From NCBI GenBank assembly GCA_015066665.1, contig SVNX01000003.1, positions 1 to 39,073 on the forward strand: a stretch of DNA of 39,073 nt, given 5' to 3'. The notes under the pieces are model-generated. The model saw only the letters and a list, made by a program, of their open reading frames with translations, was not told the DNA's origin and ran no database searches. Below are positions 1-39,073 of this stretch, piece by piece (the stretch's first letter is position 1; every line of letters starts with the position of its first letter). Source of the DNA: Ruminococcus sp. (GTDB taxonomy: Bacteria; Bacillota; Clostridia; Oscillospirales; Ruminococcaceae). The position numbers and the translations under genes are program-made.

Positions 1-171
1 GGCAACGATGGAATCCTTGTTGAAGCCGAGGGCGCTGACTACGCCCGCAAGTCACAGTTCATTCCGAATGCACGAGCAATCATTGAGGCGAATGACATTA
101 CTGCCGGAGAACATCAGCTCCATGCAGGGCTGAAAGCTATGGCTGCATCATGGAAGAATGTGACTTCCTGA
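1..171 (+). CDS. C-terminal fragment of an unrecognised protein
   Basis: Frame 1 is open from the window edge to TGA at 169-171 and gives the last 56 residues of a protein whose start lies outside the window. The fragment reads like a real protein, with mixed charge and balanced composition, and ends in KNVTS. I do not recognise the family and see no catalytic motif. It overlaps the next small ORF by 22 nt in another frame. That is compatible with translational coupling, or with a frameshift that split one longer gene. Confidence 0.45.
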   Translation, partial: GNDGILVEAEGADYARKSQFIPNARAIIEANDITAGEHQLHAGLKAMAASWKNVTS

Positions 172-389
172 AGGATCTGATTACCATGCTCACGGCAATC
201 ACCTTCGACCGCTTTGGAGTGATCCGTGATTATCTCTACGAAAGAGATGAGAACGATGAATACTTCTTTGGAATTCCTAAGGGCAACAAGATTGAAGTCT
301 ATTTGCTGACTTCGGCAGAGGATCTGTACGAATACCTTGCTGAGGAAAGTGAGGGGTTCAGGTTGATTGCGATGAAAGCACGCTCATAA
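150..389 (+). CDS. Small hypothetical protein (79 aa)
   Basis: This is an acidic 79-residue ORF starting MEECDFLKDL, with no signal peptide, membrane helix or recognised motif. It overlaps the end of the upstream fragment by 22 nt. No clear Shine-Dalgarno precedes ATG 150, so it may be translated by coupling or be the frameshifted tail of the upstream gene. The composition (many Asp/Glu/Tyr, few rare residues) resembles a small cytoplasmic accessory protein. It ends just before the promoter at 404-432, so it belongs to the preceding transcription unit. Function unknown. Confidence 0.4.
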   Translation: MEECDFLKDLITMLTAITFDRFGVIRDYLYERDENDEYFFGIPKGNKIEVYLLTSAEDLYEYLAEESEGFRLIAMKARS

Positions 390-403
390 ATTTTCGCAAG
401 CTA

Positions 404-432
404 TTGCAAATTGATCGGGGGTATGATATAAT
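404..432 (+). promoter_or_regulatory. Sigma-A promoter before the metal-operon leader
   Basis: TTGCAA at 404-409 and a consensus TATAAT at 427-432 are separated by exactly 17 bp. Transcription should start near 439. It would first produce the structured leader ending at the terminator 535-574, then the COG0523 operon if it reads through. Confidence 0.75.
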
Positions 433-435
433 ATA

Positions 436-574
436 GAAAAAGAAACGACTAAGCGCATGACAGCTTAAGTGCTGAAAAGCATGGAAATACGTCAAAAACG
501 AAGTGATCAATTTCGCCACGTATTGACATACAAGAAAAGCTGAAATGACGAATATACGTCGTTTCAGCTTTTTG
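436..574 (+). promoter_or_regulatory. Candidate structured leader RNA or small RNA (attenuator-like)
   Basis: This is about 135 nt between a strong promoter and a strong intrinsic terminator, without a convincing ORF. Visible helices are TGCT/AGCA with a GAAA tetraloop (470-481), AATACGT pairing with ACGTATT (486-492 with 518-524), and the terminator stem. The ACGTAT segment at 518-523 can alternatively pair with ATACGT at 554-559, which overlaps the loop and the start of the terminator's 3' arm. That is a possible antiterminator. It matches no riboswitch class I know. It may be a free small RNA or an attenuator for the metal operon starting at 630. Confidence 0.5.
535..574 (+). terminator. 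Strong intrinsic terminator upstream of the COG0523 gene
   Basis: The 16-bp arms at 535-550 and 557-572 pair fully with one G-U and a 6-nt loop, with A-rich and T-rich ends. It lies 56 nt before the downstream start codon, the usual place for premature-termination control. Confidence 0.85.
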
Positions 575-629
575 TTATAGTGGTGCATAGGAATGCAGTG
601 TGCAAATTTTAAGAAAGAAGTGTGGATTT

Positions 630-1868
630 ATGACAAAGATTACGATTTTCTCCGGCTTTCTCGGTGCGGGTAAAACAACCCTGATCAAAAAGCTCATTGC
701 CGAAGGCTACAAGGGCGAAAAGCTCGTGCTCATCGAGAATGAATTCGGCCAGATCGGCATTGACGGCGGCTTCCTGCAGGATGCCGGTGTGGAGATCACA
801 GAGATGAATTCCGGCTGCATCTGCTGCAGTCTCGTCGGCGATTTCGGCAAGGCACTCGAACAGGTACTCGCTGACTACCAGCCCGACCGCATTCTCATCG
901 AACCGTCCGGCGTAGGTAAGCTCAGCGATGTCATCAAGGCCGTGCAGAATATTGATGCACACGACGTCGTTCTTGATGGCTTCACCACTGTGGTTGACGC
1001 CAAGAAGTGCAAGATGTACCAGAAGAACTTCGGCGAATTCTTTGACAACCAGATCACTTACGCAAGCTGCCTGATTCTCAGCCACACAGCCGGTCTCTCG
1101 CAGGATAAGCTCAATGACTGCGTGCAGCGTCTGCGTGCCTGCAACCCCACAGCTCCCATCGTCACAACCGACTGGGATCAGCTCACCGGTGCTCAGCTTG
1201 TGGAGGCTATGACTCAGCAGCATACACTCGATGACGAGCTCAAGGCTCTTCTCCATGAGCAGGCGAACCACCACCACCATCACGAACATGGCGAGGACTG
1301 CGACTGTCACGATCATGAGCATCACCATCACGAGCACGGCGAGGACTGCACCTGCGGCTGTCACGATCATGAGCATCACCATCACGAGCATGGTGAAGAC
1401 TGCGGCTGCCACGATCATGAGCATCACCATCACGAGCATGGCGAGGACTGCGGCTGTCATGAGCATGAGCATCATCATCACGAGCATGGCGAGGACTGCA
1501 CCTGCGGCTGCCACGATCATGAGCATCATCATCACGAGCACGGCGAAGACTGCACCTGCGGCTGTCATGATCATCACCATCACCATGCGGACGATGTATT
1601 TGCAAGCTGGGGTACGGAAACACCGCAGCCCTATACAATGGATGAAATCACCGCTGCGCTGGAAGCCCTGTCCGATGCCGATACCTATGGTATGGTACTC
1701 CGTGCCAAGGGTATTGTGGCAGGCGAGGACGGCCAGTGGATTCACTTTGACTATGTGCCCGGTACGCCCGATGTGCGTCATGGCTGTGCTGCCACAACAG
1801 GCCGCCTGTGCGTAATCGGTGCCGGCATTCATGAGGATGCGCTCAAGAAGCTCTTCCGTGCGGAATAA
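630..1868 (+). CDS. COG0523/CobW-family GTPase with His/Cys-rich repeat domain (putative metallochaperone)
   Basis: This 412-residue protein belongs to the G3E P-loop GTPases that deliver metals, often zinc, to client enzymes. The Walker A loop GFLGAGKTT is at about residues 9-17. The family metal motif CxCC (GCICC) is near residues 62-65. Residues about 212-319 form six tandem His/Cys-rich units, followed by a CobW_C-like domain at about 330-412. The canonical guanine-specificity NKxD is not visible; the corresponding region reads LSHTAGLS. ATG 630 is preferred over GTG 600 because the protein then begins right at the first beta strand, MTKITIFSG. The upstream SD is weak. The next gene follows after 10 nt. 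The metal (zinc, nickel or cobalt) and the client are not determined here. Confidence 0.9.
   Translation: MTKITIFSGFLGAGKTTLIKKLIAEGYKGEKLVLIENEFGQIGIDGGFLQDAGVEITEMNSGCICCSLVGDFGKALEQVLADYQPDRILIEPSGVGKLSDVIKAVQNIDAHDVVLDGFTTVVDAKKCKMYQKNFGEFFDNQITYASCLILSHTAGLSQDKLNDCVQRLRACNPTAPIVTTDWDQLTGAQLVEAMTQQHTLDDELKALLHEQANHHHHHEHGEDCDCHDHEHHHHEHGEDCTCGCHDHEHHHHEHGEDCGCHDHEHHHHEHGEDCGCHEHEHHHHEHGEDCTCGCHDHEHHHHEHGEDCTCGCHDHHHHHADDVFASWGTETPQPYTMDEITAALEALSDADTYGMVLRAKGIVAGEDGQWIHFDYVPGTPDVRHGCAATTGRLCVIGAGIHEDALKKLFRAE
1267..1590 (+). repeat. In-frame tandem repeat encoding six His/Cys metal-binding units
   Basis: About 320 bp of direct repeats inside the COG0523 gene. Each unit encodes a His run, then EHGEDC, then either CxC or CxCxC, then HDHE or a variant. 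Units are 16 residues (48 bp: the first, third and fourth) or 18 residues (54 bp: the second, fifth and sixth). All keep the reading frame. The DNA similarity makes the array prone to copy-number change. Confidence 0.9.
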
Positions 1869-1878
1869 GGAGGAACAC

Positions 1879-2844
1879 ATGATGCCGAACAATCAGATGG
1901 ACGAAATCCCGGTATATCTCTTCCTGGGTTTCCTGGAAGCGGGCAAGACCAAGTTTATTCAGGAGACGCTTGAGGACAAGCGCTTCAACAACGGCGAAAA
2001 GACCCTCGTGCTGCTGTGCGAGGAGGGCGAGGAGGAATATGACCCCTCCACCTATCCCAGCAAGAATGTCGTGTTCCACACCGTTGAGGAGCAGGAAGAA
2101 TTCAATCCCGCCAACCTGAAGAAGATCCTGAAGGACTGCGGCGCCACCAGAGTGGTGCTCGAGTACAACGGCATGTGGACGATCCAGCACCTGTTCGAGA
2201 GCCTGCCCGTGGAGTGGGCGGTTTACCAGTGCATGTGCTTCGTGGATTCGAACACATTCCTGCAGTACAATGCCAATATGCGCAGCCTCGTTGTGGACAA
2301 GATCAATGTCAGCGAGCTGGTTGTGTTCAATCGTTTTGCAGTGGGTGAGATGGATCAGCTTGAATTCCATAAGATCGTCCGCGGCATCAGCCGCCGTGCA
2401 CAGATCGCCTATGAGACGACTGACGGCGAGGTTGCCTATGATGATATCGAGGATCCGCTGCCCTTTGATGTAGAGGCGGATGAGATCACGCTCAAGGACG
2501 AGGATTATGCCCTCTGGTACCGTGACATCATGGAGGAGCCGGAGAAGTATCACGGCAAGAACATGACCTTCCGCGGTGTTGTGGCGGTCGATCCGAAGTT
2601 CCCCAAGGGCGTGTTTGCTGTGGGCCGTCATGTCATGACCTGCTGTGTGGATGATATCCAGTATTGCTGGCTGGTAGCTGAATGGGATAAGGCCTCACTG
2701 TTTGACACACGCCAGTGGGTGCGTGTGACAGGCACCATTTCCGTGCAGAAGCACAAGCTGTACCGCGGTAAGGGCCCTGTGCTGAAGGTGGAATCCGTCA
2801 TCCTGACCGATGCACCGGCACAGGAAGTGGCGACATTCTATTAA
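1879..2844 (+). CDS. COG0523-like P-loop protein fused to a YcgQ/TIGR03943-like domain
   Basis: A 321-residue protein, in operon with the COG0523 gene. ATG 1879 is chosen because AAGGAGG at 1867-1873 precedes it with good spacing. The N-terminal part has a degenerate G3E fold with P-loop GFLEAGKT (about residues 17-24). It lacks the CxCC metal motif and NKxD. The C-terminal about 110 residues (EEPEKYHGKNMTFRGVV, then a TCC, then WVRVTGTI) resemble the end of the YcgQ/TIGR03943 family, which is usually a separate membrane-linked protein. No membrane helix is visible here. The combination suggests a partner of the metallochaperone or of a metal permease. The biochemical role is unknown and GTPase activity is uncertain. 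Confidence 0.75.
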   Translation: MMPNNQMDEIPVYLFLGFLEAGKTKFIQETLEDKRFNNGEKTLVLLCEEGEEEYDPSTYPSKNVVFHTVEEQEEFNPANLKKILKDCGATRVVLEYNGMWTIQHLFESLPVEWAVYQCMCFVDSNTFLQYNANMRSLVVDKINVSELVVFNRFAVGEMDQLEFHKIVRGISRRAQIAYETTDGEVAYDDIEDPLPFDVEADEITLKDEDYALWYRDIMEEPEKYHGKNMTFRGVVAVDPKFPKGVFAVGRHVMTCCVDDIQYCWLVAEWDKASLFDTRQWVRVTGTISVQKHKLYRGKGPVLKVESVILTDAPAQEVATFY

Positions 2845-2859
2845 GTAGAGGCAGAAGCG

Positions 2860-3156
2860 ATGGCAATTTCAGAGAGTTTTGTTCTGATCGGTCTTGCCTG
2901 GTTCGGACTGTGGCTGGTGCTTCATCTGCTGCTGGCACTGGCAGGACTGATTCCGGGACTGATCGGGCTGAAGAAATGGAAGCAGCTGCGCCGGATGGAA
3001 ACGGGCAATGCTGCGGAAAGGCAGTCCCTCCGGAACAGCGCACTGATTTGCAGCATTATGGGCGTTGTATGTATCGGATACGGCTTGTATCAGGTGCTTT
3101 CGACGCTGGCAGCCATGGCTATGCTGGTCTGCTTTGGTTTGCTTTCCGGTATGTAA
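2860..3156 (+). CDS. Small membrane protein of the metal operon
   Basis: A 98-residue protein with two strongly hydrophobic segments, at about residues 6-36 and 62-95, joined by a basic loop (KKWKQLRRME). No family is recognised. It begins 15 nt after the fused P-loop protein with a weak purine-rich SD, and ends 7 nt before a strong terminator, so it is the last gene of the operon. A membrane anchor or transport accessory role is inferred only from position. Confidence 0.65.
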   Translation: MAISESFVLIGLAWFGLWLVLHLLLALAGLIPGLIGLKKWKQLRRMETGNAAERQSLRNSALICSIMGVVCIGYGLYQVLSTLAAMAMLVCFGLLSGM

Positions 3157-3162
3157 AGATAT

Positions 3163-3196
3163 AAAAAAGCGTTCTTCGTGGGAAGAACGCTTTTTT
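3163..3196. terminator. Bidirectional intrinsic terminator
   Basis: Arms GCGTTCTTC and GAAGAACGC enclose a 4-nt loop, with six A's before and six T's after. It ends the plus-strand metal operon and also serves the convergent tautomerase gene. Confidence 0.9.
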
Positions 3197-3250
3197 GTTT
3201 GATGGGAAATGATCAGATACAAAGCGTGCGCGGGCAGACGCCGTGCACCG

Positions 3251-3592
3251 TTAAAAATTGCCCTCGTTCCATCCCCATTTGTCCGTCTCTGCATATTTCA
3301 CATAAATGCGGGCAGGGGAAATGCCCAGATTCTCGCTGAGAATGCTGCAGATGCGGCCGGTCAGAGCATCGCATGCGGATGCACCCGCACTGCCGAAGAC
3401 GCTGACTTCAACCATGGCCGCAGGGGCATCACTGCCCTGGAACCAGAGCATCTGCTCCGCTTCCATGCCCACCATGAGCCACTGTTCGGACTTGCCCGGA
3501 ATGGCTGTGATGGCCTGTCCCAGTGCGGACTTGATGGCGGCCGCCTTGTCAGCGGCAATCGGGGTGTTGGTTTTGACGTTGATGTAAGGCAT
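3251..3592 (-). CDS. MIF-family tautomerase (phenylpyruvate tautomerase-like)
   Basis: A 113-residue protein, the size of human MIF (114 aa). It starts MPYINVKTN, so processing would expose Pro at the N terminus, the catalytic base of the tautomerase superfamily. A Lys in the IPGK segment aligns by eye with MIF Lys32, and the C terminus WGWNEGNF closely resembles the VGWNNSTF end of animal MIF. The ATG at 3592 has a strong SD (AAGGAGG) 9 nt upstream. The protein is probably a soluble homotrimer. The natural substrate in bacteria is uncertain; keto-enol tautomerisation of phenylpyruvate-like compounds is typical of the family. It lies downstream of the zinc-ribbon gene but a terminator separates them. 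Confidence 0.88.
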   Translation of the reverse strand: MPYINVKTNTPIAADKAAAIKSALGQAITAIPGKSEQWLMVGMEAEQMLWFQGSDAPAAMVEVSVFGSAGASACDALTGRICSILSENLGISPARIYVKYAETDKWGWNEGNF

Positions 3593-3643
3593 GGTGTTTC
3601 CTCCTTTTGATGGGTGCTTCGTGCAGAAGCACCGGTTTCTGAA

Positions 3644-3670
3644 CAAAAACGCCCCGTGAAGGCGGGGCGT
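3644..3670 (-). terminator. Intrinsic terminator of the zinc-ribbon pilin-like gene
   Basis: Read on the minus strand, CGCCCCGCC, a short loop and a GGGGCG arm are followed by five T's. It lies 8 nt after the stop codon at 3678. Confidence 0.85.
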
Positions 3671-3677
3671 TGTGTGC

Positions 3678-4478
3678 TTAATAGTACGAGAACAGATACT
3701 CGCAGGCGTCGATATAGAGATCGTTGATATCCCAGTCCGTGTCAGTGTAAGTGCCGCTGAAGCTTGCAGGACCTTCATTGACAACTGTGGTATTCGGATA
3801 AGTACCGATGGTGTCACCGTCATTTTCCACGCAGGCAGCGTAGGAAACATAACCATCCTGTACAACTACAAAATAAGTGTAGTCATTGATGGTGTCGAAA
3901 TATTTCTCACTCGTGGCATAGAATACATCTGCATCGCCGGGTACATTGATGTTCGCATCCGATTCGGAGCAGATCACATAGGTACCGCTGATGTTCATGC
4001 CCTCGGCATCCATTTCCGTAATCGTTGTGGAGTAGGAATTGAGGATTGTCTTGGCTGCTGCATTCACGGAAGCTTGAGTGGACTTGGCTGTGTAGCCGAG
4101 TATGGACGGAACGAGAATTGCAGCCAGAATACCGGTGATGGGCAGGCAGAGCACCAGCAGCACGATGATGATGATCACCACGATCAGTCCGACATTGGAC
4201 TTCTTCTTGGGCGCATTCATGTTCTGGTTCTGGTTGTAGTTCTGCTGATCGAAGGTCTGCTGACCATTCGGGTAACCGTATGTATTCTGTGCAGGCATAC
4301 CATATGTATCCTGTGCAGGCATACCGTATGTATCCTGCGCCGGTGTACCATATGTATTCTGGTTCGGAATGCCCTGATTCTGAGTCGGAACACCCTGATT
4401 CTGGGGAATATTCTGTTGTGTGCAGCCGCAGACCTCATTTTCACCCAGCGGTCTGCCGCAGTTCGGACAAAATGCCAT
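3678..4478 (-). CDS. Zinc-ribbon protein with Gln/Asn-rich linker and pilin-like transmembrane helix
   Basis: A 266-residue protein. The start at 4478 has GAAGGAGG upstream on the minus strand. Residues 1-20 form a zinc ribbon (CPNCGRPL, then CGC). Residues about 25-95 are a Gln/Asn/Pro-rich linker with repeats such as NTYGTPAQ and DTYGMPAQ. Residues about 103-135 are strongly hydrophobic and run into ILAAILVPSILGYTAKST, which matches the start of type IVa major pilins (AILAAIALP...). The remainder (about 130 residues, Asp/Tyr-rich) should be extracytoplasmic. No prepilin peptidase site (K/RG followed by F/M-TLxE) is present, so it is probably a membrane protein rather than an assembled pilin. 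It is monocistronic. Function unknown. Confidence 0.7.
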   Translation of the reverse strand: MAFCPNCGRPLGENEVCGCTQQNIPQNQGVPTQNQGIPNQNTYGTPAQDTYGMPAQDTYGMPAQNTYGYPNGQQTFDQQNYNQNQNMNAPKKKSNVGLIVVIIIIVLLVLCLPITGILAAILVPSILGYTAKSTQASVNAAAKTILNSYSTTITEMDAEGMNISGTYVICSESDANINVPGDADVFYATSEKYFDTINDYTYFVVVQDGYVSYAACVENDGDTIGTYPNTTVVNEGPASFSGTYTDTDWDINDLYIDACEYLFSYY

Positions 4479-4529
4479 AGTAAAAGCCTCCTTCTTCATG
4501 TGCTTTCCCCGCAGGAAAAGTATACTATT

Positions 4530-4558
4530 ATTATAAAAGAAATTCGCCGCAATTACAA
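4530..4558 (-). promoter_or_regulatory. Promoter of the zinc-ribbon gene
   Basis: On the minus strand TTGTAA (4558-4553) and TATAAT (4535-4530) are 17 bp apart, about 50 nt before the start codon. Confidence 0.75.
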
Positions 4559-4670
4559 GCACCTGAAGGCATTCGGCCGATATTTTCGGCATACCAAACA
4601 AAATCCTCCACATTCTTTGTGCAGGCTGACGGTGCTGATGCGGTGTTCCATTCGTGTGATGTTATGGGCT

Positions 4671-4703
4671 GAAAAACAGGGAACCCCGTAGGATTCCCTG
4701 TGT
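4671..4703 (-). terminator. Terminator of the thiol-redox operon
   Basis: On the minus strand ACAGGGAA and TTCCCTGT arms are followed by a T run, immediately after the thioredoxin stop codon. Confidence 0.8.
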
Positions 4704-4706
4704 GCG

Positions 4707-5018
4707 TTATTTCAGCAGTGCTTCGAGCTGTGCCTTCGGGCGCAGGCCGACAACGGTGTCCGTGACCTTGCCGTTTTTGAAGATCATCACGGTCGGAATG
4801 CTTGCAATGCCGAACTTTGCCGCCAGCTGAGGCTCGCTGTCCACATTGATCTTGCCCACCTTGACACGGCCGGCATATTCCTCTGCGATCTCCGCAATCG
4901 TCGGTGCCAGCATCCGGCAGGGACCGCACCATGTTGCCCAGAAATCCACCAGAACCGGCACATCCGATGCCAGTACCTCGGCTTCAAAATTCTCCGCTGT
5001 GATTGTCAGTTCTTTCAT
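4707..5018 (-). CDS. trxA: Thioredoxin
   Basis: A 103-residue classical thioredoxin. It has WCGPC at about residues 30-34 (active-site dithiol), the preceding DFWAT strand and the cis-Pro segment IASIPT, at normal family length. Two adjacent ATGs exist (5021 and 5018). The SD AAAGGAG is 7 nt before 5018, so the second is preferred. It is the last gene of the ccdA-tlpA-FTR-trx operon, 13 nt after the FTR-like gene. In this context it is the likely cytoplasmic electron carrier between the FTR-like protein and CcdA. No NADPH thioredoxin reductase is nearby. Confidence 0.93.
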   Translation of the reverse strand: MKELTITAENFEAEVLASDVPVLVDFWATWCGPCRMLAPTIAEIAEEYAGRVKVGKINVDSEPQLAAKFGIASIPTVMIFKNGKVTDTVVGLRPKAQLEALLK

Positions 5019-5034
5019 CATATTGCTCCTTTCA

Positions 5035-5235
5035 TCAGTCCTTGGATTTGTAATACAGCATGCAGTGGCAGAAGCCCTCAAAATCAGGATCCTTGATCTG
5101 CTCACGGAATTCACGGCAGATGCACTTGTTTTCCTCCGTGCGTTCCAGCCGGCAGGGGCAGTAGCCGCCCGTCTGCGCCAAGCCCTCCTTGATGGTTCTG
5201 ACCATTTCTTCATCGGGATTGAATGTGACTTTCAT
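5035..5235 (-). CDS. Ferredoxin:thioredoxin reductase catalytic-chain-like protein
   Basis: A 66-residue protein with three CxC motifs: CPC, CIC nine residues later, and CHC fifteen residues after that, followed by MLYYK. This is the FTR beta-chain signature, where the cysteines hold a 4Fe-4S cluster and a redox disulfide that reduces thioredoxin with electrons from ferredoxin. Plant FTR has CPC-X16-CPC-X8-CHC, so the spacing here differs, as in short bacterial members. There is a strong SD (AGGAGG, 8 nt) that overlaps the end of tlpA. No variable (alpha) chain is present. Its place between tlpA and trx suggests it feeds ferredoxin electrons to the thioredoxin. Confidence 0.85.
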   Translation of the reverse strand: MKVTFNPDEEMVRTIKEGLAQTGGYCPCRLERTEENKCICREFREQIKDPDFEGFCHCMLYYKSKD

Positions 5236-5239
5236 CTCT

Positions 5240-5791
5240 TTAACCTCCTGTCAGTTCCTGCAGATATCCTTCCAGCACGTCCGCAGACATGGCGCCGATC
5301 TGGGCATTCTGGATGGTGCCGTCCGCATCGATGAACACCGTCAGCGGCACGGAATACACACCATAGGCCTGCGAGGCACTGTATTCTGTATCGTAATATA
5401 CGGGGAAGCTGTAGCCGTTCTGGTCAATGAAGGCCTTCACCGACTCCACAGTTTCCCGCTGGCCGTCGGTCAGATTCACCATCATGAAGCCGACCTCGTC
5501 CTTGTATGCATGATAGGCTGCCTCAAAGGCCGGCAGCTCGGATTTGCACGGGCCGCACCATGTCGCCCAGAAATTCACAACCATGGGCTTGCCGGAAAAA
5601 TCGGAGAGCCGGACGGCCTGTCCCGCATCGTCCTGCACCGTGAAATCCGGTGCCGTGTTGACGGATTCGTTCTGCGAGCCGGTGTCCGTCTCGGGCTTGT
5701 ATTGCTCCTGCAGCACCCTGTAGGCTGCACCCGCACCGACCATGGCCAGAATGAGTATGCCGCCCAGGATGAAGATCATTTGTTTTTTCAT
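5240..5791 (-). CDS. TlpA/ResA-like membrane-anchored thiol-disulfide oxidoreductase
   Basis: A 183-residue protein. It has an N-terminal anchor helix (about residues 5-24), a short polar linker, and a thioredoxin fold of the AhpC/TSA-Redoxin (TlpA) type with FWATWCGPCKSE at about residues 75-86 and the cis-Pro segment YSVPLT. It acts outside the membrane and normally reduces protein disulfides with electrons from CcdA. ATG 5791 is chosen because GAGG lies 5 nt upstream; the upstream in-frame GTG at 5797 sits inside that SD. The SD overlaps the ccdA stop codon, so the two are translationally coupled. Confidence 0.88.
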   Translation of the reverse strand: MKKQMIFILGGILILAMVGAGAAYRVLQEQYKPETDTGSQNESVNTAPDFTVQDDAGQAVRLSDFSGKPMVVNFWATWCGPCKSELPAFEAAYHAYKDEVGFMMVNLTDGQRETVESVKAFIDQNGYSFPVYYDTEYSASQAYGVYSVPLTVFIDADGTIQNAQIGAMSADVLEGYLQELTGG

Positions 5792-5798
5792 ATTCACC

Positions 5799-6452
5799 TC
5801 ACGAAAACCATGCCATCACCGTGTTCATCAGGCCCAGAGCCATCATGATGCCGATGACGATCAGGAAAATGCCGCTGACCAGATTGATCACGCGGTAATG
5901 CGATTTGATGAAGCCGAACGCCCCCTGCAGCTGATCGATGAGCACCGCCGAGATCAGAAACGGCACGCCCAGTCCCAGCGAATAGGTGCCAAGCAGCAGC
6001 AGTCCCTGCAGTGCCTTGCCCGAGGTCGAGGCCATCATCAGTGCCGAGCCGAGAAATGCCCCTACACAGGGCGTCAGGCTGACGGAATAGATCACGCCGA
6101 ATACGAACGCAGAAAAGATGCTTGTGATTTCGTGCGTGTTCTGCATGCCCTTGAAGAAGGGCAGGTGAATGACTTCGAGATAATGCAGCCCGAAAATCAC
6201 GACGATCAGACCGCAGACAATGTTGACGACCGTGCTCCATGAGGCCAGTACCGCCCCGAGTGTGCCGGCAAAAAGCCCCAGCAGGCAGAATACCACGGTG
6301 AAGCCCAGCACAAAGCTCCCCGCACGCAGCAGCGTGTGGTGCTTTTTGTCCGCATGTCCCGCAAAATAGGAAATATACAGCGGCAGCATGGGCAGCATGC
6401 AGGGGGAGATGAACGAGATCATTCCCTCCAGAAATGTGATCAGATACTGCAT
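5799..6452 (-). CDS. ccdA: CcdA/DsbD-family transmembrane thiol-electron transporter
   Basis: A 217-residue polytopic membrane protein with about six hydrophobic helices. Two conserved Cys-Pro motifs are visible, SPCMLPMLP (near residue 18) and SLTPCVGAFLG (near residue 126). These are the paired redox cysteines of the CcdA family. The family moves reducing equivalents from cytoplasmic thioredoxin to extracytoplasmic thioredoxin-like proteins. The ATG at 6452 lies 7 nt from AGGAGG; an in-frame TTG at 6470 is less likely. It is the first gene of the operon behind a strong promoter, and tlpA, its presumed acceptor, follows after 7 nt. Confidence 0.9.
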   Translation of the reverse strand: MQYLITFLEGMISFISPCMLPMLPLYISYFAGHADKKHHTLLRAGSFVLGFTVVFCLLGLFAGTLGAVLASWSTVVNIVCGLIVVIFGLHYLEVIHLPFFKGMQNTHEITSIFSAFVFGVIYSVSLTPCVGAFLGSALMMASTSGKALQGLLLLGTYSLGLGVPFLISAVLIDQLQGAFGFIKSHYRVINLVSGIFLIVIGIMMALGLMNTVMAWFS

Positions 6453-6522
6453 CGGCATCCCTCCTGTCAAATAGTATGGCCGGAAATACGGGGCACGAAT
6501 CGCTTTTTCGTGTTCTGCTTTT

Positions 6523-6551
6523 ATTATAGCACATCAGCATGGGTTTTGCAA
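6523..6551 (-). promoter_or_regulatory. Promoter of the ccdA-tlpA-FTR-trx operon
   Basis: On the minus strand TTGCAA (6551-6546) and a consensus TATAAT (6528-6523) are separated by 17 bp, 70 nt before the ccdA start. Confidence 0.8.
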
Positions 6552-6736
6552 TAGGGGAAGCAGGGATTTCTATGATGGGTTTCCGCATGTTTTTCGCAGA
6601 ATCCGGCATTGTTTTCCGGTGCAGAATGAGGTATCATGAGAATGGAACAGTAAAATCGTCTGTAAACTATGAAATTGCATTCTGTGCAAAATTATGTAAT
6701 ATGATACAATATCTATGAAAAAAGTATGAAATTATA

Positions 6737-6765
6737 TTGACGCCGAATTATATCCGTGATACAAT
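6737..6765 (+). promoter_or_regulatory. Promoter of the pectate lyase operon
   Basis: TTGACG (6737-6742), a 17-bp spacer and TACAAT (6760-6765), 53 nt before ATG 6819. The 6552-6736 stretch upstream is AT-rich and gene-free. It contains a second TGATACAAT-like element near 6703-6711. Confidence 0.75.
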
Positions 6766-6818
6766 AGAATCAATAGAATGGATCAGTGTTCAGAAAGATT
6801 TTTTTGAGGTGAATTGGC

Positions 6819-9800
6819 ATGAAAATGACAGGCAAGAAAAAACTGGCCGCCTTCCTGACGGCCCTGACAGTACTTGCAGGCAGCGTGCCTGCTTCCGGTT
6901 ATTTGACAAAGGCACAGCCCGCAGAGGCCGCCGATACCGGCAGCAGAATTCTCGTTGACCTGAACAAGAATGACGGCCGAAAGGCCTCCTATGCAAGAAA
7001 TGCAAACAACTGGATCGTTACAGGCGAGACCAGTGCGACATACACCGTGAACGGTGTCACCATGGAGATCAGCGCCAGCGGCGGTTCCCTGCGTATGGAG
7101 AACAACAAGAAGCTCCAGAAGATGAGCGGCAATTATTCCCATCTGACCATGGATGCTGCCACAGTGGATGCCACCGGCGGCGGTACTCTGACGCTGAAGA
7201 TCAGCGGTCTTTCCAACGGCACCCACTCCGTGAAGACCTATCACAGTGCCACCGGCAATGAATCCGTCAGCGGCATTTCCGTCAGCGCCAGCGGCGGCAC
7301 CTCCCAGAGCGGCATCAGCTGCCCGAAGCAGGTGACACATCCGGACGATGCCGGCATCGGTTATGTGACCTTTACCGGCACTTCCACAACCATCACCATC
7401 AAGGCCGCCAGCGGCAATGCATGGCTCAATGCCTTTGAGATTGACGGCGGCGACCCTATCAAGGGCGTGAATCATGTGTATCCTGCCGATCAGGAATCCC
7501 ATCTCGAGCGTGAGAGCGGTCTTTCCTGGAAGGCCGGCAGCGGTGCCGCAAGCCACAATGTCTACATCGGCACAAGCTATGACGGCGTGTATAACGCCAC
7601 CACAAGCTCCGGTGAGTTCAAGGGTAACCAGACCGGCACAACCTATGCACTCGATGATACCTATCAGTCCTTTATCACCTATTACTGGAGAGTTGATACC
7701 GTGGACAGCAGCGGCAATGTTATCAAGGGTTCTGTGAATTCCTTCAATGTCGCAAGACTGGCCTTCCCCACAGCTGAGGGCTACGGCCGCTATGCAAGAG
7801 GCGGTCAGGGCGGCGTTGTTGTGCATGTCACCAATCTCAAGGATGACGGCAGCGAAGGCTCCCTCCGCTGGGCACTCTGCGATGCCAAGTGGCAGACGGC
7901 CGACTGGAAGGGCGTGCCGAGAATCGTTGTATTCGATGTCGGCGGCGTCATTGAGCTGACCGATACTCTCTGCATTCCGGATAATGCAGGTCAGGTGTAT
8001 GTGGCAGGACAGACCGCACCCGGCGACGGCATCACCCTCATCAAGCACGACTTCGGTGCAATGGGTACAAGTGATGTCATCATCCGTGATATCCGTACCA
8101 GAGTCGGCGATTCCAACGGCGTATCCACCGGCGGCAACGGCCTCTCCAGCTGCAACCACACCATCATTGACCACTGCTCGATCTCCTGGGCAACGGATGA
8201 GGGCTTCAGCTCCCGTAATGCAGCCAACATCACCTTCCAGTGGAACATCATCGGTGAGACGCTGAACAATTCCGTGCACTACCTCGATTCCGACCGTACA
8301 CAGACCGAGCGTCACTCCTTTGCCGCATCCATCGGCGGCTACACCGGCAGCTATCACCACAATCTGCTGATCCACAACACCGGCAGAAACTGGTCTCTCG
8401 CAGGTGCCATGGAGCAGGATGGTGTGACCTATGGCGGTCAGGCCGATATCCGCAACAATGTTGTATACAACTGGCGTGACAGAACCACCGACGGCGGCGT
8501 ACGCAGACTGAACTTCGTGAACAACTACTATAAGGGCGGCCCTGTCAGCAACACAGGCCTGCATGTGGTTTCCATCGACGGCAACGAGCTGGGAACAAGC
8601 GATATGCAGATGATGTATGTTTCCGGCAACGTCATGACAAAGCAGGACGGCACCTATGTGCTCAAGGCTTCTGATGATGCCTGGGCAGCCGGCAAGGCTG
8701 TTTCCGGCGGCAAGAATTCGACTGCTGCCGATGTCCGCAGCAATTCTCCCTTCTTTGATTCCTATGTGAATACACAGTCCGCAGAGGAGGCCTACAAGAG
8801 CGTCATCGCATCGGCCGGTGCCGGCGGCACCTCTCCGGCAGGCTGGGACTACATCGACAGCCGCTACATCAGCGATGTTTCCAAGAGCACTTACACCTAC
8901 ACCGGCAGCAAGGACGGCCTGAAGGGCATCATCGACAGCCAGAACGATGTCGGCGGCTACCCGAACAGCTCCAACTTTGCACACAGCAATGACGGTGTCT
9001 GCAATGCAGCAAACGATACCGACCGTGACGGTATGCCCAACACATGGGAAGAGGCACACGGCCTCAACCCCAATGACGGCTCCGACGGCTGCATCAACAG
9101 CCTCTCTCCGGACGGCTACACCAACGTGGAAATGTTCCTGAACGAGCTCTGCGGCGATGAGGTCAACTATGGTACACCTCCCGTGACCGGCAAGCCTGCC
9201 GCTGTCATCGAGACCGCACACAAGTATACCATCACCAATGTGAACAGCGGCCTGCAGCTCGAAGTGGCTGACGGCACCGCAGCAAACGGCACCAATGTAC
9301 AGCAGGGCACCACAGGTGCGGACGGCTGGACTGTGGAGGATGCCGGCAATGGCTACTACCGCATCTATTCCGAGCTGGGCGACGGCAAAACCTATCTGCT
9401 CGATCTCGACTACGGTAAGCCCGATAACGGCACCAATATCGGCATCTGGGGCGATACCGCTTCCGATGCACAGCTGTTCAAGTTCGTGGACAACGGTGAC
9501 GGTACCTATACCATCTGCACCAAGGCCACCACGGATGAGAGCTGTCTGGGCGTCACCTCCGGTTCGAAGGACGAGGGCGCCAATGTTGTACAGTGGGCCT
9601 GCAACGGCTCCGATGACCAGAAATGGACACTGGACATCAAGGTCGATCCCCTCAACGGCAGCCTCATCCAGAATCTGGTTGTCGAGAATCTGACCTACAA
9701 CAAGGCCTGGAACTATCAGTTCTGGGACATCGATACCGATCTCGCAGTGGGCGATCTGCTCTTCGGTGACAGACCAGCCACCTATTCCGTGATTCCGGAT

Positions 9801-10433
9801 GCACTGCTTGGCGGCGAAGCCATCCTCACATCCTGCGATCATAAGTATGCTTCCGGCACACTTGCCACCTTCACCGCCGGTGCGGATATGACCGTATATG
9901 CCGCATTCGACCAGAGAGTCACCACCCCCGGCGCATGGCTCTCTGACTGGACAAAGACCGATCTGACCGTAACAGGCAGCAATGACGTCATTTTCGAGCT
10001 CTATGCCAAGGAAGTTTCCGCCGGCGATACCGTGACACTCGGCGAAAACGGCCAGTCCGCATCCTGTGTGAACTATATCGTCATGGCCGTTGCGGACGAA
10101 GAGGAACCGACTACAACAGCGGAACCGACCACAACGCCCGAGCCGACAACCACACCTGAGCCGACCACCACAGCGCCCACATCCGAGGAGGTACCCACTA
10201 CCACATCCGATTCTGACCCGGATGCAGCGGACTACGGCAATGTCAACCTCGATACAAGCGTTTCCATTGTGGATGTCATCATGCTCAACAAGGCCATTCT
10301 GGGTGCCGAGACACTCAGTGCCCAGCAGAAGATCAATGCGGACGTCAACCTTGACGGCGAATGCTCGCCGGAGGATTCCCTCATCATCCTCAAGCACCTT
10401 GTTGACCTCGTTACAACACTGCCCGTTGCCTGA
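6819..10433 (+). CDS. Secreted multimodular PL1 pectate lyase with RICIN domain and type I dockerin
   Basis: A 1204-residue secreted enzyme, start supported by GAGGTG 8 nt upstream. Visible order: signal peptide (about 1-38); a beta-rich module of binding type (about 40-212); a fibronectin-III-like segment (about 215-312); the PL1 pectate lyase beta-helix (about 314-780, opening AEGYGRYARGGQGG and including VAGQTAPGDG and IDHCSISWATDE), with a Ca-binding-like DTDRDGMPNTWEEAHG near 731; a ricin-type beta-trefoil lectin domain (about 795-940); an uncharacterised module shared with the next gene (about 946-1090); a Thr/Pro/Glu linker; and a two-repeat dockerin (about 1139-1202). It should cleave polygalacturonate by beta-elimination and dock into a cellulosome. 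The next lyase starts 18 nt downstream. Confidence 0.92.
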   Translation: MKMTGKKKLAAFLTALTVLAGSVPASGYLTKAQPAEAADTGSRILVDLNKNDGRKASYARNANNWIVTGETSATYTVNGVTMEISASGGSLRMENNKKLQKMSGNYSHLTMDAATVDATGGGTLTLKISGLSNGTHSVKTYHSATGNESVSGISVSASGGTSQSGISCPKQVTHPDDAGIGYVTFTGTSTTITIKAASGNAWLNAFEIDGGDPIKGVNHVYPADQESHLERESGLSWKAGSGAASHNVYIGTSYDGVYNATTSSGEFKGNQTGTTYALDDTYQSFITYYWRVDTVDSSGNVIKGSVNSFNVARLAFPTAEGYGRYARGGQGGVVVHVTNLKDDGSEGSLRWALCDAKWQTADWKGVPRIVVFDVGGVIELTDTLCIPDNAGQVYVAGQTAPGDGITLIKHDFGAMGTSDVIIRDIRTRVGDSNGVSTGGNGLSSCNHTIIDHCSISWATDEGFSSRNAANITFQWNIIGETLNNSVHYLDSDRTQTERHSFAASIGGYTGSYHHNLLIHNTGRNWSLAGAMEQDGVTYGGQADIRNNVVYNWRDRTTDGGVRRLNFVNNYYKGGPVSNTGLHVVSIDGNELGTSDMQMMYVSGNVMTKQDGTYVLKASDDAWAAGKAVSGGKNSTAADVRSNSPFFDSYVNTQSAEEAYKSVIASAGAGGTSPAGWDYIDSRYISDVSKSTYTYTGSKDGLKGIIDSQNDVGGYPNSSNFAHSNDGVCNAANDTDRDGMPNTWEEAHGLNPNDGSDGCINSLSPDGYTNVEMFLNELCGDEVNYGTPPVTGKPAAVIETAHKYTITNVNSGLQLEVADGTAANGTNVQQGTTGADGWTVEDAGNGYYRIYSELGDGKTYLLDLDYGKPDNGTNIGIWGDTASDAQLFKFVDNGDGTYTICTKATTDESCLGVTSGSKDEGANVVQWACNGSDDQKWTLDIKVDPLNGSLIQNLVVENLTYNKAWNYQFWDIDTDLAVGDLLFGDRPATYSVIPDALLGGEAILTSCDHKYASGTLATFTAGADMTVYAAFDQRVTTPGAWLSDWTKTDLTVTGSNDVIFELYAKEVSAGDTVTLGENGQSASCVNYIVMAVADEEEPTTTAEPTTTPEPTTTPEPTTTAPTSEEVPTTTSDSDPDAADYGNVNLDTSVSIVDVIMLNKAILGAETLSAQQKINADVNLDGECSPEDSLIILKHLVDLVTTLPVA

Positions 10434-10451
10434 ATAAAAAGGAGATAGATT

Positions 10452-13178
10452 ATGATCAAAGCATTCAAACGCTGCCTTGCGGCACTGACCGCAGGCCTGG
10501 CAGTGGCCGCATTCACACTGCCGGCTGTTCCGGATATGACGGAGCAGGCAAGTGCGGCTGACAATATTGTTGCATTTCCCGGTGCGGTCGGCGGCGGTAA
10601 ATATGCCACCGGCGGACGCGGCGGCGAGGTTTACCATGTTACTAATCTGAATGACAGCGGTGCCGGTTCCTTCCGTGATGCTGTCAGCAAGTCCGGTCGT
10701 ATCGTTGTCTTCGATGTCAGCGGTACCATCGAACTCAAGAGCAACATCGTCTGCCAGAGCAATATCACCATTGCCGGACAGACCGCACCCGGCGGCTCCG
10801 GTATTACCCTGAAGAACTACAAGCTCGGCATGGGCGGCGACAACATCATCTGCCGCTTCATCAGTTCCCGCCCCGGCCCCTATGCTGCCACCAGCTCCGG
10901 CAACGATGCCTGGGGCGGAGCCAAGGGTTCCAATTCCGTCATCGATCACTGTTCCATGGGTTGGACAACGGATGAACAGTGGGCACTGTATTCCAATAAT
11001 GAATACTATACCGTGCAGTATTCCGTCATCGGTCCCGCCGATTCCTGGGGCGGTCACAGCAAGGGTATCCATGGCTTCGGCATTATGATGGGTAAGGGCT
11101 ACTGTACTTTTGACCATAACCTGATCGTGCACAATGTGTCCCGCAACTTCCGCGGCAAGGTGGTTGGTACAGCAACGGCTGATTTTACTAACAATGTCAT
11201 CTATAACTGGGCCTACCAGACTGCCTATGGTACCATCGGACATGTTAACTATGTCAATAATACACTGAAGATGGGCAACGGAACCACCGGTGCGAAGTAT
11301 TATATCAATGTCGACAGCAGCACAAGCCCGGAGAACTTCTCCATCTACATGACCGGCAACCGCATGCTGAACAAGGATAATACCGTTTATGATGCCGTAA
11401 CAACCGACAACTGGAACGGCGGCGTCAAGGTGAAGGACGGCCTCGGCATTACTGTGGACTCCGTCAGAAGCAATTCTCCCTTCCAGACCATGGTGAACGG
11501 TGTGAATGTCTCCACTGCCACTACAGCAGAAAGTGCAGCCGATTCCTATGATCATGTGCTTTCCTATGCAGGCAATGGCATTGCTCCCGATCTGCGTACT
11601 TCCATTGACCAGCAGTCTGCAAACGAATGCAGAACCGGTACGGGCTACCATTCCGGCACGGCGACCTATGATGAAGCCACCTCGGATGAAAAGGCCAAGA
11701 TCGACAGCTACAAGATCCAGTGCGGCGTTGTTTATGACTATCCGGATCCGGTACTCCAGAAGACCATCACCGATAACGACAACGACGGCATGGATGATGA
11801 GTGGGAAGAGGCAAGAGGCCTGAATCCCAACGATCCCAGCGATACAAACGGCGACTACTGCGGCATGGGCTACACCAACATTGAGTACTACATCAATGAC
11901 CTGACCGTGGATTCCTTCCCGCCCGGCGTTGTGGAGCTGTCCCCCGAGACTGCACAGCTCGTGACTACATCCGCCTTCACACAGATCGAAGCGGAGAGCT
12001 TCTCCGCCCAGTCCGGCATCCAGATCGAGGATTGCCCCGACGGCGGCCAGAACATCGGATTTGTTGAGAGCGGCGACTATCTGCAGTTCAAGCGCATCGA
12101 TTTTGAGGATGGTGCCAAGAGCTTCACTGCACGCGTTTCCGGTAATGCCGCAGCCATGGAGCTGTATGTGGATTCGATGAGCACACCCGTGGCAACCTGC
12201 CAGTTTGCCGGTACATCGGGCTTCTCCGAGTATACGGATGTGAGCTTCAATATCCCCGCAATCACCGGCGTGCATAATCTGTATATCAAATTCACCGGCG
12301 GCGAGGGCTACCTGCTCAACATGAACTGGTTCACCTTCGGCAAGGATGCCATCCCGCAGAACGGCCGTCTGATCACCAATCTCCTGATCAATGATCCGAC
12401 CTACGGCACAAGCTGGATTCTGACCGATAATCTCCAGCTCGGCTCGCTCGTGTTCGGCGACCGTCCCGTTGTCTTTGCGGCACTCCCCGATGCCGTGCTC
12501 GGCGGCGAATATATCCGCACGGCCTGTGATGCCAAGGCATTTGTAGGTGATGCGGCGACCTTTACAGCAGCCGAGGACATCACCGTCTATGTCGGTCTGG
12601 ATGCACGCATCACGGCGATTCCCGCATGGCTCTCCGCATGGACACTGACAAGCGAGACCGCTGCGAACGACAATAACGTGACCTTCAATCTCTATACCAA
12701 GAGCGTCAAGGCCGGCGAGAATGTGACCCTCGGCGGCAATGAGAATTCCTATCAGTGCGTGAACTACACCGTCTTCGCTGTACCCGCAGCTGAAACACCG
12801 ACGGAAACGACCACGGAACCGGCCACAACGGAACCGCCTACAACCGAACCGCCTGCGACGGAATCCACCACCACGGAGCCGCCTGTGACGGAAACGACCG
12901 TTCCCGCTGAACCGGAGACAACGCCGGCACCGACCACAGCGGAACCCACGACCACGGAACCGGTCGGCGAAGAGATGTACGGCAATGTCAACCTCGATGA
13001 TACCGTTTCCATTGTGGATGTCATCATGCTGAACAAGGCCGTGCTCGGTGTGGAGACCCTGAACGCACAGCAGAAGATCAATGCGGACGTCAACCTCGAC
13101 GGTGAATGCTCGGCTGAGGACTCCCTGATCATTCTCAAGCATCTGGTGGATCTTGTCACCACCCTTCCGATCCGATAA
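10452..13178 (+). CDS. Secreted PL1 pectate lyase with CBM6-like domain and type I dockerin
   Basis: A 908-residue secreted enzyme, second in the operon, with AAGGAG before the ATG. Order: signal peptide (about 1-36); PL1 beta-helix (about 40-490, opening FPGAVGGGKYATGGRGG and including IAGQTAPGG and IDHCSMGWTTDE) with DNDNDGMDDEWEEARG near its end; a CBM6/35-type beta-sandwich (about 513-629, IEAESFSAQSG to LNMNWFTFG); the uncharacterised module also found in the previous protein (about 635-775); a Thr/Pro/Glu linker (about 780-840); and a dockerin (about 843-906) almost identical to its neighbour's. The two enzymes share catalytic family and anchoring but differ in carbohydrate-binding modules (RICIN versus CBM6-like), suggesting complementary pectin targeting. 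Confidence 0.92.
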   Translation: MIKAFKRCLAALTAGLAVAAFTLPAVPDMTEQASAADNIVAFPGAVGGGKYATGGRGGEVYHVTNLNDSGAGSFRDAVSKSGRIVVFDVSGTIELKSNIVCQSNITIAGQTAPGGSGITLKNYKLGMGGDNIICRFISSRPGPYAATSSGNDAWGGAKGSNSVIDHCSMGWTTDEQWALYSNNEYYTVQYSVIGPADSWGGHSKGIHGFGIMMGKGYCTFDHNLIVHNVSRNFRGKVVGTATADFTNNVIYNWAYQTAYGTIGHVNYVNNTLKMGNGTTGAKYYINVDSSTSPENFSIYMTGNRMLNKDNTVYDAVTTDNWNGGVKVKDGLGITVDSVRSNSPFQTMVNGVNVSTATTAESAADSYDHVLSYAGNGIAPDLRTSIDQQSANECRTGTGYHSGTATYDEATSDEKAKIDSYKIQCGVVYDYPDPVLQKTITDNDNDGMDDEWEEARGLNPNDPSDTNGDYCGMGYTNIEYYINDLTVDSFPPGVVELSPETAQLVTTSAFTQIEAESFSAQSGIQIEDCPDGGQNIGFVESGDYLQFKRIDFEDGAKSFTARVSGNAAAMELYVDSMSTPVATCQFAGTSGFSEYTDVSFNIPAITGVHNLYIKFTGGEGYLLNMNWFTFGKDAIPQNGRLITNLLINDPTYGTSWILTDNLQLGSLVFGDRPVVFAALPDAVLGGEYIRTACDAKAFVGDAATFTAAEDITVYVGLDARITAIPAWLSAWTLTSETAANDNNVTFNLYTKSVKAGENVTLGGNENSYQCVNYTVFAVPAAETPTETTTEPATTEPPTTEPPATESTTTEPPVTETTVPAEPETTPAPTTAEPTTTEPVGEEMYGNVNLDDTVSIVDVIMLNKAVLGVETLNAQQKINADVNLDGECSAEDSLIILKHLVDLVTTLPIR

Positions 13179-13272
13179 CTCCTCAATTTCCTTTCATAAG
13201 CCCTTTCCCGGCAGATCCTTTCTCTGCCGGGCGCCGCTCCGGCGGTGTGCAGAAGGGGATTCAAGGCATTGT

Positions 13273-13314
13273 AGGCATGCCCTCAGCCATTCGGCAGGGG
13301 GCATGCCTTTTTGT
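13273..13314 (+). terminator. Terminator after the pectate lyase operon
   Basis: Arms AGGCATGCCC and GGGCATGCCT are followed by a T run. A second GC-rich hairpin (CCCGGCAGA/TCTGCCGGG, about 13207-13231) lies just upstream, closer to the stop codon. Confidence 0.85.
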
Positions 13315-13352
13315 TTGTTTTCACGAATATTTAGACGTTTTTGCTGTTTTCC

Positions 13353-13381
13353 TTGACGAAAAACCTTTTTCGGTGTATACT
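13353..13381 (+). promoter_or_regulatory. Promoter of degV-HAD
   Basis: TTGACG (13353-13358), a 17-bp spacer and TATACT (13376-13381), 45 nt before the degV ATG. Confidence 0.8.
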
Positions 13382-13426
13382 GATATAGGTGTACAAAGAA
13401 TGTGGAAAAAGAAAAGGAGAATCCCC

Positions 13427-14308
13427 ATGTCTAAGATTGCAATCATTACCGATACAAACAGCGGCATGCCCAGGGAGGAGGCCGACAAGCTCGGCGTATT
13501 CCTGCTGCCCATGCCCATTATCGTGAATAACAAGGAGTATTTTGAGGGCGTGTCCTGTACCTATGACCAGTTCTTCGAGATGCTGGCAGGCGGTGCGGAT
13601 GTGTCCACCTCCCAGCCCTCTCCCGAGTCTCTGACATCGCTCTGGGATGAGGTGCTCAAGGAATATGATGCCATCGTGCATATCCCCATGTCCTCCGGTC
13701 TGAGCAGTTCCTGTGCAACCGCAAAGGCACTGGCAATGGACTATGACGGCAGAGTGTGCGTGGCTGACAACAAGCGCATTTCCGTTTCCCAGTACCAGTC
13801 CGTTGTGGATGCGGTGCTCTGGAGCAGGGAAGGTCTCTCCGCTGCGGAAATCTGCGCAAAGCTTGAAGAAACCGCACTCGATGCAAGCATCTATCTCGCT
13901 GTGAATACACTGGAGCTCCTCAAGAAGAGCGGCCGTGTGACAGCGGCAGGTGCTGCAATTGCCTCCATTCTCGGCATCAAGCCCGTGCTGCAGATTCAGG
14001 GTGAAAAGCTTGATGCGTTTGCAAAGGTCAGAGGCATGGCGAATGCAAAGAAGACCATGCTGGAAGCTGCCGAGAAGGATCTGAAGGGCCGCTTTGCCGG
14101 TCGTCCGGCGCGTGTCTGGGTCGCATATTCCGGTGAGGAAGCACCGGCTGCCGAGTGGACGGATGAGGTGCGCCGCTATTTTGACGATCCCACTGTCTGC
14201 ATGTATAAGCTCCCTCTCAGCATTTCCTGCCATGTAGGCGCAGGCGTGCTGGCAATCGGCGTGATTGAATATGCCGGTGAAAGAAAGGATATTCCTTATG
14301 AGATATAA
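13427..14308 (+). CDS. DegV-family fatty-acid-binding protein
   Basis: A 293-residue protein of normal DegV length. The N terminus IAIITDTNSGMP matches the family's (T/S)D(S/T) opening. STSQPSPESL and HIPMSSGLSSS match the conserved fatty-acid-carboxylate-binding Thr/Ser motifs, and the C-terminal domain has the HVGAGVLAIGV segment. Family members (FakB type) bind fatty acids for phosphorylation by FakA; the specificity of this copy cannot be read from sequence. ATG 13427 has AAGGAGA upstream and follows its own promoter. It overlaps the next gene by 11 nt. Confidence 0.92.
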   Translation: MSKIAIITDTNSGMPREEADKLGVFLLPMPIIVNNKEYFEGVSCTYDQFFEMLAGGADVSTSQPSPESLTSLWDEVLKEYDAIVHIPMSSGLSSSCATAKALAMDYDGRVCVADNKRISVSQYQSVVDAVLWSREGLSAAEICAKLEETALDASIYLAVNTLELLKKSGRVTAAGAAIASILGIKPVLQIQGEKLDAFAKVRGMANAKKTMLEAAEKDLKGRFAGRPARVWVAYSGEEAPAAEWTDEVRRYFDDPTVCMYKLPLSISCHVGAGVLAIGVIEYAGERKDIPYEI

Positions 14309-15005
14309 GGCTATTTTCTTCGATCTGGACGGCACGCTCCTCCCCATGGATAACGAGGTGTTCACCAAGGGCTATTTCAAGGAGCTGGCCAAGAAGCTCT
14401 CTCCTCTGGGATTGGCTCCCGATGCACTGATTGCCGCTGTCTGGGCAGGCACCAAGGCAATGGTGAAGAATGACGGTGCACGCCAGAATGTGGAGCTGTT
14501 CTGGGAGACCTTTGCACAGGTCACGGCGAAGGATGTCACATCCTTCCGTGCCCAGTCGGATGATTTCTATGTCAATGAGTTCCATAATGCAAGAGCCTAT
14601 ACATCCGAAAATCCCCGTGCTGCCGAGGCCATCGGTGCTGCACATGCAGCAGCGGAGATCGTGGTGCTGGCCTCCAATCCGCTGTTCCCGCTGACCGGAC
14701 AGTGCTCCCGTCTGAGCTGGGTGGGACTGGAAAAATCCGATTTCGATTACATCACAGCCTATGAGAGTGAGTGCTTCTGCAAGCCGAATCCTGCGTATTA
14801 TACCGCCCTCTGCGAGAAGCTGGGCGTGCAGCCTGCCGAATGTCTGATGGTGGGCAATGACGAGCGTGAGGATATGTATGCAGCGACGCTTGCGGGTCTG
14901 GACGGCTTTTATGTGACGGATTGTGCGATTCCATGCGAAGAACATCCGTGGAACGGCAAACACGGCAGTTTTGCGGAGCTGATTGCATTTTTGAAGACGC
15001 TGTAA
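14298..15005 (+). CDS. HAD-superfamily hydrolase
   Basis: A 235-residue haloacid-dehalogenase-like phosphatase. Motif I is FFDLDGTLLPMD (nucleophile Asp and acid/base Asp). Motif II is the Ser in LASNP, motif III the Lys in CKPNPAYY, and motif IV is VGNDEREDM. The cap between motifs I and II is helical, as in subfamily I. The start ATG 14298 lies inside the end of degV (11-nt overlap), so the two are translationally coupled. The physiological substrate is unknown. A terminator follows 8 nt after the stop. Confidence 0.9.
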   Translation: MRYKAIFFDLDGTLLPMDNEVFTKGYFKELAKKLSPLGLAPDALIAAVWAGTKAMVKNDGARQNVELFWETFAQVTAKDVTSFRAQSDDFYVNEFHNARAYTSENPRAAEAIGAAHAAAEIVVLASNPLFPLTGQCSRLSWVGLEKSDFDYITAYESECFCKPNPAYYTALCEKLGVQPAECLMVGNDEREDMYAATLAGLDGFYVTDCAIPCEEHPWNGKHGSFAELIAFLKTL

Positions 15006-15012
15006 AAAGCGG

Positions 15013-15036
15013 AACCGCCCCTTCGGGGGCGGTTTT
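15013..15036 (+). terminator. Terminator after the HAD gene
   Basis: AACCGCCCC and GGGGCGGTT arms with a TTCG tetraloop, followed by T's. Confidence 0.9.
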
Positions 15037-15045
15037 ATGCTTTAT

Positions 15046-15074
15046 TTGACAAATCGCTGTTTCTGTGCTAAGAT
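15046..15074 (+). promoter_or_regulatory. Promoter of the MBL-fold gene
   Basis: Consensus TTGACA (15046-15051), a 17-bp spacer and TAAGAT (15069-15074), directly after the preceding terminator. Confidence 0.78.
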
Positions 15075-15095
15075 GATAGAAAGGAGGCGATTGCA

Positions 15096-15896
15096 TTGCA
15101 ATTTACGGTACTGACGGAAAATCGTGTCAGAAAACGCGGCCTGCTGGCCGAGCACGGACTTTCTCTCTGGATTGAGCACGACGGCATGTGCATCCTGTTC
15201 GATACGGGCCAGAGCGATGTCTATGTCCGCAATGCCGCTGCGCTCGGCATTGATCTGAAGCGGGCGGACTGCATTGTCCTCAGCCATGGCCATTATGATC
15301 ACTGCGGCGGCTATCCCCATTTTCCCGGCACGCAGCCCGTGACCTATGTACGCAGGGCGGCCTTTGCTCCGAAATTCGGTCGGGACAGCGAGGGCACACG
15401 GGACATTCGCATCCCGTGGCAGCCGGAGGGTTATCCCATTCAGTATACGGAAGAATGCACCCAGATTGCACCGAGAGCATGGCTCTGCTCCGGCATTGCC
15501 TGCACGGCACCGTTTGAATCGCTCAGTCCGGGTCTCATGACCCTGTCGGACGGGAATCTTGTGACCGACCCCATGACCGATGAGCAGGTGCTCGTACTCG
15601 AAACGGAACGGGGACTCGTCCTCTTCATCGGCTGCAGCCATCCCGGTGTGGTCAGCTGCCTGCAGCATGTGCAGCAGCGGTTTCCGGACAAGCCCCTGTA
15701 TGCCCTTTTTGCCGGCATGCATCTGGCAGGCGTGAGGCCGGAACGGCTCGACCGGACGATGGATGAATTCGCAGCCTGCGGCCTTGCACGGCTCTTCCCC
15801 GTGCACTGCACCGGCGTGGAGGAAAGCTGCCGGATGAAGGCACGCTTCGGCAGCGGCTGTACACTCTGTCAGGCAGGCGATACGATCGTCATTTAA
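15096..15896 (+). CDS. Metallo-beta-lactamase-fold hydrolase (COG1237-like)
   Basis: A 266-residue protein with the metal-binding motif SHGHYDHCGG (HxHxDH), a further His in IGCSHPGV and HL/HC segments near the C terminus. The overall layout fits the COG1237 group, annotated as dihydropterin-ribofuranosyl-aminobenzene phosphate synthase-like proteins in archaea and anaerobes; that assignment is only by resemblance. Translation starts at TTG 15096, 8 nt after AAGGAGG (15081-15087), since no ATG or GTG fits. It is followed by the C_GCAxxG_C_C gene, which has its own strong SD, so the two are probably cotranscribed. Confidence 0.85.
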   Translation: MQFTVLTENRVRKRGLLAEHGLSLWIEHDGMCILFDTGQSDVYVRNAAALGIDLKRADCIVLSHGHYDHCGGYPHFPGTQPVTYVRRAAFAPKFGRDSEGTRDIRIPWQPEGYPIQYTEECTQIAPRAWLCSGIACTAPFESLSPGLMTLSDGNLVTDPMTDEQVLVLETERGLVLFIGCSHPGVVSCLQHVQQRFPDKPLYALFAGMHLAGVRPERLDRTMDEFAACGLARLFPVHCTGVEESCRMKARFGSGCTLCQAGDTIVI

Positions 15897-15946
15897 TCCG
15901 CATTCCCATGATTCTGAAACAGAGTCGCATCATAGGAGGTTTTACA

Positions 15947-16408
15947 ATGGATCACGCACAGAAAGCAAGAGAATTATTCAAACAGGGCTATAACTGTTCG
16001 CAGGCCGTCGTGCTGGCCTTTTCCGATCTGACAGGACTGGACGAAAAGACCGCCGCCATGCTTTCCTCGTCATTCGGCGGAGGCATGGGCAGAATGCGGG
16101 AGGTCTGCGGTGCTGTGAGCGGCATGTTCATGGTGATCGGCATGCTGTATGGCTATGATGACCCGAAGGAAACAACGGGCAAGGCCGCACACTATGCAAG
16201 GCTGCAGGCGCTGGCCGCAAAATTCCGTGAAGAAAACGGCTCGATCATCTGTCGGGAGCTGCTCGGACTGGGAGCCGGTGCATCCGTACCCGTGCCGGAA
16301 GCAAGGACGGAGACCTACTACAAGAAGCGTCCCTGCGCCGATATGGTGGAGAGTGCCGCACGGATGACGGAGGCCTATATTCTCGAGCAGGAATCCAATG
16401 CTGACTGA
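15947..16408 (+). CDS. C_GCAxxG_C_C family protein
   Basis: A 153-residue protein with the family's spaced cysteine pattern: GYNCSQAV near the N terminus, a glycine-rich FGGGMGRM stretch, CGAVSG, ICRELLG and RPCADMV. The family (TIGR01909 type) is common in anaerobes and probably binds a metal or redox cofactor, but its function is not established. ATG 15947 has AGGAGG 7 nt upstream. It lies 50 nt after the MBL-fold gene and ahead of a terminator. Confidence 0.88.
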   Translation: MDHAQKARELFKQGYNCSQAVVLAFSDLTGLDEKTAAMLSSSFGGGMGRMREVCGAVSGMFMVIGMLYGYDDPKETTGKAAHYARLQALAAKFREENGSIICRELLGLGAGASVPVPEARTETYYKKRPCADMVESAARMTEAYILEQESNAD

Positions 16409-16416
16409 AACAGAAA

Positions 16417-16446
16417 ACGCCCGGCACATGCCGGGCGTTGCGTTTG
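16417..16446 (+). terminator. Terminator and first copy of the CGCCCGGC hairpin
   Basis: CGCCCGGC and GCCGGGCG arms with a 4-nt loop and a T-rich tail. The same hairpin with similar flanks recurs near 16689 and 16927. Confidence 0.8.
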
Positions 16447-16673
16447 TCGAAAGCCTTTAAAAGATAATGCGGAGCAGCCTGAGGATTCCAAAGGGAATCA
16501 TTCCCTTTGGCAGGGGGTTCAAGGGGGACAGCGTCCCCCTTGAATAGCCGTATTTCAAATAAAAACTGAATACAGACCTAAAAAGTGTATTTAGCCTTTG
16601 ATCTTGATTTGTCTTTCCTCTGCGATGCGTGAGCGAGCAGACACACTGCCCCATTGCCCCATAAAAAAGAGAA

Positions 16674-16713
16674 TTTTTCGATAGACTGAACGCCCGGCAT
16701 ACGCCGGGCGTTT
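16674..16713 (+). repeat. Direct repeat copy A, terminator-like hairpin unit
   Basis: TTTTTCGATAG followed by ACTGAACGCCCGG and the GCCGGGCG arm. It matches copy B 237 bp downstream almost base for base. Confidence 0.8.
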
Positions 16714-16910
16714 GAGTTTGTCGAAAAAGGGGGGGCTTTTTCAAAACCTGCCCCCACCCCAACCCCTCCCCCAAAGGGGGAGGGGCTATATTTGGAGGGT
16801 ACTGCGCGGCTTACTGCCGCCGTCCCCTCTGTCACTTCGTGACGTCTCCCCACCCCGTGGGGAGCAGCCCTCCACCCGCCAAAGGGCTGCGCCCTTTGAA
16901 CCCAATGAGG

Positions 16911-16950
16911 TTTTTCGATAGCCTGAACGCCCGACGTACGCCGGGCGTTT
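16911..16950 (+). repeat. Direct repeat copy B, terminator-like hairpin unit
   Basis: TTTTTCGATAG followed by CCTGAACGCCCGA and the GCCGGGCG arm, then a T-rich tail on the plus strand. Copies A and B flank about 200 bp of palindromic DNA, as expected after insertion or duplication. For the minus-strand pheT it would be a poor terminator, since no T run follows in that direction. Confidence 0.8.
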
Positions 16951-16959
16951 GTTTTTTCA

Positions 16960-19359
16960 TTACATACGCAGATCTGCGCCGAGCTTGGTCAGTGCCTTCA
17001 GCACACGCTTCATGGCAGCGTCTGCCTGTTCGTCGGTCATGGTACCGTCTGCGCTGCGCATTACGATCTTGTAGGATACGCTCTTCTTGTCCTTGGCAAT
17101 CTGCTCGCCTCTGTAAACATCGAACAGCTCTACCTTTTCAAGCGGCTTGCCCACAGCCTCACGGATGGCATCCTCAAGCTCTGCCACCGGAATGCTCTCA
17201 TCGCAGACAAGGCTCAGGTCACGGGTCATAGCCGGGAACTTCGGCAGGGGCTTGTAGGTGATTTCCTCGCAGGCTGCTGCGAACAGAGCAGGAATATCCA
17301 GCTTTGCTGCATAGGTCTTTACACCGATGCCGTAGTTTTCCTGAACTGTCGGATGAATCTCGCCGAAAATACCCAGCGGTGCGGTGCCGCTGTAAATCAC
17401 AGCGCTTCTGCCGGGATGGAAGGCCGCTGCCTCATCATACGGGCAGTCCTCGCCGCATCTTGTGAAGCGCAGGCCGGATACGCCCAGCTTCTCCATCAGT
17501 ACTTCCAGCATGCCCTTCAGATCGAAGAAATCACAGCCGCCGAACATACCAATGGTCAGACGCTGCGGCTCCTCGGGGAGCTTGTCGGGTGTGGTCGGGA
17601 GATATTCCTTGCTGATCTCAAAGAGCCATGCCTGTGCATTTCTCTTGTTGTAGTTGGTTGCCAGCACCTCAAGCATGGAGGGCAGTGTGGTGGTCTGCAT
17701 TACGCTTGTTTCCTCACCCAGAGGATTCATGATGGTGGTGGTATTGCGCAGCTTGCTGTCTGCCGGCAGACCGATCTTGTCGAACCACTTCGGGGAGATG
17801 AAGGAGTAGGTCAGAATGCCGCTGCAGCCCATGCCGGTCATGGCCTGCTCAATGGTGCGGTTGAACTTCTGCTCGGGTGTGAACTGTGCCTCTGCCACGC
17901 CCTTGATGACGGTGGAGGGGATGTTGTTGTAGCCGTAGATTCTGGCCACTTCCTCTGCAATGTCAGCAGGACGCTCCAGATCGATGCGGAAGCTCGGGGA
18001 AACAGCCTCGCCGTTCTCTACCTGAATGCCAAGGCTTGTCAGATACTTTTCCATGTCCGCAGCCGGAATCTCTGTGCCGAGGAAGCCGTTGATCCAGTCG
18101 GGCTGGAAGGGAATGCGGTTCTGCACGGGATTTGCATAGTTGCGGTCGATGATGGTGCCCACAACTTCACCGGCACCCAGCTCCTCAACGAGGGAGAATG
18201 CACGCTTGAGAGTGGTGAGCATGGAGGTCTCGTCCAGCCCCTTTTCATAACGGGCGGAAGCATCGGTTCTCATGCCGAGCTTCTTGGCGGTCAGACGTAC
18301 CTGTGTCGGCTCGAAGTAAGCGGACTCGAATACCACATCCACTGTATCTTCCATGATGCCGCTGTACTCGCCGCCCATAACACCTGCCACAGCGATCGGC
18401 TTTTCAGCATCGGCAATGATGAGCATTTCCTCGGACAGGCTGCGCTCAATGCCGTCGAGTGTAGTGATGGTCTCACCGGCCTTGGCATTGCGCACGCAGA
18501 TCTTGCCGCCTGCCACATAGCGCAGGTCAAAGGCATGCATGGGCTGGCCGTATTCGAGCATTACATAGTTTGTGATGTCCACCAGATTGTTGATCGGACG
18601 CACGCCGCTGGCTCTCAGACGCTCACGCATCCAGCGGGGAGACGGGCCGATCTTGACATTGCGCACCAGACCTGCTGCATAACGTGTGCAGAGCGTCTGA
18701 TTCTGGACTTCAACATCCAGCGTGTCCTCAATGTTCTCCTCGGTGCCGTGGTAGGCAGGCTCCTTGACCTCAAGCGGCACATCGAATGTGGCAGCCGCTT
18801 CTCTGGCAAGGCCGATGACGGACAGGCAGTCCGGACGGTTGGATGTGATCTCAAATTCAACAGAAACATCGTTCAGGCCAATGGCGGAAGCGATGTCCTG
18901 ACCGGGCACACAGTCCTCCTGAATCACGAATACGCTCTCTGCATCCGCATAGGGGAAGTCGTGCTGTGTCAGACCCAGTGTGGACAGACCGCAGAACATA
19001 CCGCGGCTCTCAACGCCGCGCACCTTGCTGACCTTGATCTTCATGGATTCGCTGCCCTCGGTCACAACCGTACCGGGTGTGGCAACGGGCACCAGATCGC
19101 CGGGCTGCACATTCTTGGCGTTCGTAACGATCTGAACCGGCTCCTCGCCGCCCATATCCACGCTGCAAACGAACAGTGCATCGGCATTTTCATGCTGTGC
19201 CTTGGACAGGATTCTGCCGACAACAATACCCTGTACCTTCTCTGCTTCTTCTTCAAAAGCCTCCACCTTGGAGCCGCTCATGGTCATGCCTGCGCAGAAC
19301 TCCTTGGGGGTAATATCAAGCTTGACGTAATCGGCAAGCCATTTCATTGACAGATTCAT
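16960..19359 (-). CDS. pheT: Phenylalanine-tRNA ligase beta subunit
   Basis: A 799-residue bacterial-type PheRS beta chain. The N terminus MNLSMKWLADYVKLD is typical. It is followed by a tRNA-binding (EMAP-like) domain at about 40-150, the B3/B4 editing domain at about 210-380 (containing NNLVDITNYVMLEYGQPMHAFD), the B5 domain at about 400-475, the catalytic-like core, and a C-terminal ferredoxin-fold anticodon-binding domain (from about 705, FPAMTRDLSLVCD). It pairs with PheS to charge tRNA-Phe. The start has GGAGG upstream. It is the last gene of the T-box-controlled operon, 22 nt after the intervening membrane-protein gene. Confidence 0.96.
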   Translation of the reverse strand: MNLSMKWLADYVKLDITPKEFCAGMTMSGSKVEAFEEEAEKVQGIVVGRILSKAQHENADALFVCSVDMGGEEPVQIVTNAKNVQPGDLVPVATPGTVVTEGSESMKIKVSKVRGVESRGMFCGLSTLGLTQHDFPYADAESVFVIQEDCVPGQDIASAIGLNDVSVEFEITSNRPDCLSVIGLAREAAATFDVPLEVKEPAYHGTEENIEDTLDVEVQNQTLCTRYAAGLVRNVKIGPSPRWMRERLRASGVRPINNLVDITNYVMLEYGQPMHAFDLRYVAGGKICVRNAKAGETITTLDGIERSLSEEMLIIADAEKPIAVAGVMGGEYSGIMEDTVDVVFESAYFEPTQVRLTAKKLGMRTDASARYEKGLDETSMLTTLKRAFSLVEELGAGEVVGTIIDRNYANPVQNRIPFQPDWINGFLGTEIPAADMEKYLTSLGIQVENGEAVSPSFRIDLERPADIAEEVARIYGYNNIPSTVIKGVAEAQFTPEQKFNRTIEQAMTGMGCSGILTYSFISPKWFDKIGLPADSKLRNTTTIMNPLGEETSVMQTTTLPSMLEVLATNYNKRNAQAWLFEISKEYLPTTPDKLPEEPQRLTIGMFGGCDFFDLKGMLEVLMEKLGVSGLRFTRCGEDCPYDEAAAFHPGRSAVIYSGTAPLGIFGEIHPTVQENYGIGVKTYAAKLDIPALFAAACEEITYKPLPKFPAMTRDLSLVCDESIPVAELEDAIREAVGKPLEKVELFDVYRGEQIAKDKKSVSYKIVMRSADGTMTDEQADAAMKRVLKALTKLGADLRM

Positions 19360-19381
19360 ATGGTTACCTCCGTATTATTTG

Positions 19382-19996
19382 TTATCCGAAATGGATGTAG
19401 GGAATATCGATGGTATGCTGTTTCCGGGTATCGGACGGCAGGGGCCGTTCGTCCCGCTTATCAAAGAGCATCCGTTCGAAACGCTGTTTCTGGATCAGAT
19501 AGCTCTGCCAGTCGGCCACCATGACGGAATAGTCATCATCCGGACAGTGGAACACGACCGTTGCACCGCTGGCCATCATATTGCGCTTATGCTCGATGGT
19601 TTCAATGGACTGGATCTCCAGATAGGAGAGCAGCAGCCCCTCACCTGGTACAAACAGATATTTGTCCAGCAGAAAGAATGTGTTGAACATCGGCTGTGCG
19701 TTGTAGAGCTGGTTTTCCAGATCCAGAAAATCATTCTCGGTAAAATGGGCATATCTCCACGCCATGGCCTTCTGCTTGTGTTTTTCACGCAGCAGAATGA
19801 AGGGGAGTGTTGCCATCATAATCACTGCCATCAGAATGAAGATACTGCCCTCAAAGTCGCCGGACAGCACAATCAGAATGCCGGGGATGAGGAATGCCAG
19901 AGAAATGACACTCCAGATGAGACCGTAGATCCAGAAGGTTCTGCGGTTCGGCATGATGGCCTTGTAGATTTTACCTCGTTTTACCAGATCGTCCAT
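19382..19996 (-). CDS. Unrecognised membrane protein between pheS and pheT
   Basis: A 204-residue protein starting 3 nt after the pheS stop. It has two adjacent hydrophobic helices (about 22-45 and 50-68) after a basic N terminus, and then a soluble cytoplasmic domain of about 135 residues containing YLEIQSIETIEHKR, which resembles the PH-like fold of YcxB-type proteins only loosely. There is no strong SD, so translation probably depends on coupling to pheS. I do not recognise the family. Its position makes it co-regulated with tRNA-Phe charging. Confidence 0.75.
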   Translation of the reverse strand: MDDLVKRGKIYKAIMPNRRTFWIYGLIWSVISLAFLIPGILIVLSGDFEGSIFILMAVIMMATLPFILLREKHKQKAMAWRYAHFTENDFLDLENQLYNAQPMFNTFFLLDKYLFVPGEGLLLSYLEIQSIETIEHKRNMMASGATVVFHCPDDDYSVMVADWQSYLIQKQRFERMLFDKRDERPLPSDTRKQHTIDIPYIHFG

Positions 19997-19999
19997 GCT

Positions 20000-21022
20000 T
20001 TATCTGAACTGTTCCAGGAAGCGCATGTCGTTCTCGAACAGCAGACGCATGTCGCTGATGTTGTAGCGTCTCATAACGATACGCTCCAGACCCAGACCGA
20101 ATGCAAAACCGGAGTAAACGCTGCTGTCGATGCCGCAGCCCTCGAGCACCTTGGGATGTACCATACCGGCACCCAGCAGCTCGATATAGCCCTCGCCCTT
20201 GCAGACACGGCAGCCCTCGCCGTGGCAGTTGAAGCACATGACGTCAACCTCGGCACTGGGTTCGGTGAAGGGGAAGTGATGCGGACGCAGACGGATCTTG
20301 CAGTCGTCGCCGTAGAGTCTCTGCATCAGCAGCTCAAGTGTACCCTTGAGGTCGGCCATGGTGATGCCCTTGTCCACAACCAGACCCTCGATCTGATGGA
20401 AGAGGGGGGAGTGGGTGGCATCCACAGCATCGGAACGGTACACACGGCCGGGGGAGATCACGCGGATCGGGGGTTTCTGGTTCTCCATGACATGTACCTG
20501 TACGGAGGAAGTCTGCGTACGGAGCAGGATGTTCTCAGTGATGTAGAAGGTATCCTGTGTGTCTCTTGCGGGATGGTTGGGGGGGAGATTGAGTGCCTCG
20601 AAGTTGTAGTAGTCGTATTCTACCTCGGGGCCGTCGGCAACGGAGAAGCCCATGCCGAGGAAGATCTCCTTGATCTCATTCTCCACGATCTGGAGCGGAT
20701 GGAGACGACCCATGGCAGGACGCTTGCCGGGCATGGTCACGTCGAGGGATTCGGCTGCAATCTTGGCGGCCTTGGCGGCTTCCTGCAGTGCAGCGGACTT
20801 TTCGGAAATCATGGATTCAAGCTTGCCGCGGACTTCATTGGCCAGCTGACCCATGACGGGGCGCTCCTCAGCGGAGAGCTTACCCATCTGCTTGAGAATG
20901 GCAGTCAGCTCACCCTTCTTGCCGAGGAATTTTACGCGCAGCTCATCGAGTGCACGCAGGTCGGTACAGGAGGAAATGGCCGCACTTGCGGTTTCCTCGA
21001 TCTGTCTGAGTTGTTCTTTCAT
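20000..21022 (-). CDS. pheS: Phenylalanine-tRNA ligase alpha subunit
   Basis: A 340-residue class II synthetase subunit of normal size. It has an N-terminal coiled coil (about 1-90) and a catalytic domain with [14 protein letters not shown], the [12 protein letters not shown] segment, motif 2 around [21 protein letters not shown] and motif 3 [14 protein letters not shown] zinc-type CxxC...CxxC insert ([12 protein letters not shown]) is present. ATG 21022 has GAGGTGAGG upstream. It is controlled by the T-box leader directly 5'. Confidence 0.96.
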
Positions 21023-21074
21023 ATCCTCACCTCTAAAAAATATTGATCTTGGCTGTTCCCGGCAGTTGTCGGGA

Positions 21075-21308
21075 AATAAAAAAGCAGCCGTCCAAACAGG
21101 ACAAGCCGCACTTGTTACCACCCATTTGCCAGAGGCCAGCACCTCCACCGTTCTTAATGCGAACGCCACATCACCGCTTACAACAAAGAGCTTCGGCGGT
21201 GCCACTCGTGAGTGAATTTCACTGTTTTGCGGTATAGTGCCTTTTCAGCAACCGGCACCTCTCTGGATACAGCGTCCACAGCTACTCTCTCAGTCAACAT
21301 GTTATCTA
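21075..21308 (-). promoter_or_regulatory. T-box riboswitch (tRNA-Phe specific)
   Basis: The pheS leader on the minus strand shows a stem I region with AGAGAGTA and a GGTGCCGG...GCTGAAAAGGCAC arm. Its specifier is UUC at 21218-21216 (Phe), within GAAATTCACTC. The T-box sequence GGGTGGTAACAAG includes UGGU (21120-21117), which pairs with the ACCA end of tRNA-Phe. It is followed by the terminator. Uncharged tRNA-Phe should favour antitermination and raise expression of pheS, the membrane protein and pheT. The helices were read by eye. Confidence 0.9.
21079..21110 (-). terminator. T-box intrinsic terminator
   Basis: On the minus strand GCGGCTTGTCC and GGACGGCTGC arms with a 5-nt loop run into six T's. 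It competes with the T-box antiterminator. Confidence 0.9.
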
Positions 21309-21314
21309 CCCTCT

Positions 21315-21343
21315 ATTATAACGCATGTTTTCGAAAAAAGCAA
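21315..21343 (-). promoter_or_regulatory. Promoter of the pheS-pheT operon
   Basis: On the minus strand TTGCTT (21343-21338), a 17-bp spacer and TATAAT (21320-21315), just upstream of the T-box. Confidence 0.78.
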
Positions 21344-21422
21344 GGGTTTTTTCAAAAAAATCCAAGAAAATGCAATGTTTTTCCATGGGGCGAGGCGGGT
21401 GTTGCCCTTTATGAAAATGATA

Positions 21423-21454
21423 ACGGCATCCCCCTGACAGGGGATGCCGTTTTG
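21423..21454. terminator. Hairpin terminator after the DUF2500-like gene
   Basis: Arms CGGCATCCCC and GGGGATGCCG are separated by a short loop. The T run is better on the plus side (TTTTGTTT). On the minus side the tail is TTATCATTTT, so termination of the minus-strand galK operon is plausible but weaker. Confidence 0.6.
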
Positions 21455-21455
21455 T

Positions 21456-21929
21456 TTACGACTGCATCGGCGAATACTCGTCCGAAATCAGTCCGCCGAT
21501 ATACTTGAATTTCACCAGCTGCCCCTTCTTGTGCGTCAGGGAGCCCTGCTGATTGAACGGCACTTCCTTGAAGGCCGCACGGGATGCTGTCAGATGCAGC
21601 GTCTCGCCCTTGCGGGTCTCAAATACCAGCTCAAAATACTCGTCATAGAGCGTCGAATGCCCCGAGGAATCCACCACCCTGCGGCGTTCGTCGATCTTCT
21701 GCATGAGGATCGCCATTTCCGTATAGGGCTGATTGGCGTTTTTACGGCTGGCTGCCTGCTTGGCAGCACGGCGTTCCTTGGTATGGGGACGGCCATCGTC
21801 CTCGCCCTCTGCTTCCTCTACGAAAAATTCAAAGATCTTTCGTGTCAGCGGATTCTTCTTTCCGCCGAAAATGACCAGCAGAATCAGAATGACGATGACT
21901 ACAATCAGAACAATAAAGAATTTCTCCAT
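21456..21929 (-). CDS. DUF2500-like membrane-anchored protein
   Basis: A 157-residue protein. It has one N-terminal transmembrane helix (about residues 4-21, FFIVLIVVIVILILLVIF), then a basic/acidic linker, and a C-terminal beta-rich domain with YFELVFETRKGETLHL and QQGSLTHKKGQLVKF, which resembles the DUF2500 pattern of a paired strand followed by G-x-L-T-x-K-G. Function unknown. The start has AAAGGAG upstream, and the gene follows galE by 18 nt, so it is the distal gene of the galK-galE operon. No link to galactose is evident from its sequence. Confidence 0.75.
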   Translation of the reverse strand: MEKFFIVLIVVIVILILLVIFGGKKNPLTRKIFEFFVEEAEGEDDGRPHTKERRAAKQAASRKNANQPYTEMAILMQKIDERRRVVDSSGHSTLYDEYFELVFETRKGETLHLTASRAAFKEVPFNQQGSLTHKKGQLVKFKYIGGLISDEYSPMQS

Positions 21930-21947
21930 ACAGTCTCCTTTCCGTTA

Positions 21948-22958
21948 TCAGAGACCGTTGGGATTCTGCTGCATGAAGCGCCAGCTGTCCTCGCACATGG
22001 TGTCGAGGGTCTCAGCTGCCTCCCAGCCAAGCAGTTCCTTGGCACGGCTGGCATCGGCATAGGAAGAGGCAATATCGCCGGGACGACGATCGGCAATGCG
22101 GTAATTGATCGGCTTGCCGCATGCCTTTTCATAGGCATGTACCATTTCCAGTACGCTCACGCCCTGGCCGGTACCCAGATTGATCGGCATGAAGCCGGTG
22201 TGCTTTTCTGCATAATCCACAGCGGAAACATGACCCTTGGCCAGATCCACAACATGGATATAGTCACGCACGCCCGTGCCGTCGGGTGTGTCATAATCAT
22301 CACCGAATACAGCGAGCTGCTGGAGCTTGCCGACTGCCACCTGTCCGATGTAGGGGAGCAGATTGTTCGGAATGCCGTTGGGATCCTCACCGATCAGGCC
22401 GCTCTTGTGCGCACCGATGGGGTTGAAGTAACGCAGTGCCACCACGCGGAATTCCGGATCCGCATTGCACAGATCATGCAGGATCTGCTCGATCATGACC
22501 TTTGTGTAGCCATAGGGGTTGGTGGCGGAAGTGGGCATATGCTCAATGTAGGGCACGGGATTGTTCATGCCGTAAACGGTTGCGGAAGAGGAGAAGACAA
22601 TGGTCTTGCAGCCGAATTCACGCATTACCTGCAGCAGAACAAAGGTGCCGCCGATGTTGTTCTCATAGTATTCCAGGGGCTTGGCCACGGATTCGCCCAC
22701 GGCCTTGAGGCCTGCAAAATGCACTACAGCAGTGATGTCCTGCTCCTTGAAGATGGTGCGCAGTGCCTCGGCATCACGCATGTCGGCCTTGTAGAAGGGC
22801 ACGGACTTGCCGGTGATCTTTTCAATTCTGCGGATGCTCTCCTCCTTGGCGTTGCTCAGGTTGTCGAGTACGACGATGGAATGACCTGCCTCCAGGAATT
22901 CCACGCAGGCATGGCTGCCGATGAAGCCGGCACCGCCGGTGATCAGAATCTGACTCAT
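21948..22958 (-). CDS. galE: UDP-glucose 4-epimerase
   Basis: A 336-residue short-chain dehydrogenase/reductase of the GalE type. It has the NAD-binding TGGAGFIGSH (residues 7-16), the catalytic Ser in SSSATVYG, the Tyr-Lys pair in NPYGYTK, and the GTGVRDYIHVVDLA segment typical of GalE. It interconverts UDP-galactose and UDP-glucose in the Leloir pathway. The start has AAAGGAAG upstream. It lies 40 nt downstream of galK. No galT is present in the window. Confidence 0.96.
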   Translation of the reverse strand: MSQILITGGAGFIGSHACVEFLEAGHSIVVLDNLSNAKEESIRRIEKITGKSVPFYKADMRDAEALRTIFKEQDITAVVHFAGLKAVGESVAKPLEYYENNIGGTFVLLQVMREFGCKTIVFSSSATVYGMNNPVPYIEHMPTSATNPYGYTKVMIEQILHDLCNADPEFRVVALRYFNPIGAHKSGLIGEDPNGIPNNLLPYIGQVAVGKLQQLAVFGDDYDTPDGTGVRDYIHVVDLAKGHVSAVDYAEKHTGFMPINLGTGQGVSVLEMVHAYEKACGKPINYRIADRRPGDIASSYADASRAKELLGWEAAETLDTMCEDSWRFMQQNPNGL

Positions 22959-22998
22959 ATGTATACTTCCTTTCTCTATGCAATGGGGGATGATTTGA

Positions 22999-24285
22999 TT
23001 ATGCTGTCACATGTATGCCGCCCGCACTGCGCAGACGCAGTACATGGCATTTGCCTTCGCCGAGAACGGCTTCCGCTGCGGCACGGAAGGCATCGAGCAT
23101 GTCAAGCGGCACAAAGGCCTGCACGGTACCTGCAAAGCCGCCGCCGTGTACACGGACGGCACCTCTGCCCGCAAGGAGCTGCTCACACAGGGCGATGGTC
23201 ACAGCCACCTCCTGTCCGGCAGGGGACTGATAGGTGCTCACATTCTGCAGATACATGAAGGAGGAACGGCCGGAGGCCTTCACTTCCTCAAGAAATGCAG
23301 AGAAATCGCCGTTTTGCAGGGCTGCCGTTTCCCTCGGCACACGCGCATCGTCACCGAAGAAATGGAGTGCACGGAGTACAGCACGGTCACCGCAGCTGCG
23401 GCGGATTGCGGGGAGATTGGCAAGGAGCGCTTCCTTGCTGGTCTGCGAGAGTACTTCTGCACCGAGTGCATGCGCCACGGCCTTCATTTCAGCGGGAATG
23501 GCGGCGTAATCGCCGGTTAGATCGGCATGATCCGCACCGCTGTCAAGGATGCAGAGCGCATAGCCCTCAGCAGTGAGATCCACATCGGCACGGGTGATCT
23601 GCGGCATGGCTTCCTTGAAGTCGATGCCGATGACGCCGCCCACAGAGCAGGCCATCTGATCCATAAGGCCGCAGGGCTTGCCGAAGTAGACATTCTCCGC
23701 ATACTGTCCGATCTGTGCGATCTGCACGGCATCCACACTGCCTTCTGCAAAGAAGGTATTGCAGATGTTGCCGACGAGCACTTCAAATGCAGCTGAGGAC
23801 GAGAGTCCCGAACCACGCAGGACATCCGATGTGGTGTAGGCATCGAAGCCCGTGACGGGATGGCCGTTTTCTGTGAATTTTGCCGCAATGCCGCGCAGCA
23901 GGGAAGCGGAGGTGTTTTCCTCCTCCTTCACGGGCTGCAGATGGTCAAGGGTGATGCAGTCCATGCCAAAGCCCTCGGACTTCAGACGGATCTGACCGTC
24001 CGTGCGTACGGCCGCTACGGCGATGATATCAAGATTGACACTGCCGGCGAGCACATGACCGCCCTGATGGTCGGTATGATTACCGCCCAGCTCCGTTCTG
24101 CCCGGTGCCGAGAAAAGCGCGATTTCCTGTGCATCGCCGAATTCCTTGTGGAATGCTTCGATCGCCTCGAGAAAACGCTGACGATAGGGCAGGAGTGCTT
24201 CACCCCTGCACGCATACAGGCGGGACAGACAGTCGTCCATGGCGCCGGATGTCAGCAGCGCAATGGTTTCTGTGATTGTAGTCAT
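22999..24285 (-). CDS. galK: Galactokinase
   Basis: A 428-residue GHMP kinase. The GalK signature is modified to APGRTELGGNHTDHQGG (usually GRVNLIGEHTDY), a form seen in clostridial galactokinases. The ATP motif is GSGLSSSAAFE and the third motif is VRVHGGGFAGTVQAF. It phosphorylates galactose at C1 as the first step of the Leloir pathway. ATG 24285 has AGGAG about 8 nt upstream. It is the first gene of the galK-galE-DUF2500 operon with its own promoter. Galactose from pectin side chains is a plausible source, given the lyases nearby (inference). Confidence 0.94.
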   Translation of the reverse strand: MTTITETIALLTSGAMDDCLSRLYACRGEALLPYRQRFLEAIEAFHKEFGDAQEIALFSAPGRTELGGNHTDHQGGHVLAGSVNLDIIAVAAVRTDGQIRLKSEGFGMDCITLDHLQPVKEEENTSASLLRGIAAKFTENGHPVTGFDAYTTSDVLRGSGLSSSAAFEVLVGNICNTFFAEGSVDAVQIAQIGQYAENVYFGKPCGLMDQMACSVGGVIGIDFKEAMPQITRADVDLTAEGYALCILDSGADHADLTGDYAAIPAEMKAVAHALGAEVLSQTSKEALLANLPAIRRSCGDRAVLRALHFFGDDARVPRETAALQNGDFSAFLEEVKASGRSSFMYLQNVSTYQSPAGQEVAVTIALCEQLLAGRGAVRVHGGGFAGTVQAFVPLDMLDAFRAAAEAVLGEGKCHVLRLRSAGGIHVTA

Positions 24286-24332
24286 AAAAATTCTCCTGGT
24301 CGTTACTGTGCGTTCAGACCGCACATAAGAAT

Positions 24333-24361
24333 AGTATATACCATATTGCGGGATTTTGCAA
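24333..24361 (-). promoter_or_regulatory. Promoter of the galK-galE operon
   Basis: On the minus strand TTGCAA (24361-24356), a 17-bp spacer and TATACT (24338-24333). It begins only 14 bp after the coaBC stop, and no terminator is seen between them, so read-through from the CoA operon is possible. Confidence 0.75.
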
Positions 24362-24375
24362 TAGTTTTTTTGAAT

Positions 24376-25572
24376 TTAGCAAAGATGCGGAAGGATGGCA
24401 TCAAAGATCCGGTCCGCCGTGTCTTCCTTTGACAGGCAGGGCAGCTCTTCAGCAGCGTCCTTTGTGATCAGTGTCACGACATTTGTGTCCGTACCGAAGC
24501 CCGCACCCTCCTGACGGAGAGAGTTCGCACAGATCATGTCCGCATTTTTCTTCACGAGCTTCTTGCGGGAATTTTCCAGCAGATGCTCGGTTTCCATCGA
24601 GAAGCCGCACAGAAACTGGTTTTCTCTGCGGTGCTCGCCCAGATACCCCAGAATGTCCCGTGTACGGGTGAGGGGGATCTGCATATCAGCGTCGGATTTC
24701 TTCATCTTCTGGTCGGCACATTCCGTCGGACGGTAGTCGGCCACGGCAGCGGCCATCACGATCACATCCTGTCGGGCGCTCACAGCTGTCACCGCACCGA
24801 ACATCTCGGCGGCACTCTCCACGTTCACGACCTTCACAAAGGGCGGCGGCGTGAGAGCGGTCTTGCCGGTCACAAGTGTGACCTCCGCACCGCGGAGCAT
24901 GGCCATTTTTGCAAGTGCATAGCCCATTTTTCCGGTGGAGCGGTTGGTGATGCAGCGGACGGGATCGATGCTCTCGCAGGTGGGGCCGGCGGTGATGAGC
25001 ACACGCTTGCCCGCCATGTCCTTTTCACGGGCGATGGCTCGTTCGATGTAGGAGAGCAGCACTGCTTCCGAGGGCATCTTGCCTTCACCCACATCACCGC
25101 AGGCCAGATAGCCGGAATCGGCGGGTATGATCTCATAGCCAAAGGAAGCAAGCTTTTTCAGATTGTCCTGCAGAATCGGGTTGCGGTACATGTTGGTGTT
25201 CATGGCTGGCGCAATGATCTTGGGGCAGGGGCAGGCCATGAGTGTGGTGGTCAGCATATCATCGGCAATGCCGCCGGCAATCTTGCCGATCACATTGGCT
25301 GTGGCAGGTGCCACGAGCACCACATCGGCCTTTTTTGCCACAGCGACATGCTCCACACTGTACTGGAAATTCCGGTCGAATGTGTCAATCAGACAACGCT
25401 GTCCGGTGAGTGTTTCAAAGGTGATGGGGGAGATGAACTGGGTGGCATTCTCGGTCATCGTCACGATGATCTCGGCGCCGGTTTTCTTCAGCGTGCTGGC
25501 CAGTCCTGCAATTTTATAGGCTGCAATGCCGCCCGTTACGGCCAGCACGATGCATTTTCCTGTCAGATTCAT
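24376..25572 (-). CDS. coaBC: Bifunctional phosphopantothenoylcysteine decarboxylase / phosphopantothenate-cysteine ligase
   Basis: A 398-residue bifunctional Dfp-type enzyme. The N-terminal flavoprotein half (about 1-185) has VTGGIAAYKIA, the catalytic His in EHVAVA, the PAMNTNM motif, and the active-site Cys in YLACGDVGEGKM. The C-terminal CoaB half (about 187-398) has ITAGPTCESIDPVRCITNRSTGKMG and the AAVADYRP motif, with the conserved Lys in QKMKK. It converts 4'-phosphopantothenate to phosphopantetheine in CoA synthesis. It overlaps coaX by 4 nt and ends the operon. Confidence 0.95.
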   Translation of the reverse strand: MNLTGKCIVLAVTGGIAAYKIAGLASTLKKTGAEIIVTMTENATQFISPITFETLTGQRCLIDTFDRNFQYSVEHVAVAKKADVVLVAPATANVIGKIAGGIADDMLTTTLMACPCPKIIAPAMNTNMYRNPILQDNLKKLASFGYEIIPADSGYLACGDVGEGKMPSEAVLLSYIERAIAREKDMAGKRVLITAGPTCESIDPVRCITNRSTGKMGYALAKMAMLRGAEVTLVTGKTALTPPPFVKVVNVESAAEMFGAVTAVSARQDVIVMAAAVADYRPTECADQKMKKSDADMQIPLTRTRDILGYLGEHRRENQFLCGFSMETEHLLENSRKKLVKKNADMICANSLRQEGAGFGTDTNVVTLITKDAAEELPCLSKEDTADRIFDAILPHLC

Positions 25573-26360
25573 GACGTTCCTCCTTCAGTGCGGACTTTCT
25601 TGTTCTTCTCGTAAATCAGCCGCAGTCCATGCAGAAGCAGCGTATCATTTACGGTAATCTCATGGAAGCAGTGCGGCACAACAGCATGTGCAAGTCCGCC
25701 CGTGGCGATCACAGCCGTCTCATAGCCCAGCTCTTCCCAGATGCGGTCGATCATGCCGTCAAGGCAGGCCGCACTGCCATAGAGAATGCCGCTGCGCATG
25801 CAGTCAACGGTGTTCGTCCCGATGATATGACGCGGTACCGTCAGTCCGATTTTCGGGAGCTGTGCGGTGCCGGAAACCAGAGAATCCAGCGAAATGCGCG
25901 CACCCGGCAGGATAATCGTGCCGACATAGGCACCCTCCCGATCGAGAACGGAGAGCGTGGTAGCCGTGCCCATATCGATCACAATGGCCGGCGTGCCGTA
26001 CAGTGCGGATGCAGCAACCGCATCCACAACCAGATCGCTTCCGACGGCGGCCGGATTGTCCATTTTCAGGTGCAGTCCCGTTTTCACACCGGGCCCGACA
26101 ACGAGGATCTCTGCATGCGTCAGCTTCTGCAAAGCCTTTTTCAGCACATCCGTCAGCGGCGGCACAACGGACGAGATGACCGCACCCTCCACTTCATCGG
26201 GCGAAATCTGATACAGCTCAAGGACAGCCTTGAAGCAGAAGAGATATTCCAGCTCGGTTTTGCGCAGATCGGTGGAAATGCGTTCGGTGAACCGGACTTT
26301 GTCTCCGTCAAGGCAGCCGACAACAATGTTGGTGTTGCCCATATCCACAGTCAGCAGCAT
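25569..26360 (-). CDS. coaX: Type III pantothenate kinase
   Basis: A 263-residue ASKHA-fold kinase. The phosphate-1 motif DMGNTN is at residues 6-11, the catalytic Asp is in AVGSDLVVDAVAA, and the phosphate-2 motif is VIDMGTATTLSV. The C-terminal TGGLA completes the adenosine-binding site. It phosphorylates pantothenate in a K+-dependent reaction resistant to CoA feedback (family knowledge). The SD AGGAGG lies before ATG 26360. It follows the degenerate paralogue by 1 nt and overlaps coaBC by 4 nt. Confidence 0.95.
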   Translation of the reverse strand: MLLTVDMGNTNIVVGCLDGDKVRFTERISTDLRKTELEYLFCFKAVLELYQISPDEVEGAVISSVVPPLTDVLKKALQKLTHAEILVVGPGVKTGLHLKMDNPAAVGSDLVVDAVAASALYGTPAIVIDMGTATTLSVLDREGAYVGTIILPGARISLDSLVSGTAQLPKIGLTVPRHIIGTNTVDCMRSGILYGSAACLDGMIDRIWEELGYETAVIATGGLAHAVVPHCFHEITVNDTLLLHGLRLIYEKNKKVRTEGGTS

Positions 26361-26361
26361 G

Positions 26362-27138
26362 TCACACCTCCTGTTGGTTCTTGGCGTAGATGATCTGCAG
26401 GCCCTTCAGCGGGAGCATCGCATCAATGCGGATACTGTGCCGGCAGTGGGGGATGATGGCGTCCGCCGCATCGCCCGTGGCAACGAGTGCGGTTTCATAG
26501 CCCAGCTCCTGCCAGATGCGGTCGATCATGCCGTCAATAGAGGCGGCATTGCCATAGATCACACCGCTTTTCATCGAATCGATGGTATTCGTGCCGGCCG
26601 TGCGGCGGGGCTGCGTCAGGCTGATGTTCGGCAGCTGAGCCGTCCCCCTGACGAGCGAATCCAGAGAAACCCGTACACCGGGCAGAATCGCACCGCCGAT
26701 GTAGCGGCCGTCCTGACTGATGACGGAAAGTGTGGTCGCCGTCCCGAGATCAATGACGATGACCGGCTCGCCGTATTCTGCCTTGGCGGCAACGGCGTCG
26801 ACGATCAGATTGCTGCCGACCTGTGCGGGCTGATCCATGCAGACGGGCAGCCCCGTCTTCACACCCGGATGTACCACGAGCACACGGATTTCTGGCGCAA
26901 TCTTGCCGATGGCCGCCTGCATGACATCCACCAGCGGCGGCACAACGGAGGAAATGACCGCCCCCTCAAGTGCCGCAGGGGCAATGCCGTGCAGTTCGAG
27001 GATGGTCTTGAGTCCGATGGCGTATTCGAGTTCGGTTTTCCGCAGATCGGTCGCCATCTGTTCGGTGAACAGGATGGTTTCCTTCTGAAAGCAGCCCAGC
27101 ACAATGGCGGAGTTGCTCATATCAATTGCCAGAATCAT
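26362..27138 (-). CDS. Degenerate type III pantothenate kinase paralogue
   Basis: A 258-residue tandem paralogue of the downstream CoaX, with similarity along the full length (for example ATDLRKTELEY and GAVISSVVPPL). Key positions have changed. The phosphate-1 loop reads DMSNSA instead of DMGNTN. The catalytic Asp position reads VGSNLIVDAVAA, with Asn encoded by AAT. The adenosine-binding TGGLA reads TGDAA. VIDLGTATTLSV is intact. The reading frame is undamaged and the SD GGAGGG is good, so it is expressed but probably poorly active or inactive as a kinase. It could form heterodimers with CoaX or act in regulation. Confidence 0.88.
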   Translation of the reverse strand: MILAIDMSNSAIVLGCFQKETILFTEQMATDLRKTELEYAIGLKTILELHGIAPAALEGAVISSVVPPLVDVMQAAIGKIAPEIRVLVVHPGVKTGLPVCMDQPAQVGSNLIVDAVAAKAEYGEPVIVIDLGTATTLSVISQDGRYIGGAILPGVRVSLDSLVRGTAQLPNISLTQPRRTAGTNTIDSMKSGVIYGNAASIDGMIDRIWQELGYETALVATGDAADAIIPHCRHSIRIDAMLPLKGLQIIYAKNQQEV

Positions 27139-27141
27139 GGT

Positions 27142-27816
27142 TTATCCCTCCGATCGTTTGGAACGGCTCTGCTCACAGTACAGCGGGCGGATGCGGCGCA
27201 GTACCGGACATGCAGCTGCTGTCAGGAGCGAAGCCACAATGGCTTCAGGGACGCCGTTTGCACCAATGATGCCCAGAATGGAGTAATACAGCGCATTGAA
27301 CTCCATTCCCTTTGCGGCCGCATAGGCATTGCCGAACAGCAGGAAAATCCCGTGCATCACAAGCAGGGTATTGGTCAGGGATCCTGCCAGTCCTGCCGCA
27401 ATGTAAAGGGCAGCCCGCATTTTTCCCTTCAGGACACGGTATAAAAGCGCACAGGCGTAATACGCCGCAACGCCGATCAGAATACGCGGCACAAAGCAGA
27501 TCAGCAGGCTCTTGAATGCGGACAGCACGGGTGTGCCCTCTATGTTCACGGAATAGAAGGGGGAAAAGACAAACGCAGTCAGACCGCCCTTGAAGGTATT
27601 GTTCAGCAGACTCGTCAGGCCGAAGACGCCGCCCAGAACGGCACCCCTCTTCGGGCCGAGAAACAATGAGCCGATGATGACAGGAATGTGGATGGTCGTC
27701 GCATTGATCACGCCGAGCGGAATGTAGCCAAGGTACGGCACAAACGCCAGCAGACAGATGATTGCGGCAAACAGTGCCATGAGGACAAAATCTTTTGTGG
27801 AGCTGTTTGATTTCAT
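27142..27816 (-). CDS. panT: ECF transporter S component, probable pantothenate transporter
   Basis: A 224-residue membrane protein with about five to six hydrophobic helices. The ECF S-component hallmarks include an N-terminal LMALFAAIICLLAFVPYLG with small residues for ATPase/EcfT contact, IPLGVINATTIHIPVIIG, and LGPKRGAVLGGVFGLTSLL. The substrate is inferred from context: it opens a translationally tight operon with CoaX and CoaBC, as PanT does in other Firmicutes. It needs shared EcfA/A'/T modules, which are not in the window. AAAGGA is 9 nt before the start. Pantothenate specificity is inference. Confidence 0.85.
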   Translation of the reverse strand: MKSNSSTKDFVLMALFAAIICLLAFVPYLGYIPLGVINATTIHIPVIIGSLFLGPKRGAVLGGVFGLTSLLNNTFKGGLTAFVFSPFYSVNIEGTPVLSAFKSLLICFVPRILIGVAAYYACALLYRVLKGKMRAALYIAAGLAGSLTNTLLVMHGIFLLFGNAYAAAKGMEFNALYYSILGIIGANGVPEAIVASLLTAAACPVLRRIRPLYCEQSRSKRSEG

Positions 27817-27867
27817 GTCGTCACGTCCTTTCCGGAGGGGGATCCCGTAAATTTTTGATTCTTTTTC

Positions 27868-27896
27868 ATTATAGCACGGAACGCAGGGTTTGTCCA
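27868..27896 (-). promoter_or_regulatory. Promoter of the pantothenate/CoA operon
   Basis: On the minus strand TGGACA (27896-27891), a 17-bp spacer and a consensus TATAAT (27873-27868), about 50 nt before the start. Confidence 0.8.
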
Positions 27897-28262
27897 GTGT
27901 TTTTTGTCGATCTCTGCACCCTATTATAAATAGGTATCCCCCTAAGGGGAGAATATACTGAAAAAAACGATTGCATGTGAATGAGTCATGAATGAAAATG
28001 GAGCGATTTATGAAATGCGGGATTTTCGTCAGAAAAAGCTATGATATCATACAAGGTTGTCTGAAATGTGGTTTTTTATTTGTTTAACATGTACAAATAA
28101 ATTGTTTCGATTTTTCTAAAATGAGTTAAAAGATTTAACAAACATAATCCGCATTCATCGGATGGGATGAAAAATTACGCCAGAATATACGGGGTGTATA
28201 TAGAATGTGAACATTTAGTGATTAGTTCTAAAAAAAACGATGGGATTTATGAAAAAATACAG
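27897..28262. other. AT-rich intergenic region upstream of the pilus operon, with palindromes
   Basis: About 365 bp without a convincing gene, clearly more AT-rich than its flanks. It contains small palindromes: GTTAAA-AGA-TTTAAC (28125-28139), TTTGT-9-ACAAA (about 28079-28097), ATCCG-7-CGGAT (28147-28163), CTATTATAAATAG (near 27922-27934) and a TCCCCCTAAGGGGA hairpin (near 27938-27951). These could be operators or bend-prone regulatory DNA for the divergent panT and pilC promoters. An ORF at 28167-28397 is judged spurious. Confidence 0.5.
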
Positions 28263-28291
28263 TTGCAATTTCAAAAACCAAATGGTATAAT
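28263..28291 (+). promoter_or_regulatory. Promoter of the type IV pilus operon
   Basis: TTGCAA (28263-28268), a 17-bp spacer and a consensus TATAAT (28286-28291), 68 nt before the pilC ATG. Confidence 0.78.
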
Positions 28292-28359
28292 TATGATACT
28301 GGAGTATTATGTTGTTTTATACTCACAATTCAGATTCAAAAATCATTGGAGGTGGTCGA

Positions 28360-29556
28360 ATGAAGAGTTTTTCCTACGTTGCCAGAACCGGCGCTGACAA
28401 GCAGGTGAAGGGCACGATCAATGCGGAAGACGAGCGAGAATTCGCGGTGAAGCTCAAGGATAAGGGCCTGACGCTGATCAGTTACGAGGAAAAAGAAATC
28501 GGCGCAAAGAAAACAGTGAAGAAGTTCAAGACCAAGGAGCTGGCGTTTAACTGCCGTCAGCTGGCAGCGATGCTGACTTCCGGTCTGACCCTGGTAAAGG
28601 CACTGGACATTCTGAGCAAGGAGCAGCCTAATGAAGGCGCAAAGGCAATCTGGCAGAGCGTTTATGAGAACGTACAGAAGGGTGAATCCTTCTCTGCATC
28701 CCTGGAAATGTATAAGGGTGTATTCCCGGACTTCCTGATTTCCATGGTAGCGGCCGGTGAGTCCTCCGGTTCTCTGGACGTCATCATGCAGAGAATGTCG
28801 GACCATTACGCAAAGGAAAATAAGATGAACAACACGATCAAGGGCGCGATGACTTACCCGATCGTTCTGATGTTCCTCTGTATCGTCATTGTAATCGGTA
28901 TGTTTACATTCATCATGCCGACCTTCGCCGGACTGTTCGAGAGCCCGGATGACATGCCCGCTCTGACAAGAGTGATGATGGGCTTCTCTGACTCGCTTGT
29001 TAACTTCTGGTACATCTACCTGATCGTCATCGGTGTTGTTGTATTCGGTGCGATCTACCTGCTGAAGATCCCGAACACCCGCCTTGCGTGGGATAAGTTC
29101 ATCATCAAGGGACCCGGCTTTGGTCCCCTGGTTGTAAAGATCTACACAGCCCGTTTTGCACGTACACTCGCTTCTCTGTACTCCAGCGGTATTCCGATGG
29201 TTGAATGTCTGCAGAGATCCTCTTCCATTCTGAGCAACCGCTACATAGATCAGTGCTTCCTCAACGTTGTGGACGAGGTAAAGCAGGGTGAAACGCTCTC
29301 TGCTTCCATTCAGAGAACGGAAATTTTTGACTCCATGTTCTGCTCGATCGTCTTCGTAGGTGAAGAAGCCGGTGCGCTCGATACCATTCTTCAGAAGACT
29401 TCCGATTATTACGACGAAGAAGCTGACTCCGCAGTAGGCCGTCTGGTCGGCATGCTCGAGCCTCTGATGATCATCATCATGGGTGTTGCCGTAGCACTGG
29501 TAGTTGCATCCGTACTGCCCGCACTGTATGGCTCCTTCGACGCAATCGCAGCTTAA
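28360..29556 (+). CDS. pilC: Type IV pilus inner-membrane platform protein PilC (GspF family)
   Basis: A 398-residue GspF-family platform protein. It has two T2SSF domains (about 60-180 and 270-385), each with the pattern of LxxGLxLxxALxxL followed by a GE-S-G-LD segment (AAGESSGSLD and FVGEEAGALD). Hydrophobic segments are at about 165-190, 210-235 and 365-390. It couples the cytoplasmic PilB/PilT motors to pilin insertion at the membrane. ATG 28360 is chosen because GGAGGTGG lies upstream; the in-frame upstream ATG at 28309 has none and precedes non-family sequence. It is the first gene of the pilus operon. Confidence 0.94.
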   Translation: MKSFSYVARTGADKQVKGTINAEDEREFAVKLKDKGLTLISYEEKEIGAKKTVKKFKTKELAFNCRQLAAMLTSGLTLVKALDILSKEQPNEGAKAIWQSVYENVQKGESFSASLEMYKGVFPDFLISMVAAGESSGSLDVIMQRMSDHYAKENKMNNTIKGAMTYPIVLMFLCIVIVIGMFTFIMPTFAGLFESPDDMPALTRVMMGFSDSLVNFWYIYLIVIGVVVFGAIYLLKIPNTRLAWDKFIIKGPGFGPLVVKIYTARFARTLASLYSSGIPMVECLQRSSSILSNRYIDQCFLNVVDEVKQGETLSASIQRTEIFDSMFCSIVFVGEEAGALDTILQKTSDYYDEEADSAVGRLVGMLEPLMIIIMGVAVALVVASVLPALYGSFDAIAA

Positions 29557-29585
29557 AATCAACAAACAGAGAGGTGGAAAAATAA

Positions 29586-31220
29586 ATGCTTTCATTTGAT
29601 ATTACCGACAGAAATATACGAATTATTAAGGGTACTGAGAGCAACGGCAAGATCAAGATCAGCGCCGCTGCCACCCTGAGCCTGGAAGAGGCAGTTATCG
29701 TCAACGGTCATGTCAACGACATCAACCGTGTGGCTATGATGATCAACCAGGTTCTGAAGCAGAACAACATGCCTGACAAGGAAGCGATCGTAAGTATCTC
29801 TTCCAACCAGACCGTCTTCAAGGAACTGATGATTCCTCCGAACTCCAAGGAAGCTGAGTTCATGAAGAGCGTTCGTCAGGAACTCCAGATGCAGATCAAT
29901 GTTGACGATTCCTATGCGGTATCCTACGTTATCGTAGGTGAGCCCGAGGAAGGCGAGAACGGTGAAAAGCTCCAGAAGATCCTCGCTACTGCCTGCCCCT
30001 ACGACGTAGTGGACTGCTACAAGCGTATCTTCCACATGCTGGGCATCAGCCTCAAGTCCGTAATGATCGGCTGTAACTGTATCACAAAGGTACTGCTGGC
30101 CGACGTAAAGATCAAGGCTAAGATGCCTCTGCTGGCTGTACAGATCGATGCAAACTTCATCAGCTTGAACCTGTACGAGAACAACCAGCTGTCCTTCTCC
30201 CGTTTCGCTTCCATCGATCCCGAGGACTATGACGATCCCGACGATTATGTATTCGAAGCCGTTAACGAGAACATCTTCCGTATGCTGCAGTTCGCAAGAA
30301 GCCGCGGCTCCGAAGAAATTGAGAATGTAATCTTCTACGGTGACACCCAGGAAATTCCCCGCCTGATCGACGAGATGGAAAAGGCCGACATCACAGTCAG
30401 CCAGCTGAATGTTCCTCCGCAGATCCATGGCTACCAGAACCTCGAGTTCTCTGTATACGCAAACGCCATCGGCGCAATGTTCAAGCGTAACAAGGCTACC
30501 GAGCACATCAACCTCCTCGAGGCTGAGTCCTCCGGTGCAGCAGCTGCCAAGGCTAAGGGCGACAAGTCCGCAACCAAGATTGCCATCGCAGGTCTGGTTG
30601 TCAGCATTCTGGCAGTCGGCGGCGTATGGGGTGCCCTGTTCGCAATGAATGCCACCAAGGCTGCACAGACCGCTCTCCTGCAGCTCAAGATCGACAGCCC
30701 TGAGACCGCTGCTAAGCTCCAGCAGTATGATGACCTCACTGCAATGCAGAAGGATGTTACTGCTTATGCGGATGCCGTTGGTACAGCAAGCGCAGCTTAC
30801 AAGTCCCTGCCCGTGATCACAAAGGATCATTTCGATGCCATTGATGATGCACTGCTGACAGTCAAGAACAACCTCGGTCTTCCTGAAGAAGCAGAGGTCG
30901 GCACTGTTACTTATGCAGAAGGTGAGCTGACCGTTCCGATCACCATCAAGACAGAGGATGTATACTCTCAGAAGTATCCCGCTGCACTGGTACAGTATCT
31001 CTATGATACATATAATAAGACCCTCTTCCCGCAGGTGGATTATGTAGGTTATGTGGTAAACACCATCACAACCATCTATCCCGATGGCCGTGAGGAAGAA
31101 GAGAAGGAAGCTGAGTTTGAGCTCATTCTGACTCTGTGGGGCAATGAGACACCCGAGTATTCTGCAGATGAGCTTGCTCCTGCAACAACAGAAGCTGCCA
31201 CAACAGCAGCAGCGAAATAA
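29586..31220 (+). CDS. PilM-PilN fusion protein
   Basis: A 544-residue protein joining two usually separate pilus assembly proteins. Residues about 1-310 are PilM-like (actin-fold, starting MLSFDITDRNIRIIKG). A transmembrane helix follows (about 333-355, IAIAGLVVSILAVGGVWGAL), then an extracytoplasmic PilN-like domain (about 356-530) and a Thr/Ala tail. In Gram-negative systems PilM binds the N-terminal tail of PilN, so the fusion would fix that contact. AGAGAGG precedes the ATG, 29 nt after pilC. The PilN assignment rests on topology and gene order rather than strong motifs. Confidence 0.82.
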   Translation: MLSFDITDRNIRIIKGTESNGKIKISAAATLSLEEAVIVNGHVNDINRVAMMINQVLKQNNMPDKEAIVSISSNQTVFKELMIPPNSKEAEFMKSVRQELQMQINVDDSYAVSYVIVGEPEEGENGEKLQKILATACPYDVVDCYKRIFHMLGISLKSVMIGCNCITKVLLADVKIKAKMPLLAVQIDANFISLNLYENNQLSFSRFASIDPEDYDDPDDYVFEAVNENIFRMLQFARSRGSEEIENVIFYGDTQEIPRLIDEMEKADITVSQLNVPPQIHGYQNLEFSVYANAIGAMFKRNKATEHINLLEAESSGAAAAKAKGDKSATKIAIAGLVVSILAVGGVWGALFAMNATKAAQTALLQLKIDSPETAAKLQQYDDLTAMQKDVTAYADAVGTASAAYKSLPVITKDHFDAIDDALLTVKNNLGLPEEAEVGTVTYAEGELTVPITIKTEDVYSQKYPAALVQYLYDTYNKTLFPQVDYVGYVVNTITTIYPDGREEEEKEAEFELILTLWGNETPEYSADELAPATTEAATTAAAK

Positions 31221-31235
31221 AGGAGGCGGTTGAAA

Positions 31236-32039
31236 ATGAAACTTGAAATGAGCTACAGAGATAAAATGATTCTTCTCGTCCTCGGTATTGTTGCCATTCT
31301 GCTGTTAGGTTTCTTCTTCCTGATCAAGCCGCAGTACGACTCCCTGCAGGCCACCAAGGTTCTGTATGAACAGACCAAGGAAAAGGCCGATGCCATTGAC
31401 GTTAAGATTAATGCAATCCCCACACTGAAGGATACCATTACTAAGAAGTACAATGAAGCCAGCAAGACTGCTGAAGTCTTCATCAACACAGCATTCGTAA
31501 CTGCAAATGAAACCTTCTCTCATGAGAAGACCTACTACGAGCTGGACCAGTACATCCAGGCTGCAGTAGACGAGAGCGAATGGGAAGTAACAGGCTTTGA
31601 GCTTGCACCTGCCGGTTACAAGACTGTAGAGTACTACTACTACACTCCCGATGTACTTTCTTACTCCCTGCTGGAAGCAGCAGATATCAACGACAACTAC
31701 GCAACTCAGATCACAGAGACCATGCTCGAGAGCCTGGTACTGGAAAAGCGCGAGGTTGTTGACGTGCTCAGCGCTGAGCTGGGTATCATTGGTGATATCA
31801 CTAAGGAAGGCATGATGACATTCCTTGGCAAGATCGACACTGATAAGAATGCAGTGATCGTAAAGGAAATGGACATCGAAGATTACGACTTCATCGACGG
31901 CACTGAGGAAGAGATCGTTGACGAGCTGGGTAACACCACAGTCAGAATTGATCCCAATGCAGTTGGTACTTCCGAAGTGACAATCATCCTCAGCTTCTAC
32001 AACGCTAAGGAAATCGACAAGCCTGAGCTTGGCGATTGA
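31236..32039 (+). CDS. PilO-like pilus assembly protein
   Basis: A 267-residue protein. It has a short cytoplasmic N terminus, one transmembrane helix (about 9-30), a coiled-coil-prone segment (about 35-75) and a mixed alpha/beta extracytoplasmic domain, the PilO topology. It lies directly after the PilMN fusion, where PilO is expected. ATG 31236 lies 9 nt from AGGAGG; the TTG at 31230 would leave only 3 nt. It probably pairs with the PilN half of the upstream protein to form the alignment complex. Sequence similarity to known PilO is not obvious by eye, so the call depends on topology and position. Confidence 0.72.
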   Translation: MKLEMSYRDKMILLVLGIVAILLLGFFFLIKPQYDSLQATKVLYEQTKEKADAIDVKINAIPTLKDTITKKYNEASKTAEVFINTAFVTANETFSHEKTYYELDQYIQAAVDESEWEVTGFELAPAGYKTVEYYYYTPDVLSYSLLEAADINDNYATQITETMLESLVLEKREVVDVLSAELGIIGDITKEGMMTFLGKIDTDKNAVIVKEMDIEDYDFIDGTEEEIVDELGNTTVRIDPNAVGTSEVTIILSFYNAKEIDKPELGD

Positions 32040-32087
32040 TCGCTGACCTGACGTTTGAAATGAAACTTCATCGGAAAGGTGGTTAGG

Positions 32088-34727
32088 ATGATGAAGAAGA
32101 GATTTGGTTCTAAAAAACTAAAAGGTACCGTCCTATATACTGTCATTTCCGTGCTCATGGTGCTCATCGTATTTCTGATGGGCACCCTGGCGCTTGCTGC
32201 AACAGCAAGTAATAGGGCGATGAACAACTATAGTTCCGCACAGACACAGTATACCGCAAAGGCAGCTGTCGAGGCAATCATGTCTGCAATGCAGAATAAT
32301 AAGGAAATTGCGATCGCAGCCAATGCTGTCAGCGATACCAACCCTCGTCTGGTTGTTGATGGTGTAACATTCAGCGATGCTTCCCTGGGTACAGTGGAAA
32401 CCGCTGCCATTGAGTACGCCGGCACAAAGTGGGTGCTGGAGGATGACTCCACATCCGATGACTTCAACAAGATGGTACCCAAGACCATCGTTAAGATCAC
32501 AGCAACCGTAAGACAGGCGAATGAAACCTCTACCGTTGCTGCTTATGTTCTGAAGGATACCAATCCCAGCGTAAACAACGACGGCGACAACAGAGGCTTC
32601 GTGTCCACCGGTTCTGCAACTTCCGGTAACCATGTGTCCCTGTATGGCGGCGCATACTTCGGTTTCGATCAGCTCTTTGCTAACCCCCTGGCACCCCCGA
32701 GCACAGAGACCTACACTCTGCAGGATGCTGACAAGGCCATCGAGACAGATTTCCAGGTTAACGGTAATCTGAGAAACGATTCCGGCCCGCTGCGTCTGGT
32801 TGTTAAGAGCGTTGGTACCGGTATGACAATCTGGGGTAATCTGGAACTCGTCAAGCCCCTCGAGATCATGACAGAGAACGCCCGCAGTGAAGACTACACC
32901 CGTCATCACGGCGATCCGTTCAGCACACTTTATGTGGGCGGCGACAACGGCGTAAACTACACTAAGGTTCCCTACATCTATGTAGAAAAGAACTTCGGCA
33001 TCACCTGTGATGGTTCTACCATCGGTGAGGACAATATTCCGCTGAACATCTTCTGCGGCGATATTGATATCTACGGCAACGGCGGCAAGACCATCTATGC
33101 AGATATCTACTGTCACGATGCAGCTGCTGAGTCTGAGATTTCCATCGGCGGTGCAAAGTCCGCTCTTTATCAGTGGACAGCAAGCATTGTAAATCCCGCA
33201 GGTGCCAATACCACTACCACATCCGGTAATTTCTACTCCAAGGGTTCCCTGAATATCGGTTCCCAGGGTGCGGATTTCAACGGTGATGTGAAGGTGGAAG
33301 GCAACATGACCATTCAGCCCGGTGCCAATGTAACAATTGGCGGCGATCTGGTGGTTGGCGGTGCACTGAACATTAACGGCAATCTGACAGTGAATGGCAC
33401 AATCCAGACTGATAGTGCAATGGGTAATGTAGGTGCCAATACAGTTCAGCCCCTGCGTCCCGGTGTTGTCACTACCGTATCTGGCTTCTATCAGCTGCTC
33501 CCCGGCTGCACACAGGAAATCAAGCAGCCCACTTATGATGCTGCACAGAATGCTCTTGTGAACTACAAGGGTGAGGTTGTTTACAACTTCTGGGGTAATG
33601 TGCCTAATATTGTGGTTCTGCCCGATGGCAGTGATACACAGTATTTCTGGGCATGGGATCCTGTGAATCCCGCTGCAACAGCAAGTGCATATGCAGCAGT
33701 TGTTTACTATGATGAAAATGGCGTAGAAGTGCCTATGGAAAACGCAACAGAATGGATTCCTCCGCAGTATCTTGATGCGGCAAATAATCCCATTCCTGTT
33801 CCTGCAATCTTCCCCGCAGAATATGAGAAGGATATCATTCTCGGTCAGGCAGCTCTGCCCGGCGAGACCGATGTCAAGAAGTCCAAGATTATCACAACTG
33901 TAAGTGATATTCTGAACTCCGCAACTTCTCCTTATATCACACTCCATGAAGTGCCCGATACCTATAAGGCGGACGCTGAAGGTAATGTGATCAATGTGGG
34001 CAGCGCCAGCGCAAACATCCCCGGCGTAATGACCTGCACTATCAATGGCAGTGACAGAAAATTTGAGATTCTCAGTTCCTGCACACTGACCGGTACTCTC
34101 GCAACCAGCAACAGCGGTGTGACCATCAAGGTGCCCACCAATCAGGAAATCTGGATCATTATTGACGACCTGAATATGTCCAGCGGCGCCAAGTTCATCG
34201 TGGATGATACAGACCCCAACTTCAAGGGTACTCTGAATATCCTGCTGAAGGGTGATCTGACATTTGCTGGTAATCAGGCATATACTTCCCTGATTGCGCA
34301 GTCCGTGGCTGATAAGCTCAAGACTTCCGGCGAGTATCAGATCTATACCGATACTTCCCTGTCCGTTCCCGGTGTGGAAGAGATCGGTGGTGTACCGATC
34401 AACATCTATGATGACGGTTACAACCATACCCTGTCCTTCGGCAACTCCGCAACACTCTCTGCCAACATCAAGGCGCCCTATCTGAACATGCGCTATGAGT
34501 CCCAGGCAGGTGTGGATCCGGCATGCACCATCTATTATAATGGTGTGGATATCAAGAAGGCAAAGTCTACAAAGCTCGGCTGTATCGGCTGCTGTATCGT
34601 AAACTCCTTCTACACTCAGAACAACTGGATGCTGCTCTACGTTGGCAAGTCCGGCGGCGGTGACCCACCTGATTTTTCAGACGCTCTGATGAAGAACTGG
34701 AGCATCCTGTACTATGAGAACTACTAA
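32088..34727 (+). CDS. Giant PilX/GspK-like minor pilin with beta-helix-like repeats
   Basis: An 879-residue protein. The N terminus has a basic patch, KKLKGTVLYTVISVLMVLIVFLMG, a possible prepilin cleavage at KG|T. Residue 5 after that site is Thr rather than Glu, as in GspK/PilX-type tip pilins. An AxxAxxAAVEA-like helix follows. The ectodomain is very large and Asn/Gly-rich. It contains a ladder resembling bactofilin (polymer-forming cytoskeletal) or beta-helix repeats around residues about 405-450 (GNMTIQPGANVTIGGDL, GALNINGNLTVNGTI). Several Cys lie near the C terminus. A role as pilus tip adhesin or cap is inferred from size, N terminus and position ahead of the prepilins. Confidence 0.75.
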   Translation: MMKKRFGSKKLKGTVLYTVISVLMVLIVFLMGTLALAATASNRAMNNYSSAQTQYTAKAAVEAIMSAMQNNKEIAIAANAVSDTNPRLVVDGVTFSDASLGTVETAAIEYAGTKWVLEDDSTSDDFNKMVPKTIVKITATVRQANETSTVAAYVLKDTNPSVNNDGDNRGFVSTGSATSGNHVSLYGGAYFGFDQLFANPLAPPSTETYTLQDADKAIETDFQVNGNLRNDSGPLRLVVKSVGTGMTIWGNLELVKPLEIMTENARSEDYTRHHGDPFSTLYVGGDNGVNYTKVPYIYVEKNFGITCDGSTIGEDNIPLNIFCGDIDIYGNGGKTIYADIYCHDAAAESEISIGGAKSALYQWTASIVNPAGANTTTTSGNFYSKGSLNIGSQGADFNGDVKVEGNMTIQPGANVTIGGDLVVGGALNINGNLTVNGTIQTDSAMGNVGANTVQPLRPGVVTTVSGFYQLLPGCTQEIKQPTYDAAQNALVNYKGEVVYNFWGNVPNIVVLPDGSDTQYFWAWDPVNPAATASAYAAVVYYDENGVEVPMENATEWIPPQYLDAANNPIPVPAIFPAEYEKDIILGQAALPGETDVKKSKIITTVSDILNSATSPYITLHEVPDTYKADAEGNVINVGSASANIPGVMTCTINGSDRKFEILSSCTLTGTLATSNSGVTIKVPTNQEIWIIIDDLNMSSGAKFIVDDTDPNFKGTLNILLKGDLTFAGNQAYTSLIAQSVADKLKTSGEYQIYTDTSLSVPGVEEIGGVPINIYDDGYNHTLSFGNSATLSANIKAPYLNMRYESQAGVDPACTIYYNGVDIKKAKSTKLGCIGCCIVNSFYTQNNWMLLYVGKSGGGDPPDFSDALMKNWSILYYENY

Positions 34728-34742
34728 AAAGGAGGTGCTGTT

Positions 34743-35165
34743 ATGAAATTGTTTCCCAAAAAGAAAAAGCTCAAGGGCATGACTCTGATTGAGATCATCA
34801 TCTCCATGTTCATCTTTTCTCTGATGGCACTGATGATGGTGAGAATTGCCACTGTATGCACCAACCTGACAAAGAATGCAAACCATGTCAATAAAAAGGT
34901 AACAGTTCAGGCACCTCTTGCTGAAATTCAGAATACCGACGGTACGCTGACGCAGCAGGTAGATGACAACATGAAGATTACTGTCAGCGTCGGCGGTCAC
35001 TCCGTGAACGTAATCGGCGCACATTATTCCACAGCACAGGCCACTGTTGGCAACAACTTTGCAAATACCAATGCCAACATCAATCTCGAATTCGTTACGA
35101 TTGACCTGTCCAAGAACTCCGGTGACAATGTCTGGGTAGAACCGACAACGGAACCCACAACGTGA
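34743..35165 (+). CDS. Type IV prepilin-like protein (140 aa)
   Basis: A short prepilin with the class III signal KKKKLKGMTLIEIIISMFIF. Cleavage is expected after Gly, giving N-terminal Met and Glu5. The hydrophobic helix runs to about residue 42, and the rest is a small Asn/Thr-rich head ending EPTTEPTT. AAGGAGG precedes ATG 34743, 15 nt after the giant pilin. It should be processed by PilD (36303-37136). Length and gene position fit a minor pilin (FimU/PilV-like); no candidate of obvious major-pilin type is in the window. Confidence 0.85.
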   Translation: MKLFPKKKKLKGMTLIEIIISMFIFSLMALMMVRIATVCTNLTKNANHVNKKVTVQAPLAEIQNTDGTLTQQVDDNMKITVSVGGHSVNVIGAHYSTAQATVGNNFANTNANINLEFVTIDLSKNSGDNVWVEPTTEPTT

Positions 35166-35189
35166 TGAGAAAGAACAGGAGGTGCCCCA

Positions 35190-36245
35190 ATGAAAACAAG
35201 TAAAAAACTGAAGGGCTTTACCCTGGTCGAACTGATCATCGTAATCGCAGTCTTCTCAGTCATTATGTTCGGTGCGCTGCAGCTGATCGATCCCATCAGC
35301 CGTGTATTCACCAATTCCTATAATCAGGAAAGTGTTTCCGCAGCTTCCGACAACATCAAGCGTTATCTCGAAGGTAACATGCGTTATGCTGAGTATGTAC
35401 GCATCTCCGATACTGCACCGACCCATGATGATCTGGTGCAGTTCGTGGATGACTACTACAACGGCATGGTATTCCAGAGCGACAGCACAGGCGCAACACA
35501 GTATGCGTCCGGCGACCTCTATGTAATCAAGATCGATAACGCCAACGGCGGTAAGATCAGCCAGTGGGAACTGAAGTATCAGGCAGGTGACCGTTGTGCA
35601 GTGGGTACGGATCCCGATCCGACCGACCTCGACCCCACCCTCTACCTCTACTACAATGACCACATGGATAATCTCCCCGCTGACAGCGATGACATCGCAA
35701 GCACTGTTACCCCTGCTTTTAATGCGGCAAGTCCGGATACAGAGTGGGCCATCAACAAGGCGATGTACAACAACTACAACTTTAATGTGTCCCTCGGCGT
35801 ATATGAGCTGGTAAACGGAGTCCTCACCAGAGATGAAGACTACTACAATGCTTACAGCGATGCCGACCAGCAGATCTTCGGTCAGCGTAACTTTGCACTC
35901 ACTATCACCGCTTACGGCAGAAATGATGCAAAGGGCACAATCGACCGTCAGCTCGATCCCAGCACCGGTCTCATGACCTACACCCCCGGCTATGTGTACT
36001 CCTCCAGCCTTGCTTTCAACAATGTAAAGGCTGCCAGAACATACAACCGCTTCAGCTGGCTGTATGATACCACAAAGGGCACACACAAGGAAATGGTTCT
36101 GGATAAGGACGACAACGATGTAGTCCGCTATATCACAGACCAGCCCGTAACTGCCAACCCCTTCGTTGTGAATGTGACCGATATGATCCATCCTAATGAG
36201 ATCTATATCATCTATTCCTTCGGCGGCAGTGACATCATCAGATAA
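35190..36245 (+). CDS. Type IV prepilin-like protein, PilW/GspJ-like size
   Basis: A 351-residue prepilin with the signal KKLKGFTLVELIIVIAVFSV. Cleavage is expected before Phe, with Glu at +5. The globular head of about 310 residues is rich in Asp, Tyr and Asn, and contains no domain I recognise. AGGAGG precedes the ATG. Its length resembles PilW/GspJ-type minor pilins, which form a tip complex with a PilX/GspK-type partner. Such a partner lies two genes upstream. It ends the plus-strand part of the operon at a bidirectional terminator. Confidence 0.85.
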   Translation: MKTSKKLKGFTLVELIIVIAVFSVIMFGALQLIDPISRVFTNSYNQESVSAASDNIKRYLEGNMRYAEYVRISDTAPTHDDLVQFVDDYYNGMVFQSDSTGATQYASGDLYVIKIDNANGGKISQWELKYQAGDRCAVGTDPDPTDLDPTLYLYYNDHMDNLPADSDDIASTVTPAFNAASPDTEWAINKAMYNNYNFNVSLGVYELVNGVLTRDEDYYNAYSDADQQIFGQRNFALTITAYGRNDAKGTIDRQLDPSTGLMTYTPGYVYSSSLAFNNVKAARTYNRFSWLYDTTKGTHKEMVLDKDDNDVVRYITDQPVTANPFVVNVTDMIHPNEIYIIYSFGGSDIIR

Positions 36246-36254
36246 ACCGCATAC

Positions 36255-36297
36255 AAAATCGGCAGTCGGAAGGATTGCTCCCGACTGCCGGATTTTG
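36255..36297. terminator. Bidirectional terminator between pilin operon and pilD
   Basis: AAAATCGGCAGTCGG and CCGACTGCCGGATTTT arms give a long stem with A/T tails on both sides, between convergent genes. Confidence 0.88.
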
Positions 36298-36302
36298 TTG
36301 AT

Positions 36303-37136
36303 TTACTGCAGCTGTGCATAAGGATCATAGGTCAGAAGACCGATGTACCAGTCCACAAGCATGTCTCCGAATAAGGTGCCAAAGAACAGGCCGATCGCAA
36401 GATACGGGCCGAATGCGAATTTGGATTCGCCGCTGCGGAATTTGTTGATCAATCCGACAACCGCGGCAATCGCAATGCCAAAGAAGGCGGAAGCCACCAC
36501 GGCTTTCCAGCCGATCATCAGTCCGCAGGCAGCCATGAGCACGGTATCACCCAGCTCAATGCCCCGCACTTTTTCACCGGTTCTCTTTTTGATGACTGCG
36601 CCGCTGATCTCACCAATCAGGAAGAACGGTACGCTGATGCACACAAGACCAATCAGTCTGGACACCAGTGTGATTTCCTTGTAAAAGAAGAAATCCGGTA
36701 CCGCAAGCAGTGCAATGATCAGAAGAAGCCAGGGGTCGATTTCCATCGTATCCCAGTCCATAAAGCCGATGCAGATCAGGACGGAAAAGAAAATGCAGCA
36801 GAGAATCGAATGCACATTGAAGTCCAGAACTGTAAAGGTGATAATGTACACAATTCCGTTCAGCGCCTCTACAATTGGGTAGCGAGGAGAAATCTTCTCA
36901 CCGCATTTGCGGCATTTGCCCTTGAGGAAGAGCCAGCTGAAAATCGGAACCAGATCGCGGATCCTGATCTTCTCACCGCAGGTCATGCAGTGTGAGGAGC
37001 GTTTGATCAGTGATTCGTTCTTCGGCAGCCGGAAAATGACGACGTTCAGAAAACTGCCGATGCAGATGCCATAGAAAAATACGATCGGGTAAAACAATAT
37101 GTAGAACACGGGACTCATAAACTCGTTGTGAAGCAT
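36303..37136 (-). CDS. pilD: Prepilin peptidase (PilD/GspO family)
   Basis: A 277-residue polytopic membrane aspartic protease that cleaves prepilins and may methylate the new N terminus. It has FFYGICIGSFLNVVIFRLP near the N terminus, a zinc-type CMTCGEK...CRKCGEK pair, and two Asp sites: GFMDWDTMEIDPW in the centre and LGDTVLMAACGLMIG later (usually GDxK). ATG 37136 is 9 nt from AAGGAGG; the TTG at 37142 is too close. It is encoded convergently to the pilins and divergently from pilB, with its own promoter. Confidence 0.93.
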   Translation of the reverse strand: MLHNEFMSPVFYILFYPIVFFYGICIGSFLNVVIFRLPKNESLIKRSSHCMTCGEKIRIRDLVPIFSWLFLKGKCRKCGEKISPRYPIVEALNGIVYIITFTVLDFNVHSILCCIFFSVLICIGFMDWDTMEIDPWLLLIIALLAVPDFFFYKEITLVSRLIGLVCISVPFFLIGEISGAVIKKRTGEKVRGIELGDTVLMAACGLMIGWKAVVASAFFGIAIAAVVGLINKFRSGESKFAFGPYLAIGLFFGTLFGDMLVDWYIGLLTYDPYAQLQ

Positions 37137-37171
37137 AGGCAATGCCCTCCTTAAAGATCGATATTACATAT

Positions 37172-37200
37172 ATTATAGCACATATTTTATGACATTACAA
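37172..37200 (-). promoter_or_regulatory. Promoter of pilD
   Basis: On the minus strand TTGTAA (37200-37195), a 17-bp spacer and TATAAT (37177-37172). The pilB gene starts 31 bp beyond on the plus strand, but I see no clear plus promoter in this gap. Confidence 0.75.
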
Positions 37201-37230
37201 GAAGAAAATTAAAAGTATGGAGGTTATCGT

Positions 37231-38901
37231 ATGAGAAACATTCGAATTGGTGATTATCTGGTTGAACAGAAGCTGATCACCCCCGAACAGCTGGACAAGG
37301 TTCTGGCGGCACAGAAGGAATCCCAGGGCTCCAAGAGATTTGGTGATCTCGTAGTTGAGATGGGATTCATTTCTGAAGTACGTCTGGCACAGGCTCTGGC
37401 AGGCAAGCTGCGTGTTCCTTATGTAGATCTCGCAAACATCGAGATCGATGAGGATGCAGTGCGCAGAATTCCTGAGACCCTGGCGAAGAAGTACACCGTT
37501 ATTGCCATCAATGTTCAGGGACGTCGTCTGACCGTTGCAACGGACGACCCGATCAACTTCAATATCCTCGAGGATATCAAGATGCAGACAGGTATGGATA
37601 CCATCCCTGTTCTGGCAACCAGAACCGCCATCAACAAGGCCATCGGTAAGCTGTACTCCATGGAGAACGTGGACAGCGTACTCGAGAGCGTAACCCAGTT
37701 CAAGGACATGGATGCCGACGATGAAGAGTCCCGTGACCGTGTAGAGAGCGCCCCCATCGTAAAGCTCGCTACCACCATCATCGAGAACTCCTATCGTGCA
37801 GAGGCAACCGATATTCATATCGAACCGTTCAAGACCTACACCAGAATCCGTATCCGTGTAAACGGTGACCTGGTTGAGCTGATGAATGTTTCGAATGTCG
37901 TACATAACGCACTGACCACTCGTCTGAAGCTGATCTCCGGCATGAACATCGCCGAAAAGCGTATCCCGCAGGACGGCCGTTTCACACAGGTTGTTGACGG
38001 CACCACACTTGACGTCCGTGTATCTTCTCTGCCGACCGTTAACGGTGAGAAGATCGTAATTCGTATTCTGTCCACAGGCCAGATCGCTCTGAGAAAGATC
38101 ACTGACCTGGGTATGTCCGACTATAACTACCAGCTGTTTGAATCCATGATCAAGTGCCCGCACGGCGTTATCCTGGTAACAGGTCCTACCGGTTCCGGTA
38201 AGACAACAACCCTGTACGCTGCGCTCGGCGAGCTGGCTAAGCCCCATGTAAACGTAATCACTGTTGAGGACCCTGTCGAGAAGGCAATCGATGGCATCAA
38301 TCAGGTTCAGGTAAATGCAAAGGCCGGCATGACCTTCGCAGCCGCCCTGAGATCCATCCTCCGTCAGGACCCTGATATCGTAATGATCGGTGAGATGCGT
38401 GACTCTGAGACAGCGGATATCGGTATCCGTGCCGCTATCACAGGTCACTTGGTTCTCTCCACACTGCATACCAACGACGCCGCTTCCACCATCGTCCGTC
38501 TGGTAGACATGGGCGTTGCTCCCTACATGGTAGCAACCTCTCTGATCGGTGTTATCGCACAGCGACTCGTTAAGGTGCTCTGCCCCAAGTGCAAGAAGCA
38601 GCGTATGTCCACTGAGGAAGAAAATGGCCTGATGAAGATCGACGGTTCCGTTCCGGTATACGAAGCATGCGGCTGTGCTGAGTGCAACAACACCGGCTAC
38701 AGAGGCAGAACTGCGATCCACGAGATCATCCATTGTACATCCGGTATTTCCACCATCGTTGCCAGAAACGGCAGCAAGGAGGAGATCGAGGATCAGGCAA
38801 GAAAGAACGGTACAAAGCTGCTGCGTGATAACGTATCCGAGCTGGTACAGAAGGGCGTTACATCCATGGATGAGCTGGTTCGTGTAACCTACGCTGTATA
38901 A
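37231..38901 (+). CDS. pilB: Type IV pilus extension ATPase PilB (GspE family)
   Basis: A 556-residue secretion ATPase. The N-terminal MshEN/GspE-N domain (about 1-140, RIGDYLVEQKLITPEQL and FGDLVVEMGFISE) may bind cyclic-di-GMP in related proteins. The catalytic core has Walker A GPTGSGKTTT (about 318), the Asp/Glu region VEDPVE, Walker B IVMIGEMRD, and the His box STLHTNDAA. A zinc-type tetracysteine CPKCKK...CAECNNTGYRGR (about 451-490) is present. It powers pilus extension with PilC. GGAGG precedes the ATG. It is likely cotranscribed with the downstream pilT start. Confidence 0.96.
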   Translation: MRNIRIGDYLVEQKLITPEQLDKVLAAQKESQGSKRFGDLVVEMGFISEVRLAQALAGKLRVPYVDLANIEIDEDAVRRIPETLAKKYTVIAINVQGRRLTVATDDPINFNILEDIKMQTGMDTIPVLATRTAINKAIGKLYSMENVDSVLESVTQFKDMDADDEESRDRVESAPIVKLATTIIENSYRAEATDIHIEPFKTYTRIRIRVNGDLVELMNVSNVVHNALTTRLKLISGMNIAEKRIPQDGRFTQVVDGTTLDVRVSSLPTVNGEKIVIRILSTGQIALRKITDLGMSDYNYQLFESMIKCPHGVILVTGPTGSGKTTTLYAALGELAKPHVNVITVEDPVEKAIDGINQVQVNAKAGMTFAAALRSILRQDPDIVMIGEMRDSETADIGIRAAITGHLVLSTLHTNDAASTIVRLVDMGVAPYMVATSLIGVIAQRLVKVLCPKCKKQRMSTEEENGLMKIDGSVPVYEACGCAECNNTGYRGRTAIHEIIHCTSGISTIVARNGSKEEIEDQARKNGTKLLRDNVSELVQKGVTSMDELVRVTYAV

Positions 38902-38926
38902 CATTTAAGTCTGGAGGAAGAAAACT

Positions 38927-39073
38927 ATGTCAATTGAGATTAACCGCATTCTGAACGAAGCCCGTGTCATCGGCTGCTCTGACTTGCATTTTACATATGG
39001 TATTAACCCGATTGTACGTCTGAACGGTGCGCTCCGTAAGATGACAAAGTATCCCGAGCTTGACGAAGAAACT
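38927..39073 (+). CDS. pilT: PilT-like twitching motility ATPase (5' partial)
   Basis: The first 49 codons are present and the gene runs off the window. The start MSIEINRILNEARVIG, then CSDLHFTYGINPIVRLNG, matches the N-terminal PAS-like domain of PilT retraction ATPases (normally ...SDLHLxxGxPPxxRxxG). GGAGG precedes ATG 38927, 25 nt after pilB. The Walker motifs lie outside the window. Confidence 0.88.
   Translation, partial: MSIEINRILNEARVIGCSDLHFTYGINPIVRLNGALRKMTKYPELDEET

Follow-up and report, generated by a model that had tools for sequence, protein, structure and literature searches.

The window analyzed here, a stretch of 39,073 nucleotides from a Ruminococcus sp. (contig SVNX01000003.1), carries on its minus strand, from position 6452 down to 4707, four intact reading frames in the order ccdA, tlpA, FTR-like and trx, which bears out the gene set, order and extent of the original prediction. 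The first, ccdA (5799..6452), encodes a membrane thiol-electron carrier of 217 residues with Cys18 and Cys129; it is followed by tlpA (5240..5791), encoding a TlpA/ResA-like thioredoxin-fold protein of 183 residues with a WCGPC motif and a hydrophobic segment at residues 5-23 that is likely an anchor, then by a gene (5035..5235) for a 66-residue protein resembling the FTR catalytic chain and the ferredoxin:disulfide reductases, with the cysteine pattern CPC-X9-CIC-X15-CHC, and finally by trx (4707..5021, with a start at 5021 or 5018), encoding a thioredoxin of 104 residues that also bears WCGPC. The gaps between successive genes are 7, 4 and 13-16 bases. Shine-Dalgarno (SD)-like sites had been predicted to overlap the preceding stop codons; this holds at two of the three junctions, where GAGGTG (for tlpA) and GGAGGT (for the FTR-like gene) share bases with the stop or final codons of the gene before, whereas the AAGGAGC of trx sits just past the FTR stop codon. 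Upstream of ccdA lies a promoter-like site (6523..6551, minus strand; TTGCAA, a spacer of 17, TATAAT and an extended TG, with 10 of 12 consensus positions), and a promoter scan of 3800-7600 listed none on the minus strand within 4707-6452; as that scan returned eight sites on both strands against 3.3 expected from shuffles, single promoter-like matches are weak. Beyond trx is a terminator-like hairpin of 11 pairs followed by UUUU (4672..4701, minus strand; -19.8 kcal/mol, z -4.45 relative to 200 shuffles), which did not figure in the list of the initial signal scan and was recovered by folding. The spacing, the SD-like sites, the upstream promoter-like site and the downstream hairpin with its U run are consistent with one transcript, in line with the single promoter and single terminator that had been proposed.

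Three of the four products fall readily into known families. CcdA matches DsbD_TM (PF02683) with 69.5 bits against a cut-off of 27.1, and its Cys18 and Cys129 are retained in 55 and 57, respectively, of 57 aligned CcdA sequences. TlpA matches AhpC-TSA with 98.8 bits (cut-off 26), keeps both cysteines of WCGPC in all 57 aligned sequences, and combines the WCxxC thioredoxin fold and the predicted N-terminal membrane anchor of TlpA-like anchored reductases; as its score against the ResA model NF002854 (126.7 bits) lies under the cut-off of 170, we describe it as TlpA/ResA-like and do not file it as ResA. The thioredoxin matches both the Thioredoxin Pfam model (117.3 bits, cut-off 23.5) and TIGR01068 (132.7 bits, cut-off 96.8). 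No msr gene was seen among the neighboring ORFs, as judged by reading, and hence the locus is without the adjacent msrAB of the etrx1 type; the neighbors, likewise by reading, are an ORF for a zinc-ribbon membrane protein and dockerin-bearing pectate-lyase-like ORFs. The latter are two large, apparently secreted proteins with dockerin-like C-termini (6819-13178), opposite which runs a frame of 2119 codons that is probably a codon-bias artefact. Elsewhere in the window, by reading, are a CobW-like GTPase ORF whose product repeats a His-rich unit, HHHHEHGEDC (600-1868), a second CobW-like ORF (1819-2844), and, next to a coaBC-like ORF, a tandem pair of type III pantothenate kinase-like ORFs (25569-27138).

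The remaining protein had been described as FTR catalytic-chain-like with three CxC motifs, and this description stands. It passes the cut-off of FeThRed_B (PF02943; 31.3 bits against 22), and its Cys26, 28, 38, 40, 56 and 58, which form the three CxC pairs, are invariant in 50 aligned rows, an invariance that is partly built in, since the rows were found by patterns containing some of those cysteines. Its AlphaFold model (pLDDT 95.6) has only two credible matches among solved structures, both ferredoxin:disulfide reductases, namely that of M. acetivorans (4tpu) and a Grx-FDR fusion from Desulfotalea (7pwe). A single-sequence search of the PDB also led to 4tpu (E 0.024), while a PDB profile search with the FTR profile A2 gave one irrelevant match (E 0.8). 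Profile and predicted fold together support its membership in the FTR/FDR family. It shares with 4tpu, 7pwe and the cyanobacterial and plant FTRs the six cysteines in three CxC pairs and, in the model, the fold, and it is encoded beside a thioredoxin; it differs in its length of only 66 residues, in the 9 and 15 residues between its pairs, which number 16 and 8 in the plant-type FTR, and in being co-operonic with a membrane thiol exporter. The redox pair is presumably Cys28 and Cys58, by analogy. There is no variable-subunit (FTRV) gene within the operon; FTRV is reported to be exclusive to oxygenic phototrophs, and selenocysteine-containing FTR homologues are also on record, in the accessible text of the respective sources (PMC9025218, PMC2398784).

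A survey with PF02943 detected this family in 41 of 247 genomes of the bacterial family but yielded nothing in three congeners that a subfamily profile, A1, scored at E <1e-35; hence, the A1 counts are used here. By these, FTR is present in 30 of 38 genomes of the genus (including all 12 of high quality), in 52 of the 247 family genomes and in 4 of 398 phylum genomes, own genome counted, which implies either that the subfamily is rare outside the family or that A1 is too narrow. The predicted link between FTR and trx is upheld by most of the loci examined: a trx adjoins FTR on the same strand with a gap of <100 bases at 26 of 41 family loci (drawn from the PF02943 survey, i.e., 40 genomes and our own, rather than from all 52), at 52 of the 80 named loci, which are the best among 581 confirmed relatives and in part coincide with the family loci, and at 25 of 28 genus loci, where one of the 30 FTR matches, a fragment at a contig end (G666), was left out. 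At 24 of the 28 genus loci the order is plain trx-FTR without ccdA. FTR domains were also observed in larger proteins. In two genomes of one genus the domain is N-terminal on an M16C/PreP-like peptidase of ~1030 residues (L062:3147-6242, L070:6121-9204); a URO-D-like protein with a C-terminal FTR domain is followed by trx (L189:4987-6204); and a pyridine-nucleotide disulfide reductase with a rhodanese domain, encoded 12 bases after trx, has a C-terminal FTR-like stretch by blastp and by eye (L236:4185-6098), possibly making it, judging from its sequence, an NAD(P)H-linked FTR. Three further long FTR-bearing frames (L181, L219 and L175) look, by reading, like upstream read-through and were rejected as fusions.

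The order ccdA-tlpA-FTR recurs at 8 of the 80 named loci (again the best 80 of 581), at 2 of the 41 family loci and at 2 of the 28 genus loci. After merging contigs that were met twice, as recognized from their length and layout (L180 = L293, L237 = L048, L238 = L052), this amounts to 10 distinct operons among the loci listed, the window included, from at least three genera, with flanking genes that differ among those looked at. Hence, the gene order is conserved beyond this genome, as the original prediction demanded, with trx next in half of the cases (the window, L052, L185, L293 and, after a 295-base gap, L294) and no adjacent trx in the other five. Not counted were L245, with tlpA-FTR-trx but no ccdA, and L198, whose "TlpA" looks by reading like a peroxiredoxin. 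In a tree of CcdA plus TlpA with 57 rows and a bootstrap that had not settled, all 10 linked operons fall in a single clade of 14 rows (100/100), and none of the 43 rows outside it is linked; 57 survey matches had been fetched, and L165 and L166 (too short), L169 (no CcdA) and CcdA fusions of 430-500 residues were left out. Five of the linked operons (L185, L203, L218, L227 and L233) came from searching with FTR, and the share of 10 in 14 is inflated for this reason; in the family sample drawn by CcdA it is 3 of 7. As for the other four rows of the clade, L118, L119 and L120 are related ccdA-tlpA pairs from genomes without an FTR match but with TrxB, and L134 has its FTR elsewhere in the genome (L286).

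In bacteria, the reductant for extracytoplasmic proteins is usually taken to come from NADPH by way of TrxB. No TrxB was recognized in the 77%-complete genome to which the window belongs: there are two TIGR01292 matches, of 63.2 and 21.9 bits, and the former falls, by reading, in a GltD/NfnB-like ORF, while the same model gave matches in all 14 control genomes, 12 of them over the cut-off. To this extent, the proposed bypass of NADPH-TrxB is supported. Across the genus, 16 of 38 genomes have a match at E 1e-25, the best being of 92-96 bits in 421-residue frames in four of them and of at least 194 bits in 12, which leaves 26 of the 38 with no strong TrxB match. Among the five genomes with linked operons that could be searched, three (our own, G654 and G079) show no TrxB and two (G040 and G649) have one. 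At the level of the family, where at most nine candidates per genome were scored, TrxB is found in 33 of 52 genomes with FTR versus 162 of 195 without it, and in 22 of 38 versus 129 of 147 when only high-quality genomes are considered (Fisher p 9e-5, computed without a correction for kinship, the genomes being related); thus, FTR is more frequent in genomes that lack TrxB. In a different genus, two genomes (L130 and L132) have trxB one base upstream of ccdA-tlpA, with FTR elsewhere, as though a different source of reductant had been coupled to the same pair of export genes.

Taking together the predicted fold, the conserved order, the frequency of FTR and the missing strong TrxB, the best reading of the operon is as a ferredoxin-fed module for the export of reductant, running from ferredoxin through FTR, Trx and CcdA to TlpA, and we propose it with moderate confidence on the basis of sequence, a structural model and analogy. 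Under this proposal, reduced ferredoxin would give single electrons to a predicted [4Fe-4S] cluster in the FTR-like protein, whose redox pair would cleave the disulfide of the neighboring thioredoxin; the latter would reduce CcdA (Cys18/Cys129) from the cytoplasmic side, CcdA would pass the thiol electrons through the membrane to the anchored TlpA/ResA-like protein, and this could then hand them to disulfides outside the cell, export being one output of a ferredoxin-driven thiol pool. This is the path originally predicted, and the family of the FTR-like protein, the trx beside it, the lack of a recognized TrxB and the conservation of the order all favor it; the accompanying claims that the chain is novel and its input dedicated have fared less well, as discussed below. 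A motif scan over 832,688 bases of the genome (the window, 40 stretches and three loci) found one clostridial-type ferredoxin ORF; candidates for c-type cytochromes and MsrA were not listed in these bases, about two-fifths of the genome, where the choice of ORFs favors antisense frames and absences mean little.

The arrangement might also have a less specific cause, with FTR and Trx being a housekeeping thioredoxin system merely co-transcribed with ccdA-tlpA, for instance for joint expression under redox stress, and the export pair using any reduced thioredoxin with no special tie to FTR. Trx-FTR pairs without ccdA are, after all, the commonest layout, some genomes with related ccdA-tlpA pairs have no FTR match, three species of the genus carry the linked operon in place of the usual trx-FTR pair, with one FTR match each, and a gene for a Crp/Fnr-type regulator lies directly upstream of two of the linked operons (L052 and L185). 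Nevertheless, the persistence of ccdA-tlpA-FTR over at least three genera amid differing flanking genes, and the retention of FTR but not trx beside tlpA in half of the linked operons, argue for a link of FTR to ccdA-tlpA, and we regard mere co-transcription as unlikely, albeit deserving of serious consideration.

How exclusive such a tie might be is addressed by a tree of FTR plus Trx (62 rows, for which 12 of the 80 named loci were picked by hand; its bootstrap had not settled either). Here, a branch (100/99) separates 23 plain trx-FTR rows of the genus from the window, L293 and L294; the window itself is in no starred set, and by path length it lies closest to the other linked operons, namely L052 from another genus (0.44), L293 (0.45) and L294 (0.47). 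Each of the three operon-bearing species of the genus has a single FTR match, which lies outside the clade of its congeners, and this looks like replacement of the general system: the sequences are most simply explained if the whole operon or only its FTR-trx half was acquired from a different lineage and supplanted the resident trx-FTR pair, differential loss of two old copies being a possible alternative. Either history suggests that the FTR and Trx of the operon serve the whole cell and argues against a line strictly dedicated to the outside. Given that no TrxB is recognized in the genome, they are probably its general thioredoxin system, with export as one output. A "dedicated" ferredoxin-FTR input, as originally envisaged, is weakened by the plain trx-FTR order at most genus loci, by the single out-of-clade FTR of the three species and by the L118-L120 pairs without an FTR match.

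A bolder view would have FTR as the entry point to CcdA-TlpA, reducing CcdA directly, such that low-potential electrons from fermentation leave as thiols without NADPH or thioredoxin, and would have this module spread as a unit outside photosynthesis and displace the resident thioredoxin system; we consider it improbable. For the direct reduction of CcdA by FTR, without thioredoxin, one might cite the five of 10 linked operons with no adjacent trx, but most loci pair FTR with a trx, and in the models of CcdA for pneumococcus and the chloroplast it is thioredoxin that donates the electrons, as presented in the accessible text of PMC3914529 and PMC5566889. Further, a trx may lie elsewhere in the genomes of the trx-less operons, and a direct transfer strikes us as quite improbable. 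The FTR-like protein might instead do something else, such as serving a class III ribonucleotide reductase, to which a methanogen ferredoxin disulfide reductase reportedly delivers electrons, or some other disulfide enzyme, its place in the operon being accidental; the consistent trx neighborhood and the repeated ccdA-tlpA link in one clade make this very improbable, despite the FTR domains that are fused to an M16 peptidase, to a URO-D-like protein and to a pyridine-nucleotide reductase with a rhodanese domain (the FTR part of the last by eye).

The favored chain, from ferredoxin via FTR and Trx to CcdA and TlpA, has several parallels. Like the CcdA-ResA/StoA systems of Bacillus, which function in cytochrome c and spore cortex formation, the operon couples CcdA to an anchored ResA-like reductase, but its TlpA is below the ResA cut-off. 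In the pneumococcal operons ccdA1-etrx1-msrAB2 and ccdA2-etrx2, CcdA and a surface TlpA-like thioredoxin are fed by cytosolic thioredoxin; there, according to the accessible text, NADPH via TrxB supplies methionine sulfoxide reductase (PMC3914529), whereas here the operon carries FTR and trx. Ferredoxin-dependent thioredoxin reductases of both the FTR/FDR and the flavin type are known in bacteria and archaea (PMC7278568, PMC6262447, PMC9025218, PMC10880999, in the parts available). The clostridial FFTR also uses ferredoxin rather than NADPH for thioredoxin reduction, but it is a TrxB-related flavoprotein, in contrast to the small predicted iron-sulphur FTR of the operon, and the accessible main text describing it contains neither of the words FTR and CcdA (PMC10880999). 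The closest parallel is in chloroplasts, where stromal thioredoxin, reduced via ferredoxin and FTR, feeds the thylakoid CcdA and thence the thioredoxin-like HCF164, a step at CcdA that one of the sources terms indirect, again in their accessible text (PMC5566889, PMC3836485; the term in PMC3836485). This line (ferredoxin, FTR, thioredoxin m, CcdA and HCF164) has the same functional order of components as the operon, ending likewise in a thioredoxin-like protein held at the opposite face of the membrane, and it is a precedent for the chain that had been thought not to be described; it differs in being driven by photosystem I and in that HCF164 serves cytochrome b6f and the lumen side, whereas the operon unites the parts in a fermenting bacterium.

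A literature search, thin on subscription journals, found no publication describing ccdA-tlpA-FTR as a bacterial operon. Its components have been described before, as has the chain in chloroplasts; what is new is that chain in the form of a compact conserved operon in gut bacteria that are non-photosynthetic and in many cases without TrxB. By means of such a chloroplast-like chain, gut fermenters may pay for extracytoplasmic reduction from ferredoxin, the carrier that fermentation fills, and if this is true, the repair of envelope proteins would be tied to the redox state of fermentation. The operon also offers a compact non-photosynthetic system in which to study FTR and CcdA together, and it raises the question of an older bacterial counterpart to the chloroplast chain.

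Other genes were seen in the surroundings of ccdA-tlpA. The "TrxB" labels at L125, L127, L151 and L185 proved to denote pyridine-nucleotide reductases with a rhodanese domain (L185 by domains, the rest by reading); the "TrxB/CoADR" group in the CcdA-TlpA tree is accordingly loose, with TrxB beside ccdA only at L130 and L132. At L185, where the Crp/Fnr-type regulator precedes ccdA, a rhodanese and the reductase with a rhodanese domain follow trx, hinting at a redox-stress or sulfur context. Finally, a membrane protein with a Fer4_5-like cysteine region (L118:6916-7566, by domain search, and L123:9861-10448) is encoded near rhodanese-like or trx genes by ccdA-tlpA loci.
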